From contig NC_005071.1 in the NCBI RefSeq assembly GCF_000011485.1, positions 496,001 through 560,000 on the forward strand: a stretch of DNA of 64,000 bases, read 5' to 3'. The notes beneath the pieces are model-generated. The model saw nothing but the letters and a program-made list of their open reading frames with translations, made no database searches and was not told the DNA's origin. Shown here piece after piece: positions 1 through 64,000 of this stretch. This DNA is from Prochlorococcus marinus str. MIT 9313 (lineage in GTDB: Bacteria; Cyanobacteriota; Cyanobacteriia; PCC-6307; Cyanobiaceae). The stretch's first letter is position 1. Each line of letters opens with the position of its first letter. The position numbers and the translations under genes were made by a program.

Positions 1-1005
1 ATGCCAAGGTCCATTGATCCGGGCTTGGAAGGCATGCCCTTGTTGCCGCTGGTTGACCTTGAGGTCGAGGTTGTAGGAGTGATTGAGACGAGCACCTCCC
101 TTGAGAGAAGCGGTCCAAGGGCCGTAACGCCACTGGCTGAGAGGTAACTGAAGACGATCTTGACGACAGTTGATCTTGGCTTCACGAGATGAGAGTGACT
201 TTTTGAGGGGACCACCCGCTAATTGGAATCGAACCAATGAAAGGGCTCCCTTGCAGCCCATGCGTCCCTGATTAAGACTCACTTGGAGGTCACCGCCAAT
301 CTGACCCTGCATTTGCATCGGCAGCGTTCCCGGCAAAAGCCCCTGCAATGGTTCAAGGCTGATTTGGTCCAAACGAGCATGGGCCTGAAGCTCTAAACGA
401 TCCCAGCGTCCACGGCCCTTTAGGAAGAATCTTCCACGATCTGGCAATACAAATTGGACAGATCCATTGGCCCATCCCTCCGCCAGCTGAAGGTCTGCCC
501 GTGTGGTGGCGGTGAACTCCAAGTTTGCGGGTTCGATGCGGACCCTGGCGGGCTGAGTTAACCGCAGCTGAAGATCAACCTTTGGGGGAGGCTCGCCTTT
601 GGATGGACCAGGGACCCAGTAGAAACCCTTGTGATTACGACGTAGCGTTAACCGTGATCCTTCAAGGGTGAGTACGGCAACGGGTCGCAAACGGAACAGG
701 CTGGCCATTGGGGCAAGGCTGATGGTTAGACCAGAGAGCGATGCTGTGGAATCGTCATGACTTCCCGGCAGCACTTCAGTGGGACCAATGGCCATACCCC
801 AGGGCCGCAGGCCCTGATAAACACCAATTTTTACAGGATGGCCTAGTGGTTTTGAAAGCTGTTGCTCCAGTTGCGGACGCAGACGTTCAAGAAGGGCCGC
901 AACAACTCGATCGGCGCCAACCCAAACAACCAAGCTGCTCGTTAGCAGTAGAACAGCAGGGCGTTTCCATCGCCCTTTAGCCAAGGATTGACTCTTCTCT
1001 CCCAT
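1..1005 (-). CDS. TamB/DUF490-like large envelope protein, N-terminal part
   Basis: The frame stays open from an ATG at 1005 to the window edge, so only the first 335 residues are present. A short basic N-terminus and one hydrophobic segment (about residues 16-35) are followed by beta-rich sequence. The motif PLGHPVKIG near residue 60 and the repeated short beta strands resemble the start of TamB/DUF490 proteins, which in bacteria help move material across the periplasm (chloroplast homologue Tic236). The family assignment is inference from the N-terminus; the diagnostic C-terminal domain lies outside the window. It is transcribed divergently from the Ycf51 gene with about 65 bases between the two starts. 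Confidence 0.75.
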   Translation of the reverse strand, partial: MGEKSQSLAKGRWKRPAVLLLTSSLVVWVGADRVVAALLERLRPQLEQQLSKPLGHPVKIGVYQGLRPWGMAIGPTEVLPGSHDDSTASLSGLTISLAPMASLFRLRPVAVLTLEGSRLTLRRNHKGFYWVPGPSKGEPPPKVDLQLRLTQPARVRIEPANLEFTATTRADLQLAEGWANGSVQFVLPDRGRFFLKGRGRWDRLELQAHARLDQISLEPLQGLLPGTLPMQMQGQIGGDLQVSLNQGRMGCKGALSLVRFQLAGGPLKKSLSSREAKINCRQDRLQLPLSQWRYGPWTASLKGGARLNHSYNLDLKVNQRQQGHAFQARINGPWH

Positions 1006-1070
1006 CGATTTGAGTCAACCTTCCTGGGAGCGTGCGAAATATAAGTAGTTCTCTTGAGGTTCACCAGTCC

Positions 1071-1550
1071 ATGTCCATTCCAGAGCTGATTGAAACCGCA
1101 ACCGGATGGCTTGCCTGGTCAGGCCTAGCCCTAAGCCTAATGACCCTGATTGCTTTCTTGGTTCGTTGGGGACAACGCTTCCGGCTGGTGGGAGTGACCA
1201 GCTTCAACCTTCTTCTTTTGGCAAGCTGTTGGGCTTTTGGCGTGAGCTATACCCCCCCCCTCAAGGTGGAAGGAGCTCTGGTGGTACCCGTGGTGTTTGA
1301 CAACAGCACGGACCTTGTTGTCGCCCAGGTCCCTGATGACTTTCCGGATGAAGCGGTTGAAGCCACATTGCAGCAACTAGCAGGCAACATCCATCGCGGT
1401 GGATATAACGGCAGTGAGGTGCATGTGCGGCTACGCAGGCTGGAATCGGTTGGAGAGGGTGTCAGTCAACCCGTCATCCTCGGCGAAGTCATACGCGACT
1501 TGCGTCAGAACATCACGCTGCCATTAGCCGAAAAAAGTGATGCAGGTTGA
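1071..1550 (+). CDS. ycf51: Ycf51-family (DUF2518) membrane protein
   Basis: 159 residues. Two hydrophobic segments near the N-terminus flank the motif RFRLVGVTSF, which is characteristic of Ycf51/DUF2518 proteins of cyanobacteria and algal plastids; the function of the family is unknown. I chose the ATG at 1071 rather than the in-frame GTG at 1032, because the protein then begins MSIPELIE, directly ahead of the first membrane span. The 3' end overlaps the next gene by 11 bases, which suggests translational coupling. A run of nine C at 1252-1260 lies inside the coding sequence. Confidence 0.85.
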   Translation: MSIPELIETATGWLAWSGLALSLMTLIAFLVRWGQRFRLVGVTSFNLLLLASCWAFGVSYTPPLKVEGALVVPVVFDNSTDLVVAQVPDDFPDEAVEATLQQLAGNIHRGGYNGSEVHVRLRRLESVGEGVSQPVILGEVIRDLRQNITLPLAEKSDAG

Positions 1551-1944
1551 TCAACCTCTGGGAGATTTACCTCAAAGCTTTCGTGACGAACAAGCCCTGC
1601 TCGTGGCGGCAGGGATCACAACATGGAGCGCATTGAAACGCCTTGAGGACCAGGAACTCAACCGACTTGCTAAGGGAGCGCTTGCGACGACCCGAAACCT
1701 GAAACGATTGCGAGGCATGGCGGCACTTGTTTGTGATCTAGATCTAGAACTGGCGGATGCTGCCTTGCTGATCCACTCCGGGCTAGCCACTGCAGCCGCT
1801 TTAGCAGCTGCGACTCCACAGGATGTCGTGCATCAGACGGGACGGTTACAACGCCAACTCAATAACCATCGACAATCGAGCGTGGACCTTGCTATGGCCA
1901 ATCGCTGGATCCAGCTTGCTCGCACGAGGCAACTGCAGAACTGA
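1540..1944 (+). CDS. DUF4332-type helix-hairpin-helix protein
   Basis: 134 residues, all-helical, no membrane segment. Paired motifs of the kind LLVAAGITTWSAL and LLIHSGLATAAAL, each followed by helices, resemble the tandem helix-hairpin-helix modules of DUF4332. Such modules often bind nucleic acid, but no function is established for this family. The ATG at 1540 overlaps the end of the Ycf51 gene, so the two are probably co-transcribed. A GTG immediately before it would add one residue and is less likely. Confidence 0.65.
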   Translation: MQVDQPLGDLPQSFRDEQALLVAAGITTWSALKRLEDQELNRLAKGALATTRNLKRLRGMAALVCDLDLELADAALLIHSGLATAAALAAATPQDVVHQTGRLQRQLNNHRQSSVDLAMANRWIQLARTRQLQN

Positions 1945-2010
1945 CCTAGCGAAGCCCCACAATCCCGACAAGAGTGTCTCAAATGATGACAGCGTGCATG
2001 TTTGGGACCA

Positions 2011-2277
2011 ATGCGCTATTTGCCAGCGCTGATCGTCGTAGCCCTTGCCAGTGCTTCGGATGTCAAGGCGCAGTCCAGCCTTCTTGAAAGCGTCAAAAAC
2101 AACCCAGGCGAAGCGCGCGAATTGTGCAGTCAATTTAAGGCTCTCAATACCAAAGGGGTTTCTGCTTATTCATCTCAAGCGATCTCAGAAGTTGCCCGCC
2201 AACGCAATCTCAGCTCCAATAACGCTGAGATTCTGGCCACCTATGTGATTGGAATGAACTGCCCGGATGTGCGTTGA
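2011..2277 (+). CDS. small secreted protein, unknown function
   Basis: 88 residues beginning MRYLPALIVV, with a clear signal peptide (hydrophobic core about residues 4-15) ending near VKAQ. The mature part is about 65 residues, helical, with two cysteines (ELCSQF and MNCPDV) that could form a disulfide. The ATG at 2011 is preferred to the TTG at 2002 because it sits at the natural start of the signal peptide. It overlaps the start of the downstream hydrolase gene by 11 bases. I do not recognise the family beyond its resemblance to short cysteine-containing exported proteins of marine picocyanobacteria. Confidence 0.65.
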   Translation: MRYLPALIVVALASASDVKAQSSLLESVKNNPGEARELCSQFKALNTKGVSAYSSQAISEVARQRNLSSNNAEILATYVIGMNCPDVR

Positions 2278-3910
2278 AGGTCTAACGAGCTCTGGATCCG
2301 TGAACTGGCACGATGCCTGGCTGACACTCTCTGACGGGGTCAAGCTCGTTGCCAGGTTATGGATCCCGAAAGGTGAGGGACCCTGGCCTGCTCTCGTGAT
2401 GCGTCAGCCCTACGGACGTGCGCTCGCCTCAACTGTGACTTACATCCATCCTGGTTGGTGGGCAAGTCACGGCTATCTGGTCGTGGTCCAGGACGTACGT
2501 GGTCAAGGGGATTCCGAAGGCCACTTCAATGGCTTCCTGCAAGAAGCTTCTGATACCAGTCAGACGCATGCATGGGTTCGGGAGTTACCAGAATGCAATG
2601 GCCGCCTTGGAACCTATGGGTTTTCCTATCAGGGCCTAACACAGCTGCTTGCCGAACCTGGGACGCCGCCACCGGATTGTCTGGCACCAGCGATGGCAGG
2701 AGTTGATGAGCGCAACCATTGGAGTTGTGAGGGGGGTGCTCACTGGTGGCATCTTGGCTTGGCCTGGGGGCTGCAACTTGCAGCACTACAAGCTCGTCGC
2801 TGTGGCAACTGGGAAGCATGGAGAGAGCTTCGCCGCAGTTTGGAAGACGACAGCTACCTGTATGAGGGGCCGGCACTTCTGAAACGCCACGATCCCGATG
2901 GGATGAGCTTTAGATGGCTACATCAAGCGAACCAAAACGATCACGGCTGGGTTGTACACAAGCCCTTGGATTCCTGGCTTCGTCAACCGATGCTGCTTCT
3001 GGGTGGCTGGTGGGATCCCCATTTGAATGGCCTGCTTGATCTCTATCAACGATCAAGCCAAGTAGGTGGTAGCCCAGAACTTCATATCGGTCCAGCGACT
3101 CACCTGCAGTGGTGGCCTGATGCACAGCAACTTCAGCTGGAGTTCTTTGATCGCCATCTGAAATCTTCGAAAGCCTTAACTAATTCAAGACCCCATGGGC
3201 GGATCTGGAATATCACGTCTTGTTCTTGGCAGACATTTGCAAGCCCCACCCAGACCACAACATCAGCCAATGCCAGCTGGAGTCTTGTCAGTGGAGGGAT
3301 GGCCTGCTTGGACCCCTCAGAAGGCACCCTGCATCAGAACAAGAAAGGTGGCGGCGTGGTTTATGTGGTTCATGACCCTTGGCGACCGGTTCAATCAGTG
3401 GGAGGACATCTCAGCCCAAAACCAGGAGTTGCTGAGCGCAGCGCCTTGGACCAGCGCGCCGATGTGGCTACCTTCACAAGCACTGCTTTGCAGGAACCTC
3501 TCCAACTCAATGGGATCCCATTACTGCAGCTGACCGTGCAGTCAGATCAACCGGGATTTGACCTTTGCGTTGCCCTCTCCATTGTTAATTGCAACCACAG
3601 CGAGGTGAAGCAGCTCTCAACAGGTTTTCTGCGTGTGCAAGGAGAGCAGGCCCTGCGCATGCTGCCGCGCAAGGTGAAACTTCAACCAATACTTGCAGAC
3701 CTGGAGCGAGGAGAACATCTGCGCCTATCTCTCGCAGGTGCAGCCTGGCCGGCCATTGGTGTCAACCCAGGCCACGATCGTCATCCTTGTGGCCCTCCAG
3801 GACCCCATTGCCAAGTGGTGACCATGACACTGCAGCTCAATGGATCCAAGTTGAGGTTTTTGTCATGGAACTCCGGCAAAATAGATTTCGATTTGCCCCA
3901 AGAGTTTTGA
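2267..3910 (+). CDS. CocE/NonD-family alpha/beta hydrolase (X-Pro dipeptidyl-peptidase like)
   Basis: 547 residues. The N-terminal half is an S15/CocE-type alpha/beta hydrolase: VVVQDVRGQGDSEG is the usual strand and oxyanion motif, and the nucleophile serine sits in GFSYQG (about residue 120). An Asp in GGWWDPH and a His in IGPATHLQW would complete the triad. The C-terminal third is the beta-rich jelly-roll domain of this family (QPGFDLCVALS). Relatives cleave acyl or peptide bonds; the substrate cannot be told from sequence. The start overlaps the preceding secreted-protein gene and the end overlaps the next gene, so these form a tightly packed transcription unit. Confidence 0.85.
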   Translation: MCVEGLTSSGSVNWHDAWLTLSDGVKLVARLWIPKGEGPWPALVMRQPYGRALASTVTYIHPGWWASHGYLVVVQDVRGQGDSEGHFNGFLQEASDTSQTHAWVRELPECNGRLGTYGFSYQGLTQLLAEPGTPPPDCLAPAMAGVDERNHWSCEGGAHWWHLGLAWGLQLAALQARRCGNWEAWRELRRSLEDDSYLYEGPALLKRHDPDGMSFRWLHQANQNDHGWVVHKPLDSWLRQPMLLLGGWWDPHLNGLLDLYQRSSQVGGSPELHIGPATHLQWWPDAQQLQLEFFDRHLKSSKALTNSRPHGRIWNITSCSWQTFASPTQTTTSANASWSLVSGGMACLDPSEGTLHQNKKGGGVVYVVHDPWRPVQSVGGHLSPKPGVAERSALDQRADVATFTSTALQEPLQLNGIPLLQLTVQSDQPGFDLCVALSIVNCNHSEVKQLSTGFLRVQGEQALRMLPRKVKLQPILADLERGEHLRLSLAGAAWPAIGVNPGHDRHPCGPPGPHCQVVTMTLQLNGSKLRFLSWNSGKIDFDLPQEF

Positions 3911-4632
3911 AGCTGTCTGTTTGCCTGCTGAGCCTATCCCTTGGATTGCCTATGGGCCTGAGTGCACTAACCCTTCCGATTGTGGCAGCGCAGGAGACCA
4001 TTCAAAAGACCACTTTGAGCCCTGCTGAGGCGACAAAAACAGCGCAAATCCTGCTCAAGGCATTAGTGGTGCAAGACGCCAAAACCATCTATGGCCAACT
4101 TTCAGAAGCTCTGCGCAGCACCACCACCACTGAACGGATCCAACAACGTCTGAAAAGGCGCCCTCAAGTCAAGTCAAGTCGCATTGTCGACGTCTCACCA
4201 GGCATAGACGACACCACTGTCGACGCCATGGTTGAGACCATCGATGGAGACGTCCCGTTGATCATGGTTCTCGATCAGGAAGGGAAATTGATCGCATGGA
4301 AATGGAGTGGTCAAGCATTGCCGATCGAGCAATCGGCCATTGATTTCGTTGACGATTTGGTCTCTGCTCGCTGGATCGGTGCGCGTTCCTTTCTTGAACT
4401 GAGCTTTCAACAGGAGTTGAAACCACAAGACTTGCAACGCAAGTGGACAAAACTCAATCGCGTCAGCGGTGGTTTCCAAAAGGTGAAAGATGCAATTGTT
4501 GCCAGCCAAGGAGGGGAACAGCAGCTGGTTCTAGTGACCATTGAGTTTGGCGATTTAACAGACAACCTTTTTGTCATTTTCAACAGTCAAGGGGAGATCA
4601 TCAACGTGGATTTCTCAGCTGATCTGGTCTGA
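3865..4632 (+). CDS. exported DUF3887-like protein
   Basis: 255 residues from an ATG inside the 3' end of the hydrolase gene (46-base overlap). A basic stretch and a hydrophobic core (about residues 14-36) ending near VAAQE form a signal peptide. The mature protein has two similar halves, each of about 100 residues, with the pattern of DUF3887 modules: a helix-rich segment (KALVVQDAKTIYGQLSEALR; WIGARSFLELSFQQELKP) followed by beta strands ending VLDQEGKLIAWKW or IFNSQGEIINVDF. The function of such NTF2-like folds outside the membrane is unknown. The frame is open upstream to 3589, but that part is antiparallel to nothing and merely shadows the hydrolase. Confidence 0.7.
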   Translation: MELRQNRFRFAPRVLKLSVCLLSLSLGLPMGLSALTLPIVAAQETIQKTTLSPAEATKTAQILLKALVVQDAKTIYGQLSEALRSTTTTERIQQRLKRRPQVKSSRIVDVSPGIDDTTVDAMVETIDGDVPLIMVLDQEGKLIAWKWSGQALPIEQSAIDFVDDLVSARWIGARSFLELSFQQELKPQDLQRKWTKLNRVSGGFQKVKDAIVASQGGEQQLVLVTIEFGDLTDNLFVIFNSQGEIINVDFSADLV

Positions 4633-4732
4633 TTGATCAGCGTTCGCTGATTCAACTGCTCTCTCTGGTGCTCAGTCTGCCCTTGCGGTCCATGAATCGA
4701 CCTAAGCTCCCGGCCATTGATGTCTTTGCCCC

Positions 4733-7003
4733 ATGACCACCAGTGTTGCCCTCGACTGGGTGGTTCAAGACGGCCAAAGACTTGCTGAATGTCGCCACGA
4801 TGATCCTTTCTCGCTGTTGGGTCCTCAATCTCATGAGGGGCAATGGATCGTGCGCATCTGGATGCCGGAGGCAAGCCAAGTAGAGCTGCTTTGTGATGGC
4901 AGAACGACTGCCATGACAACGCCCAATCACTCCTGGATCTTCGAAGCAGCTCTCAACCAAAATCCCGGCCGCACATACCAGGTGCGGGTTAAACGCGCAG
5001 GAATCGTGCATGAGCAGCACGACCCCTGGGCCTTCCACGATGAATGGATGGGGGAGATGGACCGTCACCTCTTTGCGGAGGGCAACCATCACCACATTTG
5101 GCAACGTATGGGCGCCCACCTGATGGAGCGTGAGGGTGTTGAGGGAGTGATGTTCTGCCTCTGGGCACCCCATGCATGCAGTGTGGCTGTTCTCGGAGAA
5201 TTAAACGGATGGGATGGCCGTCATCATCCGATGCAGCGTCGCCAGGGAGGCCTTTGGGAGCTGTTTATTCCTGGGTTTAAAGAAGGGACCCTTTATAAAT
5301 ACGAAATCCGAACGCAGGAAGGCCATTGCTATCAGAAAGCTGATCCCTATGGTTTCCAGCACGAGGTGCGCCCAGCGACAAGCTCCGTAGTCGCGAGGCT
5401 TGATCGCTATCAATGGCAGGACGAGCAATGGATGCGGCAACGGGATAGTCGTAATGCTCTCGATCAACCAATTTCTGTCTATGAAATGCATTTAGGCAGC
5501 TGGATTCATGCAGCAACAGATGAACCGTATATCGAGTTGGATGGCACGCCCCGGGCGCCGGTACCCGCTGCGGACATGAAGCCTGGAGCTCGTCTCCTGA
5601 CCTATCCCGAACTAGCCGACCAGTTAATCCCCTACGTGAAAGATCGGGGATTCACCCACATTGAACTGATGCCAATCTCAGAGCATCCATTTGATGGCTC
5701 ATGGGGATACCAGGTCACAGGGTGGTATGCACCCACCAGCCGATTTGGAAGTCCGGATGAATTCCGTGCATTTGTTGATCGCTGCCACGCCGAAGGTTTA
5801 GGTGTGATCATCGATTGGGTGCCAGGCCATTTCCCTAAGGATGGTCATGGCCTGGCCTTCTTTGATGGAACCCATCTCTACGAACATTCTGATCCACGCA
5901 TTGGTGAACACAAGGAATGGGGCACGTTGATCTTCAACTACAGCCGCAACGAGGTTCGCAACTTTCTCGTTGCCAATCTTGTGTATTGGTTTGAGCAATT
6001 CCATATTGATGGTATTCGTGTTGATGCGGTGGCTTCGATGCTTTATCGCGACTATCTTCGACCTGATGGAGAATGGATTGCCAATGAAGATGGAGGGCGA
6101 GAAAATACAGAAGCAGTTCGATTCCTCCAACAGGCCAATCACGTTCTTTTCCAGCACTTCCCTGGAGCGCTTTCAATTGCGGAGGAGTCAACAACTTGGC
6201 CCATGGTTACTCAGCCCACTGATATTGGCGGGCTGGGATTCAATCTTAAATGGAATATGGGTTGGATGCATGACATGCTCGATTATTTCGAGTTAGACCC
6301 TTGGTTTAGGCAGTTTCACCAGAACAACATCACTTTTTCGATTTGGTATGCCTACACCGAAAACTTCATGCTGGCACTTAGTCATGATGAGGTTGTGCAT
6401 GGTAAAAGCAATCTTCTCCATAAGATGCCAGGAGATGACTGGCAGAAATTTGCAAATGTTCGTGCATTGCTTGCCTATATGTGGACCCATCCTGGCAAGA
6501 AAACTATCTTCATGGGAATGGAATTTGGTCAACGATCGGAATGGAATGTATGGGGCGATCTGCAATGGGAGCTGTTGAAACATGATCCTCATAAGGGTCT
6601 GCAGAGATTGGTTGATGACCTCAACACTTTCTATAAAGGCGAGCCTGCTCTATGGAAGGATGACTTTGATCAATATGGATTCCAATGGATTGATTGCAAT
6701 GATAATCGTCATTCTGTAATCAGCTTTATGCGCCGTGAAAGTAGTGGCGGAACTTGGCTTGTCGTCGTCGCCAACTTCACACCTCAAAGTCATTCAAATT
6801 ACAGAATTGGCGTGCCTATGAGTGGCTATTATCAGGAAGTTTTCAACACAGATAGCTCTTGTTACGGCGGTAGAAACCTCGGCAATATGGGCGGTAAAAA
6901 CACTGATGAATTCAATATCCATGGATATGAGCAGTCTCTTGAACTCTGTCTACCAGCGCTGAGCGTGCTGGTCTTCCGTCATGACCCGAAGCGAAGTCTT
7001 TGA
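4733..7003 (+). CDS. glgB: 1,4-alpha-glucan branching enzyme
   Basis: 756 residues, the usual length for bacterial GlgB. It makes alpha-1,6 branches in glycogen. The order is an N-terminal beta domain, a CBM48 module ([14 protein letters not shown], about residue 158) and a GH13 barrel. Catalytic motifs are visible: [10 protein letters not shown] with the nucleophile Asp (about residue 430), AEEST with the acid/base Glu (about 483) and [10 protein letters not shown] with the transition-state Asp (about 550). It is followed by hemE about 110 bases downstream. No other glycogen gene lies in the window. Confidence 0.97.
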
Positions 7004-7112
7004 GTGCAGCCAAAGCCAATGAACATGTGACGAAGCTGCGTTCTCAACATCACTGATGGCCTGAACAACAACGGCCTTCAGGTAGGTTTTCTGACTGATC
7101 CTGACCCTTGTA

Positions 7113-8171
7113 ATGAGCGACTCCCAGCCCTTATTGCTCCGCGCTGCGCGTGGTGAGTCGGTCGAGCGGACCCCTGTGTGGATGATGCGCCAGGCGGGTC
7201 GCTACATGAAGGTTTACCGGGATCTCCGGGACCGTTACCCCAGTTTTCGAGAGCGTTCTGAAAATCCTGATCTCTCTTACCAGATCTCGATGCAGCCCTT
7301 TGAAGCATTCCAGCCTGATGGGGTGATTTTGTTCTCAGACATCCTCACTCCCTTGCCCGGCATGGGCATCGATTTCGACATCGTTGAAAGCAAGGGCCCC
7401 CTCATCCAAAAGCCGATTCGCAGCCTCAGCCAAATTGAGGCTCTTCAGCCATTGGAGCCAAACGCAACCATGCCTTTTGTAGGCGAGGTGCTCGGACGCC
7501 TGCGCGAGAGTGTTGGTAATAAGGCTGCTGTGCTGGGTTTTGTGGGGGCTCCCTGGACCCTTGCGGCCTATGTGGTTGAGGGCAAAAGCAGCAAGAATTA
7601 CGCCGTGATCAAGGCGATGGCTTTCCAGCAGCCAGATCTTCTGCATCGTTTGCTAAACCATTTCGCTGAATCGATTGCCACTTATTTGCGTTATCAAATC
7701 GATTCCGGCGCCCAGGTCGTGCAGATGTTTGATTCCTGGGCCGGTCAGCTAAGCCCGGCCGACTACGACACCTTTGCAGCGCCTTATCAAAAAAGAGTCG
7801 TAGACCTGGTGAAATCCACTCATCCCGACACTCCAATGATTCTCTACATCTCCGGCAGCGCTGGAGTGTTGGAACGAATGGGGCGCACAGGTGTCGACAT
7901 CATTTCTCTTGACTGGACTGTTGATATGGCCGATGGCTGCGCTCGACTTCCCGAGCACTTAGGTGTGCAAGGCAATGTTGACCCTGGCCTGTTGTTTGGA
8001 ACACCAGAAGCGATTCGAGAGCGAATTGTCGATGCGGTTCGTAAGGCTCGAGGTCGCCGGCACATCCTCAACCTCGGCCATGGCATCCTGCCTGGAACAC
8101 CTGAGGACAATGCCAAAGTGTTTTTCGAAACTGGCAAGACTGTTGACAATCTGATCGGATCTGCCGCTTGA
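7113..8171 (+). CDS. hemE: uroporphyrinogen III decarboxylase
   Basis: 352 residues. It converts uroporphyrinogen III to coproporphyrinogen III in heme and chlorophyll synthesis. The N-terminal signature [14 protein letters not shown] (about residues 19-32) carries the substrate-binding arginines, and the second signature [16 protein letters not shown] lies near residue 145. The conserved C-terminal glycine motif appears as [14 protein letters not shown]. The stop codon overlaps the TTG start of the following epimerase gene by four bases (TTGA), so the two are probably translated from one message. Confidence 0.97.
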
Positions 8172-9175
8172 CTCCTGCCCGGATCCTGATCACAGGAGCC
8201 AGCGGCTGTGTTGGGCAGTACACAGCCGCCTGGCTACTTGAAAACTCCGATGCCGAGTTACTGCTCTGGCTCAGAGACCCGGCCAAACTCACGGCCATCT
8301 CAGCGCAACACCCACGTGTTCAACTGCTGGTAGGAGATTTACGTGACCCCCATTGTTTTGCTAATCAGCTAGCCACGGTCAGCCGTGTGATTCATACGGC
8401 AACGGCCTGGGGGGATCCAGAGCGAGCCCATCAAGTGAATGTTGTGGCTGTTAAAACTCTGCTCGGGCTTCTCAATCCAGAGGTTCTTGAGCAGATCACC
8501 TATTTCTCTACGGCAAGCATCCTCAATCGGGATCTTCAGCCATTGCCAGAAGCTCTTGCGTATGGCACTGAATACATTCAAACCAAGGCTCAGTGCCTCC
8601 AGGACCTTGAGCACCATCCGTTGGCTGATCGGATCGTGGCTGTTTTCCCTACGCTCGTTTTCGGGGGAAGGGTCGATGGCACGAGCCCATTCCCTACCAG
8701 CTATCTCACTGAAGGGTTAGAAGAAGCAAGCCGCTGGCTTTGGTTGGCACGCTGGCTAAGGGCTGATGCCAGCTTTCATTTCATTCATGCAGCTGATATT
8801 GCTTGCATATGTGGCCACTTGGCAACGACCCCCAAACTTCCCAATCGAGAGGCTGGGCAGGGAGCTGTTCGGCGTTTGGTTATGGGTCAACCCTCGATCT
8901 CTGTGAATCAAGCTATAGCGACTCTTTGTCGCTGGCGTGGGCTCAGGCAGACGCCTGGTTTACCCCTCTGGGGTTGGCTGATTGAGGCTCTGATCAAGGT
9001 GCTACCGATCGAAATCAATGCATGGGATCGCTTCAGCATCAAACAAAGGCACTTTGTGCATGATCCAATTACGACACCAGAACGTGTCGGAGGTCACAGC
9101 CATGCAGCCACACTTGAAGCCGTGTTGGCAGATTCAGGACTGCCGCAGCGCGGAAAACTTCACAATCAGGGCTAA
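8168..9175 (+). CDS. NAD-dependent epimerase/dehydratase family protein
   Basis: 335 residues of the extended SDR fold. The nucleotide-binding GASGCVGQ lies at about residues 11-18, VGDLRD follows the fourth strand, and the active-site Ser/Tyr/Lys appear as YFSTAS and EYIQTKAQ. Substrate unknown; relatives act on nucleotide sugars or similar hydroxylated substrates. The start is a TTG overlapping the hemE stop; no ATG or GTG lies suitably near, and the Rossmann motif needs this N-terminus. Confidence 0.85.
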
Positions 9176-9203
9176 AGTGCTCCTAGAAATCATGTAAGCT
9201 CTC

Positions 9204-9563
9204 ATGGCCTCAATGCTTCGCTCTATCGCAGCAGCAGCTTGCGCTTTGTTTTTGGTGATTGGGCTTGGAGTCTCTTCCGTTCAGGCTGCCACTACTGAAG
9301 TGAAACTAGGCAGCGATTCAGGCATGCTTGCTTTCGAACCAAGCTCTATAACGATTCAAGAAGGAGACACGATCAAGTTCGTCAATAATAATCTCGCCCC
9401 ACATAACGCTGTATTTGAAGGCCACGATGAGTTAAGTCACTCTGATCTAGCCTTTGCTCCGGGTGAATCTTGGGAAGAAACATTCACAACAGCTGGCACT
9501 TATGATTTCTACTGTGAGCCCCATCGTGGCGCTGGCATGGTTGGAAAGGTTACTGTTGAATGA
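9204..9563 (+). CDS. petE: plastocyanin
   Basis: 119 residues. This thylakoid-lumen copper protein carries electrons from cytochrome b6f to photosystem I. A signal peptide (residues 1-28, ending SSVQA) directs it to the lumen. The type 1 copper ligands are all present: His67 in APHNAV, Cys104 and His107 in FYCEPH, and Met112 in GAGM. The upstream gap of 28 bases after the epimerase gene leaves open whether it has its own promoter. Confidence 0.97.
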
Positions 9564-9760
9564 GTTGAATTGACTGACCGATAAGTAGGCATTAAAGACT
9601 CTAAAAATATCAAGCCTGAGGTAATTATTCTTTTTGCTTCCACATTTTTATTATTGGATGACATAGGTTTGGTTACTCAAGCAAGCCTGCATATGTTTCT
9701 AGCTGGTTTGCAGGCATCAAAGCTTGGATATATTATTAAACTAAGAATGTATATGATGCA

Positions 9761-9976
9761 ATGACACGAGAGGGCCTGTCTGATCTTCTCCATGCCGCTG
9801 AGCACAGTTTAACGCTACGAGGTCAGTTGAAGAATTGCTCTAATGGTCAGGAGTTAATAGATCTAGCTAAAGATTATGGTTTTCCTGTCAAGCTTTGCGA
9901 TCTTCAAAATGAGGCTGAGTCACAGCAGATAGAGGATTGGTTTAGAAAAAGTAGAATCTCTCCAATTCGCAAATGA
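9761..9976 (+). CDS. small Nif11-domain protein
   Basis: 71 residues. The pattern LxxLLxAAExxxxLRxQLK followed by ELIDLAKDYGFPVKLCDL matches the Nif11 domain, a short helical module found in nitrogen-fixation clusters and used as the leader of cyanobacterial peptide natural products such as prochlorosins. Unlike those precursors it has no double-glycine cleavage site and no Cys/Ser/Thr-rich core; it ends with a basic tail (FRKSRISPIRK). It is therefore more likely a free-standing Nif11 protein or a degenerate leader. Upstream sequence is AT-rich and it stands alone. Confidence 0.65.
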   Translation: MTREGLSDLLHAAEHSLTLRGQLKNCSNGQELIDLAKDYGFPVKLCDLQNEAESQQIEDWFRKSRISPIRK

Positions 9977-9985
9977 TTGGCTTGA

Positions 9986-10084
9986 ATGCAAGTGGCTGCA
10001 AATCTTCAAATATTTGGTGTTGAAATGGTTGAAGGTCACGACGCTTATGTTGAATTAAGGTATAAGCATGATTGGTGTCAGTAG
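9986..10084 (+). CDS. possible 32-residue ORF after the Nif11 gene
   Basis: An ATG at 9986 opens a frame of 32 codons (MQVAANLQIFGVEMVEGHD and onward, ending HDWCQ) ten bases after the Nif11-domain gene. It resembles no family I know. Its position suggests a co-transcribed small protein or the remains of a longer reading frame. The evidence is only an open frame of moderate quality. Confidence 0.2.
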   Translation: MQVAANLQIFGVEMVEGHDAYVELRYKHDWCQ

Positions 10085-10405
10085 TAATACATTTTGCTTA
10101 GAGTAAAAGATAGTCTAAATGTTGGGCAGGCTGTTGTATTTGGATCAAGAGAATACTAAAAGTTTAAGCCATGAAGAGATGATCTAATCGTGCATAGATG
10201 GTTGATCTATAGGCTTCTTTAAACCAACCAATAAATACCTTAATGCATAGATGAAAGTTGTTGATGACGAATTCAGCAATGAGGTTTGATTTGTCTCTTG
10301 GTGGTGCTTACCACACTCTGCCGAAAGAGCCGTACCAATCAGAACGGTTTACCGCTTGGCGCTAATGGTTAGTCGACATACGGTTGAATCAACGTAAAAG
10401 ACCAC
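10085..10405 (+). other. intergenic region upstream of clpB
   Basis: About 320 bases without a supported gene. It should hold the clpB promoter. I looked for a CIRCE-type inverted repeat (the HrcA operator common at heat-shock genes) and found none with both arms intact. Confidence 0.4.
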
Positions 10406-13003
10406 ATGCAACCTACAGCGGATCAATTTACCGAAAAAGGCTGGGCAGCAATCGTTTTGGCCCAACAACTTGCCCAACAACGCAAGCACCAGCAACTGGA
10501 AACAGAGCATTTGTTGTTGTCACTGCTCCAGCAAAACGCTTTGGCCGGAAGAATCCTGGAAAAAGCAGGTGTGTCGATCGGCAACTTGCAAACAGCCGTG
10601 GAGGCACACCTGCAAGAACAGCCCACTATGCAGGCTGCGCCAGACTCTGTCTATCTGGGCAAGGGAGTCAATGATCTTCTCGATCAAGCTGAGAAACATA
10701 AGCAAGCTTTTGGCGATAGTTTCATCTCGATTGAACATCTGTTACTTGCATTGGCCGGGGACAATCGTTGCGGCCGTAAGTTGCTCAATCAAGCGGGCGT
10801 GGATGCCGGCAAACTAAAGGTTGCAATTGACGCGGTACGCGGAAACCAGAAGGTGACCGATCAGAACCCAGAAGGAACTTACGAATCTCTCGAAAAATAT
10901 GGCAGAGACCTGAGTGCTGCTGCTCGCGAAGGCAAACTCGACCCTGTCATCGGAAGGGACGATGAGATTCGACGCACGATTCAGATTCTTAGTAGGCGCA
11001 CCAAAAACAACCCTGTCCTCATTGGGGAGCCAGGGGTGGGAAAAACCGCAATTGTTGAAGGCCTCGCACAGCGGATTGTTAATGGCGATGTACCTGCAGC
11101 CCTTCAGAACAGACAGTTAATCACCCTTGATATGGGTGCTTTGATTGCAGGGGCGAAATATCGAGGTGAATTCGAAGAGCGACTCAAGGCGGTGCTCAAA
11201 GAAGTTACCGCCTCTGAAGGACAAATCGTACTTTTTATTGATGAAATCCATACTGTTGTAGGAGCTGGAGCGACCGGTGGGGCAATGGATGCCAGCAATC
11301 TGCTTAAGCCAATGCTGGCTCGAGGGGAACTGCGCTGCATTGGTGCAACGACCCTCGATGAGCACCGACAGCACATCGAAAAAGACCCCGCTTTAGAAAG
11401 AAGATTCCAACAAGTGCTTGTGGATCAACCCACAGTGCAAGACACGATCTCCATCCTGCGTGGTCTCAAAGAACGCTACGAAGTGCATCATGGTGTGCGC
11501 ATTGCTGATAACGCCCTAGTTGCTGCAGCTGTGCTCAGTAGCCGATATATTGCCGATCGCTTTTTGCCAGATAAAGCCATCGATTTGATGGATGAATCTG
11601 CTGCACGGCTGAAAATGGAAATCACTTCCAAGCCTGAGGAAATTGATGAAATCGATCGCAAGATTGTGCAGCTCGAGATGGAGAAGCTTTCCCTAGGACG
11701 TGAGTCCGACTCCGTTAGCAAGGAAAGGTTGGAAAAACTAGAACGCGAACTTGCTGAATTAGCAGAGCAACAAAGTGCCCTCAATGCACAGTGGCAACAA
11801 GAAAAAGGTGCGATTGACGACCTTTCTTCGCTCAAAGAAGAAATCGAACGGGTGCAATTGCAAGTGGAGCAAGCCAAGCGCAGCTACGACCTCAACAAGG
11901 CAGCTGAACTGGAGTATGGAACTCTGGCGGGATTGCAGAAACAACTCAGCGAGAAAGAAACTGCCCTGGCCCAAGATGGAGAGGCAGGCGATAAATCACT
12001 GCTGCGAGAGGAGGTTACGGAAGATGATATTGCTGATGTCATCGCTAAATGGACCGGGATTCCCGTCGCCAAGCTTGTGCAGTCGGAAATGGAAAAGCTG
12101 CTTGGACTTGAAGCAGAACTCCACCAACGTGTGATTGGCCAAGAACAGGCTGTGCAAGCTGTTGCGGATGCGATTCAGCGTTCTAGGGCAGGTTTAAGTG
12201 ATCCCAACCGCCCGATCGCAAGTTTTTTATTTCTAGGCCCCACTGGTGTCGGTAAAACGGAGCTATCCAAGGCATTGGCCTCTCAACTGTTTGACAGCGA
12301 GGCGGCTTTGGTTCGAATCGATATGTCTGAGTATATGGAGAAGCACAGTGTCAGCAGACTGATTGGGGCCCCTCCGGGTTATGTGGGCTATGAGGCCGGT
12401 GGACAGCTCACCGAAGCCGTACGCAGACGCCCTTATGCGGTAATCCTGTTCGATGAAGTGGAGAAGGCACACCAAGATGTGTTCAATGTGATGTTACAGA
12501 TCCTTGATGATGGACGTGTCACCGATGGTCAGGGTCGCACAGTTGATTTTACAAATACGGTGCTAATTCTTACCAGTAATATTGGCAGCCAGTCGATTCT
12601 CGACTTGGGAGGCGATGATAGTCAATACAGGGAAATGGAGCGGCGAGTTCATGATGCTTTGCACGCTCATTTTAGGCCTGAGTTTCTCAACCGCCTGGAT
12701 GAAACAATCATCTTTCATAGTCTCAGGCGCGAGGAACTGCGTCAGATCGTTGCCCTTCAGGTCAATCGGCTGCGTGAGCGTCTTTGCGATCGCAAGCTTG
12801 GCCTAGAGATCAGTGATACAGCAGCTGATTGGCTCGCCAATGCTGGCTATGACCCTGTTTATGGGGCTAGACCCCTTAAGCGAGCGATACAACGCGAGCT
12901 TGAAACTCCAATAGCCAAAAGTATCCTGGCGGGCCTTTATGGAGATAGTCAGATTGTGCATGTGGATGTGGATGTGGATCAGGAGCGTCTGAGTTTTCGC
13001 TAA
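10406..13003 (+). CDS. clpB: ATP-dependent disaggregase ClpB
   Basis: 865 residues, full length for ClpB. With DnaK it pulls aggregated proteins apart. In order: an N-terminal Clp double repeat (residues 1-145), AAA-1 with Walker A GEPGVGKT (about 205) and Walker B VLFIDEIH, a long coiled-coil middle domain (about 400-525) that distinguishes ClpB from ClpA/ClpC, and AAA-2 with Walker A GPTGVGKT (about 610) and Walker [12 protein letters not shown]. There is no LGF/IGF ClpP-binding loop of the ClpA kind, which fits a disaggregase. Cyanobacteria usually carry two ClpB proteins; which one this is cannot be told here. Confidence 0.95.
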
Positions 13004-13052
13004 TGCTTATCCCCTTCGCGCTCCCATTAGGGGAGTCGATCGAGCAAATTGA

Positions 13053-13538
13053 TCAGAGCAAAGTCTTCGTCTCAAACCACGTAGGTGTTGCTTCATAGCA
13101 AGCTGCATTGGCTTCATTCTCACGCGCTTCTACCCGCCAGCAACAGCTGCGCCCACCATCTCGATCAAGCAGAAGGGCATTGGCCCATTGCCAAACCAGC
13201 TCTGCGCTGGACTCCATGCCTACGTTGTCCATCACCCTTAGATCAATAGCGCCTTGATCATTCAGGCTCTGCCATTGAGACAGGAGCGGATCATCAGCAT
13301 TGGCGAGGAAGGTGTGATCGAATTGGTTGTTGAGTTGTTGTTCCAGATCTCGAAGACTGGAAAAGTCGACGACAAATCCGTAGGGATCAAGCTCTTGAGC
13401 TGCAAACCAAAAGGTAAAACTGCGGCTATAGCCATGCACAAATCGACAGTGTCCTGGATGACGCCATTGACGATGACAGCAAGGATATCCAGAGAAATTC
13501 TTGCTACAAGTGTAAGCATTCTTCAGTGTCTTAGTCAC
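13053..13538 (-). CDS. 6-pyruvoyl-tetrahydropterin/6-carboxytetrahydropterin synthase-like protein
   Basis: 161 residues from a GTG start. The PTPS/QueD fold is shown by the early Cys/His stretch, by GFVVDFSSL (strand and turn that follow the active-site region) and by FDHTFLANADDP. QueD enzymes make the 7-deazaguanine precursor of queuosine. An oddity: the metal site normally reads HGHN, and here it reads VHGYS, so one of the three zinc-ligand histidines is replaced by Tyr. Either another histidine in the HPGHC segment substitutes or the activity differs. No other queuosine gene is nearby. It runs convergent to clpB. Confidence 0.7.
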   Translation of the reverse strand: MTKTLKNAYTCSKNFSGYPCCHRQWRHPGHCRFVHGYSRSFTFWFAAQELDPYGFVVDFSSLRDLEQQLNNQFDHTFLANADDPLLSQWQSLNDQGAIDLRVMDNVGMESSAELVWQWANALLLDRDGGRSCCWRVEARENEANAACYEATPTWFETKTLL

Positions 13539-14410
13539 GGTCGTTCATCCAGAGAGTTACTGCAGTTGGCGTGTGTTTTGAGATTATGTGTAGAGAGTGA
13601 CTTTGATGTCGTGATTCGATCTATGTGACTATACGGATCAGCTTAAGCGACGAACAAAATCATGTTCAAATAGAAGCCAATCTTCAAGGCAATGCATTGT
13701 AATGCTTTCCATTGAAGGGAGTTGCCTAGGGGAAGGTACTCTAGAGGCAAGATCTAAAGGTTCATCTAAATTCTATGATTTAGATTCAAAGCTCTTGAGT
13801 CTGATTATTAACTCATTTGCAAAAGTATATCTAATTGAACAAAAAATCTTCAGGCGACATTTCGGCATGATTGCGGGTATCCATTGATTTCTGATCAAGG
13901 TTTTCAATTTGGTGCCTCCAATCCGAGTGCAAGAAGAAGCGTGATATTTGATGTTTTCCGCAATTGGCAATTTCTTTTCAGCGGAAACCCAGGTCAGGCT
14001 CCTTTGGATAATATTAGATCTGTGATTGGATGCAATATCTTGGATGGCGTTGCCTGGTGACAAAGGAGATGTGAGAACTGGCAGGTACTAAATCTGGAGA
14101 ATTGAATTGCTCAGATCTAAGAAGAGAGCAAGAATTGATTGAATTTATTTGCTTGAACCTGCTGCTAGTTAAAAATCGATGTAGCTTGTTTCTATACACC
14201 AGTAGAAATAAAATCGGAAAGGTGTCTGTTCAGAGCTTTATCGATGATATAGCCATTGAAATTCAACTTATCAGTATTTGGAAGCTTCCCCTTCTATCTG
14301 AGCCTGAGACAAGACATCTGCTTGATACTGAGACTGAATGCTTTGAGTGGCTCTTATCAGTCCGTAAGCCCACCCATCACCCCTTGCTGTCTCTGGTGTC
14401 TGTTGATCCT
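13539..14410. other. gene-poor AT-rich stretch
   Basis: About 870 bases. Open frames of 61-105 codons exist (for example 14102-14419 on the plus strand), but none shows a recognisable fold or a good start, and several overlap on opposite strands. I do not call a gene here. Confidence 0.4.
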
Positions 14411-14435
14411 TCCCCCTAGCCATGGCTAGGGGGGA
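14411..14435. terminator. hairpin with a perfect 22-base palindrome upstream of hisIE
   Basis: A self-complementary sequence centred on CCATGG, with arms CCCCCTAGCCA, spans 14412-14433. It can fold into a strong hairpin in RNA of either strand. The following bases on the plus strand are GAAATTT, a weak U-tract, so termination is possible but not certain. It lies about 170 bases before hisIE. Confidence 0.45.
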
Positions 14436-14603
14436 AATTTCTAATCAGCACCCATAGCATTCGAGATGCTGATGCACTGCTCCATCCGCTTCCAGGTTAA
14501 AAGGCCTTAGGAGGGGCGGATCATGCGAGAGCGAAGCACAGTTGATGACTAGTTTGGTGCTGAGGGATGATTGCACGGCCGCTCCTGCGCTCCTTGAGGA
14601 CGA

Positions 14604-15272
14604 ATGCAACCCCTCAGCCCCGCCTTCATCGACCAATTGTGTTTTGACGATATTGGTTTGATTCCAGCGATCTCCCAAGACTGGCTTGATGGAGCCGTTC
14701 TGATGATGGCCTGGATGAATCGCACTGCCTTGGAGCAGACATTAAAGAGTGGCCAAGTTCATTACTGGAGCCGGTCGCGTCAGGAGCTTTGGCATAAAGG
14801 TGCTACGAGCGGTCATACGCAGATCCTTAAGGGAATTCGTTATGACTGCGATGCTGATGTGCTTTTACTCAGTATCGAACAAACCGGTTTGGTCAGTTGT
14901 CATACCGGAGCCCGAAGCTGTTTCTTCGCAGAGGTAAACCAGCATTCGCAGGGAGACTCACTCACTCTTCCACCTCCCATGGATGCATGCAGTGAACTTT
15001 TTCGGGTGATTGATCAACGCCACACCACACCCGAAGCCAACAGTTATACAAACAAGCTTTTAGAAGGTGGAGACAATCGCATCCTCAAAAAAATTGGTGA
15101 GGAGAGTGCGGAATTTGTGATGGCTTGCAAAGACGACGATGAGAAGGCAATTGCTAATGAAGCGGCTGATCTTCTCTTTCATCTGCAAGTCGCTCTTGCC
15201 CACCATGGTGTGAACTGGAGAGATGTGCTTGAGGTGCTCGCTAATAGACGTGGAGCACCGCGTCGAAACTGA
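14604..15272 (+). CDS. hisI: bifunctional phosphoribosyl-AMP cyclohydrolase / phosphoribosyl-ATP pyrophosphatase
   Basis: 222 residues, the normal HisIE fusion length. It carries out steps 2 and 3 of histidine synthesis. The HisI half (about residues 10-120) shows HYWSRSRQELWHKGATSGH and the zinc cysteines in LVSCHTGARSCFF. The HisE half (about 130-222) shows LEGGDNRILKKIGEESAEF and the acidic Mg2+ site around CKDDDEKAIANEAADLLFH. It stands alone, as histidine genes do in cyanobacteria. Confidence 0.96.
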   Translation: MQPLSPAFIDQLCFDDIGLIPAISQDWLDGAVLMMAWMNRTALEQTLKSGQVHYWSRSRQELWHKGATSGHTQILKGIRYDCDADVLLLSIEQTGLVSCHTGARSCFFAEVNQHSQGDSLTLPPPMDACSELFRVIDQRHTTPEANSYTNKLLEGGDNRILKKIGEESAEFVMACKDDDEKAIANEAADLLFHLQVALAHHGVNWRDVLEVLANRRGAPRRN

Positions 15273-15319
15273 ATGCTGAACTGTGGCTGATTGAGTGATT
15301 CTTTTTAGTGAAATTCCTA

Positions 15320-15952
15320 TCAACGTGGTTGCCCAAAGTTGGTGGATTGTGAACGGATCCACTCAAGTGTGAGCCGATCTCTTTTGGAAACAGTCAAGAC
15401 AGGCAATGCCCCCTGGGATACGGCCATGACATCGCCAGCATGATCACTGTGCCCCCATAGGCCAAAAGCATGACCTAGCTCATGCAAGGCTGTCGCTTGA
15501 AGGACAGGCGCTCTTAGTTCTGGTGAAACCATGACCTTCACTTTTGGCTCAAGTTGGGTTGCTTTTTTGCGTCGAGCCTCAATGATCGTCAGCAGACTGC
15601 GGCCATTGCTGGCACGCCAACCCGAGGGGAGCTGTCGCAGCGGAGGGCGTTTCCTAAACACCATCACATGAGCGCGTTCAATCTCAGCGACCCTCGTTAG
15701 TGGAATCACTTCAGACCAGCTATTGAATGCAGCATCCACAGCATTGGCCCATCGCTTTAACCAGCGATGGCCCGCAACAGAGCCTTTGGGGTTTGGTTCA
15801 ATCCATACACACCAATGAGGCAAGCTTGGATAACCAAAACTGGTGGTCGCTAATTTGTCGACATACCCGAGCCCATTTCTGGACTCGGGTAATTGGAGAC
15901 CACCATTTAAAACACGCACGTCTTGCGCTGGTGGACAGGGATCTGGAACCAT
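15320..15952 (-). CDS. metzincin-type zinc metalloprotease (matrixin-like)
   Basis: 210 residues from an ATG at 15952, just after the stop of the upstream gene. The zinc-binding motif HELGHAFGLWGH (about residue 170) is the metzincin consensus HExxHxxGxxH, and a Met-turn candidate (GDVMAVSQG) follows at the usual distance. It has no evident signal peptide from this start; a longer frame to 16048 exists but overlaps the upstream gene. Matrixin-like proteases of this length are scattered in cyanobacteria and their substrates are unknown. It is probably co-transcribed with the DUF2214 gene. Confidence 0.8.
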   Translation of the reverse strand: MVPDPCPPAQDVRVLNGGLQLPESRNGLGYVDKLATTSFGYPSLPHWCVWIEPNPKGSVAGHRWLKRWANAVDAAFNSWSEVIPLTRVAEIERAHVMVFRKRPPLRQLPSGWRASNGRSLLTIIEARRKKATQLEPKVKVMVSPELRAPVLQATALHELGHAFGLWGHSDHAGDVMAVSQGALPVLTVSKRDRLTLEWIRSQSTNFGQPR

Positions 15953-15957
15953 TAGGA

Positions 15958-16428
15958 TTATTGAGAAGGAAGGCCGACGCCGCGGGCCATCAGGGTTGCC
16001 AAAAGGGGAATGAATGCAAATCCAACGATTTCGATGTTGATGAACCAACCGAGGCGAGTCACTAACGAGGAACTCACTTCAGGCAGTTCTCCCTTACGCA
16101 GTGGAATAGCCCAGAGGATATAGGTGACAGTTGGATAAAGAGAAAGAGTCCCCGCAACAATAAAGACTCCTACCTTCCACCAGAACAAAGGGTTTTGAGT
16201 ATAAAAGTCACTTCCTTGGCCGAAATACAACACCCGCAGAATGCCGCTGATCAAAAGCGCCAAGCCTGCTACGCCATAAACGATGTCCGTGATGACCATC
16301 GCCGTGGCTTCTCCACGGTTTGGGGAAGCCTTCAACAGCTTTCGCTCAAGCACCAAGGCAGCAAAGCAAACCATGAAGCTCAGGTAGTGGACGTAGGCAA
16401 TTCCAGCATTGTTGACAATCTCAGGCAT
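15958..16428 (-). CDS. DUF2214-family membrane protein
   Basis: 156 residues with four hydrophobic segments. Motifs typical of DUF2214 include VHYLSFM in the first span, GILRVLYFGQGSDFYTQNPLFWWKV between spans, and a C-terminal LLATLMARG. The function is unknown. The ATG at 16428 begins MPEIVNNAG; an upstream in-frame start at 16443 would add five residues. The next gene starts six bases after its stop. Confidence 0.85.
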   Translation of the reverse strand: MPEIVNNAGIAYVHYLSFMVCFAALVLERKLLKASPNRGEATAMVITDIVYGVAGLALLISGILRVLYFGQGSDFYTQNPLFWWKVGVFIVAGTLSLYPTVTYILWAIPLRKGELPEVSSSLVTRLGWFINIEIVGFAFIPLLATLMARGVGLPSQ

Positions 16429-16666
16429 GAGAAGAACTCCCAAGTGGATGGGATGAATGAAATTCGTTTTGACGCTAGCGACATCAAGCTCAATGAACGG
16501 CTATCTCAATAGAAGAAGAGGGTGAGGGGGGTCTGCATCAATCAAAGCAACACGACATCCTGAAGAAACTGTTTAATAACGCATAAAAAGTTAATTCCGT
16601 ACTCTTCCTTACGCAGTCAGGATGGAAACACTTTGGCTCTAGGTTCAATTAAGAGTTGAGTTCCAG

Positions 16667-17593
16667 ATGGTGAGTTCTTTAAGTGCCTATCTTGGGGAGA
16701 TCGGGCGACATCAACTTTTGACACCTGAACAGGAACTGACAATGGGTCGGAAGGTTCAGGCCATGGTTGCGCTTACTAACCGATGCCATCTTGCTGGTGG
16801 AGCAGGTCCCGAATGCGAATACTCAGATGATCAGCGCCTCACCATTCGTCGTGGTGAAAAAGCCAAGAATCAGATGATCACTGCCAATTTAAGACTTGTA
16901 GTGAATCTTGCCAAGCGCTACCAGGGCAAGGGGCTCGATCTTCTCGATCTGATTCAAGAAGGCACGCTTGGACTTACCAGAGCAGTGGAGAAATATGACC
17001 CAACCCGTGGCCATAGATTTTCGACTTATGCCTATTGGTGGATTCGCCAGGGGCTTAACCGGGCACTATCGACTCAGAGCAGGACGATACGAATTCCCGT
17101 CAATGTGAATGAGAAGCTAACCAAATTAAGGGCAGCAAAGTCAAGACTGATGCAGAACAACGGCTTGCCTCCCACTGCTGAGCAATTGGCAAAAACCATG
17201 CGACTGCCGATGGCTGAAGTGGAAGATCTGCTCGCTTGTGAATTACGCAGTGTGACAGTGAGCCTTCAAGGAGTTGTGAAGTCAAAATCCGATCCTTCAG
17301 AACTTGCGGATGTCCTTCCCAGCGAAGAGATCCCTCCTATGGAGCGTGCCGAAATGTCGGAAAGAACTGCATCGGTATGGACTTTGCTCAATCGTGCGAA
17401 CCTCACTCCTAAAGAACGGATGGTGGTCACACTTCGTTTTGGCCTCGACGGATCTCATGAATGGCGCACTCTCGCGGAAGTTGCACGACATATGAGTTGC
17501 AGTCGCGAATACTGCAGGCAGGTATTACAAAGGGCACTGCGAAAACTGCGCAAAGCAGGAATGCAGAGTGGTTTGGTAGAAAGCACCCTCTAA
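16667..17593 (+). CDS. group 2 RNA polymerase sigma-70 factor
   Basis: 308 residues. Region 1.2 is at the start (LSAYLGEIGRHQLLTPEQE); region 2 contains NLRLVVNLAKRYQGKGLDLLDLIQEG and the -10 recognition helix STYAYWWIRQ; region 3 follows; region 4 ends with the -35 recognition helix near MSCSREYCRQVLQRALRKLR. It lacks the long region 1.1 of the housekeeping factor, so it belongs to the nonessential group 2 (RpoD-like) factors that cyanobacteria use for stress and light responses. Which member it is cannot be fixed from sequence alone. Confidence 0.92.
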   Translation: MVSSLSAYLGEIGRHQLLTPEQELTMGRKVQAMVALTNRCHLAGGAGPECEYSDDQRLTIRRGEKAKNQMITANLRLVVNLAKRYQGKGLDLLDLIQEGTLGLTRAVEKYDPTRGHRFSTYAYWWIRQGLNRALSTQSRTIRIPVNVNEKLTKLRAAKSRLMQNNGLPPTAEQLAKTMRLPMAEVEDLLACELRSVTVSLQGVVKSKSDPSELADVLPSEEIPPMERAEMSERTASVWTLLNRANLTPKERMVVTLRFGLDGSHEWRTLAEVARHMSCSREYCRQVLQRALRKLRKAGMQSGLVESTL

Positions 17594-17621
17594 GCGATAA
17601 ACCTCACTAAAAAGTGGGAAA

Positions 17622-17642
17622 TCCGCCCCAAGAAGGGGCGGA
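17622..17642 (+). terminator. hairpin after the sigma-factor gene
   Basis: Arms TCCGCCCC and GGGGCGGA enclose the loop AAGAA, 29 bases after the sigma-factor stop. The stem is strong, but the plus strand continues AGCTCATC without a U-tract; the minus strand continues TTTCCCACTTTTTA. It is best seen as a transcript-end hairpin of uncertain direction. Confidence 0.5.
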
Positions 17643-17703
17643 GCTCATCTTATGAATCCCCATAAATCAGGTAAAAATGGAATGACATCGGCGCCGACAA
17701 ACC

Positions 17704-18075
17704 ATGGTTGATGAGGCCACCGCAACTCACACCACCGTCGATGCAACGGTGCTGGAAAGTTCCGTTATTGATCAGAGTCTGTTTCAAAAGGTGTTGCGTC
17801 AGGCTGGGCGAAGCCTTGCAAGGCCAGCTTTAGAAGCTTTGGAAATGCTCCTGGATGCATCAACACCTGCACAGGCCAGACTCACCATGCTCGCTGCACT
17901 GACCTACCTCATCATGCCCATTGATTTGGTGCCAGATTTGATCCCTGTAGCAGGATTTAGTGATGACCTTGTTGCACTTACCGCAGTCGTAGGCCTCTGG
18001 AGCAATCACATGACCCCCCAGATTCGTGATCGTGCCCGACGCAAACTAGATCGGTGGTTTCCAGTTGGCGGCTGA
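17704..18075 (+). CDS. YkvA-like DUF1232 protein
   Basis: 123 residues. The hydrophobic DUF1232 core is clear: AALTYLIMPIDLVPDLIPVAGFSDDLVAL (quoted in parts: YLIMPIDLVPDLIP, GFSDDL) near residues 65-95. DUF1232 proteins are small membrane-associated proteins of unknown role. The stop overlaps the next ATG (TGATG), so the two are translationally coupled. Confidence 0.85.
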   Translation: MVDEATATHTTVDATVLESSVIDQSLFQKVLRQAGRSLARPALEALEMLLDASTPAQARLTMLAALTYLIMPIDLVPDLIPVAGFSDDLVALTAVVGLWSNHMTPQIRDRARRKLDRWFPVGG

Positions 18076-18392
18076 TGTCAGGGTGGTCTGGTCAAGTTGA
18101 AGATGAGCTGACCCTCCTGTTGAAGGATTGGTTGAAGCAGCAGGGACGTACCCAGGCAGACCTGCGTCGAAGCCTTCAGGCTGTATCGACTCGCATGCCT
18201 GCCTTGCTTGAGGTCTTGGAACGTGAACATCGCCTGGGAGGAATACCACGGGTGGCGGCACGTCTATGTGAAATTGAAGCGGAATGGGTTGGAACGAATG
18301 CATTATCTCAATCTGACAACCAAAAAGATGCCGATCCTTTCAGCCAACTAGACCTACTTCTGCAAGAAATCCGTGATGACTGCGGCAGCTGA
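18075..18392 (+). CDS. small helical protein, unknown function
   Basis: 105 residues starting MSGWSGQVED, coupled to the YkvA-like gene. The stretch GRTQADLRRSLQAVSTRMPALLEVL followed by GGIPRVAARLCEIEAEW is helical and looks like a divergent helix-turn-helix of the Cro/C1 kind, so a DNA-binding role is possible but unproven. I do not recognise a named family. Confidence 0.65.
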   Translation: MSGWSGQVEDELTLLLKDWLKQQGRTQADLRRSLQAVSTRMPALLEVLEREHRLGGIPRVAARLCEIEAEWVGTNALSQSDNQKDADPFSQLDLLLQEIRDDCGS

Positions 18393-18433
18393 ACCAGATG
18401 ACAGGCAAAGTGGATCTGAATGACTGTTTCATC

Positions 18434-18682
18434 ATGCGTTTGCCCTTACTTGTGACTTGCCTAGGAATGACTGCCAGTCTGCAATTAGCTGCTCCTTTAA
18501 GCCTGCAGGCACAGTCGGAGGGTTGGCTACTTGGACCGAACAGCCGTACAGGTGAAAACAGCAAAGTCGTGCCCGGCAACTGCATTGAAGAGGCCGATGG
18601 ATCCATTACCTGCGATACCAAACTTGAGAATCCCAGCGGCGATACCCCGGCTCAGCCTTCCTACAATCCGTTCAATAACTGA
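18434..18682 (+). CDS. small exported protein
   Basis: 82 residues from the ATG at 18434. Signal peptide with core LLVTCLGMTASLQLA, cleaved near LQAQS; the mature part is about 55 residues with two cysteines (NCIEE and TCDTK) and a Pro/Asn-rich tail. Unknown function. A longer frame from 18398 would place polar residues before the signal peptide and is less likely. Confidence 0.6.
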   Translation: MRLPLLVTCLGMTASLQLAAPLSLQAQSEGWLLGPNSRTGENSKVVPGNCIEEADGSITCDTKLENPSGDTPAQPSYNPFNN

Positions 18683-18690
18683 GATCCGCC

Positions 18691-19242
18691 TTGCGCCGTC
18701 TCAAGCGGGCAATGCCTTCATTCCTCAATCTAGTGGATTGGGGAGAAAGAGTAATTGTCAAGGTTCTCACAATGATCACCGTTGTTGTGATCATTGCGGC
18801 ATTGATACAGCTCATCGTGAATGTTGGCAATGAATTGTTCGTTGATTCACAGCAGAGCTGGCTTGGGGATGACTTAATCAAGGTTCTTGGTGATCTGTTA
18901 ACTGTGCTGATTGCTCTTGAAGTGCTTCAGAACGTCACCAGTTATCTCCGCCGCCACGTGGTACAGATTGAGCTGGTGCTTGTTACAGCGCTGACTGCCG
19001 TGGCGCGCAAAGTGATCGTGTTGCCACCAGGATCTGATGATAAACCTCAGTTACTGGCTGGACTGGGGATTGCCTCGATTGCTTTGGCCGGGGCTTATTG
19101 GCTGGTTAAGAGAGCGACAATTGATCCGGCCCTTTCTGCTCGTTCCAGAACAAAGCCAACCAAATTGTCCCAGGGTGAGGATCAGTTCGTTCCACACGAT
19201 GCAGACGGTGAGGGGCCAAATGCAGCTGATCTCCCACGCTGA
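18691..19242 (+). CDS. PsiE-family membrane protein
   Basis: 183 residues (TTG start; an ATG at 18712 would shorten it by seven). Four membrane segments, with RRHVVQIELVLVTALTAVARKVIV matching the PsiE (phosphate-starvation-inducible E) family core when read in pieces (EVLQNVTSYLRRH, LVTALTAVARKVIV). The role of PsiE is unknown. The polar C-terminal 45 residues (from about 140) overlap the convergent Nif11-cupin gene by 137 bases, which is unusually long. Confidence 0.8.
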   Translation: MRRLKRAMPSFLNLVDWGERVIVKVLTMITVVVIIAALIQLIVNVGNELFVDSQQSWLGDDLIKVLGDLLTVLIALEVLQNVTSYLRRHVVQIELVLVTALTAVARKVIVLPPGSDDKPQLLAGLGIASIALAGAYWLVKRATIDPALSARSRTKPTKLSQGEDQFVPHDADGEGPNAADLPR

Positions 19243-19660
19243 GATCAACACACACATCGGGATCTTTCAGTTGCATACGTGCACTTCCCTTCATTAGCAC
19301 AATCCATTCGTGATCAGCCTGGTCATACCAGAACCCCTCTGGACTAGATGCAGCACAAGAGAGAATTAGCTCTAGGCGCCAATTTGAACCAGCGTGGAGA
19401 AGATGCTGTTGTTCCTGCCCTTGTGGAGGTAATGGCCGCGTTAGTAGATTGGCATCGGAAGAAAGCTGCTCGACAGGCTCAAGTTCACCCCAACGGCGTC
19501 CAATCTCAAAGCCCCAAGATCGAGCTAACTTCACCACTTGATTGTGATCTCCACAAGCGGCTAGCAGCTCTCGTCGGCCAGGGACAGTTTCTAGCGACTG
19601 AATCATTTTTTGAAGCTGTTGCACCTTGTCGAGGAATCGGTAGAGATCCTGTTCTGCCAT
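19106..19660 (-). CDS. Nif11 domain / cupin domain fusion protein
   Basis: 184 residues. The first 60 form a Nif11-like helical domain (LYRFLDKVQQLQKMIQSLE, then QVVKLARSWGFEIG). Residues 90-180 form a cupin barrel: WYDQADHEWIVLMKGSA is cupin motif 1 with its metal-binding His and Glu, and LSVGDQLHLAPHRLHRVE is motif 2. Fusions of this kind are known in marine picocyanobacteria; no reaction has been assigned to them. It is convergent with PsiE and its 3' end overlaps the PsiE coding region by 137 bases. Confidence 0.85.
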   Translation of the reverse strand: MAEQDLYRFLDKVQQLQKMIQSLETVPGRRELLAACGDHNQVVKLARSWGFEIGRRWGELEPVEQLSSDANLLTRPLPPQGQEQQHLLHAGSNWRLELILSCAASSPEGFWYDQADHEWIVLMKGSARMQLKDPDVCVDLSVGDQLHLAPHRLHRVERTDPHPGTIWLALFWNEQKGPDQLSLS

Positions 19661-20009
19661 CCACTTCTCCAGAATTCATTTCCAACTAATGATGCTGATA
19701 ACAAATTGTTCAAGGTATCAGCGAAATTTTTTGGTTGCCTCATCCGCTTTGATCATCACAACACGCATAGAAACACTCAACCATGAAAACCTTTGACCAG
19801 GATTCACAACCTATTTCCATGCCTTACATCAGCGAGCCTATGAGAGCAGTGAACAGCAGTTGATTCGGCTCAGGATCTGCTCGAGGCCTTTGTGATACCC
19901 CAGTCCTCTCTTTCACGGTGGTGCCAAGCCCATGCGCAACTGTTAAAGCGGTATCAGCAGATCACAACAGATCACTACGGCAGACTTAGGCGTTACTGCT
20001 GATGATTGC
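19661..20009. other. intergenic region between the Nif11-cupin and cytochrome genes
   Basis: About 350 bases holding the divergent promoters of the flanking genes. A short frame (19783-19863, 26 codons) and a stretch that reads as plausible protein in another frame (about 19860-20000) suggest leftover coding sequence, but neither has start, length or homology enough to call. Confidence 0.35.
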
Positions 20010-20387
20010 ATGAAACTACAGATTCGTCTGAGGCGACTTGTACTTGAACTTGGGGGCCAAACTGCAGGATTATTAATCCTGATCTCTACACTCTTGATCC
20101 ATCCTATTGGCACCATTGCATTGGATACCGATGCTGGAGGATCGTTATTCAAGCAACACTGTTCAGGGTGTCATGTAAATGGTGGCAATATCATCCGACG
20201 TAACAAAACCCTTAGGCTCAAAGCACTAGAGCGCAATGGTCTAGATAATCCTCAAGCAATCGCCAGAGTGGCTCGAGAAGGAATCGGGCAAATGTCTGGT
20301 TACGAGGATGTTCTCGGCGATAGTGGAGATCAGCTCGTGGCGGCCTGGATATGGGCTCAAGCTCAGAATGCTTGGACCCAAGGGTAA
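20010..20387 (+). CDS. cytochrome c6-like protein
   Basis: 125 residues. An N-terminal membrane/signal segment (about residues 15-38) exports it. The heme-binding motif CSGCH lies at about residues 51-55, followed by the c6-like pattern GGNIIRRNKTL. The axial methionine is probably in GQMSGYEDVL near residue 98, and the C-terminal helix carries VAAWIWAQAQ. It is closest in pattern to the c6 family that can shuttle electrons on the lumenal side; whether it is PetJ itself or a c6B/c6C-type paralogue is not decided. Its end overlaps the convergent YciI-like gene by 25 bases. Confidence 0.82.
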   Translation: MKLQIRLRRLVLELGGQTAGLLILISTLLIHPIGTIALDTDAGGSLFKQHCSGCHVNGGNIIRRNKTLRLKALERNGLDNPQAIARVAREGIGQMSGYEDVLGDSGDQLVAAWIWAQAQNAWTQG

Positions 20388-20632
20388 ACCTCAAGAGAGG
20401 TCCATATTCCTTCCTTCCAGTAAACGTCTTGCTCTAGAAGCTTCCTAACAACATCAAGACTTGCGGCTTCGAAAATCCCAAAAACATGAGTGCTCCCTTC
20501 TGTTGGACCAAGAGTGATCAGAATGCCCTGTTTCTTAAGAGTGGTAAGCCTATTGAGGTGTTCTTCACGAAAAGGGCTTCGCTTTTCAAGTGCGTTTTCG
20601 CAGTAAGTACCCCAAAGAACAAATCGTGCCAT
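20363..20632 (-). CDS. YciI-like protein
   Basis: 89 residues of the YCII/dimeric alpha-beta barrel fold: RFVLWGTYCENALEKR, then REEHLNRLTTLKKQGILITLGP, with the family's conserved His (EEHL) and the helix DVVRKLLEQDVYWKEGIW. Function in cyanobacteria is unknown. Confidence 0.85.
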   Translation of the reverse strand: MARFVLWGTYCENALEKRSPFREEHLNRLTTLKKQGILITLGPTEGSTHVFGIFEAASLDVVRKLLEQDVYWKEGIWTSLEVYPWVQAF

Positions 20633-20734
20633 GTCTGCTGCGTAAAACTCATCGCTAAAATTTGTCTCTTAAAGGATGGCACAAATGGGTAACTAAACGC
20701 TATGTTGTTGAAGTAGATTTCCATTTTACAAATC

Positions 20735-21106
20735 ATGCTCACCGGCAGCGACCTCCTCACGAAAGTCAAAGACCTGGGTGATGTCAGCAAATCCGATCTT
20801 GTTCGCGCCTGTGGCTATGTCTCCACGAAGAAGGATGGTGGAGAACGCCTTAATTTCACTGCTTTCTACGAAGCTCTACTAGAAGCTAAAGGTGTAAGCC
20901 TTGGGATAACTGGTGTTGCAGGTATCGGTAAGGGTGGGCGCAAGCTTAGTTATGTAGCTACTGTTCAGGGCAATGGCAATCTATTGATTGGCAAGGCCTA
21001 TACAGCCTTACTTGATCTTAAGCCTGGCGATGAGTTTGAAATCAAGCTTGGACGCAAGCAGATTCGCCTAGTTCCCGCTGGAGGAAGCGACGAAGACGAC
21101 GATTGA
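20735..21106 (+). CDS. cyAbrB-family transcriptional regulator
   Basis: 123 residues. The cyanobacterial AbrB (cyAbrB) type has its AbrB-like DNA-binding part at the C-terminus: GNLLIGKAYTALLDLKPGDEFEIKLGRKQIRL (read in pieces) is the swapped-hairpin motif. Members control carbon and nitrogen genes and act as abundant chromosome-associated regulators. It ends with an acidic tail (SDEDDD). A clean terminator follows. Confidence 0.92.
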   Translation: MLTGSDLLTKVKDLGDVSKSDLVRACGYVSTKKDGGERLNFTAFYEALLEAKGVSLGITGVAGIGKGGRKLSYVATVQGNGNLLIGKAYTALLDLKPGDEFEIKLGRKQIRLVPAGGSDEDDD

Positions 21107-21168
21107 TTCATATTTTGAGCTAAGGGAGATTCGGAGAAGATCGTTCCAACCTCATTTGAATCAAGCAA

Positions 21169-21196
21169 GCCCTGGAAATCTTCCAGGGCTTTTTTT
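21169..21196 (+). terminator. rho-independent terminator after cyAbrB
   Basis: GCCCTGGAA, loop ATC, TTCCAGGGC, then seven T. Nine-base perfect stem 63 bases after the stop codon. Confidence 0.9.
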
Positions 21197-21239
21197 GTTG
21201 TGTCTTAAGGCAGGATGATAGATATGAGCAAGTTAAAAC

Positions 21240-22067
21240 TCATCCAGCAGCGTTGCGCAGCTCCTTGCAGAAAAGACCCGCTTCTTGAGCAACTAATCCA
21301 GGAGCCGCAGCAGCCATTCGTTTCACTAGAGCACTGCCAACAATGGCTCCATCAGCACCCCAACTTCGCACCTGCCGTACTTGCTGAGGCCCAGAAATTC
21401 CAAATCCGACTGCTACAGGATTGGAGCCGGACAACTTGAGTTGCTGCACCAAGGATTGAACACGATCCTCCATTACAGAACGTTCGCCAGTAACTCCCGT
21501 CACGCTTACTAAATAGGTAAAACCCCTGCTGCTTTCTGCAATCCTTGCCATACGCTCCGCAGGTGTAGTAGGAGCCACCAGAAGAACCAGATCAAGTCCA
21601 CGAGCAGAAGCCAAGGGGGAAAGGCGCTCAGCTTCCTCGAGTGGAAGATCTGGGACCACAAGACCGGCAACTCCAGCCTCAGCAGCTTCATCACAGAAAC
21701 GCTCCATACCCCGGTTGAACAATGGATTGGTGTAGGTGAACAGGATCACAGGAATGGAAAGTTTGCCTCGCAAGTCAATCAACATCTGCAAGACCCGAGC
21801 TGGTGTCGTACCAGAAGCCAGTGCTCGAGAAGCAGCTGCCTGAATTACCGGACCATCGGCGAGAGGATCGCTATAGGGAATGCCCAGCTCGATCATGTCC
21901 GCGCCAGATTGCTCCAGGCTGAGCAATACCTCAGCAGTGGTTTCCAGATCAGGATCACCAGCCATGAGGAATGGCATGAGTGCAAGGCGTCCCTCAGCTT
22001 GTACTCGTTGGAAGCGACTGCTGATTGTGGCGTGTGTATTGGATTTAGGTGCCAAGAAATCTGCCAT
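21240..22067 (-). CDS. trpA: tryptophan synthase alpha subunit
   Basis: 275 residues from the ATG at 22067 (MADFLAP). It splits indole-glycerol phosphate to indole. The signature [15 protein letters not shown]-like segment appears as [14 protein letters not shown] with catalytic Glu (about 55) and Asp (about 66); the loop GVTGERS and phosphate-binding GFGISG are present. It is the third gene of the ndhL, DUF3007, trpA cluster, an order conserved in cyanobacteria. Confidence 0.96.
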
Positions 22068-22113
22068 AGCAATCAATTAGAAGAAGGCGTGAGGGGGGCA
22101 AACGCCCTAGAAC

Positions 22114-22461
22114 CTATGGGTCAGAGGGGGCTTGTTGCTTAGGATTCTCATCCTCAATATCCTTCAGTAAGGAAACTTTCTCAGCATCAGGTAATGCATC
22201 GAAGCGAGCCTGAAGTTCAGCAGCTGATAGATTTTCATAGGCCTGTTGATAACGTCGCCGTTGTTGCATGAAGGTCATATTCCCTGAAACCACTCGAAGT
22301 AGATATGATCCCGTCCAGGCGACAACAACCACAACAAGAAGTGATTGAGCAGCGATACCGGCAGAAATACTATCCAGGCCCGTAAATCTCAATACACTGT
22401 AAGCGATCCCCCCGAGTATCAAAACAAGAAAGCCCAGCTGAATGACCTTGGCACGCGTCAT
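22114..22461 (-). CDS. DUF3007-family membrane protein
   Basis: 115 residues from the ATG at 22461. Two membrane spans (VIQLGFLVLILGGIAYSV and SLLVVVVVAWTGSYLLRV, roughly residues 4-23 and 42-60) are followed by a soluble helical tail rich in Arg/Gln (MQQRRRYQQAYE). DUF3007 proteins sit next to ndhL in most cyanobacteria, which hints at a role near NDH-1, but none has been shown. Confidence 0.88.
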   Translation of the reverse strand: MTRAKVIQLGFLVLILGGIAYSVLRFTGLDSISAGIAAQSLLVVVVVAWTGSYLLRVVSGNMTFMQQRRRYQQAYENLSAAELQARFDALPDAEKVSLLKDIEDENPKQQAPSDP

Positions 22462-22465
22462 ATGT

Positions 22466-22717
22466 TTAAACCTCTCCTTGCCCATTAAGGCGAAGATTCA
22501 AAAAAGGCGCGAATAGAATTAAACCGGGAAAGAACAGGAACACCAATCCGTAGGCGCTTAGACGCTCGAATTTGCCCATACAGTGCCACCGTCTGTTCAT
22601 CCAGGAATAGAGGAGCAAAGGGACAACAATCAAATAGAGGCCGCCTAACAAGGCATAGGCAGCGAGCACCATCAGCGAGTTGATCGAGATTGGACTGGTG
22701 ACGGCCTGTAGAAACAC
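22466..22717 (-). CDS. ndhL: NAD(P)H-quinone oxidoreductase subunit L
   Basis: 83 residues from a GTG at 22717. Two membrane spans and the motif [17 protein letters not shown] between them are diagnostic of NdhL, a subunit of thylakoid NDH-1 used for cyclic electron flow, respiration and CO2 uptake. The frame is open further upstream to 22807, but that would run into tRNA-Leu on the other strand, so the GTG is the sensible start. The DUF3007 gene begins four bases downstream of the stop. Confidence 0.92.
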
Positions 22718-22779
22718 TGTCAGCAAACTGCTTGGTATAAATCTAGGATGCCATTGCGGGCCTTGGCCCAGCCATTGCC

Positions 22780-22865
22780 GGGGGCATGGCGGAATTGGTA
22801 GACGCAAGCGACTTAAAATCGCTTGTCCTGAAAAGGACGTGGGGGTTCAAGTCCCCCTGCCCCCA
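22780..22865 (+). tRNA. tRNA-Leu(UAA)
   Basis: 86 bases, folding as a class II tRNA. The acceptor GGGGGCA pairs with TGCCCCC; the anticodon stem AGCGA/TCGCT carries loop CTTAAAA with anticodon TAA; the T arm is GGGGG-TTCAAGT-CCCCC; the long variable arm is present. The gene has no group I intron, although tRNA-Leu(UAA) carries one in many other cyanobacteria. CCA is not encoded. Confidence 0.97.
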
Positions 22866-22997
22866 CTGGTGATCATCGCAACGAGCCAAATATTTCCCCA
22901 TTTGCGTAGAGATTCAAGTTGCTAGCCAGACCCCAATCGGATCCTTGATTGCCAGCTCGAGCAATGGTGCAATTCATGCGCTCCAATGCGTGCTTTA

Positions 22998-24068
22998 TCA
23001 ATCAACCGAAACAGACCAGCCCAACAGTTCGCCAGCATGAAATGGAACTAAGTGTTCAGAAGAATCTGCGTTCGTTTGTCCGCTAAAAGTAGCTGGTACA
23101 ACATGAGCTCTTCGTATCAGTTTGATTGAGGTGTTATTGAGGGGCAAGCCATAGAAAGCTGGACCGTATTCACTGGAGAAGGCCTCAAGGCGATCAAGTG
23201 CTCCTTCCTGCTCAAAGACTTCGGCATAACTTTCCATCGCATAATGAGCATTGAAAATGCCACCACAACTACAAGCACTCTCCTTTGCAGAGCGAGGGTG
23301 TGGTGCCGAATCAGTGCCAAGGAAAAAGCATGGTTTGCCACTTGTCGCTGCTCGACGCAGGGAGAGTCGATGGCGTTCACGCTTGGCTACTGGTAAGCAG
23401 TAGAAATCACTACGAAAACCACCGAGAAACATTGCATTACGGTTGATATGTAAATGATGAGGAGTGATAGTGGCTGCCAGATTCGGCCCACCTGTTTCCA
23501 CGAACTGAACTGCCTCTTGCGTCGTGATGTGCTCCATCACGACACGAAGATTTGGATAACGCCCTATTAGTGGTGCCAGGTGGTGCTCAATAAAAAAGGC
23601 TTCTCTATCAAAAATGTCGATATCGACATCGCTCACCTCACCATGAACGAGCAATGGCATCCCAATTTTCTCCATCGTCTCTAGAAGTGAGTTAATCGCT
23701 CTTAGATCACTGACCCCCTGCTCGGAATTAGTTGTGGCATGGGCTGGATAAAGCTTGGCGGCGATGAAAACATGCTGTTGATGCCCTTGTTCTAAAACAT
23801 CTGGAGCCAAGCTTTCGTTGAGGTAGGCCGTCATCAATGGCGTAAACGGAACACCATCAGGAAGGGCTGCCAAAATCTGGTCGCGATAGGTTTTTGCTGC
23901 TTCTACACTCGTGATTGGTGGCCTGAGATTGGGCATCACGATTGCTCGTCGAAACACACGAGCTGTGCTGCCTAGCACCGCATGCAGCATGGCACCATCC
24001 CTCAGATGGACATGCCAGTCATCCGGTTGACGCAAAATGAGTTGGTCGGGCAAAGAATCCAAAGTCAT
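22998..24068 (-). CDS. pyrC: dihydroorotase (type II)
   Basis: 356 residues from the ATG at 24068 (MTLDSLPDQ). It closes carbamoyl-aspartate to dihydroorotate in pyrimidine synthesis. Metal ligands are visible as DDWHVHLRDG (HxH, about residue 20) and HGEVSD, the carboxylated lysine as AAKLYPA, and the C-terminal metal Asp as LGTDSAPH. It is the short E. coli-like class. The frame extends to 24158, but the added residues are not family-like. Confidence 0.93.
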   Translation of the reverse strand: MTLDSLPDQLILRQPDDWHVHLRDGAMLHAVLGSTARVFRRAIVMPNLRPPITSVEAAKTYRDQILAALPDGVPFTPLMTAYLNESLAPDVLEQGHQQHVFIAAKLYPAHATTNSEQGVSDLRAINSLLETMEKIGMPLLVHGEVSDVDIDIFDREAFFIEHHLAPLIGRYPNLRVVMEHITTQEAVQFVETGGPNLAATITPHHLHINRNAMFLGGFRSDFYCLPVAKRERHRLSLRRAATSGKPCFFLGTDSAPHPRSAKESACSCGGIFNAHYAMESYAEVFEQEGALDRLEAFSSEYGPAFYGLPLNNTSIKLIRRAHVVPATFSGQTNADSSEHLVPFHAGELLGWSVSVD

Positions 24069-24205
24069 CAACCCAGAATGAGGTGTAGAGATTTCAGCAC
24101 CGAAGTAAGACCCAAAAATAAACTTGCTGTGATAAACCCTTTCTGGAAGTGCTCCCAAAGATGATGTTTTCGACGCTATGGCTCAGTCATTCCTAAGAAC
24201 AGACA

Positions 24206-24346
24206 ATGACATTCTGTTTTCAGGAGAGAGCCTTGGCCAGCGCAGAGGAGCAAGAAGCAAAAATCAAGATCATTGATAGAAGCATTTTTGCAGCGATACG
24301 CTTTCTAAGTACAGCGACATCTGAGAATCAGCGTTGGTCCGATTGA
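24206..24346 (+). CDS. possible 46-residue protein
   Basis: A frame from ATG 24206 encodes a charged helical peptide (EEQEAKIKIIDRSIFAAIRFL near its middle, read in parts EEQEAKIKI, SIFAAIRFL). It lies between pyrC and the antiporter gene. No family recognised; the regular helical pattern is the only support. If it is not real, 24069-24475 is simply a divergent promoter region. Confidence 0.3.
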   Translation: MTFCFQERALASAEEQEAKIKIIDRSIFAAIRFLSTATSENQRWSD

Positions 24347-24475
24347 GCAACAGCGAATCTTGCAAGGATGAAGACCAAAACCTTAAGATCGTCTTGAGCA
24401 AGCAACCATGATTTTTGAGAGAGAGGGTCATGGTTTGCGTTCAGATGCAGAATCCCTTTAGTCCGTTCGGATCAC

Positions 24476-25585
24476 ATGCCGCAATTCCTTGAACCGGCTT
24501 TACAAGTGCTGGCAGGAATCGGCCTGTTGTTTGGGGGGGGAGAACTGTTTGTGCAGGGTTCCGTCGCCCTTGCACTGATCTTAGGTATACCCGAGCTTGT
24601 GATCGGTCTCACTGTGGTGGCCTTGGGCACATGTGCCCCCGAGCTGTTTGTCAGTGTGAGTTCAGTGCTGAAGGGCTCCGATGCCCTGGCCGTGAGCAAT
24701 GTGGTTGGTAGCAATATTTTTAATGTGATGGTGGTGCTTGGCAGCAGTGCCCTTGTGCTGCCACTCAGGGTGGAGAGTCGTTTAGTGCGACGTGATGTTC
24801 CTCTGCTACTAGCGGTGTCTGCAGCCGTTTGGGGAATGGCTTCAGCAGGTCGTGTGACATGGCAGGCCGGAGTAGCCCTCTTGATAGCCCTCGTGATCAA
24901 TTCTGTATGGGAAATCCGAACGGCCCGCGAGGAACCGGATGGAATGGTGGAGGCTGAGCCGGAGATCAATAGCAAAACTGCCAATGGCGGTTGGATCAAA
25001 GCTTGTATCCGCCTTTTGCTTGGCATCCTATTGTTGACCGTCGGGTCGAACCAGCTGGTTAAAGGGGCAAGCGATGCTGCTTCACTCTTAGGAGTGAGTG
25101 AGACCGTCATCGGGCTCACGATCGTCTCTGCTGGCACCTCAATGCCGGAATTGTTTACATCTTTGGTGGCTGCTCTACGAGGCCGCACAGATCTTGCGAT
25201 CGGCAATGTGGTGGGCAGCAGCTTGCTCAATCAACTTCTGGTCCTAAGCAGTTGTGCCTTGGTCTCTGGTGGGGCTGGGCTGCAAGTCGATCGCTTGATC
25301 ATTGAGCGAGATCTACCTGTGATGGTGCTTACCACGCTTGCCTGCATGCCAATTTTTTGGACCAGGGGACGTATTAACCGGCTTGAAGGAGGGATCCTCG
25401 TAGGGCTCTACGTTTTTTATGTGATCGATCAAGTTCTCCCCCGCACCCTACCCACTTGGCAGGATGGATTTCGATTGACAATGCTCTGCATTGTTCTGCC
25501 GATTATTCTCGTTATGATCATACTTCAAGCCTTGTTGTATTGGCGTCAACTTCGCAAAGAACGAATAACTCAAAGTGTTGATTGA
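24476..25585 (+). CDS. Ca2+/cation (K+-dependent Na+/Ca2+ exchanger-like) antiporter
   Basis: 369 residues, about ten membrane segments in two homologous halves. Each half carries the alpha-repeat motif of the CaCA superfamily: GLTVVALGTCAPELFVS (about residues 43-59) and GLTIVSAGTSMPELFTS (about 213-229), each followed by NVVGSN or NVVGSS. It is of the YrbG type. Ion specificity cannot be read from sequence. A run of eight G at 24533-24540 falls in codons 20-22. Confidence 0.93.
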   Translation: MPQFLEPALQVLAGIGLLFGGGELFVQGSVALALILGIPELVIGLTVVALGTCAPELFVSVSSVLKGSDALAVSNVVGSNIFNVMVVLGSSALVLPLRVESRLVRRDVPLLLAVSAAVWGMASAGRVTWQAGVALLIALVINSVWEIRTAREEPDGMVEAEPEINSKTANGGWIKACIRLLLGILLLTVGSNQLVKGASDAASLLGVSETVIGLTIVSAGTSMPELFTSLVAALRGRTDLAIGNVVGSSLLNQLLVLSSCALVSGGAGLQVDRLIIERDLPVMVLTTLACMPIFWTRGRINRLEGGILVGLYVFYVIDQVLPRTLPTWQDGFRLTMLCIVLPIILVMIILQALLYWRQLRKERITQSVD

Positions 25586-25795
25586 TCTATCAAGTATCCT
25601 GCTGAAGATGGAGATTAATCGAGTCAACTGATTCGAAGATACCGATATCATTTGACACGAACATTAGAACATATACATCGCCAAGATCATTGTTTGCCGA
25701 GCCGTAACAGATCCCCTAAGGCCTTGCCTGGACGACTCAAATGGCGCAAGTGATCGACTAAAAGGATGGATAGAATTTATCTTCAGTAATACTCC

Positions 25796-27157
25796 CTAAG
25801 TCATGGTGACAAACTCCTCAGAAACGGTGGGATGTAATGCCATGGTGCGATCAAAGTCTGCCTTTGTAGCACCCATTCCAAGTGCAATCGCTGCCATCTG
25901 AATGATTTCGGCAGCATGTTCCCCCACCATGTGACAACCAAGGATTCGATCAGTGTTGCGTGCCACAATTAACTTGAGAAGACAACGGGGCCCTCGCTTC
26001 GGCAAGGCCTGAGCCATGGATCGGAAGCGGGCGCGGTAGACCTTGACTTGATCTTTGCCATAGCGATCAATCGACTGCTCTTCAGTGAGCCCAACTGTGG
26101 CTAGCTCTGGTTGGCTGAAGACAGCACTGGCAACGAGGTCATGATTGACCTGGCGGGGTTTCTGTCCAAAAACACTGTCGGCGAATGCCCTGCCCTCATC
26201 GATTGCCACAGGGGTGAGGTTGATGCGGTCTGTTACATCACCAACAGCAAAGATGTGAGGGATATTTGTGGATTGGTTGGCATCCACTGAAATACGTCGA
26301 CCTTCTAAAACAACCCCAGCAGCGTCAAGGTTGAGTCCTTGCAAAAAAGGTCGTCGTCCTGTAGCAAGAAGAACGCCCCCACAAGAGAAGCGTTCCCCAC
26401 TCTGGGTTGACAAGACGAGATCGCCAGGTTGGCCTTTTAGAGCGGCTGGGTTTTCTCCAAAACGAAGATCAATGCCTTTCTCCTGCATTCCATCCTGTAC
26501 TGCAGTGGAGAGCTCCCGATCAAAGCCACGCAGCAAGTGATCCCCTCGCACCAGTTGGATGACCTCGACGCCAAGGCCATGGAGGATGCAGGCAAATTCA
26601 CAGGCAATAAATCCAGCCCCCACCACCACCACTCGGTCGGGGAAGCTGCTTTGCATGAACATGTCATCGCTAACCCATCCCAACTCCGCACCTGGGATAT
26701 CAGGACGATGGGGACGCCCACCGACCGCGATCAGAATGTGATCGCCGTGAAGTTCCTGTGAAGCATCGATGGCTCCGTTCCTTGAGACAGCCACGCTGTT
26801 TGGGCTCGTAAAACTCCCCCATCCGGTCACAAGCTCAACACCGTTTTTGGCTAGCAGGTCAATGTGAAGAGTATTGAGACGATCCACTTCCTGACGCACA
26901 TTGGCTAGCAACACCCCCGCATTGATCTGTGCATCACTCAACTCAACTCCAAAACTGGGGGCAACTTCAAGCTGTTCCCGATAAAGAGATCCGTACACCA
27001 ACAGCTTCTTAGGTACACAGCCGCGAATGACGCAGGTCCCTCCAACACGGTCACCTTCAACGATGGCGACCTTGGCACCATGGCTTGCGGCTCGCTTAGC
27101 AGCGGCTAGTCCACCAGAGCCAGCACCAAGCACAATCAGATCAAAAGGATGCTCCAA
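25796..27157 (-). CDS. gor: glutathione-disulfide reductase
   Basis: 453 residues. It reduces GSSG with NADPH. FAD-binding GAGSGG is at residues 11-16, the redox-active disulfide is Cys42-Cys47 in GGTCVIRGCVPKK, NAD(P) binding is at VGAGFIACEFA, and the C-terminal active-site His is in ALHPTVSEEF. It faces a GST-like gene across a 265-base divergent region, which makes functional pairing around glutathione likely. Confidence 0.94.
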   Translation of the reverse strand: MEHPFDLIVLGAGSGGLAAAKRAASHGAKVAIVEGDRVGGTCVIRGCVPKKLLVYGSLYREQLEVAPSFGVELSDAQINAGVLLANVRQEVDRLNTLHIDLLAKNGVELVTGWGSFTSPNSVAVSRNGAIDASQELHGDHILIAVGGRPHRPDIPGAELGWVSDDMFMQSSFPDRVVVVGAGFIACEFACILHGLGVEVIQLVRGDHLLRGFDRELSTAVQDGMQEKGIDLRFGENPAALKGQPGDLVLSTQSGERFSCGGVLLATGRRPFLQGLNLDAAGVVLEGRRISVDANQSTNIPHIFAVGDVTDRINLTPVAIDEGRAFADSVFGQKPRQVNHDLVASAVFSQPELATVGLTEEQSIDRYGKDQVKVYRARFRSMAQALPKRGPRCLLKLIVARNTDRILGCHMVGEHAAEIIQMAAIALGMGATKADFDRTMALHPTVSEEFVTMT

Positions 27158-27422
27158 GAGACGAGGATCACTGCATCCATTGTCAACTCCTTAAGAAAGC
27201 AACGCCAGGATTACTCAGGGATCGTGACGACAATGATCAGTAAACCTGTCATGACTCATTCAGAACAAGGAGTTGTGGATTCTCTGCAATCGAGCATTGG
27301 CCGAAACTCGTGGCTTATCCAACATCAAAGGTTGATCATTTGATTTGAATCGAGAACCTCTTGTCCAAGCACCTAAAGGCACTTGAAACAGGCATGATGA
27401 TGCGGCTTCAAACCAAGGATTT

Positions 27423-28676
27423 ATGCCTGCTGCAGCGTCGACAAAAGCTCTTGACTGGCAGGCCTTAGCAGAGCTAACAGTGCCGGAGGCTGATCGAATC
27501 AATGGCCCCACCAATGCCCAAGCCACCTTGCGCCTGTTTGGGCAATCTGAAAAAGCTTTAAGGGTGACTCTTTATCGGGACCATCACGCCTGGTGCCCCT
27601 ACTGCCAGAAGGTGTGGCTTTGGCTCGAATGGAAGCAGATCCCCTACAGGATTCGCAAAGTCACCATGCGCTGCTATGGGCAAAAGGAAGCCTGGTTCAA
27701 GAAAAAAGTGCCTTCAGGAATGCTTCCTGCCCTTGAGCTTGATGGTCGCTTGATTACGGAAAGTGATCAGATCTTGTTAGCTCTAGAGCATGCCTTTGGT
27801 CCTCTAGGTCATCGGTTGGAGGACCCGCGCACCTTTAAGTTGCGGGATCTGGAACGGCAACTGTTTGGAGCCTGGTGTCGGTGGCTTTGTACAGCTCGAT
27901 TGAATCAGAGGCAGGAACAGGCTGGCCGAGAACAATTTCAGATCAAAGCCCGGATGATGGAACAGCAGCTGTCAGCAGAACAAGGACCTTGGCTGGATCC
28001 AGCTAGCAATACACCAACCAGCCCATGCCCAGGAAGCGCTGATGTGGTGTTTATCCCCTATGTAGAAAGGATGAATGCCTCATTGGCTTATTACAAAGGT
28101 TTCAGCCTGCGGGAAGAACATCCCGCCATCCACAAGTGGTTTAAGGCTCTCGAAGAATTGGAGGTGTATCGAGGTACGCAGGGTGACTTCCATACCCATG
28201 CCCACGACTTGCCACCTCAGATGGGTGGATGTTGGGTTGCATCTAATCCAAAACAACAAGAACTGGCAGAAGCTATTGATTGTGGTGCAGGCCTTGCGGA
28301 ATTGGAAACCTGTTGGGCTGATCCCGAAAACTCAAAGACCCGGCCCGAGGGTCTTGCTCTGTCAAGGGTGTTGAAGCATCGCAAACGACTTTTGGAGCTC
28401 AACCCTCTTGGAGCTATTCGCTTTGATCAACCCTTAAGGGCCACGCTCACACGAATGGCTTTAGGGGTCTCTTGCTCACCAGATCCAGGAAGTGCTAGAG
28501 GATTGCGCTACCTCAGGGATCGCATCTCAGTCCCGCGAGACATGCCACTGATATCAGCTCGAAGGCTGCGTCAAGCCCTTGAACAAACAGCCCAGCTCGA
28601 TAGCCCTGAGATGGGTGATCCAATTCCGATTCACGATCGCTTTGATCAGAATCCCACGCCTTTCTTGACGAGCTGA
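27423..28676 (+). CDS. glutathione S-transferase-like protein
   Basis: 417 residues. A thioredoxin-like GST domain (about residues 45-125) contains WCPYCQKVWLWLEWK, a CxxC of the glutaredoxin/omega-GST type, and the family Ser/Pro pattern at KVPSGMLPALELDG. A helical C-terminal GST domain follows (about 140-250), and a further 150 residues are of unknown fold. The length is about twice that of a normal GST. It is divergent from gor, and its stop overlaps the next ATG by one base. Confidence 0.85.
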   Translation: MPAAASTKALDWQALAELTVPEADRINGPTNAQATLRLFGQSEKALRVTLYRDHHAWCPYCQKVWLWLEWKQIPYRIRKVTMRCYGQKEAWFKKKVPSGMLPALELDGRLITESDQILLALEHAFGPLGHRLEDPRTFKLRDLERQLFGAWCRWLCTARLNQRQEQAGREQFQIKARMMEQQLSAEQGPWLDPASNTPTSPCPGSADVVFIPYVERMNASLAYYKGFSLREEHPAIHKWFKALEELEVYRGTQGDFHTHAHDLPPQMGGCWVASNPKQQELAEAIDCGAGLAELETCWADPENSKTRPEGLALSRVLKHRKRLLELNPLGAIRFDQPLRATLTRMALGVSCSPDPGSARGLRYLRDRISVPRDMPLISARRLRQALEQTAQLDSPEMGDPIPIHDRFDQNPTPFLTS

Positions 28677-29206
28677 TGCATCTGATCACTTCAGCATTGG
28701 CTGCGGCGTTTTTGCTGTTCCCAATCCATTCGCCAGCGCTTGAGATCAATGGTCAGACATCTTTTGTGGCAGTGCCGACTAAGGCAAAACTAATTAACTA
28801 CAGCAGCTATGCATTTGAAGGTGGAGCAAAATTCTATTTCGTGATCGAGTTACCACAAGGAGCAGAAGCTGGTCTCGGCGGAATCAGCTTAAAACAGATC
28901 CGCGGTGTCCAGCCTGCTTTCTATTACGGTCCTATTCAACCAAAGGCATTTTTAGGAATGCCACGTCAGCGTGGATCCTCCGTGCCGGTATCTGCCAATT
29001 TTGAGGACGGCAATCGATCGATCGCTATCAACTTTCAGGAAGCTGTTCCGCCCGGATCCAAGGTCACTGTGGCTTTCAATGTGATGACGAATCCACCCGC
29101 AGGCCTGTATGTTTATTCAGTTTCTGCTATCCCTTGGGGCCCTAATCCCATCCCCCAGGATGTAGGAGTTGTACAGATGAGTGTTTTCTCAAAAAGGCAA
29201 TTCTGA
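28676..29206 (+). CDS. exported DUF2808 protein
   Basis: 176 residues. Signal peptide (LITSALAAAFLLFPIHSPA), then a beta-rich DUF2808 domain with the landmarks YFVIELPQGA, FYYGP, and PGSKVTVAF. DUF2808 proteins are exported, cyanobacterial, and of unknown function. Coupled to the GST-like gene (ATGA overlap). Confidence 0.85.
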   Translation: MHLITSALAAAFLLFPIHSPALEINGQTSFVAVPTKAKLINYSSYAFEGGAKFYFVIELPQGAEAGLGGISLKQIRGVQPAFYYGPIQPKAFLGMPRQRGSSVPVSANFEDGNRSIAINFQEAVPPGSKVTVAFNVMTNPPAGLYVYSVSAIPWGPNPIPQDVGVVQMSVFSKRQF

Positions 29207-29244
29207 AGCTCCACAGGATACTTAGATAGCACGCAGATCTTCTT

Positions 29245-29279
29245 AATAGGGGCATTCTAGAAATAGAAGCCTATTTTTT
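29245..29279 (+). terminator. rho-independent terminator after the DUF2808 gene
   Basis: The stem is AATA/TATT, GGC/GCC and TTCTA/TAGAA with small bulges, capped by a GAAA tetraloop and followed by a T run. It lies 38 bases after the stop codon. Confidence 0.75.
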
Positions 29280-29374
29280 CAAAGAAAAAAAACTTGTTTA
29301 ATTTCTAGTTAGGAGTTGATTTTTTATGTAGTAAGATAAGCTTTATTGATCATTAGCAAAGAGATAAGACCCTC

Positions 29375-30295
29375 CTAGATGCAATTTGAGCTCTTAACCT
29401 CATCATCACTACACTCGGCAAGGCTCAGCACACCTACAGCAGTAAAAGCTAAGGCTCCCAATAAGGTTGCTCGGATCGCAACCTGAGGATCAAGCACAGC
29501 GGCTATGGATAAATCTACAGGAATAGCAGCGATGGCTGCTTGCATAAACCACAGACATCCGAGTGCATTCACAACAGCCACCAACCAACCAAGATGGTGC
29601 GGCTGTATGACGAAGAGACGGCCATGACCCACCTCAAGAAGCCCGAAGATCGCCGAAATAACAAACAGCACGGACCCGAGAATGTTGGGAGCAACCTCCA
29701 GCATTAGCCATGGTGCTCCATTCAGCGCAGGCAACCCCCAGGTTGAAAATGTCTCAATGTTGAAAAGAACGGTGCCAATGCTTTGCGTTAGCGCACACCA
29801 AATTCCACACCAGCGCCAGCGCTGCTTCCGATTGAGCAAACCACGGGTCACTAACAAAGCCTGTTCCAACTGAAACCAACCTCCTGCCGTAAAAAAAACG
29901 GAGCCAATTGCCAAGAGCGCTGCACCCGAGCCAAGTTTGTTGATCAGCAAAACACTGCTAATAACGAACAACAGCGGACCAATGATGAACGCCAAGGCCG
30001 TTCGCACTTCAAGACGATGGACGTCTTTCCCACGCAGTAATGCTTGAACCATATGCTTCGGAGCCAAGGTTCGATACTTTCCTTGCTCCAGCGGTCCATG
30101 GCCTTTTCGCAGACGACGACTTGTCCACAGCCCCCAAGGTGAATGAACTTCTAAATGATGCGGTCTGTCGCTAACAGGAACATCTTCCCGCCAAGCTGTC
30201 GTGCCCCATGGACTTGAATAATGCGACTGAAGGTTTGGAGGATGCTCCCGCTTTAAATTCAAAGCCCCCAATAGTGGGGCATCATCCATGCGCAT
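29375..30295 (-). CDS. multi-span membrane protein, unknown function
   Basis: About 306 residues if it begins at the ATG at 30295; the frame extends to 30346, inside gadB. An N-terminal soluble part of roughly 95 residues (with SPWGTTAW and [11 protein letters not shown]) precedes about six membrane segments, including [15 protein letters not shown] and [19 protein letters not shown]. The repeated span pattern (…LFVIS…) resembles YrhK-like membrane modules, but I would not name it on that. It overlaps the 3' end of gadB by 14 bases and is likely co-transcribed. Confidence 0.7.
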
Positions 30296-31721
30296 CACGG
30301 CATTCAACCATTGAACGGCCGAGATGATTAGTAGACGCTGCTTCATTAGCGTTAAGACTGATCTTGACAGGATGACTCTCGAAATGAGTTATGGCGTTGC
30401 GGATGTCGGTAAGTAGGAGATCAGCCATTTCACGTGAGAAATCGCGTTTTACCAAGATCCGCTGAAAGGCTTGATGAGCAAGCTCACCTGTGAATGGATA
30501 AGCTGGCACTTGCCAACCACGTAATCTCAGTCGATCAGAGAGGTCGTAAAGGTTAAAACCAAGCTCTTGGTCGGCTCGCAATGTCCATACCACCGTGGGG
30601 ATGCCACCTGCTGGGTTGCCATCGTTTATCAACTCAAATGGGCCTAGCTTTTTGAGTTCTTGAGCAACATATTGAGCATTGGCATAGCTCGCTCCATGGA
30701 TGGCTTGATAACCATCGCGACCTAGGCGGACAAAGTCGTAGTACTGGGAGATCACCTGCCCCGCTGGCCGCGAGAAGTTGATCTGAAACGTTGGCATATC
30801 GCCTCCTAGGTAACTCACATGGAAAACCAATCCTTCCGGTAGATCACGGGACTCACGCCAAAGAACCCAACCCACACCCAGAGGAGCTAAGCCGAACTTA
30901 TGGCCAGAGGAGTTGATTGACTTCACGCGCGGCAAGCGGAAATCCCAGGGAGCTAGATCAGGGGCACAGAAAGGAGCAAGAAAGCCACCGCTGGCTGCAT
31001 CCACATGGATAGGAATGTCGAGTCCTTTTCGCTGTTGCAGCTCATCGAGGGCCTGACTGACGGCTTGTACGTCTTCATACAGGCCATGATAAGTGACGCC
31101 CAGGGTAGGTACCACAACGATGGTGTTCTCATCCACTTGCTCCAGCATTCGTTCTGGAGACATGCAGAGCTCGCCGGAGGTCATCTCCACCTCCCGCAAC
31201 TCAACGTCCCAGTAGCGGGCAAATTTCGTCCAGCAGATTTGTACACTGCCGCAAACCATGTTGGGGCGATCGATCGACTGACCTGCCGCTTTGCGATGTT
31301 CACGCCAACGCCATTTCGCAGCCAAGCCACCCAGCATGGCGGCCTCACTGCTACCAATGGTGGAGCAGCCCACAGCTTCACCGGGGGCATGCCATAAATC
31401 AGCCATCATCGAAACACAACGGCGTTCAATCTCTGCGGTTTGGGGATATTCGTCCTTGTCGATCAGGTTCTTGTCAACCGCGAGGGCCATTAGCTCAGCC
31501 ACCTGTTGGCTTTCATAGGTCTGACAGAAGGTGGCCAGATTTTGTTTGCTGTTGCCGTCAAGCAATAATTCCTCCTTGAGCAAATTAAATGTTGTTAATG
31601 CAGGACGGTACTCTTGCGGGAAAGTCGTGCGTGGTAATGGTGAGACCAATGCATCAACGGTTTCCCCAATGGCATGTTCTTCCAGATCGTTGGAGCGGGG
31701 ATTGGAACGATGCAGGGCCAT
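30282..31721 (-). CDS. gadB: glutamate decarboxylase
   Basis: 479 residues. This PLP enzyme makes GABA from glutamate, consuming a proton. It shows [18 protein letters not shown] near the N-terminal third, [11 protein letters not shown] with the PLP-contacting Asp, and the PLP lysine in [12 protein letters not shown] (about residue 274). The C-terminus lacks the long calmodulin-binding tail of plants. A membrane-protein gene follows on the same strand with overlap, but no GABA antiporter motif was seen in it. Confidence 0.93.
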
Positions 31722-31818
31722 GCTTTTTTCTTGTTTCTATGTATGACCTTAACGACGTTGTTTGAGCAAGGAAGCCTTGCAAGATGGGAGGTGCAATAAC
31801 AAACAACTGAGTCGGTTG

Positions 31819-32268
31819 ATGATCCATGAACTCAACACCCCTTCGGAGTTGAACGAGGCCTATGGCCTGATCCGCCACCTTCATCCGAAACTCGGCAAAG
31901 CTGATTTCATCAGCCGTCTTGGGCTGCAACGCAATGACCATGGCTATGTGCTTTTGGGTCTCTTTCAAGACCTCAATCCAACTGATCAGAAGCAACTCTC
32001 TTCATTGGCAGTCCTGGCGGGATATCGCTTGGCTTCTTCCCTATCGCTTGGCACCTACTTCTATCTGGGAGATCTTGTGACGAACCCCACCTATCAGGGC
32101 CAGGGTCTGGCAGTTCAGATGTTGCGCTACTTGGAGGCGATCGCAAGGGATGCAGGTTGCAGACAGATCCATCTAGATGCAGGCGTGGAGCGATTTGGAG
32201 CCCATCGTTTTTATGCAAAACAAGGGTTCAACATAGTGTTTCACCATTTCGCCAAGGAGCTTGGCTGA
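31819..32268 (+). CDS. GNAT-family N-acetyltransferase
   Basis: 149 residues from ATG 31819 (MIHELNTPSE). The acetyl-CoA-binding motif A appears as LVTNPTYQGQGLAVQML (Q/RxxGxG/A), and motif B as DAGVERFGAHRFYAKQGF. Substrate unknown. The longer frame from 31762 adds a basic stretch not expected for the fold. Confidence 0.85.
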   Translation: MIHELNTPSELNEAYGLIRHLHPKLGKADFISRLGLQRNDHGYVLLGLFQDLNPTDQKQLSSLAVLAGYRLASSLSLGTYFYLGDLVTNPTYQGQGLAVQMLRYLEAIARDAGCRQIHLDAGVERFGAHRFYAKQGFNIVFHHFAKELG

Positions 32269-32432
32269 AAAGAGTTCCAACAAACCGATTGCTATCAGAC
32301 CAATCAAGCCATAGACGGTTGCAGTCTTGGTAAACGATCTTGAAATGCAGAAGTTTGCTTCTTTGGGCTTATATCCCTCTAAAAGATTCTCACAACATGC
32401 TTTTTAAATATCCCGAGGGAAATATTTATCCG

Positions 32433-33028
32433 ATGAATCACTTGGTCCGTTTGATCTTTGGCCATATCGATCTTTGGACCGCATTGATTGCTTTGCTATG
32501 CGGGGCCCTGCAGGTTCGCCGTAGTTGGAACGTCAGTCGCTGGTCGGAAGCAACCCTGCTCTGGATCACTTTTTGGGTCATGGGTCTAGGGGCACTGTAT
32601 GGATTCGCAATGTATATATCTCTTGGCCAGTTCATCGCCGAGCAGATCGGCTGGCCTAATCGCCCATTCCAGAATGAAGTGGCATTCGCCATCTCACCAT
32701 TGGCATCCTTGGGTTGAGTAGCTTCTGGCAGCGAAGTCGTGACAATTTGGTTGCCTCGATCGTTGCCTATGCCAGCTGGCTCGTCGTCGATTGGCTCGGG
32801 CATGTTTCTTCGCTGGTTGTCCAGTCCAATGATGCTCCCTCCAATGTTGGAACAATCTTGTTTACAGACCTTTTAATGCCAATCCTGGTGGTGATCTTGT
32901 TGTGGCTAAGTCGCGAAGAACAAACCCGACTAAAACCTAAGCCCAAAAAACACTTTCGATTCGTTGTTGCAAGCTGCGCTCCCTTCAAGAACACTGCTGA
33001 AATCCCGTTGCTAATCCTAGGAAAATGA
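32433..33028 (+). pseudogene. frameshifted DUF6790-like membrane protein
   Basis: Two overlapping frames make one protein. The first (from ATG 32433, beginning MNHLVRLIFGHID) runs through FIAEQIGWPNRPFQNEVAFAISP and stops at 32717. The second picks up as FGILGLSSFW, then VASIVAYASWLVVDWLGHV, to 33028. Adding one T to CCATT|GGC at about 32699-32702 joins them and restores the family-like order IGWP-PFQ-EV-FG-LG-GH. Four membrane segments in all. So this looks like a single gene broken by a one-base deletion; sequencing error or a recent mutation are both possible. The frame is open upstream to 32340. Confidence 0.75.
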
Positions 33029-33177
33029 GGATGTGGCAGAGCTTTCATAAGCTCTCAGTCTGCTGACGATGCAGCTTAAAATCATAACGAAAAAAAACCT
33101 TCTAAAACTCTTTTTACAGAAAATCATCTAAAAAGAGGTAGAGGTAAAAACCTAATAACAACCTCAGTTCAGTTGTA

Positions 33178-33597
33178 ATGTCATCGACACCTGAAAGCCA
33201 GCCTGATCAAAGCCAGAGCGTAATTCTCAAACCAAACATCCGCTTACCTGTATTGGTGTACGTTATTGGCCTAGCAATGCTACCGCTCCCTCTCCATCCT
33301 TGGGCGACGATTGTTGTGTGTGGATTCGCAGTGTTTTTGCTGGTGCAAGCTTATCTGCTGCGTTTGGAATTAACCGACAAAGATCTCGTGATATGGCGAG
33401 TAGACGAGGAGATACGCCGCTTCCCATTTGCCAATTGGCTGGCCTGGCGAATGTTCTTGCCGGAAATACCAGGCATCTTGTTCTTCCGCGAAGTCAAGAG
33501 CCCTCATCTGCTGCCAATCCTTTTTGACCCTGTCATGCTTGTAGAACAGCTGAGGCTTCGAGTGGGAACTCTCGAAGTGCCTAAAGAGTCGGACTAA
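33178..33597 (+). CDS. DUF3119-family membrane protein
   Basis: 139 residues. Two closely spaced membrane segments (about residues 25-62) are followed by the family motif FPFANWLAWRMFLPEIPGILFFRE (in parts) and LLPILFDP. DUF3119 occurs in cyanobacteria and plants; its function is unknown. Confidence 0.87.
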   Translation: MSSTPESQPDQSQSVILKPNIRLPVLVYVIGLAMLPLPLHPWATIVVCGFAVFLLVQAYLLRLELTDKDLVIWRVDEEIRRFPFANWLAWRMFLPEIPGILFFREVKSPHLLPILFDPVMLVEQLRLRVGTLEVPKESD

Positions 33598-33670
33598 AAT
33601 AATCCAGGAGATTGATAAGATTCTGGGCAATGGCTTTTCACCTCCTCAATCACAAACTTCAGATGAATGC

Positions 33671-34078
33671 ATGAAACTGCAAACACCATTGTTTGAAAGC
33701 TACTCATCAATTCCGTTACTGATCTATGATGGCGGCTGTCCTTTTTGTCTCCACTTTGCAGAATTGAGTGAGTTACGTAGTGGTGTTCAGGGCTTGGAGA
33801 TATGTGATGGACGAGCAGAAAAGCCTTTACGAGATAATTTAAAATCTAGAGGCTTAGATCTCAGAGATGGAGCCATATTAATCGTAGGTGATGAGGCTTT
33901 TCATGGAGCTGAGGCCATTCAGTGGTTATGTCAAAAAATGGAACCATCCGCTCCGCTATTATCTGTTCTTAAGACTTTGATGTCTTCACCATTTCGCTCG
34001 AGGCTAATATATCCTTTTCTAAGGCTGGCCCGGCGTACAGCACTGGCTTACAAGCAAATACCATTAGATCCTGATTAA
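33671..34078 (+). CDS. DCC-family thiol-disulfide oxidoreductase-like protein (DUF393)
   Basis: 135 residues. The signature IYDGGCPFC (DxxCxxC, about residues 18-26) defines the DCC family. The later FHGAEAIQWL and RRTALAYK segments are as in relatives. Redox activity is presumed from the CPFC pair. Confidence 0.88.
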   Translation: MKLQTPLFESYSSIPLLIYDGGCPFCLHFAELSELRSGVQGLEICDGRAEKPLRDNLKSRGLDLRDGAILIVGDEAFHGAEAIQWLCQKMEPSAPLLSVLKTLMSSPFRSRLIYPFLRLARRTALAYKQIPLDPD

Positions 34079-34322
34079 TTGAATACAGGTGCTTGACTTT
34101 GTAAGATATAAACGCTCACTCAATATAATCAAGCCAAGATATTAGCTGCTTTCACTTTCAGGCAGTAAATTTGATTGTCATTGCTTTCAAGAAGCTATAG
34201 CCTTGGAATTCATTGGATATTTATGATTTTGTAGGTACATCTATTCCTTTTGAAATGGTCACTAATATTTCCCTGATTGAGTTACAAGAATTGAACCTTT
34301 AGGGAGTTTGATCTGAATATTT

Positions 34323-34517
34323 TTAGTACTTCACGATTATCCTGTCTCCATCGGGTGATTGATATACTTTTTCGGTTACCTCTCCTTTGTCGATAATGAT
34401 TGTCACCACCCTAGAGCCCTCTGGGATTTGAATAGTCTTTTCAGCTTCTACTTTTTCATCAGCCTCAGCTTCAATGACTGGATTGTCTGAAGGATTCTCA
34501 ATTGGCTCTTCAGGCAT
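34323..34517 (-). CDS. small acidic protein, unknown function
   Basis: 64 residues. An acidic N-terminal half (DEKVEAEKT) is followed by a beta-hairpin-like half (SRVVTIIIDKGEVTEKVYQSP). No family recognised. It lies between the DCC gene and the SDR gene in AT-rich DNA. Confidence 0.5.
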   Translation of the reverse strand: MPEEPIENPSDNPVIEAEADEKVEAEKTIQIPEGSRVVTIIIDKGEVTEKVYQSPDGDRIIVKY

Positions 34518-34610
34518 GGGCGGAATTCACTGCCTTTAGATCATAGCTGTGAGAGTCGAAAGTGACAGATTAAACCAAGGAAAGCGTTAAAATACTTGTT
34601 AATGGCAAGT

Positions 34611-35513
34611 TCAAATCTCTAAAAGTTTTTCACTGATGCTCCAAAGCCTTTGACGGTCTTCCTCCCTAAGTGCCAATGGGGCAACGCTGCAAAGCTTCGG
34701 GTAACCCCTAAAGTTAAATCTAGGTCCGTATTGTTCGCCGCCTTGAGCAGTTGGCGCGGTTGCAGCATGTAATTGTGGTAGAGACCCCATTGCAGCGCTC
34801 TGAAACATGGGATCCATTAACCGATAAGCAAGGCCTTCCTGCCAGGATTTGTTCGCAGCAACAGATTTAGGCTGCAAATTAGTGCGGGCCAGACCTGGAT
34901 GTGCCAACAATGATGCGATCCCACTTGCTGTCTGGCGCATTCGCTTGTCGAGCTCTAAGGCGAACATCACATTCGCAAGTTTACTTTGTGAGTAGGCAGC
35001 CCAGCGGTCATATTGCTTGATCCCTTGAAGATCGTCCCATGCGATTCGACCCATGTACTGTGCGCCAGAAGTGACGGTAACAACCCTTGCTCCATGTTGC
35101 TTTGCGAGTAAGGGTAGGAGCTTTAGTGTTAATGCCATGTGGCCAAGATGATTAACGGCGAACTGAAGCTCCAGACCCTGTTTGCTGAGGGTCTTTGGAG
35201 TAGCCATCACTCCAGCATTGTTAATTAGAAGGTCCACTCGGCTGTATTGGCTTTCTACCTGCTCAGCTGCACGCCTAACGCTCGCTAAATCAGCGAGATC
35301 CAACTCAATCAGATCAAGCTTTGTGGAATCATTTCTCTCGAGAATAACCTGGCGTACATCTTCACCTGTGGGTAGTGAGCGACAAGCCATAATGACTCTG
35401 GCACCCTTATTAAGCAATGCCTTGGCTGTCTCAAGACCAAGGCCACTATTGGCACCTGTTACTAATGCAACCCTTCCTTTTTGATCAGGGATATCTGCAA
35501 CTTTCCAGCTCAT
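34611..35513 (-). CDS. short-chain dehydrogenase/reductase
   Basis: 300 residues. The cofactor motif TGANSGLGLE (about residues 19-28), NNAGVMATP, the catalytic Ser in VTVTSGAQYMG and the YSQSK catalytic pair are all present. It resembles the retinol dehydrogenase/light-dependent protochlorophyllide oxidoreductase branch of SDRs (NHLGHMALT, LAHPGLARTNL), but is not POR itself. Substrate unknown. Confidence 0.88.
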   Translation of the reverse strand: MSWKVADIPDQKGRVALVTGANSGLGLETAKALLNKGARVIMACRSLPTGEDVRQVILERNDSTKLDLIELDLADLASVRRAAEQVESQYSRVDLLINNAGVMATPKTLSKQGLELQFAVNHLGHMALTLKLLPLLAKQHGARVVTVTSGAQYMGRIAWDDLQGIKQYDRWAAYSQSKLANVMFALELDKRMRQTASGIASLLAHPGLARTNLQPKSVAANKSWQEGLAYRLMDPMFQSAAMGSLPQLHAATAPTAQGGEQYGPRFNFRGYPKLCSVAPLALREEDRQRLWSISEKLLEI

Positions 35514-36233
35514 CAGGTGGCTCCCTTATCAGTGGTGATCCATAAAGTAGAACATTGAAGCCTAAGCTGCTTCATAGCATCTTGAGAAGGCCTGTAATTT
35601 CTAAATGGGTACACTGCCTGTCTCAATTCGCTAATTGATCACATAAGGATGGCAAGCAATGTCTTTAAGTCGATTGTAAAGGTTTCTTTGCCAATGATGG
35701 AGACTTCCTTTTGCTTGATTTAGTCATAAGTTCAATATTTATGGAAGAGGGCAAGATAAGATATTGTTGTATTACATAGCACCTCAATCTCTATATTGCC
35801 GGAAGCTTTGCCAGTTAACCACACAACTCATGCCTAGCCTCAAGGATGTTCAAGACCAGAACATAAAAGACCAGTGATTCTATTTCTCTTCTTGCAAATA
35901 TCGATATTTTCGATGTAGACCATCTATCGAGCCCACTTGAATTTAAGCTCAGTTTTGGGTTGAAATGGTCTCAAGTAAGTTGCCAACGAAAAATGCTCTT
36001 TGTCGGATTGAAAAATTATGGGTTCTAATTAACCTTACTGCGATCTCGGGTCGATTTCGTTCAAGCGTTTGGGCACTCATTTTTTTACTGATCTAGATAA
36101 AAACAAAGCTTCTTTCTAGCAACGCCATGGGATGGTCTTAGCTACTCCATGCCTTTGTTTTGATCAAGATTAGAATTTAGCCACGAGCTTTATCGTTTTG
36201 ATTTAAAATTGTGCAGCAAAATGGAAAGAGCCA
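35514..36233. other. gene-less AT-rich stretch
   Basis: About 720 bases. No frame over 60 codons and no repeat or RNA structure that I can support. It marks the beginning of the gene-poor accessory stretch. Confidence 0.5.
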
Positions 36234-36353
36234 ATGGATTTATGGAACAACTTCTTATTGGCAGACACTGGGCTAATGCTTGTAGGGATACCCCTGCTAT
36301 TCATTTGGAGAGCCAGAAAGAATAAAGTAAGCAATCAGGATCATAGAAAATGA
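36234..36353 (+). CDS. 39-residue single-span membrane protein
   Basis: ATG 36234 begins MDLWNNFLLADTG, then the hydrophobic span LMLVGIPLLFIWRARK followed by a basic tail. This is a typical small thylakoid- or membrane-type protein layout (span plus positive-inside end). An AAAGAG stretch lies eight bases before the start. Its stop lies ahead of the convergent 36415-37044 gene. Confidence 0.5.
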   Translation: MDLWNNFLLADTGLMLVGIPLLFIWRARKNKVSNQDHRK

Positions 36354-36414
36354 TGTGCCTTTTGTTGAATGAAACCAGAGTAGCTCACCGGCTGGTGAAT
36401 TATGGTTCAGAATT

Positions 36415-37044
36415 TTAATCCTCCTGTATTTCGACTTCATTAAACTTAGAAAGGATATGTGTCTCGATATCCAACACAAAAGACTGAAGTCTACGGTATG
36501 AATTACTAATAAATCTTTTGTGAAAATTATTGCCAGGATATGAGATTCGTTTGTAGGCAACTTTTCTAAATTGCCATGATTTATTATCGGAGTAGCGATT
36601 CATCCAGAATTGCTTTGATGGTTCTGCGGAGTCCCCAATAGCCTTAAGTATATTACGCTCCAGAATGTCTTTATTAAAAAGATTCTCAGTGCGAATTAAG
36701 GCACATCCAGTAGATCTATCAATAGCGGCCATCCTAACATCATATACATTTGGTGAGTCCTGAGCAGCAAGTACTAGAATTAAATCTTCAGTTGTTAGAA
36801 AGGTAGAGAGAATAGCCTCATCTAGGATTATCTCCAGCAATTCACTCTTTGTATCCAAATCATCAAGCGTTGCACAATAGATGTCCTCCGTTTCAGGGGA
36901 GGTCATGAAAATAACTGACTTTGGGTTAAGCCAGAAATCAAGATCAGCCTTTTCAATATTTGGTTCACCTTTATTCTGATTGGATATACAAGCAAGACAT
37001 TGTTGGACTGTATTGCTTAGTTCATTTAGGATGGGCTCAGGCAT
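36415..37044 (-). CDS. hypothetical protein
   Basis: 209 residues, mixed alpha/beta, no membrane segments. The middle (DIYCATLDDLDTKSELLEIILDEA, in parts; LILVLAAQD) alternates strands and helices; the C-terminal 60 residues are basic and aromatic. No known family. Its codons are AT-richer than in the core genes, as expected for a recently acquired or fast-evolving gene. Confidence 0.55.
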   Translation of the reverse strand: MPEPILNELSNTVQQCLACISNQNKGEPNIEKADLDFWLNPKSVIFMTSPETEDIYCATLDDLDTKSELLEIILDEAILSTFLTTEDLILVLAAQDSPNVYDVRMAAIDRSTGCALIRTENLFNKDILERNILKAIGDSAEPSKQFWMNRYSDNKSWQFRKVAYKRISYPGNNFHKRFISNSYRRLQSFVLDIETHILSKFNEVEIQED

Positions 37045-37363
37045 GTGATTGCAAATGTAATTGTTGACTGTTCTCGCTATCAGGAATAAGTATTTGTACC
37101 GTAGAATCTCTTTGTCTGAAAGATTGCGTTTCCGGTGTTTTTTGTTCGTAGGGATTCAGTCTCTTAAACAGTTTATTGCATAATTGCCGCCTGGGCTTAA
37201 GGTAAATTGTCTTATCGGCGCATGTGCCAATAACAAAGCTATCCTGATTCTACATATTAAACTAGCTTCCGACTATAGCTGATAATCTAGCAGCAAGAGA
37301 AATTCTTTAAGCATTATCATAGATAGTACCATGTCATTAACATGGCTTCAGCGTTAAATTGAA
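37045..37363. other. intergenic region upstream of the + strand hairpin
   Basis: About 320 bases without a protein gene. The terminator-like hairpin at its end reads on the plus strand, which raises the possibility of an unannotated small RNA here. Confidence 0.35.
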
Positions 37364-37397
37364 AGAAGCATTTACTGGCTTTGCCCAGCTTCTTTTT
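37364..37397 (+). terminator. orphan terminator hairpin
   Basis: AGAAG and CTGG pair with CCAG and CTTCT around the loop CTTTGC, with ATTTA bulged, and six T follow. The T run is on the plus strand, while both flanking genes (36415-37044 and 37429-38619) are on the minus strand. Read on the minus strand it ends in TTTC only, so it may also serve the TPR gene. Confidence 0.55.
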
Positions 37398-37428
37398 TGT
37401 GATTCCACAGTTTGCAGAAGCGAGTACC

Positions 37429-38619
37429 TTAACAACATTGTGCCTTGACCCATTCTGCAGCATCTGCATCTCCTAGAGAGGCGGCCTCCCTCCAATCAGA
37501 ACAAGCACCCTCTAGATTTCCCTCCAATTCTTTAGCAATACCACGATTTCTATAAGCAGCAACATTCTTGGGGTTAATGACTAGTACCCTCTCATAGGCT
37601 CGAATGGCACCTTGATAATCACTTAATGCAGACTTTGCAAGACCGCATCCAATGTAGGCATCTTCGTATATCGAGTTAATTTCTATTGCCTTACTGTAAT
37701 CATCAAGTGCGGCTTGATAGTCATAAAGGTTGTATTTAGCAAGGCCCCTGTAGTTGTATGCCTCGGCATAGTATGGATTGACTTCTATCGCCTTTGTATA
37801 ATAGTCGATCGCTGATTGATTGTTGCTTCGCTTTTGTTCTGCATTGCCTTGGCTGTAATAATAAAATGCATCCTGATGATTTCTGTCTTCTTCATTGCTC
37901 ATATTATTTACAACCTTATTCTCAACTAAGTTTTTATTTTCAGCACGCTCGTTCATCGCAGTGATAAGTTGTGGATTTATTTCTAGTGCCTTCTCATGGT
38001 CAGTAACAGCTGCTTGCCTTCGGCCCAGCCTCTCCATTAAATTGCCGCGATTGTAATAGGCAAAGGCAAAAAGAGGCATGGCCTCAATTGCCTTTGTGTA
38101 GTCAGAAATTGCACCTTTGATATCATTAATATTGTTTTTGATAATCGCTCTATTGTAGTATGATTTTGCATGTTTTGGATTTAGGGCAAGAGCCTTATTG
38201 TAATCATTGATAGCACCTTTGTTGTCGCTTTGATTGAATTTAGCAAACCCCCTATTGTAATAGGCAGTTGCATGTTGTTGATCTAGTTCAATAGCTTTTG
38301 TGTAGTCATCGATTGCCCCTTTGATGTTTTTCGAGTGCCTCTTAACAACACCTCTATTGATGTAAAAGCTGGCATCGAGTCCGTTGATATCAATTGCTTT
38401 GTTGTAATCATTCAGTGCACTTTGATAATCACCTAGTTCATCTTTTGCATTCCCTCGATTATTGTATGCAATGGCATTATTTGGATTGATGTCAATTGCT
38501 TTGCTGTAACTATCAATTGCCCCTTGATAATCATTTGAACGAAATTTTTTTTCACCATCTTTGAAGTAGTCATTTGCACTTTTCCCAGATACTGAATGAT
38601 TGGATGACTCATTTGCCAT
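37429..38619 (-). CDS. tetratricopeptide-repeat protein
   Basis: 396 residues from ATG 38619 (MANESSNHS). About ten TPR units of 34 residues cover almost the whole protein. They are unusually alike and many end DYxKAIxINP, with YYNRG or YNNRG opening the next repeat. A charged gap near residue 205 (NERAENKNLVENK) splits them into blocks of six and four. No signal peptide or catalytic domain. Such proteins are protein-protein scaffolds; the partner is unknown. The final repeats differ from the others and the protein ends WVKAQCC. Confidence 0.88.
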   Translation of the reverse strand: MANESSNHSVSGKSANDYFKDGEKKFRSNDYQGAIDSYSKAIDINPNNAIAYNNRGNAKDELGDYQSALNDYNKAIDINGLDASFYINRGVVKRHSKNIKGAIDDYTKAIELDQQHATAYYNRGFAKFNQSDNKGAINDYNKALALNPKHAKSYYNRAIIKNNINDIKGAISDYTKAIEAMPLFAFAYYNRGNLMERLGRRQAAVTDHEKALEINPQLITAMNERAENKNLVENKVVNNMSNEEDRNHQDAFYYYSQGNAEQKRSNNQSAIDYYTKAIEVNPYYAEAYNYRGLAKYNLYDYQAALDDYSKAIEINSIYEDAYIGCGLAKSALSDYQGAIRAYERVLVINPKNVAAYRNRGIAKELEGNLEGACSDWREAASLGDADAAEWVKAQCC

Positions 38620-38977
38620 GGCTTCAGGAGTCTCTAGCGCCACTTCATTCGGATTCTACCCGCCATAACCAAGCTTCTGGCAGTATTTTAACTCAATCAT
38701 TCAGAGGACTGGCTTGGCAATCGCCAACTCTGTGATTGCTCGAAAACCTAAGTCTATTAACGATAGTTCAACAAGCACTGCAGTGAAGATGGCGAAATAT
38801 TGATGTCATCGGCTCTGATTACGCTACAGCAACCTTTTACAATTTTACCATTTGTTGATGAACCTGTGATTAGCAATAGTAAATCTACTTCAGGTTACGT
38901 TTGCTTAGCCGCGATAGCAATTAGCGATTTTTTTAAAGGCCTGCCTCATCTGTAGGTAGGGCTACAAGTTGTCAAAA
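38620..38977. other. intergenic region upstream of the TPR gene
   Basis: About 360 bases, with the TPR promoter on one side and the terminator of the next gene on the other. No gene seen. Confidence 0.4.
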
Positions 38978-39013
38978 AAAGACCCGCGCTTGGCGTGTTA
39001 AGAGCGGGTCTTT
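38974..39013 (-). terminator. rho-independent terminator of the exported Arg/Tyr-rich protein gene
   Basis: On the minus strand AAAGACCCGC pairs with GCGGGTCTTT around a 16-base loop, followed by a T run (38974-38980). It lies about 15 bases after the stop codon. Confidence 0.85.
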
Positions 39014-39026
39014 AAAACTTTTGATT

Positions 39027-39338
39027 TTAGAATCCAATCGAAATGACACCACCAATTCCTGGCCTACGATGCAAGTGGTAAGGGCGATAGACGGGCCTGT
39101 AGACGTTGCGATAGCCGGGTCTATAGATCGAACGATGGTAAACGGGGGAATAAGGGCGTGATACAGGAATGTACACAGCTCTCCGGTGGCGCTTCATGAC
39201 ACAGCCGCCGTAACTGTGGGAATAGCGCCAACCGCGGCCACAACCATCAGCTGCTTGTGCTGGAGTGCTGATGGCCAGTGCTGATGTTGTGCCAACTACT
39301 GCTAGTGCGGTCGCAGCAAGGCCGGATTTGAAGTTCAT
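39027..39338 (-). CDS. exported Arg/Tyr-rich repeat protein
   Basis: 103 residues from ATG 39338 (MNFKSGLAA). A signal peptide ends at AQAADG; the mature protein starts GCGRGWRYSHSYGGC, a Gly/Cys motif seen in small exported bacterial proteins. A Tyr/Arg/Pro repeat follows (YRPGYRN, VYRPVYRPYH). The composition suggests a basic surface or periplasmic protein. Function unknown. It has its own strong terminator. Confidence 0.75.
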   Translation of the reverse strand: MNFKSGLAATALAVVGTTSALAISTPAQAADGCGRGWRYSHSYGGCVMKRHRRAVYIPVSRPYSPVYHRSIYRPGYRNVYRPVYRPYHLHRRPGIGGVISIGF

Positions 39339-40527
39339 GGGATGGTGTGGGTTGTGGGGGCTGGCGTCCCCGTTGAACACACCATCTCCGCGATCAATGA
39401 TTAATGTGATGAGCTCACTCACTCATTGCTGTGATCTTGGACACAGTGCTTTTAGTAACAAACAAACCTATTGCTATGACATGATTTGGCTGCATAGGAT
39501 CGATGCTTTTTAGTCTGGCCAATAGGGTTGCTCTTGCTTTAGAGACCTCCAGGATGAACCAGTTCTGCAAGACGCATCTCCAGGAGGCAACCCATGTCAG
39601 AATAAGTGTTTCTACTCATAATGTCACGCTCCCTTCTTGGCTAGAGATCAAATAGGAGTCCAATGACGCAGATACCCTGAAAATGAGTCCTGGACTTGAG
39701 GGCATCCGACGCGGGTGCCATTGTTAAAGCAATGGATTTGACGGCCCTCAATAGAGAAAGAATGCTCTCTACAAGATTTGAGCAAGTTCACCGCTGGTTT
39801 GGAAGCACGTTAAGGGGTAACGTTTTTGGCGTTGCTACCCCATTGGGAGATCGGCGAACTGGCCATTAAAGTATCAATGTGTCATTACTCGCGGACAATT
39901 CTTGAGCCTTTGGCTAATAATTGACTAGTTGGCGAAGAGCTGAGTGGGATTTCCACATTGCCCTTTATGTGTTGGAATAGCATTTCTATCCCTTCTTCTG
40001 GTTGTGACGCGTGGTTTGATGCTTTGGCAACTTAGGGACACTATTTCGGTAGCTGTCTAGCTGATTAATTGTCCGCGAATTCAAATTCTGGGTATTTACG
40101 TAGGCATGGCTCTAGATGCAATTGGGGGTGAAAGAGGTTGCTAAGCTTACGCGAAAGAACTGCAAAGCAAGGAGCATGCTATGAAGATCCATTGGCGAAT
40201 CTATGTCAAATGTCTACAGAGCACTTTTGTCTCTTCAACCTTCACAAGTCAATCTTTTGTGCACATTGAAGAGATCGGAACCCTACTGATAGAACATGAT
40301 TGATGCCCCTCCAGTCAAAAAGGCTCCACTGCTTGCAGGAGAAGATGACTTAGACTTGCACAGTAATTAAAAGAATCCAGAGCCGTTAATTGAGGTCATT
40401 CAATATTTTCATTAGTTCCAATGAATTGAAACCAACCTTTTTATTCCTAAGAAGACATGCATTCTCTAAGGCTAGTGATAAATATAAGGATTTTAATCGC
40501 GCGTTAGCCAGTTGGAGGTCTCAATCT
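39339..40527. other. long gene-poor region
   Basis: About 1190 bases. The only frame worth naming is a 45-codon one beginning near 39732 (MDLTALNRERM), for which I see no support. A 12-base inverted repeat (39889-39900 and 40067-40078) is the only structure noted. Confidence 0.4.
39889..40078. repeat. 12-base inverted repeat bracketing 166 bases
   Basis: TCGCGGACAATT at 39889-39900 is matched by its exact complement AATTGTCCGCGA at 40067-40078. The enclosed DNA has no gene. It could be the ends of a miniature inverted-repeat element, but no target duplication is seen and repeats of this size arise by chance in a window this long. Confidence 0.25.
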
Positions 40528-40863
40528 TTAGCTACTGCTAAACACTCCATATAGCTTCAAAACTTCGAGGTAGAGTATGGCGCTAAGTGAGGTCATTACA
40601 ACGATTACCGAGCCGCCAACTTTGACGAGTTTTTTGTCTGTGTTGACTTGACAAGCCTTGATCGAAGCTTCGGTTGCTCCGAATGGTAAAATGATAACAC
40701 CCAGGATTACAATTGCGATGATTCCAATCACGATTTGACTGCTAATTGTGCTGTTGCTAAAAGTATTGACTGGGACATCTAATACCTCTCTGGCTGATTC
40801 CATCAGCTTTTTAAAGTAACCTTCTTGGCTAAGCTCGAATAGAGTTTTGAATTCAGCCAACAT
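40528..40863 (-). CDS. two-span membrane protein, unknown function
   Basis: 111 residues from ATG 40863 (MLAEFKTLFELS). An amphipathic N-terminal region of about 45 residues precedes two hydrophobic segments: QIVIGIIAIVILGVIILPFG and GGSVIVVMTSLSAILYLEV (in parts). No family recognised. A GTG-rich upstream alternative at 40884 would add seven residues. Confidence 0.6.
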   Translation of the reverse strand: MLAEFKTLFELSQEGYFKKLMESAREVLDVPVNTFSNSTISSQIVIGIIAIVILGVIILPFGATEASIKACQVNTDKKLVKVGGSVIVVMTSLSAILYLEVLKLYGVFSSS

Positions 40864-40965
40864 TTTAGATTTTCGACAGTACACTCAGCTTAATCTGGCA
40901 TAAGCATGGTGGTTTTAAAGGTTAATCAGTGGTTAGATAAAGCAATGATCAATAGGTCTTTCTAC

Positions 40966-41184
40966 TCATCTCCTATCGCCGATGCGAGCAAATGTGTTGA
41001 TCAATGTATCTCTAGCGGCTGCATCAACACTTTTAATCCAAATGAATCGCACTAGCCGGCTTTGGTCGAGACTATATCTTTCAGTTGTGATTGAAGAAGT
41101 AAAAAAGAAACTCCGCAACCATAGATTGGCCAGGCTCAAATCGCTTTCTTGCCTAGCGTAAATTTGATTAACTGTCGCAATCAA
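40966..41184 (-). CDS. small hypothetical protein
   Basis: 72 residues from a TTG start, immediately after the stop of the gene at 41186-41374. The stretch VNQIYARQESDLSLANLWLRSFF and the end SVDAAARDTLINTFARIGDRR (in parts) look like coherent helices. I believe a similar short family occurs in marine picocyanobacteria but cannot confirm it here. Confidence 0.45.
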   Translation of the reverse strand: MIATVNQIYARQESDLSLANLWLRSFFFTSSITTERYSLDQSRLVRFIWIKSVDAAARDTLINTFARIGDRR

Positions 41185-41185
41185 G

Positions 41186-41374
41186 CTAATGCGCTATTAA
41201 ATTTTTTAGATCAGCATCGATGTCGTTTTCTCTGATGAGATTGGCAACAGTCTTTAAGTTTATGCACGCTCTCGCTGTTGGCGGAGCAAAGTCATTCAAG
41301 CTGCTGCTTTTGCATGGGCTTTGAAGAAATAAACTACAAATGACAACAGGGTAATCAGGCTTTGAAAGGACCAT
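41186..41374 (-). CDS. small hypothetical protein or 5' part of the next frame
   Basis: 62 residues (MVLSKPDYPVVICS…). The weak composition and the one-base gap to the following frame leave two options: a pair of tiny genes in one operon, or a single gene interrupted by a frameshift. Low support. Confidence 0.25.
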   Translation of the reverse strand: MVLSKPDYPVVICSLFLQSPCKSSSLNDFAPPTARACINLKTVANLIRENDIDADLKNLIAH

Positions 41375-41577
41375 TATTTTTTTGATCTGCGTAAGCTAAT
41401 GTTCAAATAGTCGAATGAGCAGCGCTACCTAAGCTTGTTGCAATCGCATTCAAGCTGAAAGAAAAGATTTACTTTGTCCTTAGCATTAAATCAATAATCG
41501 CTTCAGCTTCTTCATTTAGGTGGTTGGTTCGCCCACAGTCAGGTAGCTTTGAATTAGTAAAGGGCCTAAAACAGGTT

Positions 41578-42030
41578 ATGAACCCGATGCGTAAATTTTC
41601 TAAGTATTTTTTTTCTATCTTTCTTGCTGCAATACTTCTCTTCTCTTCTGTTTCTGCTCAACCGCCAGCCTTTGCAGACGACTACGAGCTGTCCCCTGCG
41701 GTATCGGAGGTGGGCGAGACTTTCTCTGATAAGTACTGTGTTGCGATCTCAGACGGAACCCCTGCAGATCAAGCTCCCTTAGTTGCCGGGCGTCAAATGA
41801 TAAGTAGCTTAATGCGCTCAGGTGCTTTAAATGAAGTCATGGCAGTTCCAAAAGAAGATATGGCTTCATTCATCGCCGCGAATATTTTCGAGACATGCGG
41901 AGATAACATTGGCATTTCCGAGTTAGAGCTTAATGCTTCTATCCTTAATCTTGCAAATCAAGGCCCTAGACAATCTCAAGCCAAGCCTTTTAACCCTTCT
42001 TCGTTAATCAATAAAAACCTAAATACATAG
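41578..42030 (+). CDS. exported protein with three cysteines, unknown function
   Basis: 150 residues from ATG 41578. Signal peptide with core FFSIFLAAILLFSSVSA, cleaved near PAFADD. The mature part shows SDKYCVAISDGTPADQAP and FETCGDNIGIS, a pattern I associate with short exported proteins of picocyanobacteria (cysteines probably disulfide-bonded). Function unknown. The long frame from 41524 adds a non-signal-like extension. Confidence 0.6.
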   Translation: MNPMRKFSKYFFSIFLAAILLFSSVSAQPPAFADDYELSPAVSEVGETFSDKYCVAISDGTPADQAPLVAGRQMISSLMRSGALNEVMAVPKEDMASFIAANIFETCGDNIGISELELNASILNLANQGPRQSQAKPFNPSSLINKNLNT

Positions 42031-42356
42031 GCCCTAGTGAAGATACTCATTCAACCCAATAGCAGAGAACTTCCGTCACGTTAGGCTATTAGGAAGTATT
42101 TATCCAGATAAAGCAACAGGCAGACTCTGATTAAAATTAGGTAAAGTGTCTATAGAAGAGAGGCTCACAATCTTTACTTTTCAATTTTAGGTTGATAAGA
42201 GCTGAACAAAGCCATTGTCTTTGCTTGTTGTAGGCCAAACTTAGCCAGCAGTCTAAAATTCAGCTTATTCTGACAAATAGTCTGCTATTATTAAATCAGT
42301 AAACCATCTATCTTCTATAGAGCGCATAATTCGCATGTTTGAATATAAAATCGCTG
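42031..42356. other. intergenic region
   Basis: About 325 bases of AT-rich DNA between two plus-strand orphan genes. Nothing recognisable. Confidence 0.4.
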
Positions 42357-42707
42357 ATGGAGCCTAAAATGTCTAAGGATAAAGAGTTCGCAATTAGCAA
42401 GGATAGTCTGCGTGCTTCATGGGGAAATGTTCCAATTTCTGCAAAAATTTATCAGCAGATACAAGCCTATCTCCTCCAACGGCAATCAATGGGCTTATCA
42501 ACTGATGTCGATGAATTGATTAGTACTGCTACAGATGAATTTCGTGATTTTCAGCAGCGTCCAGAGGTCAAGGAGGCACTCGAATTGGTCTGTGCGGATC
42601 TTGCCTCCGATCAGGCTTTTTCAGGATTAAGTAAAGACGAAACGACCCGAGCAATCGTGATAAATTTTGCCATCGCAAACTACTTCAATAATTGCATTGG
42701 TAAATGA
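42357..42707 (+). CDS. hypothetical helical protein
   Basis: About 116 residues from ATG 42357 (MEPKMSKD; ATG 42369 is equally possible). Helical, no membrane segment, with IYQQIQAYLLQRQSMGLSTDVDELI and a conserved-looking end NFAIANYFNNCIGK (in parts). No family recognised. An isolated orphan gene in the AT-rich stretch. Confidence 0.55.
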   Translation: MEPKMSKDKEFAISKDSLRASWGNVPISAKIYQQIQAYLLQRQSMGLSTDVDELISTATDEFRDFQQRPEVKEALELVCADLASDQAFSGLSKDETTRAIVINFAIANYFNNCIGK

Positions 42708-43198
42708 TATCTTTGTCTCTAGGTGATAAGTAGATAGCCTGATAGGAGAGGCTCAAGCATCCACAACCTACTTCGGGAGCTCGTTATTAATTAATCTACA
42801 CTCTTCTTCCGAGCCCATCAGCCCTGTCTTTGTTCTTGCTACGTCGCTAATTAGCTCCAATGATTAATTCTCTTCCTCCTGTGCAGTTTGAAATTCAATG
42901 CATCTCATTCACCTAGCTCCACTTACTATTTGCAATCTTTACCGCAGCATCCTCAGCTTGCCAGCTTCTGCTCTTGATTCACTTCACTCAATAGAGTTCG
43001 GCCTTCCTTTTGAAAACTGTGATCAAGGTCAAGTGTCTTCGATGTATGACTGTGATTTACCATGATCACAGAATTGTTTTATTTTACCGTAAGCTAAAGA
43101 CGACAGCTTGAAATTAAATAGCCAAACCTTCATCGCTGCTAAGTGTCCACCAAAAAAACTCTGCTTAAACCTTTTCTTTTTCTGCTAAACCCTCAGCT
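42708..43198. other. intergenic region
   Basis: About 490 bases, no gene seen. Pyrimidine-rich on the plus strand (many CTT/TCT). Confidence 0.4.
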
Positions 43199-43348
43199 TC
43201 AGCCAATCGACCCACAACTTGATGAATTCTTTGATTCCAAGCACGGCCCATAGGCCTTAACTGTGAACTTCTGATGTGCTTCTCGTAGCACCTCTATCAA
43301 CACTTCTAGCTTGAGGTCGGCACCATAGAGCACAGCTTGCCATTGCAT
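43199..43348 (-). pseudogene. possible frameshifted small gene
   Basis: A 49-codon frame begins MQWQAVLYGADLKLEVLIEVLREAH (in parts) and reads plausibly up to about FTVKA. A neighbouring frame then reads RPMGRAWNQRIHQVVGRLAEAEGL (in parts) to a stop near 43172. The change happens at the AGGCCTATGGGC region. This pattern suggests one short gene, about 65-70 residues, with a frame change. No known family. Low confidence. Confidence 0.3.
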
Positions 43349-43566
43349 CAGAGTGATGGGAAAACTGTTAGACCGTTACTGCAACCGCTTTGCTCACTGT
43401 ATTGCCCCTGCCTTGGCCGTGGGCTTAGAACTTGCTGCACCCACTTCAACGATAGAAAAAGAGACGAGGCTGTCTTGTTGGAATGGAAAGAGCTGATTTG
43501 CTTCAGAACTCCGAAGCGCACTGGTGATTTTGCATGGATCGGCCTTGAATTCGTCAAGGTAGTCAC

Positions 43567-43884
43567 ATGGATGCTTTACCCAGCCACCATCAACGCTCTA
43601 GGCAGTGGACTTTCAGTCGTTCACTTCTAGTTGACCCACTACGATCTCGGCTGCGTCAGTGGCAACAGGTACGAACTTGGGCGCGTTTGATCCGAGAGGC
43701 TGAGGCCCTTTGGCATGTGGATGTGAGGGAACTCAGACGATTGGGTGCCTTGGAGTTGTCCCAGTTGCTTGAGGAGGTTCCACCTGGCCAGCGGGGACGG
43801 GTTAATCGTTGGTTGCATCGCTATTCAGTTGCAACCAGGTTCCAATCAACTGGTTTGGATCCCAATTGCTCTGAACGGTCATGA
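43567..43884 (+). CDS. hypothetical basic helical protein
   Basis: 105 residues. Arg/Leu-rich helices (RLRQWQQVRTWARLIREAEALW; LRRLGALELSQLLEEVPPGQRGRVNRWLHRY, in parts). No membrane segment or family. The frame is GC-rich against its AT-rich surroundings, which favours a real coding sequence; an overlapping minus-strand frame is weaker. Confidence 0.5.
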   Translation: MDALPSHHQRSRQWTFSRSLLVDPLRSRLRQWQQVRTWARLIREAEALWHVDVRELRRLGALELSQLLEEVPPGQRGRVNRWLHRYSVATRFQSTGLDPNCSERS

Positions 43885-44390
43885 ATCGTTGATGTCACAT
43901 CAGAAAAAATTCTTTCTGGCAACCATCTTTATTTTTTATTGTGCAATAGTAGCTGATTAAATGTTCAACCAATAAAACATTTTAGATCTTAGTTTTAGAT
44001 ACTTCTATTAAATCAATGCACAGCAATACGTTCTAAGCCTTTAGATATCGGTGCTTTAAGGTTTGCATTGTTGCCTTTTTTAGTTCTTAGTTGATTTTCA
44101 GTCAAGCTTTTGAGTAGCTTCTTGCTAGGCGCTCAATTGTTTAAGCTTAGATCAATCCTTTTAATTTGTTGATGGCAGCACTCGTTAATGGTTGAATCAT
44201 GGTTTGTTCGGCTTGCCATGGCGGTTAGCTATTGCAGATTGCGGAACTAATATGCGAGTAACGATCTTGATACAGAAGAAGCATCGCCTGCAATGTTTTT
44301 TTATGCGCTGAATCTATGGTTCTTTGGCTTGGACTCTTCATTGATTCTTGAATAATTCCATTGACAAAATCTATATAGATGTTGATGAAT
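43885..44390. other. intergenic region
   Basis: About 500 bases, AT-rich, with no supported gene; it ends at the terminator that follows tRNA-Pro. Confidence 0.4.
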
Positions 44391-44428
44391 CAAAAAAGCC
44401 ACCTCTCTAATGAGAAGTGGCCTTAAGA
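44391..44428 (-). terminator. terminator downstream of tRNA-Pro
   Basis: On the minus strand GCCACTTCTC pairs with GAGAGGTGGC (one mismatch) around ATTA and is followed by six T. It lies about 25 bases after the tRNA 3' end. Confidence 0.85.
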
Positions 44429-44452
44429 CTGAGATCTCAGTCATGCCCGGAA

Positions 44453-44526
44453 TCGGAGCGGCGGGATTTGAACCCACGACCCCTACTACCCCAAAGTAGT
44501 GCGCTACCAAGCTGCGCCACGCCCCG
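44453..44526 (-). tRNA. tRNA-Pro(GGG)
   Basis: 74 bases. Acceptor CGGGGCG/CGCTCCG (one G-U), D stem GCGC/GCGC, anticodon stem CTACT/AGTAG with loop TTGGGGT giving anticodon GGG, T arm GTGGG-TTCAAAT-CCCGC, discriminator A. CCA is not encoded. Confidence 0.95.
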
Positions 44527-44540
44527 GCTTAGGCAAGTTA

Positions 44541-44954
44541 TCACAGGGTATTGCGTTGCCTACTGGCCGACCTAATTCGTTTTGAAGGCAATCTTCTGCT
44601 CAGCCGCCTTAAGAGTCGCCTTGATAGCTGATCACGGCTTTCGCTCGCGTAGCCCCATAGCTTGAGCTGATGCGCCAGCTGTCTCAATTCAGAAAGGTTC
44701 ATTGCTGCCAACTGCAGCTCTGGCAACGTTCTCCATGCGCGCGCCCTCATAGGAAGCTGAGCTTCGCTGGTGCTGTTTCCCATGTTCAAGCTGACCTCAG
44801 CAAGCCACTCGGGAATGACAACCATTAGAACTGCGATGAGCCCATAGAGCTCAACCAAGCCCTTTGGGAGCGGAAGAAACCTGCGTGGCTGCTGTGGGTC
44901 TGATGGTGAGGGCAAGATCAGCAACCTGATGCTGAATCCCCACCACTTTGCCAT
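44541..44954 (-). CDS. hypothetical membrane-anchored protein
   Basis: 137 residues. One hydrophobic stretch (LVELYGLIAVLMVVIPEWL, about residues 33-51) is followed by a basic helical tail whose segment MNLSELRQLAHQLKLWGYASESRDQLSRRLLRRL (in parts) resembles the short Rho-N/SAP-like helix-extended-helix that can bind nucleic acid. The combination is unexplained. It follows the 55-residue membrane protein gene and lies just upstream of tRNA-Pro. Confidence 0.6.
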   Translation of the reverse strand: MAKWWGFSIRLLILPSPSDPQQPRRFLPLPKGLVELYGLIAVLMVVIPEWLAEVSLNMGNSTSEAQLPMRARAWRTLPELQLAAMNLSELRQLAHQLKLWGYASESRDQLSRRLLRRLSRRLPSKRIRSASRQRNTL

Positions 44955-44984
44955 TTCTACAAGGGCTCAGATGGGCAGGGGTGG

Positions 44985-45152
44985 TTAGATCTGTAAGGAC
45001 CCTGAGGTTGGCTCTGGGGCCTCCCGCCACTGTAGAGCTGGTTCTTTCCCCTGTTGACTGGCAAGCCTCAAGGAGAAGATCAGGCAGAAGACAATCATCA
45101 GAGTGGCAGCTAAGGCAAGCATTACCAATCGATCTGGCAAAGGTGGCTTCAT
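44985..45152 (-). CDS. 55-residue single-span membrane protein
   Basis: ATG 45152 begins MKPPLPDRLV and leads straight into a hydrophobic span (MLALAATLMIVFCLIFSL), then a polar tail ending GSLQI. The gene lies 30 bases upstream of the 44541-44954 gene on the same strand, so they probably share a message. The antiparallel plus-strand frame at 44948-45181 reads as an Arg-rich shadow and is not called. Function unknown. Confidence 0.6.
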   Translation of the reverse strand: MKPPLPDRLVMLALAATLMIVFCLIFSLRLASQQGKEPALQWREAPEPTSGSLQI

Positions 45153-45286
45153 TGCTCCATATTGGTGATCTGCTTGCTTGAGTTGTAGGTTATATGAAAT
45201 TTGGAGTGTGAAATGTTATCTGCAAGCGGCTGCTCCTCTTGATGAGTAATTCTGGTCACACTTATCAAAAAACCGATTAATGGTCA

Positions 45287-46634
45287 ATGAGAAGATTTTC
45301 TTTGCTTAGAGCAACTTTATCTCTACCATTCCTGTTAACCACTATTGCTTTACCGATAAGACTTTCCTCTCCTGCTTTCGCAGATACCCTCTCTCAGGGG
45401 GAGGTTCCGCTGATTCCACGTGAAGTCTTGTTTGGCAACCGTGAGGTGAGTGGGGTTAGCTTGAGTCCAGATGGTAAGCAGATTATTTTTCTGGCGCCCC
45501 ATCGGGGAGTGCTGAATCTTTGGGCTCAAGAGCTTGAAGCGGGATCTAAACCACGTCTGCTTACAAACAGCACGAATCGTCCCACTAGGGCTGCTAGTTG
45601 GAGCGTTGATGGTCGATATCTAATCACTAGCCGCGACAGCTATGGCGATGAAAACATTGTTTTGATTCGAATCGATCCAACGACTGGCGAGGCGATTGAT
45701 CTCACACCAGGTAAGGGTGTCAAAGCTGCTATCTGGGGTGATGACCAAGATGTCCCCGATGAGTTGGTCATCGGCCTAAATGATCGCGATCCTCGCTATC
45801 ACGATCTCTAGGTAATCAATCTAGAGACTGGTAAGCGTCGCTTACTGTATGAAGCCAATGATGGCCATTTGGTCTCTGTCGACTGGATTGACGGTGATTG
45901 GCAGTTGGTTCTGCGAAAACGGATGCAACCAGATGGTGGCAATACTTACGTCCTTCGTCTGCCTGGCCAAAAAGGTTGGAAACCATTTTTAAGCTTCAGC
46001 TTTGAAGAAAGTCAGGCTGGATCAGCACCTCTTGGGTTCGATAGAAATGCAACTTGGTTGTATGGGTTGCTGAATATCAAAGATGGTTTGCCTTGCTTGG
46101 TGCGCTGGCGCACCGAAGATCTGCAGAGTTGTAAAGAAGATTGCCCTTATGAGCTCGTGTATCAGCCTGAAAGTGGAACACTTGGAGTTGAACTATCAGA
46201 CCCTAAAACTGATGCTCCACAAATTTTGATTGAAACTGACTTACTCAGTCGTAAGATTATCATAGATCAGGAACTTGTGAATGATCTGAGTGCTCTTAAA
46301 CAACTTGCTAAAGATCGTGAATTCTATATCGTTAATGATGATGTCGATTCAATGACATGGCTAGTGAGTTTATATTCCGATACCCACTCGCCACAGTATT
46401 GGATATGGAATCGTAATCATAAAAATGGCCAAAAACTCTTCTCAGTTAACCCTTCGCTTGATAAATACAAGCTTTCATCAATGGAAAGCATTGAGTTACG
46501 CGCCCGTGATGGTTTGCGTCTCCCTTCTTGCTAAACAACTTGGTGGAAGGTTTGAACCAATTGGTGAGACAATCCAAAATTCATCTATGCAATGGCGAAG
46601 CAAGTCCGGTACTAGAGGTATAGTCAATAAGTAA
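45287..46634 (+). pseudogene. S9-family prolyl oligopeptidase-like protein, decayed
   Basis: The frame begins with a signal peptide (MRRFSLLRATLSL…) and the seven-bladed beta-propeller part of an S9 peptidase (SLSPDGKQIIFLAP, ASWSVDGRYLI). An in-frame TAG at 45809-45811 interrupts HDL/VINLETGKR. Translation can then be followed in the same frame through KARDGL-like ELRARDGL to a stop at 46532-46534. There the DNA switches frame to AKQLGGRFEPIGE, the typical last 30 residues of these proteins. The whole alpha/beta hydrolase domain with its Ser-Asp-His triad (roughly 230 residues in relatives) is absent. So the gene carries a nonsense mutation and a large internal deletion and cannot make an active peptidase. 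Confidence 0.88.
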
Positions 46635-46961
46635 ATAGAATTACTGCCAAGATTCTTAGAATGCAATGGATCTAGAGATGCTAGTAATTTGCCTATGGCC
46701 TGTCTGTTACGATCATTTAAATATTTGGGTACATTTCGACTAACTTTCCCGCTATTTAACTGACTTCGACATTTATCTAGCTATAAGACTTTGTTGCCCG
46801 AAGAAAAGTTGACAATGATTGCCTTATCTATGCGGTTGATGACTCTTTAATTGCAGGGAAAGTTTGCCCAACCCGACGCCTCCTTTTGCGTATAGTTGAA
46901 GCTTTGGTTGTATGCCTTGAATTGACTTGGTTTGAGATTCTACCTTTTAAGTGTGCTGTTT
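46635..46961. other. intergenic region
   Basis: About 330 bases between the S9 pseudogene and msrA. No gene seen. Confidence 0.4.
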
Positions 46962-47681
46962 CTAGAGCTTTATTTTTTCATTTCCAGATCTTAGAACGCA
47001 ATGACTAACTGACCAATCATATTCTTGCCAGACACTTACTGGTAATTTAAAGTTTGCACCTGGAAAATCATTTAGAGCAACCTGAGTAGGCATTGCAGAG
47101 CAGTATGGTCTACTTCCGGGTTTTGCTAGGTATTGCTGGTGATAGGACTCGGCATAATGGAATTGTTGATCGGCTTTGATTTCAGTTGTAATTGCTCCAA
47201 AACCAGCCTTGCTTAAGAGTTGCTGAAAGCTGTCTCGACTGGCCTGCGCAAGCTCAATCTGCTGAATCGTTGTGGTGTAAATCGCCGATCGATATTGACT
47301 CCCTCGATCATTACCCTGGCGATTTCCTTGTGTGGGGTCATGGCACTCCCAGAACAATTTGAGGAGGTCGCTGTAGTCAATCACGGATTTATTCCACACC
47401 ACCCGTACGATTTCAGTGTGTCCGCTACGTCCTGAGCAGACCTCTTGATAGGTCGGCTGCTCTTGATGACCACCGGCGTAACCCACTGCCGTGGTGATGA
47501 TTCCAGGCAATTTCCAGAAACCCTTTTCGGCTCCCCAAAAGCAGCCACAAGCAAACAGAGCATCTTCCTGATCTGTGGTTAGCGGGTCATTCAGCCTTGT
47601 ACCTAGAACGGCGTGCTGCTGAGTTCCTGAGGGAATTGCAGCCTCTTTTGAAGCCTTTGGGGTTAACCACGATGGGAACAT
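46962..47681 (-). CDS. msrA: peptide methionine sulfoxide reductase MsrA
   Basis: 239 residues from ATG 47681 (MFPSWLTP). It repairs oxidised methionine. The catalytic motif ACGCFWGAE (usual GCFWG) is at about residue 45, followed by [17 protein letters not shown] and [19 protein letters not shown] (in parts), all of the family. Longer than minimal MsrA: extra residues precede the core and follow it. Cysteines near the C-terminus ([15 protein letters not shown]) are candidate resolving cysteines. Confidence 0.94.
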
Positions 47682-48757
47682 CAAATTCAGGCAAGATTAC
47701 TAACCATAGGCAACTCCTTTTGGTTTTAGATGCAGGTGGTTATGGAGCCCTGTCACGAACCACAAAAAGAGGGGGGGGTAAGCCTAAAATAAGGTTCATC
47801 TTCAACAGTTTAGAGCCAATCTTGTTTAGATCAGATGGATTCAGAATACCCATCGCCACCTCAATTATGTGAACATACAATATCCTCTTTCACAATTTCT
47901 TGCACTTATAATAGTGCAGATTGACTTTCATGATTAGCTAAAGTTCAATGATTTTTTGATCTGGTCAAAAACTCTGCTAACAGCTGTTTGGCTGCCATTC
48001 TTTTCGGGCTATCTTCTTGTTTGCTAGCTACAAACCCTCCAATATGAGCTGAGATACTTCTGCAATGCATTTCATTGTTGCTTCAACGCGTGAAACAGAT
48101 AATTATGTTTCCAGCATCAGAGCAATCTGTATGCACATTCTTATAATCAAGTGTTAAGTGGCTAGCGGCTTCATTTCTTTTATTCTCTGACTTTATTTAT
48201 TTTAAATTAAATCATTATTCCTTCTGCTTCCAGGGTGATTTATATAACAGTTTGGCTTGTTTGATTGATCCTTTTGATTTCCCATTCAGGTCTTCTCCGA
48301 ACAGAGTCTCTGGATCGCTTCACCTCTGTCACTTGGCTTGGCTACGGTTTAATGAACGCTTGTGATTAGAGATTTTGAGACTGACCCATTCGCGTTTCTT
48401 TTGATGTTGGTAATAAAATTAAAAGGAGTCTTCCTAGCGATGATTTGAAACATTATTTGAAATAGTTAAGGCAGAAGTTTTTCTGTCATCGGCTTTCCAA
48501 TATTGTTCGTCCAGTTGGCCCCTGATTTGATTGCAGAGGTTGATCATTTTTGCTGAAGCCAGTAGTGGATTTACTTTATACTATACGAGCAACCTTGGTG
48601 TTTTTAGTGAGATCCAAGCAGAGCCCTTGATAGCTGCCTTGATGAGGGCTCAAGGCATAATACTTAGACTATTTTCGTCTTCGGATCTTAATTAACAGGC
48701 TTACATTTATAAACCTGTAGGTTGATCAGTTTGGAAACGCACATTACTCAATTAACG
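47682..48757. other. long gene-poor region
   Basis: About 1075 bases, AT-rich, with a run of eight G near 47770. Plus-strand frames at its start shadow msrA. No supported gene; short stretches that read as protein (for example near 48290-48370) lack a start. Confidence 0.4.
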
Positions 48758-49015
48758 TTAACTTTGGGATGCTTCTTTGGGCTCCAGAGAGATGTGGTTG
48801 AGCAGGGTTGTTACGAAGGCGAACAGGAGGAAGGGCAGGCTTAATACCAAGATCAAGCCAACGCCAACTAGAGCGAACAGAGGCCTGCTCGAGCCCATTA
48901 GACCCAGGCCTGCTGCAAGGCTTACGAAGATCACTGCCATCCAGGCCAAGACTTGGCCATAGATGTCTCCAAAGGTGAGAGTACAACGCAAGGAGTATGG
49001 AGTGTTGGCTGGCAT
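48758..49015 (-). CDS. small two-span membrane protein
   Basis: 85 residues from ATG 49015. An N-terminal TPYSLRCTLTFGDIYGQ segment is followed by two hydrophobic spans (AWMAVIFVSLAAGLGLM and ALVGVGLILVLSLPFLLFAFVTTLL, in parts) and a polar tail. I think it is conserved among marine picocyanobacteria but do not know a function. The minus-strand frame at 48744-48986 in another phase is its shadow. Confidence 0.65.
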   Translation of the reverse strand: MPANTPYSLRCTLTFGDIYGQVLAWMAVIFVSLAAGLGLMGSSRPLFALVGVGLILVLSLPFLLFAFVTTLLNHISLEPKEASQS

Positions 49016-49426
49016 GTCATTGCCTTTATACTCTTCATTGTATTTAAGCCTTTTAACCCCCGCCTGTCTTACGATTGAAACATATCATATTGAGATGCAT
49101 GAGCCCTTTGATAGCAATGGCTCTAGGTGATCAGGTTGTGGGTTGAAGACACCATCTTTGTTCCCACTATTTAATAAATTGACAGATAGATCTTCTTTTA
49201 AGTTATTGCCCAGGCTTGTTATCGTTTTTAATGAACCAGCAAGCTTCTGCTGTAAGTTTCAACTTTATGATGTCCATAGAATCTATGGATGCCTGATTTA
49301 GCTAATAGGGAAATCTCATAAATGAAACCAAGCCTTCCTGCTTCTTGTAATTATAAGGATGTTTCTATAATGAACAAGAAGTAGTACGCTAATTGAGGCG
49401 CAAACTAATCTCACAATCCTAACGAC
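49016..49426. other. divergent intergenic region
   Basis: About 410 bases between two divergent genes; it should hold both promoters. Nothing else recognised. Confidence 0.4.
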
Positions 49427-50167
49427 GTGTGCACAGTAAAAGCACCCCTTCCACTGCTTCAAAGACTGAGTCAGGTGCCAGGCATGGAAAAAGGCAAATA
49501 TCGACTTATTATTTTGCTTCCCCAGTTAGGTGACTTTGACAGCCTCGAATATGCTCAAGCGCTAGTAGCTGATATGCCAAGGCTAAGGGCTGCTGGGATC
49601 TCCACTTTGGCCATAGGCATAGGCAACGCTGAGAGTGCGGAACGATTCTGCACCTTTACTGGCTTTCCTAAGCAAAATATGTTGGTAGATGAGGAACCGA
49701 CACTCCACAGAGAGCTGGGTCTCTATGGCGGACTAAAAACACTTGGTGGCCCTTGGCCTGCATTGTTTTTAATGTGCGCAGGCATTGGTTCTCCAGGCAC
49801 CCTGTCTGAAGTACTACGTGGCTACACAGGAGATCGTAATGCACCCCAGCGAATCGCGAATAACGAAACCATCAATATCTCCCCATTCCCATCCGTAAGA
49901 GGATCCTTTTTCAGGCGAGCTGGTGGTGAGGGTTTTCAAAGACCATTTGAACTCGCTACTATTCGACTCCGAAACATGATAGAAGTGCTAAGTAACTTGG
50001 GTACTTACTTACCTCGTGACGACTTCATTACACAACGGGGCGGTACTTATTTACTAGATTGTGACGACACACTTTTATATAGCCACCAAGACAAGGGGAT
50101 CCTCGGATTCTCAGAAACAATGGCCAAACCCCTTTCTTTCCTAGGCCAATATCTAGATAAGAATTAA
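49427..50167 (+). CDS. peroxiredoxin-like (AhpC/TSA-related) protein
   Basis: 246 residues from a GTG start. The fold is thioredoxin-like (YRLIILLPQLGDFDSLEYAQAL, then AAGISTLAIGIGNAESAERF, in parts), as in the PRXL2/AhpC-TSA-like group. The region where a peroxidatic Cys would follow the first strand reads LLPQLGDFDS, without Cys, so peroxidase activity by the normal route is doubtful; cysteines occur at residues 2, 83 and near 127 and 219. It opens the iron-related region. Its exact role is unknown. Confidence 0.75.
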   Translation: MCTVKAPLPLLQRLSQVPGMEKGKYRLIILLPQLGDFDSLEYAQALVADMPRLRAAGISTLAIGIGNAESAERFCTFTGFPKQNMLVDEEPTLHRELGLYGGLKTLGGPWPALFLMCAGIGSPGTLSEVLRGYTGDRNAPQRIANNETINISPFPSVRGSFFRRAGGEGFQRPFELATIRLRNMIEVLSNLGTYLPRDDFITQRGGTYLLDCDDTLLYSHQDKGILGFSETMAKPLSFLGQYLDKN

Positions 50168-50693
50168 TATGAATAAAATATCAACTCCAATGTTCTAATA
50201 ATTCAGACTTGCTTGCTAACTTTCGATTTGGCGACTAGTATAGATAAAACAACCATAATAATATGCATGATACTTAAGCAAGTGCTGTAAAGCGTCTAGT
50301 AACTATTTAGTATAAGTCACAATCAATAGATGTTGTCGGCACCGCTATGTTATTCAGTGCCTTGGGGCTAAATTGCAACCAACTATATGTATGATCCTCA
50401 TTAACTCCAAACATCTATAGGTTAATCACGCCCCTTCCTATCTTATAAGAAGGCAATATCAGAAGATTTAACAAATAACTTGATTCTTCAAACCCTGCAA
50501 AACTTCTAATCATCACAAGCCACGACTGAAAGTTAGCTGAAGCCTTTACAATCTTATGTGAACGACAGTATGTATATTATAAACTAACTACACAAGTGTC
50601 CTGCATCCCAGTACTTCTCTATTAGTATGAATAGGCACCCTCCTTTAAACAAGTTCATTTCACCAATGATGGTCTTAAACGTTAAACCTGAGC
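50168..50693. other. intergenic region upstream of the first ferritin gene
   Basis: About 525 bases, strongly AT-rich. It should contain the ferritin promoter; I see no clear Fur-like palindrome in it and no gene. Confidence 0.4.
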
Positions 50694-51227
50694 ATGAATG
50701 ATCTAACCAAGGCGATCAACCTTCATTTGGCCTGTGAGTTTCAGGCAAGTCATACCTACCTAGCGATGTCAATTTGGCTTCGCGAGAAGGATTTAGCCGG
50801 ATTTTCCTCATACATGCAAATTAAGAGCCAAGAGGAACGTGGTCATGCAGATCGACTTATTGCTTACCTTGTTGATTGCGATGAGCAGGTCGAGCTTCCC
50901 GCTGTTGAAGCTCCACAACGCAATTGGGGGTCCACCCAGGATCTCTTTGATCAGGTTTACGAGCTAGAAAAAGATGTAACAGCATCAATTAACCGTATTT
51001 ATTCCATAGCTGAACAAGCTGGTGAGCGTAGTGCGACCGCCATGCTCGATTGGTTCATCGCAGAACAGTTACAAGAGGAAGCGGAAGCTCGTTTCGTGCG
51101 TAAGCGCCTTCGCCTGGCTGGTGATAACACTGCTGCGCTACTTCTTTTGGATCAACAGTTTCTTGATGGAACTGCCTTGACAACTGTCAAGGGTGGCCTT
51201 ACTGGATTAAAACAATCTGAGAATTAA
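50694..51227 (+). CDS. ferritin
   Basis: 177 residues of the four-helix ferritin fold. Ferroxidase ligands are placed as in cyanobacterial ferritins: Glu15, Tyr22, Glu48 and His51 (EERGH), with later acidic positions in YELEKDVT and EQLQEEAEA. There is no heme-ligand Met of the bacterioferritin type that I can identify. It stores iron as a 24-mer. A second ferritin gene lies at 55718-56296. Confidence 0.93.
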   Translation: MNDLTKAINLHLACEFQASHTYLAMSIWLREKDLAGFSSYMQIKSQEERGHADRLIAYLVDCDEQVELPAVEAPQRNWGSTQDLFDQVYELEKDVTASINRIYSIAEQAGERSATAMLDWFIAEQLQEEAEARFVRKRLRLAGDNTAALLLLDQQFLDGTALTTVKGGLTGLKQSEN

Positions 51228-51580
51228 TTCCAAGTTTTTATGATCACTATTTAATAATACTAGAAAACATCTACAGCCAATGCTTGTTGTAGTTTCATTC
51301 GCAATCAATTCCATTGCAATGATCTGGTATTAATAAAAGTTGTTCAAGGCCTTCTTCTGACATACAATACTATTGCATTGCTTCAACCAATATCTTCTAG
51401 CCATAAAATGTTTGTAAAAATAATCACCCTGTTAGATAAGCTCTGAAAAGTCACGTCCCGACAATGATTTCTTTGGCATGTCTTATTTCACATTTGACAA
51501 ATTTTAACTCTCAATCATGCTTTAAGTTAAATTAATGAGTGACATGTTCTCTACTTTTATTTGTAATTAAAACCAATAAT
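51228..51580. other. intergenic region after the first ferritin gene
   Basis: About 350 AT-rich bases, no gene seen. A convergent terminator follows. Confidence 0.4.
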
Positions 51581-51607
51581 AAAAAAAGGCAGAGTGAGAA
51601 CTCTGCC
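51581..51607 (-). terminator. terminator of the 38-residue membrane protein gene
   Basis: On the minus strand GGCAGAGT pairs with ACTCTGCC around a four-base loop and is followed by seven T. It starts 30 bases after the small gene's stop. Confidence 0.88.
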
Positions 51608-51636
51608 CTTCCTTACAATCGATGCCAACTCAGATT

Positions 51637-51753
51637 TCACGTCATATTGGTCCCTTGTCCATCATTATCGGCTTTACCTCCGATGATAAAAATAGCCAAG
51701 CAGGCCGAGCCAATGATTCCACACACCACTGCTGAGAGGGTTCCAAAATCCAT
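51637..51753 (-). CDS. 38-residue single-span membrane protein
   Basis: ATG 51753 begins MDFGTLSAVVCG, a hydrophobic span (IIGSACLAIFIIGG) follows and the tail is KADNDGQGTNMT. The tight terminator downstream on the same strand supports transcription of exactly this segment. It resembles other tiny thylakoid-type proteins of picocyanobacteria; function unknown. It lies beside the pcb gene. Confidence 0.7.
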   Translation of the reverse strand: MDFGTLSAVVCGIIGSACLAIFIIGGKADNDGQGTNMT

Positions 51754-52239
51754 TGATGAATCCAGACAAAGTCCATATATCACTAGCCCAAGTAATCCCA
51801 ATCACAGGATGGCATTGTGCAATTCGAAATGAGACTTAATCCTAGGTGAGCCAATCCATTGTGCCAATAGATACATACAACAAAGCGCCAGCGATGGCCT
51901 GCTTTGGTTCTTTCAGGATTCCTCAAAAGCCTTTGATATCAATAAGAATTAACCTTTTATGATTTGTTTACTGCGAAGCACGCTTCATTGCTTGTAGTAA
52001 ATATTACCTGATAATGTAGCGCCGAATTCTCGCTTATGTGATCAATAATTTGTCTCTATAGTATCAACTGATAGGTCTTTGATGTGTCTAATGATCGTTT
52101 TTAATCATATAAATACTACGGCACATTATCATGTCTAAATCACACTTACCTTCTTCAAATATGTAGAGTTCTGTGTACACCTAGCTTCGAACTGTCGCTA
52201 TACAAATAGATTTCATTTGCCCTAAACAAATTCATTCTC
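51754..52239. other. divergent region upstream of pcb
   Basis: About 485 bases, AT-rich. It should carry the pcb promoter. A TATAAA-like element sits near 52115 and TTATCA-type sequence near 52127, but no convincing Fur palindrome. Confidence 0.4.
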
Positions 52240-53346
52240 GTGCAAACCTACGGGAAAACAGACGTTACCTACGCCTGGTACGCGGGTAACAGTGGAGTGA
52301 CCAACCGATCAGGCCGATTCATTGCCTCGCATATCGGTCATACAGGATTAATTTGCTTCGGCGCTGGTGCCAACACCCTGTTTGAGCTAGCTCGTTACGA
52401 TTCCGCATTGCCAATAGGTGACCAAGGATTTGTAGTTCTTCCTCACCTAGCAGGTCTTGGTATTGGCGGCATAGAAAACGGTGTGATTACAGATTCCTAT
52501 GGCATGCTTGTTGTCGCAGTCTTCCATCTCATCTTTTCGGCCGTTTATGCCGGTGGAGCGATGCTTCACTCCTTTAGATACAAGGAGGACCTGGGAGAAT
52601 ACCCGCAAGGATCCAGGCCTAACAAATTTGATTTTAAATGGGATGATCCAGACAGGCTCACCTTCATACTTGGACATCACCTGCTATTCCTAGGTCTTGG
52701 CTGCGTTCAATTTGTAGAATGGGCTAAATACCATGGTATTTATGACCCAGCAATGGGTGTTGTACGTAAGGTCGAATACAATCTTGACTTGTCAATGGTT
52801 TGGAATCATCAAATTGATTTCCTTACGATCAATAGTTTGGAAGATGTGATGGGAGGTCATGCATTCTTGGCCTTCTTCTTGAGTGCTGGTGCTATTTGGC
52901 ATATTTTCAGCAAGCCATTTGGGGAATACACTGAATTCAAAGGGAAAGGACTATTGTCTGCTGAATTTGTGCTTTCTACCTCATTAGCAGGTGCAGCCTT
53001 TATTGCTTTTGTGGCAGCCTTCTGGGCTTCTATGAACACCACAATTTATCCAACTGATCTCTATGGTGGTCCTCTCAATATCGAATTGAACTTCGCACCC
53101 TATTTCTCAGATACGGATCCATTGTTTGGTGGAGACTTACACTCAGCCCGTTCATGGCTTTCAAACTTCCATTTCTACCTTGGATTCTTCTATCTTCAGG
53201 GTCATTTCTGGCATGGATTGAGAGCGATGGGCTTTGACTTCAAGCGTGTTGAAAAATTGTTCGATCAGCTAGAAAGCAACGAAATTAGCCTTAACCCAGC
53301 TAAAAGTACGACCGTGCCATCAACATCGACAGATAGCGCCACATAA
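52240..53346 (+). CDS. pcb: divinyl-chlorophyll a/b-binding antenna protein Pcb
   Basis: 368 residues, six membrane segments, of the CP43/IsiA family. The start MQTYGKTDVTYAW followed by NRSGRFIASHIGHTG is diagnostic of Pcb. The His pairs that ligate chlorophyll are present (for example ILGHHLLFLG and QGHFWHGLRA), and the large CP43 loop E is missing, as in Pcb and IsiA. The start codon is GTG. Because iron-related genes surround it, it may be the iron-stress, photosystem I-associated Pcb known in low-light Prochlorococcus; that is inference. Confidence 0.95.
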   Translation: MQTYGKTDVTYAWYAGNSGVTNRSGRFIASHIGHTGLICFGAGANTLFELARYDSALPIGDQGFVVLPHLAGLGIGGIENGVITDSYGMLVVAVFHLIFSAVYAGGAMLHSFRYKEDLGEYPQGSRPNKFDFKWDDPDRLTFILGHHLLFLGLGCVQFVEWAKYHGIYDPAMGVVRKVEYNLDLSMVWNHQIDFLTINSLEDVMGGHAFLAFFLSAGAIWHIFSKPFGEYTEFKGKGLLSAEFVLSTSLAGAAFIAFVAAFWASMNTTIYPTDLYGGPLNIELNFAPYFSDTDPLFGGDLHSARSWLSNFHFYLGFFYLQGHFWHGLRAMGFDFKRVEKLFDQLESNEISLNPAKSTTVPSTSTDSAT

Positions 53347-53385
53347 ACTAGCTCAAATTAACACTGCGATTTATCTCAAAATAGG

Positions 53386-53411
53386 AGCCCTGCTTAAGCA
53401 GGGCTTTTTTA
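53386..53411 (+). terminator. rho-independent terminator of pcb
   Basis: AGCCCTGC, loop TTAA, GCAGGGCT then T run: a 20-base perfect palindrome 40 bases after the stop. Confidence 0.93.
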
Positions 53412-53800
53412 TTGAGCCTATGGATGTCAACTTGAAAATATATTGCTCAGCAAACTACAACTTCTGATTGTTCTATTGTTCGACTTGCCTCCCATTAGTT
53501 ATACTGCTTCAAATACGTAAACCCTAATCTTCAATTTTGTAATTATGGCCAGCCAACGAAAATGGAATTTTCAAAGCATAGGGTGTCTTTGATTCATTAA
53601 CGATCTTAAACAAACATCTATAACAAGCCATTGATATGGTCTACTTGCTATCGATACTTGGCTTTTCTTGTTGTGGATCTAGGTGCAGTGCTTCTATTCC
53701 TTTTCACGAGCTCTGCTTCGACGATTGTTTCACTGATTTTAATGTGATCTATTTACAATAGCCCTTTATCCTTAAGGTGTAGCCACATCTTTGTTGGTAC
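53412..53800. other. intergenic region
   Basis: About 390 bases after the pcb terminator; nothing recognised. Confidence 0.4.
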
Positions 53801-53971
53801 TTATTGATCTCTAGCTTCATGATTATGAGCCATTTTGCGCAGGCGGCTTTGTTGTTGCTGCCTTATTAATAAATGAATATCGGCTCCCAATACCAAAACA
53901 CCAAGCAAAACAATTCCTCCAATAGTTATTGGAGTCAGTTCTATTGCCGCGGCAAAAGGAGCTGTAGGCAT
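53801..53971 (-). CDS. 56-residue single-span membrane protein
   Basis: ATG 53971 begins MPTAPFAAAIELTP. A hydrophobic span (ITIGGIVLLGVLVLGADIHLLI, in parts) leads into a basic Gln/Arg helix (RQQQQSRLRK). The positive cytoplasmic tail after one span is a common layout for small regulatory membrane proteins. No named family. It lies between pcb and the first Crp/Fnr-type gene. Confidence 0.65.
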   Translation of the reverse strand: MPTAPFAAAIELTPITIGGIVLLGVLVLGADIHLLIRQQQQSRLRKMAHNHEARDQ

Positions 53972-54694
53972 CGTTGACTTAAAATGCTCTCTAATTATAG
54001 CTAGAATAAGTCGTTTGAGGCACTAAAAACTTAAACATCAAACCAATCCCAATGTCTAGATAGGCCTCTTACATGTGTGGTTTTACAGTCGCTATGTCTT
54101 CGCTTCTCTGTCTCCTAATCACTTCATTGATAGAGCTTCCCTTGTCTCCAAAAAACGTTATCAATTGGCTTTTACTGCATTCTATTCATTAACTGTAATC
54201 AAGCAGGCTTGCGATCTCAGTGTCAACCATATTTGAAATCACTCTGCCAGATTATTGCCATAAACAGGCAAAGTTTATGGCATGCACGCCTGGAATGCTA
54301 AGCCGCTTGACAACTTAGGCACGATTTAAGTCATTGCATACACCAGTAACATCAATGCCTTTACGAGATTCCATTTATATTTCCTTTTGATATGTTCTTC
54401 TTCCATCCAAGCTACGCCCGGGATTAGCCACTCTTTCAATGGCCAGGATTTGCATCATCTATACATTTGCAGTGCATGACGTTATTGCGCCTCAGCGACT
54501 GATTCCTTCTGCATCTGCCACAAATTTCATCATGTGCAAGTGAGCAGGTGATAACTTGACGGCTCCAATGGACTAAACAGCACCCCGGATGGTGTCGAAA
54601 TTTACACAAGCATCAATCAGCAATACAGATTCCTCGCAACAGCACTATTGCTATTGAGAATCGCTTGCAAAAGGCACCGTTAAGCGTATAGGTT
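53972..54694. other. region upstream of the first Crp/Fnr-type gene
   Basis: About 720 bases without a gene. It holds the inverted repeat at 54256-54282 and a half-site resembling a Fur box (TGAGAAT near 54655). Confidence 0.45.
54256..54282. repeat. 10-base perfect inverted repeat
   Basis: TGCCATAAAC and GTTTATGGCA around the seven-base AGGCAAA. No T run follows, so an operator or processed hairpin fits better than a terminator. Confidence 0.5.
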
Positions 54695-54730
54695 GCGAAG
54701 AGTTCTCAAAAAGCACTTGAGAGGCTTCGC
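54695..54730 (+). promoter_or_regulatory. hairpin covering the ribosome-binding site of the Crp/Fnr-type gene
   Basis: The leader just before ATG 54731 folds into two stacked stems: GCGAAG/CTTCGC and TCTCAA/TTGAGA, with a 3/2 internal loop and a seven-base terminal loop. The Shine-Dalgarno-like GAGAGG lies in the 3' arm, so it would be sequestered. It could equally be a DNA operator. Confidence 0.6.
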
Positions 54731-55327
54731 ATGAGCTTCCGATTCCTGCCAGATGATCCAGTCCCAACAGTGCGGATGCCAACAGGGCAATCCATCCTTA
54801 TCGATCCTGCCGCTCGTTCAGGCGGCGCTTGTATCGAAGTCGTTGAGGGTATCGCCCGCGTTTACTGCCCATGCGAAGAAACTGAAGGAATGACTCTCGC
54901 TTTTCTTCAGGAAGGCGATCAACTACGCACCGACCGCTTGTGCAGTGAAGGTGTCTGTGTTGAAGCACTTACACCATTATGTTTTCGCAGCGATGCTGAA
55001 ATCCGTGATGGGCATGACTTTGATGCGGTGAACGAATGGACCCTGCAGCTGCTTCGCATTCGCCATTTAGGTAATGCAGAACAGCGTCTCCAGGCATTGC
55101 TCGCCCTGCTTGTTAACCGCTTAGGGCGACGCTGTGGCGACTGGTGTGATCTCCCCTTCCGACTCACCCATGAGCGAATTGGTGAACTCATCGGATCTAC
55201 GCGGGTGACCTCCACGCGACTGATCTCCAGGCTAAGGACCGCTGATCTTTTAAACGTTCCCAGCGGAGAACCCATCTTGCGCTTGGCCCCAGCCTTAATT
55301 GAATCAGCACCTCTTGCCGCCTCATAG
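54731..55327 (+). CDS. Crp/Fnr-family regulator, cysteine-rich
   Basis: 198 residues. A cyclic-nucleotide-binding-like beta domain (about residues 10-95) is followed by a helix-turn-helix (RLTHERIGELIGSTRVTSTRLISRL, in parts, about 144-168). It is paralogous to the gene at 57801-58583: both share GQSILI, GIAR, LAF and the recognition-helix region. It carries eight cysteines at 34, 46, 48, 71, 76, 84, 135 and 139, including CPC and two CxxxC/CxxxxC pairs, more than usual. A metal or Fe-S cluster is possible but not proven. The next gene starts ten bases after its stop. Confidence 0.85.
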   Translation: MSFRFLPDDPVPTVRMPTGQSILIDPAARSGGACIEVVEGIARVYCPCEETEGMTLAFLQEGDQLRTDRLCSEGVCVEALTPLCFRSDAEIRDGHDFDAVNEWTLQLLRIRHLGNAEQRLQALLALLVNRLGRRCGDWCDLPFRLTHERIGELIGSTRVTSTRLISRLRTADLLNVPSGEPILRLAPALIESAPLAAS

Positions 55328-55337
55328 CTCTGAGTGA

Positions 55338-55661
55338 ATGAAAGACCTAGTTACGACATCAGACAGCGTTATCGCCAGTCTCTGTAGAGAGGTTGATGGG
55401 ATCCGTCATCGCTGTAGCTCATTGCTAGAGGCTATTGCTAAATGTAATGACGACAACCTATCTTGCCGCCTGAAAAAAGAATTTCAGCAGCTCAGTAATC
55501 GACGCAGTCGATTACTCGAAACAGCCAAAGCAATACAATTTAAAAGTGTCGACGATAAACTCTCTATTGAATTTCTAATTGAGATCAGTAGCAGACCACT
55601 TGACATGAGAACTTGTTGGCCTCAAGAAAAAAAATCTGATTTTATTAGCCATAACTCATAG
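55338..55661 (+). CDS. hypothetical coiled-coil protein
   Basis: 107 residues, largely helical, with four cysteines and a heptad-like central part (LLEAIAKCNDDNLSCRLKKEFQQLSNRRSRLLETAKA, in parts). No family recognised. It starts ten bases after the Crp/Fnr-type gene and is probably co-transcribed with it, so a link to the regulator's function is plausible. Confidence 0.6.
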   Translation: MKDLVTTSDSVIASLCREVDGIRHRCSSLLEAIAKCNDDNLSCRLKKEFQQLSNRRSRLLETAKAIQFKSVDDKLSIEFLIEISSRPLDMRTCWPQEKKSDFISHNS

Positions 55662-55717
55662 GCACTGTTAGTCAATATTTTAAAAGCACAGTTATCTATC
55701 GATATTGATGGCGATCA

Positions 55718-56296
55718 CTAGGCCAGCTTTGCAGGTGAATGCTTTCCATCGCTCAATTCGCCGTCAATAATTAACATTGCAGAGGGTTGATTCTGGGCAA
55801 AACGTACTCGACCCAAGAGGTGAGCAAACTCATTTTCAGAGTCGACTTGATTATCGACTAGTGGATCAAGGAACACAGTCGTGCGCATATCAGAAGCTCG
55901 CTCAGCCATTGCATAAAGCTGATGCAGTGAGGTTGTTACGTCTGCCTCCATCTGGAATGAGGCAGCCATGATTTCATCTGTAGAGATCCATTCCTGACGG
56001 GGTGAAGGTACATCCTGCAGAACAACAGCTTGTCCACGAGCAATCAGGTAATCTGCAAAATGGGCGGCATGTTCCTGTTCTTGAATAGCTTCTTGCTTGA
56101 AGTAATGGGAAAAGCCGCGCAATTCGCGCTCAGCAAACCAAATCGCAATAGCAAAGTAAGCAGCGCTAGCATTTCTCTCCATGGTTAGATGCTGATGGAG
56201 AGCCTCAACCAGAGAAGCTTCCATTGACTGAGCGATTGCACGTCCTGCAGGACCAGTGGTAAGGGCTACAGCTTTAGTACTGGTAGGCAATGCCAT
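55718..56296 (-). CDS. ferritin (second copy)
   Basis: 192 residues from ATG 56296 (MALPTSTKA). The four-helix fold is clear: LTMERNASAAYFAIAIWF has the first ferroxidase Glu and Tyr, and EAIQEQEHAAHFADYL has the Glu-x-x-His pair. It differs from the first ferritin in a 40-residue N-terminal extension rich in Ala/Thr/Gly and in its tail. Divergent from the small Cys-rich gene, with the Fur-like site between them. Confidence 0.92.
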   Translation of the reverse strand: MALPTSTKAVALTTGPAGRAIAQSMEASLVEALHQHLTMERNASAAYFAIAIWFAERELRGFSHYFKQEAIQEQEHAAHFADYLIARGQAVVLQDVPSPRQEWISTDEIMAASFQMEADVTTSLHQLYAMAERASDMRTTVFLDPLVDNQVDSENEFAHLLGRVRFAQNQPSAMLIIDGELSDGKHSPAKLA

Positions 56297-56431
56297 GATT
56301 TGTCTTGTCGAGATTGCACAGAGTGGCGAGGATGGATTAGCAACCAGGCAAATGTGCATAGAGTGATGTGACGAATGCTACAAGCCCTTTTACATCTTGA
56401 AAAGGTCTCTTCAGGTGCGATTTGGACCCCA

Positions 56432-56454
56432 TATAATGAGAATCAGTCTCAGTT
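56432..56454 (+). promoter_or_regulatory. Fur-like box overlapping a -10 element
   Basis: TATAAT at 56432-56437 runs straight into TGAGAATCAGTCTCA (56437-56451), a perfect five-base dyad (TGAGA/TCTCA) spaced as in Fur boxes. Repressor bound here would cover the -10. It sits 25 bases before the start of the small Cys-rich gene and 140 bases before the start of ferritin 2 on the other strand. Confidence 0.7.
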
Positions 56455-56475
56455 GCGGAGTTACCGCAGGTCTTT

Positions 56476-56613
56476 ATGGCCAAGGCCTTGGGGAATGACT
56501 TTGTGGACAGTCGTCTGCGACGTCTTGAGCCCGTTCAAAACAAGAAAAAAACCTGCAAAAAGCGGAAGTGCTCGAAGTGGAAAGGTGGCAAATGTGTTTG
56601 CAGCCGGGGCTGA
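56476..56613 (+). CDS. 45-residue basic four-cysteine protein, probably Fur-controlled
   Basis: ATG 56476 begins MAKALGNDFVDSRLRRLEP. The rest is Lys-rich with Cys27, Cys32, Cys40 and Cys42 (TCKKRKC, GGKCVC). The Fur-like box immediately upstream and the location between ferritin and futC-like genes strongly suggest iron regulation. The cysteines could bind a metal, and the Lys-rich stretch nucleic acid; neither is shown. The same DNA is also open in a longer overlapping frame (56375-56662) with no protein-like content. Confidence 0.75.
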   Translation: MAKALGNDFVDSRLRRLEPVQNKKKTCKKRKCSKWKGGKCVCSRG

Positions 56614-56742
56614 TCACCCATTCCTTTGCGAAAAGGGGTTATTGATGGCTAATACAACTTGATCAGGATAAATTTGTAGCCTTAATTGTTGTTAAGTGAT
56701 TGAGAGCACCACTGGTTAGGCCTTGGTGGTCAAGCATTGCCC

Positions 56743-57801
56743 TCAACATAGTGGGCATGGAATCGCTCCGGGGAAAAGAAGGCCTTTTTGTCCCGCGCGG
56801 AAGGCGACGAAGCAGCGCTCGCCTGTCTTGACAGGGCGTTCAAGTGGTTGACGCACACGCAACGTGTGATTTCCAAGCTCCACACGCAACAACCAGTGAC
56901 TACCAAGAAACTCGCGACCTTGAATCAGAGCCTCGCCTCTGGGATCCTGCTGAATCTGAAGAGCCTGATCATCGACCATTAACTCAGTTGCCTTAGCAGC
57001 GTTCGGTTCCGTGGGTTTTGAGAGAGGACCAATCGGCGTCAGCCAATGTTCGCCACCCATGTTGAGAGGAAGCAGGTTTCCTTGGAGCACAAAACGACCA
57101 ACAAAAGGTGTGGCTGGTTTTTGCACCAGATCAGAGGGTGATGCGCACTGATGAAGCTCACCATTGCGCAGGACCGCAACCCGATCGCAGATTGCCAGGG
57201 CTTCTTGAGGATCATGTGTCACAAGCAGACCACTGGCACCACATGTTTGAAGAACACCTGCAAGCTCGCTGCGCAAACGCAGACGTACCTCAACATCAAG
57301 GTTGGAAAAGGGTTCATCAAGAAGTACGAGTGATGGCCCTGGGGCCAATGCCCTTGCCAGTGCCAAGCGTTGGCGTTGGCCTCCAGAAAGCTGATGCGGA
57401 TAACGGTGACGAAGATCCGCTAGGCCAAGCATCTCAAGCAGCCATTCTGCTCGGCTGGTGTCTTGGCCGCGGCGTAAACCAAAACAGGTATTGCGCCAGG
57501 CATCGAGATGGGGGAAAAGAGCATAATCCTGAAACACCATGCCTATGCTGCGGCGCTCGGGTGGCAGCATTCCCCGTGAGCTTGCGACCTCGTGATCATC
57601 GATGCAGATTGTCCCTCGCACAGGCTGTTCAAATCCAGCAATCAATCGCAGCAAGGTTGTTTTGCCACAACCGGAAGGTCCCAACAAACCAACGAGCTCA
57701 CCTCTCTGGAGGTTCATATTGATGGATTGCAGTGTCCAACCTTCTGCTGATCCATCACCGTAATGATACCAGAGGCCCTTGATTTGCAAGTGGTTAGTCA
57801 T
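56743..57801 (-). CDS. futC: ABC transporter ATP-binding protein of the iron(III) (FutC/FbpC) type
   Basis: 352 residues from ATG 57801. Walker A GPSGCGKTT (about 43-51), signature LSGGQRQRLALARAL, Walker B LVLLDEPFSNLD, and the switch His VTHD. The C-terminal 110 residues form the regulatory TOBE-type domain. The helical subdomain YALFPHLDAWRN and the overall length fit FutC/FbpC/PotA-like importers. Iron as substrate is inferred from the neighbours. Its ATG overlaps the stop of the upstream Crp/Fnr-type gene (TGATG), so the two are made from one message. Permease and binding protein are not in the window. Confidence 0.85.
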   Translation of the reverse strand: MTNHLQIKGLWYHYGDGSAEGWTLQSINMNLQRGELVGLLGPSGCGKTTLLRLIAGFEQPVRGTICIDDHEVASSRGMLPPERRSIGMVFQDYALFPHLDAWRNTCFGLRRGQDTSRAEWLLEMLGLADLRHRYPHQLSGGQRQRLALARALAPGPSLVLLDEPFSNLDVEVRLRLRSELAGVLQTCGASGLLVTHDPQEALAICDRVAVLRNGELHQCASPSDLVQKPATPFVGRFVLQGNLLPLNMGGEHWLTPIGPLSKPTEPNAAKATELMVDDQALQIQQDPRGEALIQGREFLGSHWLLRVELGNHTLRVRQPLERPVKTGERCFVAFRAGQKGLLFPGAIPCPLC

Positions 57802-58583
57802 CAAAATCGTATATCCATAGCTGGGGTGGATTCGATAAGTCGTGCCGAGAGCAGAAAAGTCCCGCCAGGTTCAATTAGCTGAAGATCATTCTTGTTCCGA
57901 AACAAGGTGATCTGACGAGTAACAGTGGAGCGCGTGGCCCCAATTAGTTCGGCCATGCGTGCATGGCCAAGGGGAAAGGGCAATTCATAACCTTCACTTC
58001 TACGGATGCCAAAGCGACCAATCAGAAGTTTTAAAAGAGCAACTAACCTTGCTTCGGCTCCGACTGGATGTCTGACAAGATGAAAATCAAATAGCCAATC
58101 CCATAGGAGATCTTGATCTTTCGGGCAGTTGTCTGCGTAATGAAGGCCAATTGAACTATTCGTGAGTGCCTCAAGTAAAAAGTTGCTGCAGTCGGGTAAC
58201 CGAATCCAACTAGATTCAGAATCACCACAAAAAGCCAAAGTGATATCAGGAAAATGATCTCCGAAGGAGCCTGAGATCCTGGCAATGCCCTGCTGAAAAA
58301 ACAGCCGCACGTAGCGAGATTGATCCGTCTGAGAGGACAGCAGGATGCTCTGCCCTACTGTGAGTTGAAGTGATTCCAGCGATTCCAGTTGACTACTGAC
58401 TGTTATCGGACAAGACGCATTGTGTAATGGTTTACGGAGGGAAGGGAACTCTTCCTCGCCATAACTACTGGTAGCAGAATCAAAGGTGATGTTTGTGGCA
58501 GGTTTCCAAGATCCATTGCTGTCAGATAGATCCCAGCATCTACTAGAGATTTTTGAGTCAACAGCGACCCCAATAGATGACAA
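57801..58583 (-). CDS. Crp/Fnr-family regulator, second copy
   Basis: 260 residues from a TTG at 58583; the true start is uncertain. The C-terminal 190 residues match the gene at 54731-55327 (VGQSILLSS, GIARISG, ITLAF, a helix-turn-helix in GHARMAELIGATRSTVTRQI, in parts). The N-terminal 65 residues are Ser-rich with no counterpart. It lacks the CPC and CxxxC clusters of its paralogue. The gene ends in the futC start codon, so the regulator probably controls or senses the transporter's function. Confidence 0.78.
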   Translation of the reverse strand: MSSIGVAVDSKISSRCWDLSDSNGSWKPATNITFDSATSSYGEEEFPSLRKPLHNASCPITVSSQLESLESLQLTVGQSILLSSQTDQSRYVRLFFQQGIARISGSFGDHFPDITLAFCGDSESSWIRLPDCSNFLLEALTNSSIGLHYADNCPKDQDLLWDWLFDFHLVRHPVGAEARLVALLKLLIGRFGIRRSEGYELPFPLGHARMAELIGATRSTVTRQITLFRNKNDLQLIEPGGTFLLSARLIESTPAMDIRF

Positions 58584-58595
58584 TTGTCACAAGCA
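58584..58595 (-). promoter_or_regulatory. leader between the Fur-like site and the Crp/Fnr-type start
   Basis: Twelve bases separate the candidate start codon from the Fur-like box. No strong Shine-Dalgarno sequence is present in this short spacer, which is another reason to doubt the exact start. Confidence 0.3.
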
Positions 58596-58610
58596 GATGA
58601 ATCATTCTCA
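58596..58610 (-). promoter_or_regulatory. Fur-like box upstream of the Crp/Fnr-type regulator and futC
   Basis: On the minus strand TGAGAATGATTCATC; the half TGAGAAT equals that in the box at 56437, and ATTC continues the dyad before it breaks. The match is weaker than at 56437. Confidence 0.5.
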
Positions 58611-59564
58611 CCCATCAAGCACAGATCAATGCTTGCTTGGGATGTGACATTTATTACATCTAGAGGTAGCTATTGATTCGGGTCGCTTGATTGTGGGGGG
58701 GAGTAGGTAAAAAGCAGAAAAATGAGCGTGTTGGTTTTTTGGTCAAGAGTCAGGCTTTGGATCCAACAAAAGGCCAGCCATCCTGTTCATGGGGCTGCTT
58801 GGATCCAAGTTAAGCTGTATAGTTTCAAATTTTATTCATGAAAAATAACTTATAGCGAGCAGAATCCATGACCTGCACAACGATTTTATCTCCATAGAAG
58901 CAATTAAAGATGGCTAGAATGGCAGGTGTCTATGTCAAGGAATTATCTGTTTATAATGATCGACTTGGCTAAGCCTATTGTAAGGCTAGCTAGAAAACTG
59001 TCGGCGCCAAGAGAAGTCAATAACTGCTATGAATACTATATTCGCAGTCAGATTCCTGGTGTAGGACTTGCCTGTTATTAGCACTTTAAATATGGATTGA
59101 AGTATACATTCATGCAGGCAGAGCATCGTGTCTTCTGGGTTTACGATGATGAATATAATGAATAACAGTATTCGCTTTTGTATCTATCAAGTATACGGCG
59201 TTGGCCTGATAGAGCTGTGCTAAATAGACCTGCAAATTTAGTTTCTGAAAAATGATGAAATGGTTGTTCCTGTAGATTTATATGGCCCTAGGGGGATTTC
59301 TTAATGCAAGAGTCTTGCTATTCTAAATGTAATCATCATTGACAATGAATGTAATGATTATTGATGAGAAAATAGAAGATTTAGGCATCCCATTTAGCGA
59401 CCCATTCATTTTTTATTTCTTAGTTGGCGTTAGTCTTGAAGTTGAAATATCTTGCTCGATTTACTGTAGTCCAACAATTAGTGAATGCCTTAGCTGATTG
59501 AGCGGCTAAGCATCGAGATGAATGGCATAGTTTCCCAAAGACTTCTTAAAAGGCAATTGCGTCC
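58611..59564. other. long intergenic region with twin palindromes
   Basis: About 950 AT-rich bases. It includes two copies of the 10-base palindrome TTGGATCCAA (58757-58766, 58799-58808). A 39-codon frame starting at 58722 spans both copies; I do not call it a gene. Confidence 0.45.
58757..58808. repeat. twin palindromes TTGGATCCAA, 42 bases apart
   Basis: Copies at 58757-58766 and 58799-58808, each fully self-complementary; centres 42 bases apart, four helical turns. They lie upstream of the Crp/Fnr-type gene and could be a paired operator. Confidence 0.45.
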
Positions 59565-59912
59565 ATGCCCTTGATCAACATCCAAGCATCAGTTCCAGCT
59601 GTAGCTGATGCCAACTCACTGCTGCAAGAGCTCTCTAGCAAGCTTGCTGAGCTACTGGGGAAACCAGAGAAATATGTGATGACATCTCTTCAATGCGGTG
59701 TGCCAATGACATTTTCGGGAAATACTGAACCGACTTGCTATGTGGAGGTGAAAAGCATTGGAGCTCTCGATGGTAGCCGTACGCAAGAAGTGAGCGAACT
59801 CGTGTGTGGCCACATCGAGCAGAATCTTGGTATTCCTGCTGATCGAATCTATATCGGCTTTGAGGATGTCCCTGCTCGACTCTGGGGTTGGAACGGAAGT
59901 ACCTTCGGTTGA
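59565..59912 (+). CDS. macrophage migration inhibitory factor homologue (tautomerase)
   Basis: 115 residues, the usual length for MIF. The catalytic N-terminal Pro follows the initiator Met (MPLINIQAS). The family end motif IGFEDVPARLWGWNGSTFG (in parts) and SIGALDG are as in eukaryotic MIF/D-dopachrome tautomerase. Activity would be keto-enol tautomerisation of phenylpyruvate-like compounds. MIF homologues are known in Prochlorococcus. The residues of the CxxC oxidoreductase site of mammalian MIF are not present. Confidence 0.93.
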   Translation: MPLINIQASVPAVADANSLLQELSSKLAELLGKPEKYVMTSLQCGVPMTFSGNTEPTCYVEVKSIGALDGSRTQEVSELVCGHIEQNLGIPADRIYIGFEDVPARLWGWNGSTFG

Positions 59913-60116
59913 AGTGATCGTGATATGCCGCCAAAGGATGTCAAATAACCTTAGGGTAAATGAAGTAATTGTTGGCGTCCATGTAACTTAAAAAGTAGGT
60001 TTAATATTGGGATTCATAGGCAGATAAGCAAGAGTAGATGTTCAAAAAGAAATTTTTTGACCAATGAATGATAAAAATGAAACAAGCACCTCAATTCGCA
60101 ATTCAATGAAAGACAC

Positions 60117-60770
60117 GTGAGAAAAAATCAACGAGCAGAAACGATCATGCGAAGACTAAACGAGCACTATCCTGATCCTGCCATTCCGCTCAACCATCAT
60201 GACGATTTCACCCTATTGATTGCAGTTGTTTTAAGTGCGCAGTGCACTGATAAGAAAGTCAATGAGGTGACAGTATCTCTGTTTGAACATGCACAGACCC
60301 CAGAGGAGATGTATCAGTTAGGTGAAGTGAGAATACTAAATATGATCCGACAGCTAGGGCTGTCAAAGCAAAAAGCCAAAAACATACATAGACTCTCGGA
60401 AATCATTGTTCAACGCTTCCATTCTTCCGTACCACAGAATTTCAATGATCTAGAATCACTCCCTGGAGTGGGACATAAAACAGCAAGTGTTGTCATGGCT
60501 CAAGCTTTTGGGGTGCCTACATTTCCAGTTGATACGCATATCCACCGTTTAGCTCAAAGATGGGGACTATCTAATGGCAGCAGTGTACTTCAGACAGAAA
60601 AAGATCTCAAAAAGCTGTTCCCGAAATCAGCATGGAATAAGCTTCATCTCCAGATCATCTACTATGGTCGTGAAAACTGTACCGCAAGGGGATGTGATGG
60701 AACAACCTGTGATTTATGTAGAGAGCTATATCCAAAACGACGCAATCCAGTAAAGTGGATCAAAGCCTAG
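60117..60770 (+). CDS. nth: endonuclease III (base-excision DNA glycosylase/AP lyase)
   Basis: 217 residues from a GTG (ATG 60147 is an alternative). It removes oxidised pyrimidines. The helix-hairpin-helix LPGVGHKTASVV carries the catalytic Lys (about 121), and VDTHIHRLAQRW the catalytic Asp (about 141). The C-terminal iron-sulfur loop is present but the spacing is unusual: CTARGCDGTTCDLC is C-x4-C-x4-C-x2-C in place of the classical C-x6-C-x2-C-x5-C, so cluster binding should not be taken for granted. Confidence 0.93.
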   Translation: MRKNQRAETIMRRLNEHYPDPAIPLNHHDDFTLLIAVVLSAQCTDKKVNEVTVSLFEHAQTPEEMYQLGEVRILNMIRQLGLSKQKAKNIHRLSEIIVQRFHSSVPQNFNDLESLPGVGHKTASVVMAQAFGVPTFPVDTHIHRLAQRWGLSNGSSVLQTEKDLKKLFPKSAWNKLHLQIIYYGRENCTARGCDGTTCDLCRELYPKRRNPVKWIKA

Positions 60771-60868
60771 CCTGGTAAATAATAAGATATTGTCTGATAA
60801 CTATGCATTCGCAAATGACGTCATGAGTTAAATATGAACGTATATATAGCTACAAAAATATTTTGTTA

Positions 60869-61426
60869 TTAATCCTTAGCCTTATTCAATCGCTTTGGCT
60901 CCCGTGAAAGAGCAAGTGCAGCAAAAATCCCTCCAAGAAATCCACTTGCATGACCGATCCAGCTCACCCCAGCCGGAGACACGCCTGGGATCAAAGCCGG
61001 AAGTGCATTTCCAAAAAGAACCAAACCCACGACTGACAATAAAATGGTCATGAAACGGCGTTCAAGAAACCCAATTAACAAAAGGTAGCCGAGTAGTCCA
61101 TACAAAACACCTGACATGCCATGGCTTCCTCTAGGCCAAAATAACCAAACCGGTATTTCCATCACAACAACAGCAATTAAAATACCAATATAATCACGAA
61201 TGCCCTTGCTAAGTACTAACCAGCTTAGCGGTAAAAACATAATCGTGTTAGAGGTCAGATGACCAAAACCTGCATGGCTAAATGGAGCGGTTAGTAGACC
61301 CCACCAAGGCAGGCCAGGCCCTATAGGCAGATTCCAATTACCCGAAAAAAATATCTGATCAATACTCTCCTGTAGCCAAGCAATCCCGACAAAGAACACA
61401 GGGAGTAATAACCGAAAGCTCAGCAT
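60869..61426 (-). CDS. rhomboid-family intramembrane serine protease
   Basis: 185 residues from ATG 61426 (61450 also possible). Six membrane segments; the Ser nucleophile is in HGMSGVLYG (GxSG), the His in SWIGHASGFLGG, and an early NxxxF-like HLTSNTIMF in the second span. Substrates unknown. Confidence 0.9.
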   Translation of the reverse strand: MLSFRLLLPVFFVGIAWLQESIDQIFFSGNWNLPIGPGLPWWGLLTAPFSHAGFGHLTSNTIMFLPLSWLVLSKGIRDYIGILIAVVVMEIPVWLFWPRGSHGMSGVLYGLLGYLLLIGFLERRFMTILLSVVGLVLFGNALPALIPGVSPAGVSWIGHASGFLGGIFAALALSREPKRLNKAKD

Positions 61427-61756
61427 ATGCTTACGTTTGGATTGGTTCACTCAAGATGCTTTGAAATGAAAATCGCATGATTCACCATTCTATTGTGCGG
61501 CAACTCCCCTACAACTCCATTAAGACATCGCAGTAATCAGCAGCGCTGTAGATCAATAACCTGCGATCAAAGCTGATCTTCTTTGACATTTCGAACCTAA
61601 GAAAGGTTCTCCAGCACGCTTGAAAGACTCCGCTCGCAGTGATGAATCGACATTGCCAAGGCGAAAATCCAAGCGTTTTGAAGCTAGAGCATTGATCAAA
61701 CAACAGCGTTCAATATATATTTTCGCTAGACCTTGTGCAATCTTCAGCAAAACGAC
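61427..61756. other. divergent promoter region between the rhomboid and SDR genes
   Basis: About 330 bases. Short frames on both strands overlap and none looks real. A TATATAT-rich patch near 61712 may be part of the SDR promoter. Confidence 0.4.
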
Positions 61757-62440
61757 ATGGGCATCAAGCTGGCCATCAGTGGAGCCTCTGGCAAAACCGG
61801 CTATCGAGTTGCCGAGGAAGCCCTAAAGGAAGGGAATCAGGTGCGCCTGTTGATTCGTCCAAACTCCCATTTGCCCGACAATTTGAGCCAATGTGATCTA
61901 CGGCGCTTGTCATTGGCAGATGAAACAGCCCTCGATGAAGCCCTTGAAGGCTGTGACGCGCTTGTTCTCGCAACAGGTGCCAGACCCTCTGCAGATCTAA
62001 CCGGCCCTGCGCGGGTGGATGCCTTAGGGGTAAGACAGCAAATCGCCAGTTGCAAAAGGGTTGGCGTCAAAAGGGTTGTTCTGGTTAGTTCGCTTTGTGC
62101 CGGACGATGGTTGCATCCACTCAATCTTTTTGGCCTGATCTTGGTTTGGAAACGCCTAGGAGAACAGGCTCTAGAGCAAAGCGGTCTCGATTGGACTGTG
62201 ATCAGACCGGGTGGCCTGAATGATCGAGAAGAGAACCTAGAGAAAGAAGGGATCCTTTTTACAGGGGCCGATTGTCAGGAAGACGCTAGAATTCCGCGTC
62301 GATTAGTAGCGCGATGCTGCATAGAAGCCCTCAAGACTCCATCGTCAATTGGCCGCATCATCGAGGTCACGAGCGACCCTGACCTGAAGAGAATCACATT
62401 GCAACAAGCACTCAAAACCATCAATGCTCTGGCGTCATAG
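61757..62440 (+). CDS. NAD(P)-binding atypical SDR protein
   Basis: 227 residues from ATG 61757 (MGIKLAISG). The cofactor motif GASGKTGY (about residues 9-16) and YVSS-like LVSSLCAG mark the atypical SDR/NmrA-like group seen in Ycf39-type and related cyanobacterial proteins. DWTVIRPGGL is typical. It lacks the catalytic YxxxK, so a regulatory or chaperone-like role is possible. Confidence 0.87.
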   Translation: MGIKLAISGASGKTGYRVAEEALKEGNQVRLLIRPNSHLPDNLSQCDLRRLSLADETALDEALEGCDALVLATGARPSADLTGPARVDALGVRQQIASCKRVGVKRVVLVSSLCAGRWLHPLNLFGLILVWKRLGEQALEQSGLDWTVIRPGGLNDREENLEKEGILFTGADCQEDARIPRRLVARCCIEALKTPSSIGRIIEVTSDPDLKRITLQQALKTINALAS

Positions 62441-62466
62441 TGTCGTCAGATGAGTAGTATCTGGTC

Positions 62467-62676
62467 ATGAACACCAATGCCAGAATTGATGCCTTACAGC
62501 TGATGCTTACCGACCTGCGTACTCGTAATGAACCCATTCGTCACAAGGCTGCATTTAGAGGCTGTCAACCTGAGTTTCAAGCACTCGTTACTAAGCTGAT
62601 TGAACAGCTCGAAAGCGAACTTCTTGAGGAGAAACAACGTCAGCGAAACCATAGCAACCATTCGTCTGGTTATTGA
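62467..62676 (+). CDS. small conserved-looking helical protein
   Basis: 69 residues with a long amphipathic helix (LQLMLTDLRTRNEPIRHKAAFRG, in parts) and a Glu/Leu-rich helix (EQLESELLEEKQRQR). No family named. It starts 26 bases after the SDR stop, so it is probably in the same unit. Confidence 0.6.
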   Translation: MNTNARIDALQLMLTDLRTRNEPIRHKAAFRGCQPEFQALVTKLIEQLESELLEEKQRQRNHSNHSSGY

Positions 62677-62772
62677 TACTTGCCATGGTTAAGCTCAGTT
62701 GAAGAGCAATTGATCACAACGTTTTGCTTCCTAAAGTACAATCAATATAGGGTACACAAGAGGGAGACATTT

Positions 62773-62797
62773 AAAGGAAGTTATTAGCTTCCCTTTT
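62773..62797 (-). terminator. bidirectional terminator of pstS and the 69-residue gene
   Basis: GGAAG pairs with CTTCC around TTATTAG; A-rich on one side and T-rich on the other, so both strands get a U-tract. It lies between the convergent genes. Confidence 0.55.
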
Positions 62798-62839
62798 AAT
62801 GATTCTAATAAGACGACTTAAACGAGTCTCGTGATTTGA

Positions 62840-63823
62840 TCACTTGCTGACCAAGTCAACGGCACTACGAGCCTTGGAGAGAATTTCACCCTGCAGGGGA
62901 ACGAAACCCAACCCATCAGTTTGCGCCTGAGCCTCATCACTCAACATGTAGTCAAAGGTTGTTTTGAGTGCGTCAAGGTTGCTGCCATTACCAGTTTTGT
63001 ATGCCAACAACCAGGTGAGAGTGGCAATCGGATAAGCCCCTTTGGCTGTGGGATTTGGATTGGTACCGGCGAGATTGGCGTCTAACTGGATGCCATTGAG
63101 GGCAGCAGCTCCTGTATTCACACTTGGCTTGAGGAATTCGCCAGAGAGATTTTCAAGTGCAGCAGCTTTGACCTTTCCTTTGATGAATGACTGATTCACA
63201 TAACCGATCGCGCCAGGTGTATTTGTAATCACACCAGCAACACCTGAATTCCCTTTGGCGCCCACCCCTGTTGGCCATTCCACTGATTTACCGGTTCCCA
63301 GGGTCCATTGTTTAGAAAAGGCCTGCATGGAATTGGTAAATGCCTTGGTGGTGCCAGAGCCATCAGAGCGATGCACCCAAGTGATCTTGCCTGCAGGGCA
63401 ATTGAGCTGATCCCAATCAGTGATGCTGCCAAGAGCAACTTCAACCGCTTGCTTTTGGGTCAACTTCAGATCGCAGTCTCGGTTGTAGCCAAAGGCGATG
63501 GTGCCTCCCACCATGGGAATTTGCACCAAGCCACGCTGAACCTTGTCAATATCCTCCTGCTTCATCGGATCATCCGATGCCGCGAAGCTCACGGTCTGAT
63601 CAATGAAGGCTTTACGACCAGATCCAGAACCAACAGCCTGATAGTTGACCTGCGGCCCCCCAGCCGTGGCCAGCTCAGAGAACCAGCGGGTATAGATCTT
63701 CGCAGGGAAGGTTGCACCAGCTCCGCTTAGACGGCCGGATGACCCTGAGGTGCTGCAAGCCGTGATGCCAACACCGAGAACAACCGCAGAAAGGAGCAAA
63801 AGGGCCTTCTTTGAGAACGACAT
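62840..63823 (-). CDS. pstS: phosphate ABC transporter substrate-binding protein
   Basis: 327 residues from ATG 63823 (MSFSKKALLLL); ATG 63844 would add seven. A lipoprotein-type signal ends ITAC. Phosphate-binding segments are GAGATFP at the start, GSGSGRKAF, the SDGSGTT loop and PGAIGYVNQ. The mature protein captures phosphate in the periplasm for PstABC, which is not in the window. Confidence 0.95.
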   Translation of the reverse strand: MSFSKKALLLLSAVVLGVGITACSTSGSSGRLSGAGATFPAKIYTRWFSELATAGGPQVNYQAVGSGSGRKAFIDQTVSFAASDDPMKQEDIDKVQRGLVQIPMVGGTIAFGYNRDCDLKLTQKQAVEVALGSITDWDQLNCPAGKITWVHRSDGSGTTKAFTNSMQAFSKQWTLGTGKSVEWPTGVGAKGNSGVAGVITNTPGAIGYVNQSFIKGKVKAAALENLSGEFLKPSVNTGAAALNGIQLDANLAGTNPNPTAKGAYPIATLTWLLAYKTGNGSNLDALKTTFDYMLSDEAQAQTDGLGFVPLQGEILSKARSAVDLVSK

Positions 63824-63910
63824 GGGGCCCCTGAAGGATTTCATCAACCCATAACTAGATAAGAAATGCCCTTTGATGGGAAAAAGTCAGCAATTGACTA
63901 GGAGATCTTG

Positions 63911-63931
63911 ATGAATCGGTTAGTGGTTAAG
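63911..63931 (-). promoter_or_regulatory. possible Pho box upstream of pstS
   Basis: On the minus strand CTTAACCA then CTAACCGA then TTCATC, tandem eight-base steps like cyanobacterial PhoB sites (CTTAACCT consensus). 88 bases upstream of the start. Confidence 0.45.
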
Positions 63932-63943
63932 GGAGATAAGAAC

Positions 63944-63960
63944 GTTCTACCCAGTAGAAC
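63944..63960. repeat. inverted repeat upstream of pstS
   Basis: GTTCTAC, CCA, GTAGAAC: a perfect seven-base stem with a three-base loop; on the plus strand it is followed by CCTTTTCTTT. It may end a transcript from beyond the window or be an operator. Confidence 0.5.
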
Positions 63961-64000
63961 CCTTTTCTTTGCTCTAGGCAAAAACCCAGCAACTGGAACT

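Follow-up and report, generated by a model that had tools for sequence, protein, structure and literature searches.

A conserved four-cysteine small protein co-inherited with ferritin in picocyanobacteria: a candidate ferritin partner under iron shortage

What might be the role of a 45-residue protein whose gene lies between those of a ferritin and a FutC-like ABC transporter ATPase? The question is raised by a 64,000-nucleotide stretch of the Prochlorococcus marinus MIT 9313 genome (hereafter the window), in which an initial annotation, made from the DNA letters and their open reading frames, had pointed out a short frame for a Lys/Cys-rich protein with four cysteines. The frame and its translation confirm this description: the small gene occupies positions 56476..56613 of the forward strand, with its ATG at 56476 and its stop codon at 56611-56613, and it is present as a single copy in the genome (2,410,873 bases). 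The 45-residue product, MAKALGNDFVDSRLRRLEPVQNKKKTCKKRKCSKWKGGKCVCSRG, contains 10 lysines, 5 arginines, 3 acidic residues and 4 cysteines, has a pI of 10.4 and carries its core residues at K23-K25, C27, C32, W35-K36-G37-G38, C40 and C42. The surroundings are likewise as first described, with a ferritin domain on one side and the FutC-like ATPase on the other. The divergent ferritin (55718..56296, reverse strand; 192 aa, or 213 aa from an alternative ATG at 56359) matches PF00210 (E 2.5e-30); its best matches in the PDB are 7pf9, 6gka and 5ouw (E about 1e-60), and its alignment with SynFtn of Synechococcus CC9311 (E 1.3e-60 over residues 12-185) places it in the SynFtn class. Domain matches identify the FutC-like ATPase (56743..57804, reverse strand) and two Crp-family regulators, of which the first, crp 1 (54731..55327, forward strand), is PtrA-like and the second, crp 2 (57801..58583, reverse strand), lies beyond futC. 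A gene for a 107-aa protein without an assigned family (55338..55661, forward strand) keeps its place between those two genes, crp 1 and the ferritin, both in Prochlorococcus and in part of Synechococcus, and may form part of the same module. The match to crp 1 contains one in-frame TAA in most high-light Prochlorococcus genomes, and the Crp 1 protein may therefore be shortened or broken in them.

The small gene is a real gene under protein-level selection, a conclusion that is practically certain. Its 61 distinct copies all share the core K[KR]KxCxxxKCSxWKGGxCxC, with the spacing Lys3-X-Cys-X4-Cys-X7-Cys-X-Cys, in which the four cysteines, the tryptophan, the serine, the two glycines and the other fixed lysines never vary. 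Across these copies the mean entropy of the three codon positions is 0.38, 0.34 and 1.25, so that the third varies about three times as much as the others. A frame not conserved in orthologues would have refuted the initial annotation; the frame is kept. The N-terminus often reads MAxxIG, whilst the middle part of the protein is variable. An AlphaFold model of the protein is of low confidence (pLDDT 59) and suggests a short beta-hairpin across KWKGGKCV.

A protein search recovered the small gene in 217 of 300 genomes of the family, and a profile built from 26 members recovered it in 249 of 299 genomes of the order. Copies are found in high-light and low-light Prochlorococcus, marine Synechococcus, Cyanobium and sponge symbionts (lineage assignments that are partly inferred), whereas beyond the order other cyanobacteria gave no more than weak, partial matches (E 0.01-0.1), and viral contigs yielded no copies at the sensitivity used. 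One genome carries two copies, and LLI-type genomes carry, elsewhere, a shortened copy of 28 aa that has no operator. Searches of Pfam, NCBIfam and the PDB returned no family, domain or structure match. The papers searched do not describe the protein, which may figure in expression studies as an unnamed small ORF, and a text search with the core sequence returned one paper, which was unrelated. The protein is thus without a name in the searched libraries and undescribed in the papers found.

The gene keeps company with iron genes in more than one arrangement. In Prochlorococcus the order is crp 1, the 107-aa protein, ferritin (divergent), the small gene, futC and crp 2. Several freshwater strains have the small gene behind crp and opposite futB, with futA close by, and marine Synechococcus have it flanked by an OprB-type porin and crp, again with futA close by. 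Ferritin directly adjoins the small gene at 36 of 69 loci, some duplicates being counted among them. The tie to ferritin goes further than position. When the same 299 genomes were searched for the small gene, ferritin and crp 1, small gene and ferritin were found together in 242 and were both missing from 44, whilst 7 had only the small gene and 6 only ferritin (13 discordant genomes; phi 0.845); for small gene and crp, phi was 0.41. Flavodoxin, another iron-stress gene, is missing from 7 of 20 genomes that carry the small gene. The link is not merely physical, because it survives distances of hundreds of kilobases to megabases between the two genes (in G072, G090, G139, G099 and others). The six genomes with ferritin and without the small gene include four from one genus. 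In one genome that lacks ferritin the small-gene copy carries an internal stop, as expected for a partner in decay. SynFtn-class ferritins are reported to occur almost solely in marine picocyanobacteria (PMC8743623), and the range of the small protein is close to theirs. A functional tie of the small protein to ferritin is very probable.

The control region would fit a gene that responds to iron. The small gene has a -10 element, TATAAT (56432..56437, forward strand), with no good -35 element, and a promoter scan found no full sigma-70 promoter for it. A putative Fur-family operator, the dyad TGAGAATCAGTCTCA (56437..56451, forward strand), overlaps the TATAAT by one base and spans the probable transcription start. 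The 2.41-Mb genome contains no second exact match to TGAGAATNNNTCTCA. Within the window this box alone matches with 0-1 mismatches, and allowing up to 2 mismatches gave 12 sites against about 9 expected by chance. In about 30 relatives a similar box directly follows an AT-rich, -10-like element, usually 21-27 nt before the ATG. Some lineages have the protein but lack the operator, among them several freshwater Cyanobium in which the gene follows crp. Boxes of the same family also stand before crp 1 in one genome and before the porin in another. A weak Fur-like sequence upstream of crp 1 in the window, TGAGAATCGCTTGCA (54655-54669), also precedes the small gene in freshwater relatives and may be a divergent Fur-type box. 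The operator as a common switch of all iron genes was considered and rejected, since in 20 genomes the regions upstream of futA and isiB showed no TGAGAAT-type box.

A second putative site, of the CRP/FNR type, lies at 56367..56382 (forward strand): TGTGACGAATGCTACA, its centre some 70 bp upstream of where transcription of the small gene probably starts. De novo motif discovery on futA promoters gave a CRP-type motif, TGTRACAAATGATACA, which at many loci occupies a near-fixed place about 182 nt before the first cysteine codon of the small gene. The three best TGTRACAAATGATACA sites in the MIT 9313 genome lie upstream of the small gene, of crp 2, where the motif search marks the palindromic site TGTGACATTTATTACA (58643-58658), and of urtA. 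The motif recurs upstream of futA (at nine loci), of the small gene and of crp 2, and this recurrence hints that picocyanobacteria have an iron regulon under a Crp-family protein. NtcA was considered as the owner of TGTGACGAATGCTACA, since the site resembles GTA-N8-TAC and the regions of urtA and glnB score too; another Crp-family protein is favoured because the inner bases are conserved and the spacing is fixed. The small gene is thus equipped with a Fur-family operator and a CRP-type site, both predicted. The CRP-type site, the strict four-cysteine core and the co-inheritance with ferritin all go beyond the initial annotation, whose proposal of an undescribed small iron-response protein is supported by the lack of a Pfam or NCBIfam family and of any mention in the papers found, by the iron neighbours in three lineages and by the operator over the promoter.

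Expression of the small gene is expected under iron shortage, because it lies under a Fur-family operator, and such expression combined with the tie to ferritin would point most simply to iron release, control of ferritin or receipt of iron. A gene that is kept and lost with ferritin, and that has an iron-type switch, may therefore encode a missing helper of iron release. Our tentative reading is that the small cytoplasmic protein serves ferritin under iron shortage by aiding the release or hand-over of iron. When iron is plentiful, a Fur-family repressor would block the small-gene promoter; when iron is low, repression would lift and a Crp-family activator, perhaps encoded by a neighbour, would aid in switching the gene on. 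The protein would bind ferritin through its basic surface, its four cysteines might bind iron or an Fe-S cluster, or else a structural zinc, and it would either aid the reduction of stored Fe3+ or pass released Fe2+ to its users. It would thus be, for a non-heme ferritin, the functional counterpart of Bfd, which acts on bacterioferritin and to which it is unrelated. The functions that the initial annotation had listed (metal buffer, chaperone or RNA-binding factor) are conjectures, and the ferritin link narrows the choice towards a ferritin partner.

Bfd is indeed the known system that the small protein most calls to mind. This bacterioferritin-associated ferredoxin is a small protein with four cysteines that attaches to bacterioferritin and drives the reductive release of iron (PMC4771812; PMC12363616), and it is down-regulated when Fur is active (PMC12363616). 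The resemblance lies in small size, four cysteines, Fur-type control and a genomic link, as the bfd gene is often paired with a ferritin-family gene and co-occurs with its ferritin, a kind of link that the small gene shares. The differences are as clear: Bfd has about 64-73 aa against about 45, there is no sequence relation, the small protein is very basic, and its proposed partner is a non-heme ferritin of the SynFtn class rather than bacterioferritin. A search for Fer2_BFD with the 26 members gave no match in Pfam at E up to 10, and there was none in NCBIfam. The cysteines of Bfd are arranged as C-X-C ... C-X2-C, an arrangement from which the C-X4-C-X7-C-X-C of the 61 copies departs. Bfd further has a [2Fe-2S] cluster and docks on the ferritin shell, features that are conjectural for the small protein. 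The mechanism is one that we infer, because the protein is not a Bfd by sequence or cysteine spacing and its AlphaFold model is weak, and the co-inheritance fits iron release, iron loading and control of ferritin synthesis equally well.

Control of ferritin synthesis is where a different reading comes in, in which the small protein is a basic RNA-binding protein like FbpB of Bacillus and, when iron is low, helps to shut off iron-rich or iron-storing proteins, including ferritin, by acting on their mRNAs. FbpB is a small, basic, Fur-regulated protein of 48 aa (PMC7430163). FbpA, FbpB and FbpC of Bacillus subtilis are, like the small protein, small, basic, Fur-controlled and made in low iron, and the 45 residues, the pI and the operator described here resemble FbpB in size, positive charge and type of control. 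Ferritin mRNA as a target would also yield the co-occurrence with ferritin. RNA binding is, however, unproven even for FbpB, and the invariant cysteines would be left unexplained: the three Fbp proteins have no known invariant Cys4 core, no ferritin link and no sequence relation that could be seen. They also work with the sRNA FsrA, whereas an Rfam search at this locus gave no match of note and no partner sRNA. This alternative is judged unlikely.

Somewhat less likely again is that the protein is a Cys4 metal buffer or chaperone, for iron or zinc, that makes no direct contact with ferritin. Four invariant cysteines with lysines around them, among iron-gene neighbours, would suit such a role, and the metallothioneins BmtA and SmtA are also small and contain cysteines; BmtA of WH8102 is controlled by the Fur-family protein Zur. 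Four cysteines with one C-X-C are nevertheless few for a metallothionein, the small protein is unmatched by the metallothionein profile and by Pfam, its neighbours are iron and not zinc genes, and a specific co-loss with ferritin is not what a pure buffer would lead one to expect.

That co-loss could also arise if the small gene and ferritin were independent accessory iron genes, discarded together where iron storage does not pay, and we rate this about as improbable as the metal buffer. In its favour, several lineages without either gene are represented by complete genomes of larger genera, crp 1 is also missing from some complete marine-type genomes, and crp and flavodoxin are only partial controls. 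The link persists, however, when the count is confined to crp-bearing genomes (both 236, small gene only 3, ferritin only 6, neither 26). It persists within genera too: in the eight genera with both states, 4 genomes are discordant as against at least 16 in all 200,000 shuffles, and, since the shuffles ignore kinship within a genus and the counts per genus were compiled manually from the output tables, the independent joint losses number at least several, with no exact figure fixed. Ferritin moreover adjoins the small gene repeatedly, in two arrangements and as differing ferritins: divergent neighbours have 40-97% identity to the window ferritin, convergent neighbours 33% or 46-48%, and SynFtn is among the best PDB matches of the 33% one.

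The operator itself could belong to Zur, in which case the small protein would be a zinc-shortage protein; we give this a low probability. The box is close to the Zur boxes, which in the MIT 9313 genome have the form TGGGAATCATTCTCA before a CobW-like gene and znuA (about 1047562 and 2329046) and in relatives the form TGAGAATGATTATCA, and a Cys4 protein would suit zinc. The right half of the box in most relatives is A(A/G)TCTCA, unlike the symmetric ATT(A/C)TCA of the Zur boxes, and the gene is flanked by iron genes. For WH8102 the annotated Zur regulon comprises only znu, bmtA and neighbours (PMC9337993), a catalogue in which an unannotated ORF could be missed. The promoter thus carries by its sequence a Fur-type operator that also fits the Zur type, and the preference for Fur rests on context because of that likeness. 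Of the Fur dyad that had been claimed for the -10, the box and its overlap with TATAAT stand; its assignment is less firm, and it is missing from some lineages.

Finally, a chance ORF or a non-coding RNA is next to impossible: the gene is short and a perfect small hairpin (TGCGG-AGTTA-CCGCA, 56453-56469) lies between operator and ATG, but the codon-position pattern and invariant residues, the Rfam result, folding no stronger than that of shuffles (z -0.9) and a hairpin that is kept in close relatives and absent from most others led to its rejection.

If the small protein does serve ferritin, its interest would reach beyond this locus. SynFtn is the best-studied ferritin of its class, with solved structures and a mapped entry route, and the portion of that work available here names no physiological release partner for it (PMC8743623); a review of 2016 stated that no prokaryotic iron chaperone had been reported as of then (PMC4771812). 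It is possible, if doubtful, that the small protein is the first case of a partner dedicated to a non-heme ferritin in bacteria: a Cys4 mini-protein, induced when iron is short, that would dock on the SynFtn class and either pass electrons in or take Fe2+ out, and possibly a prokaryotic iron chaperone. Picocyanobacteria carry out much of ocean photosynthesis and are often iron-limited, and the return of iron from ferritins is poorly understood; a small protein linked to ferritin offers a concrete candidate for the existing SynFtn assays.
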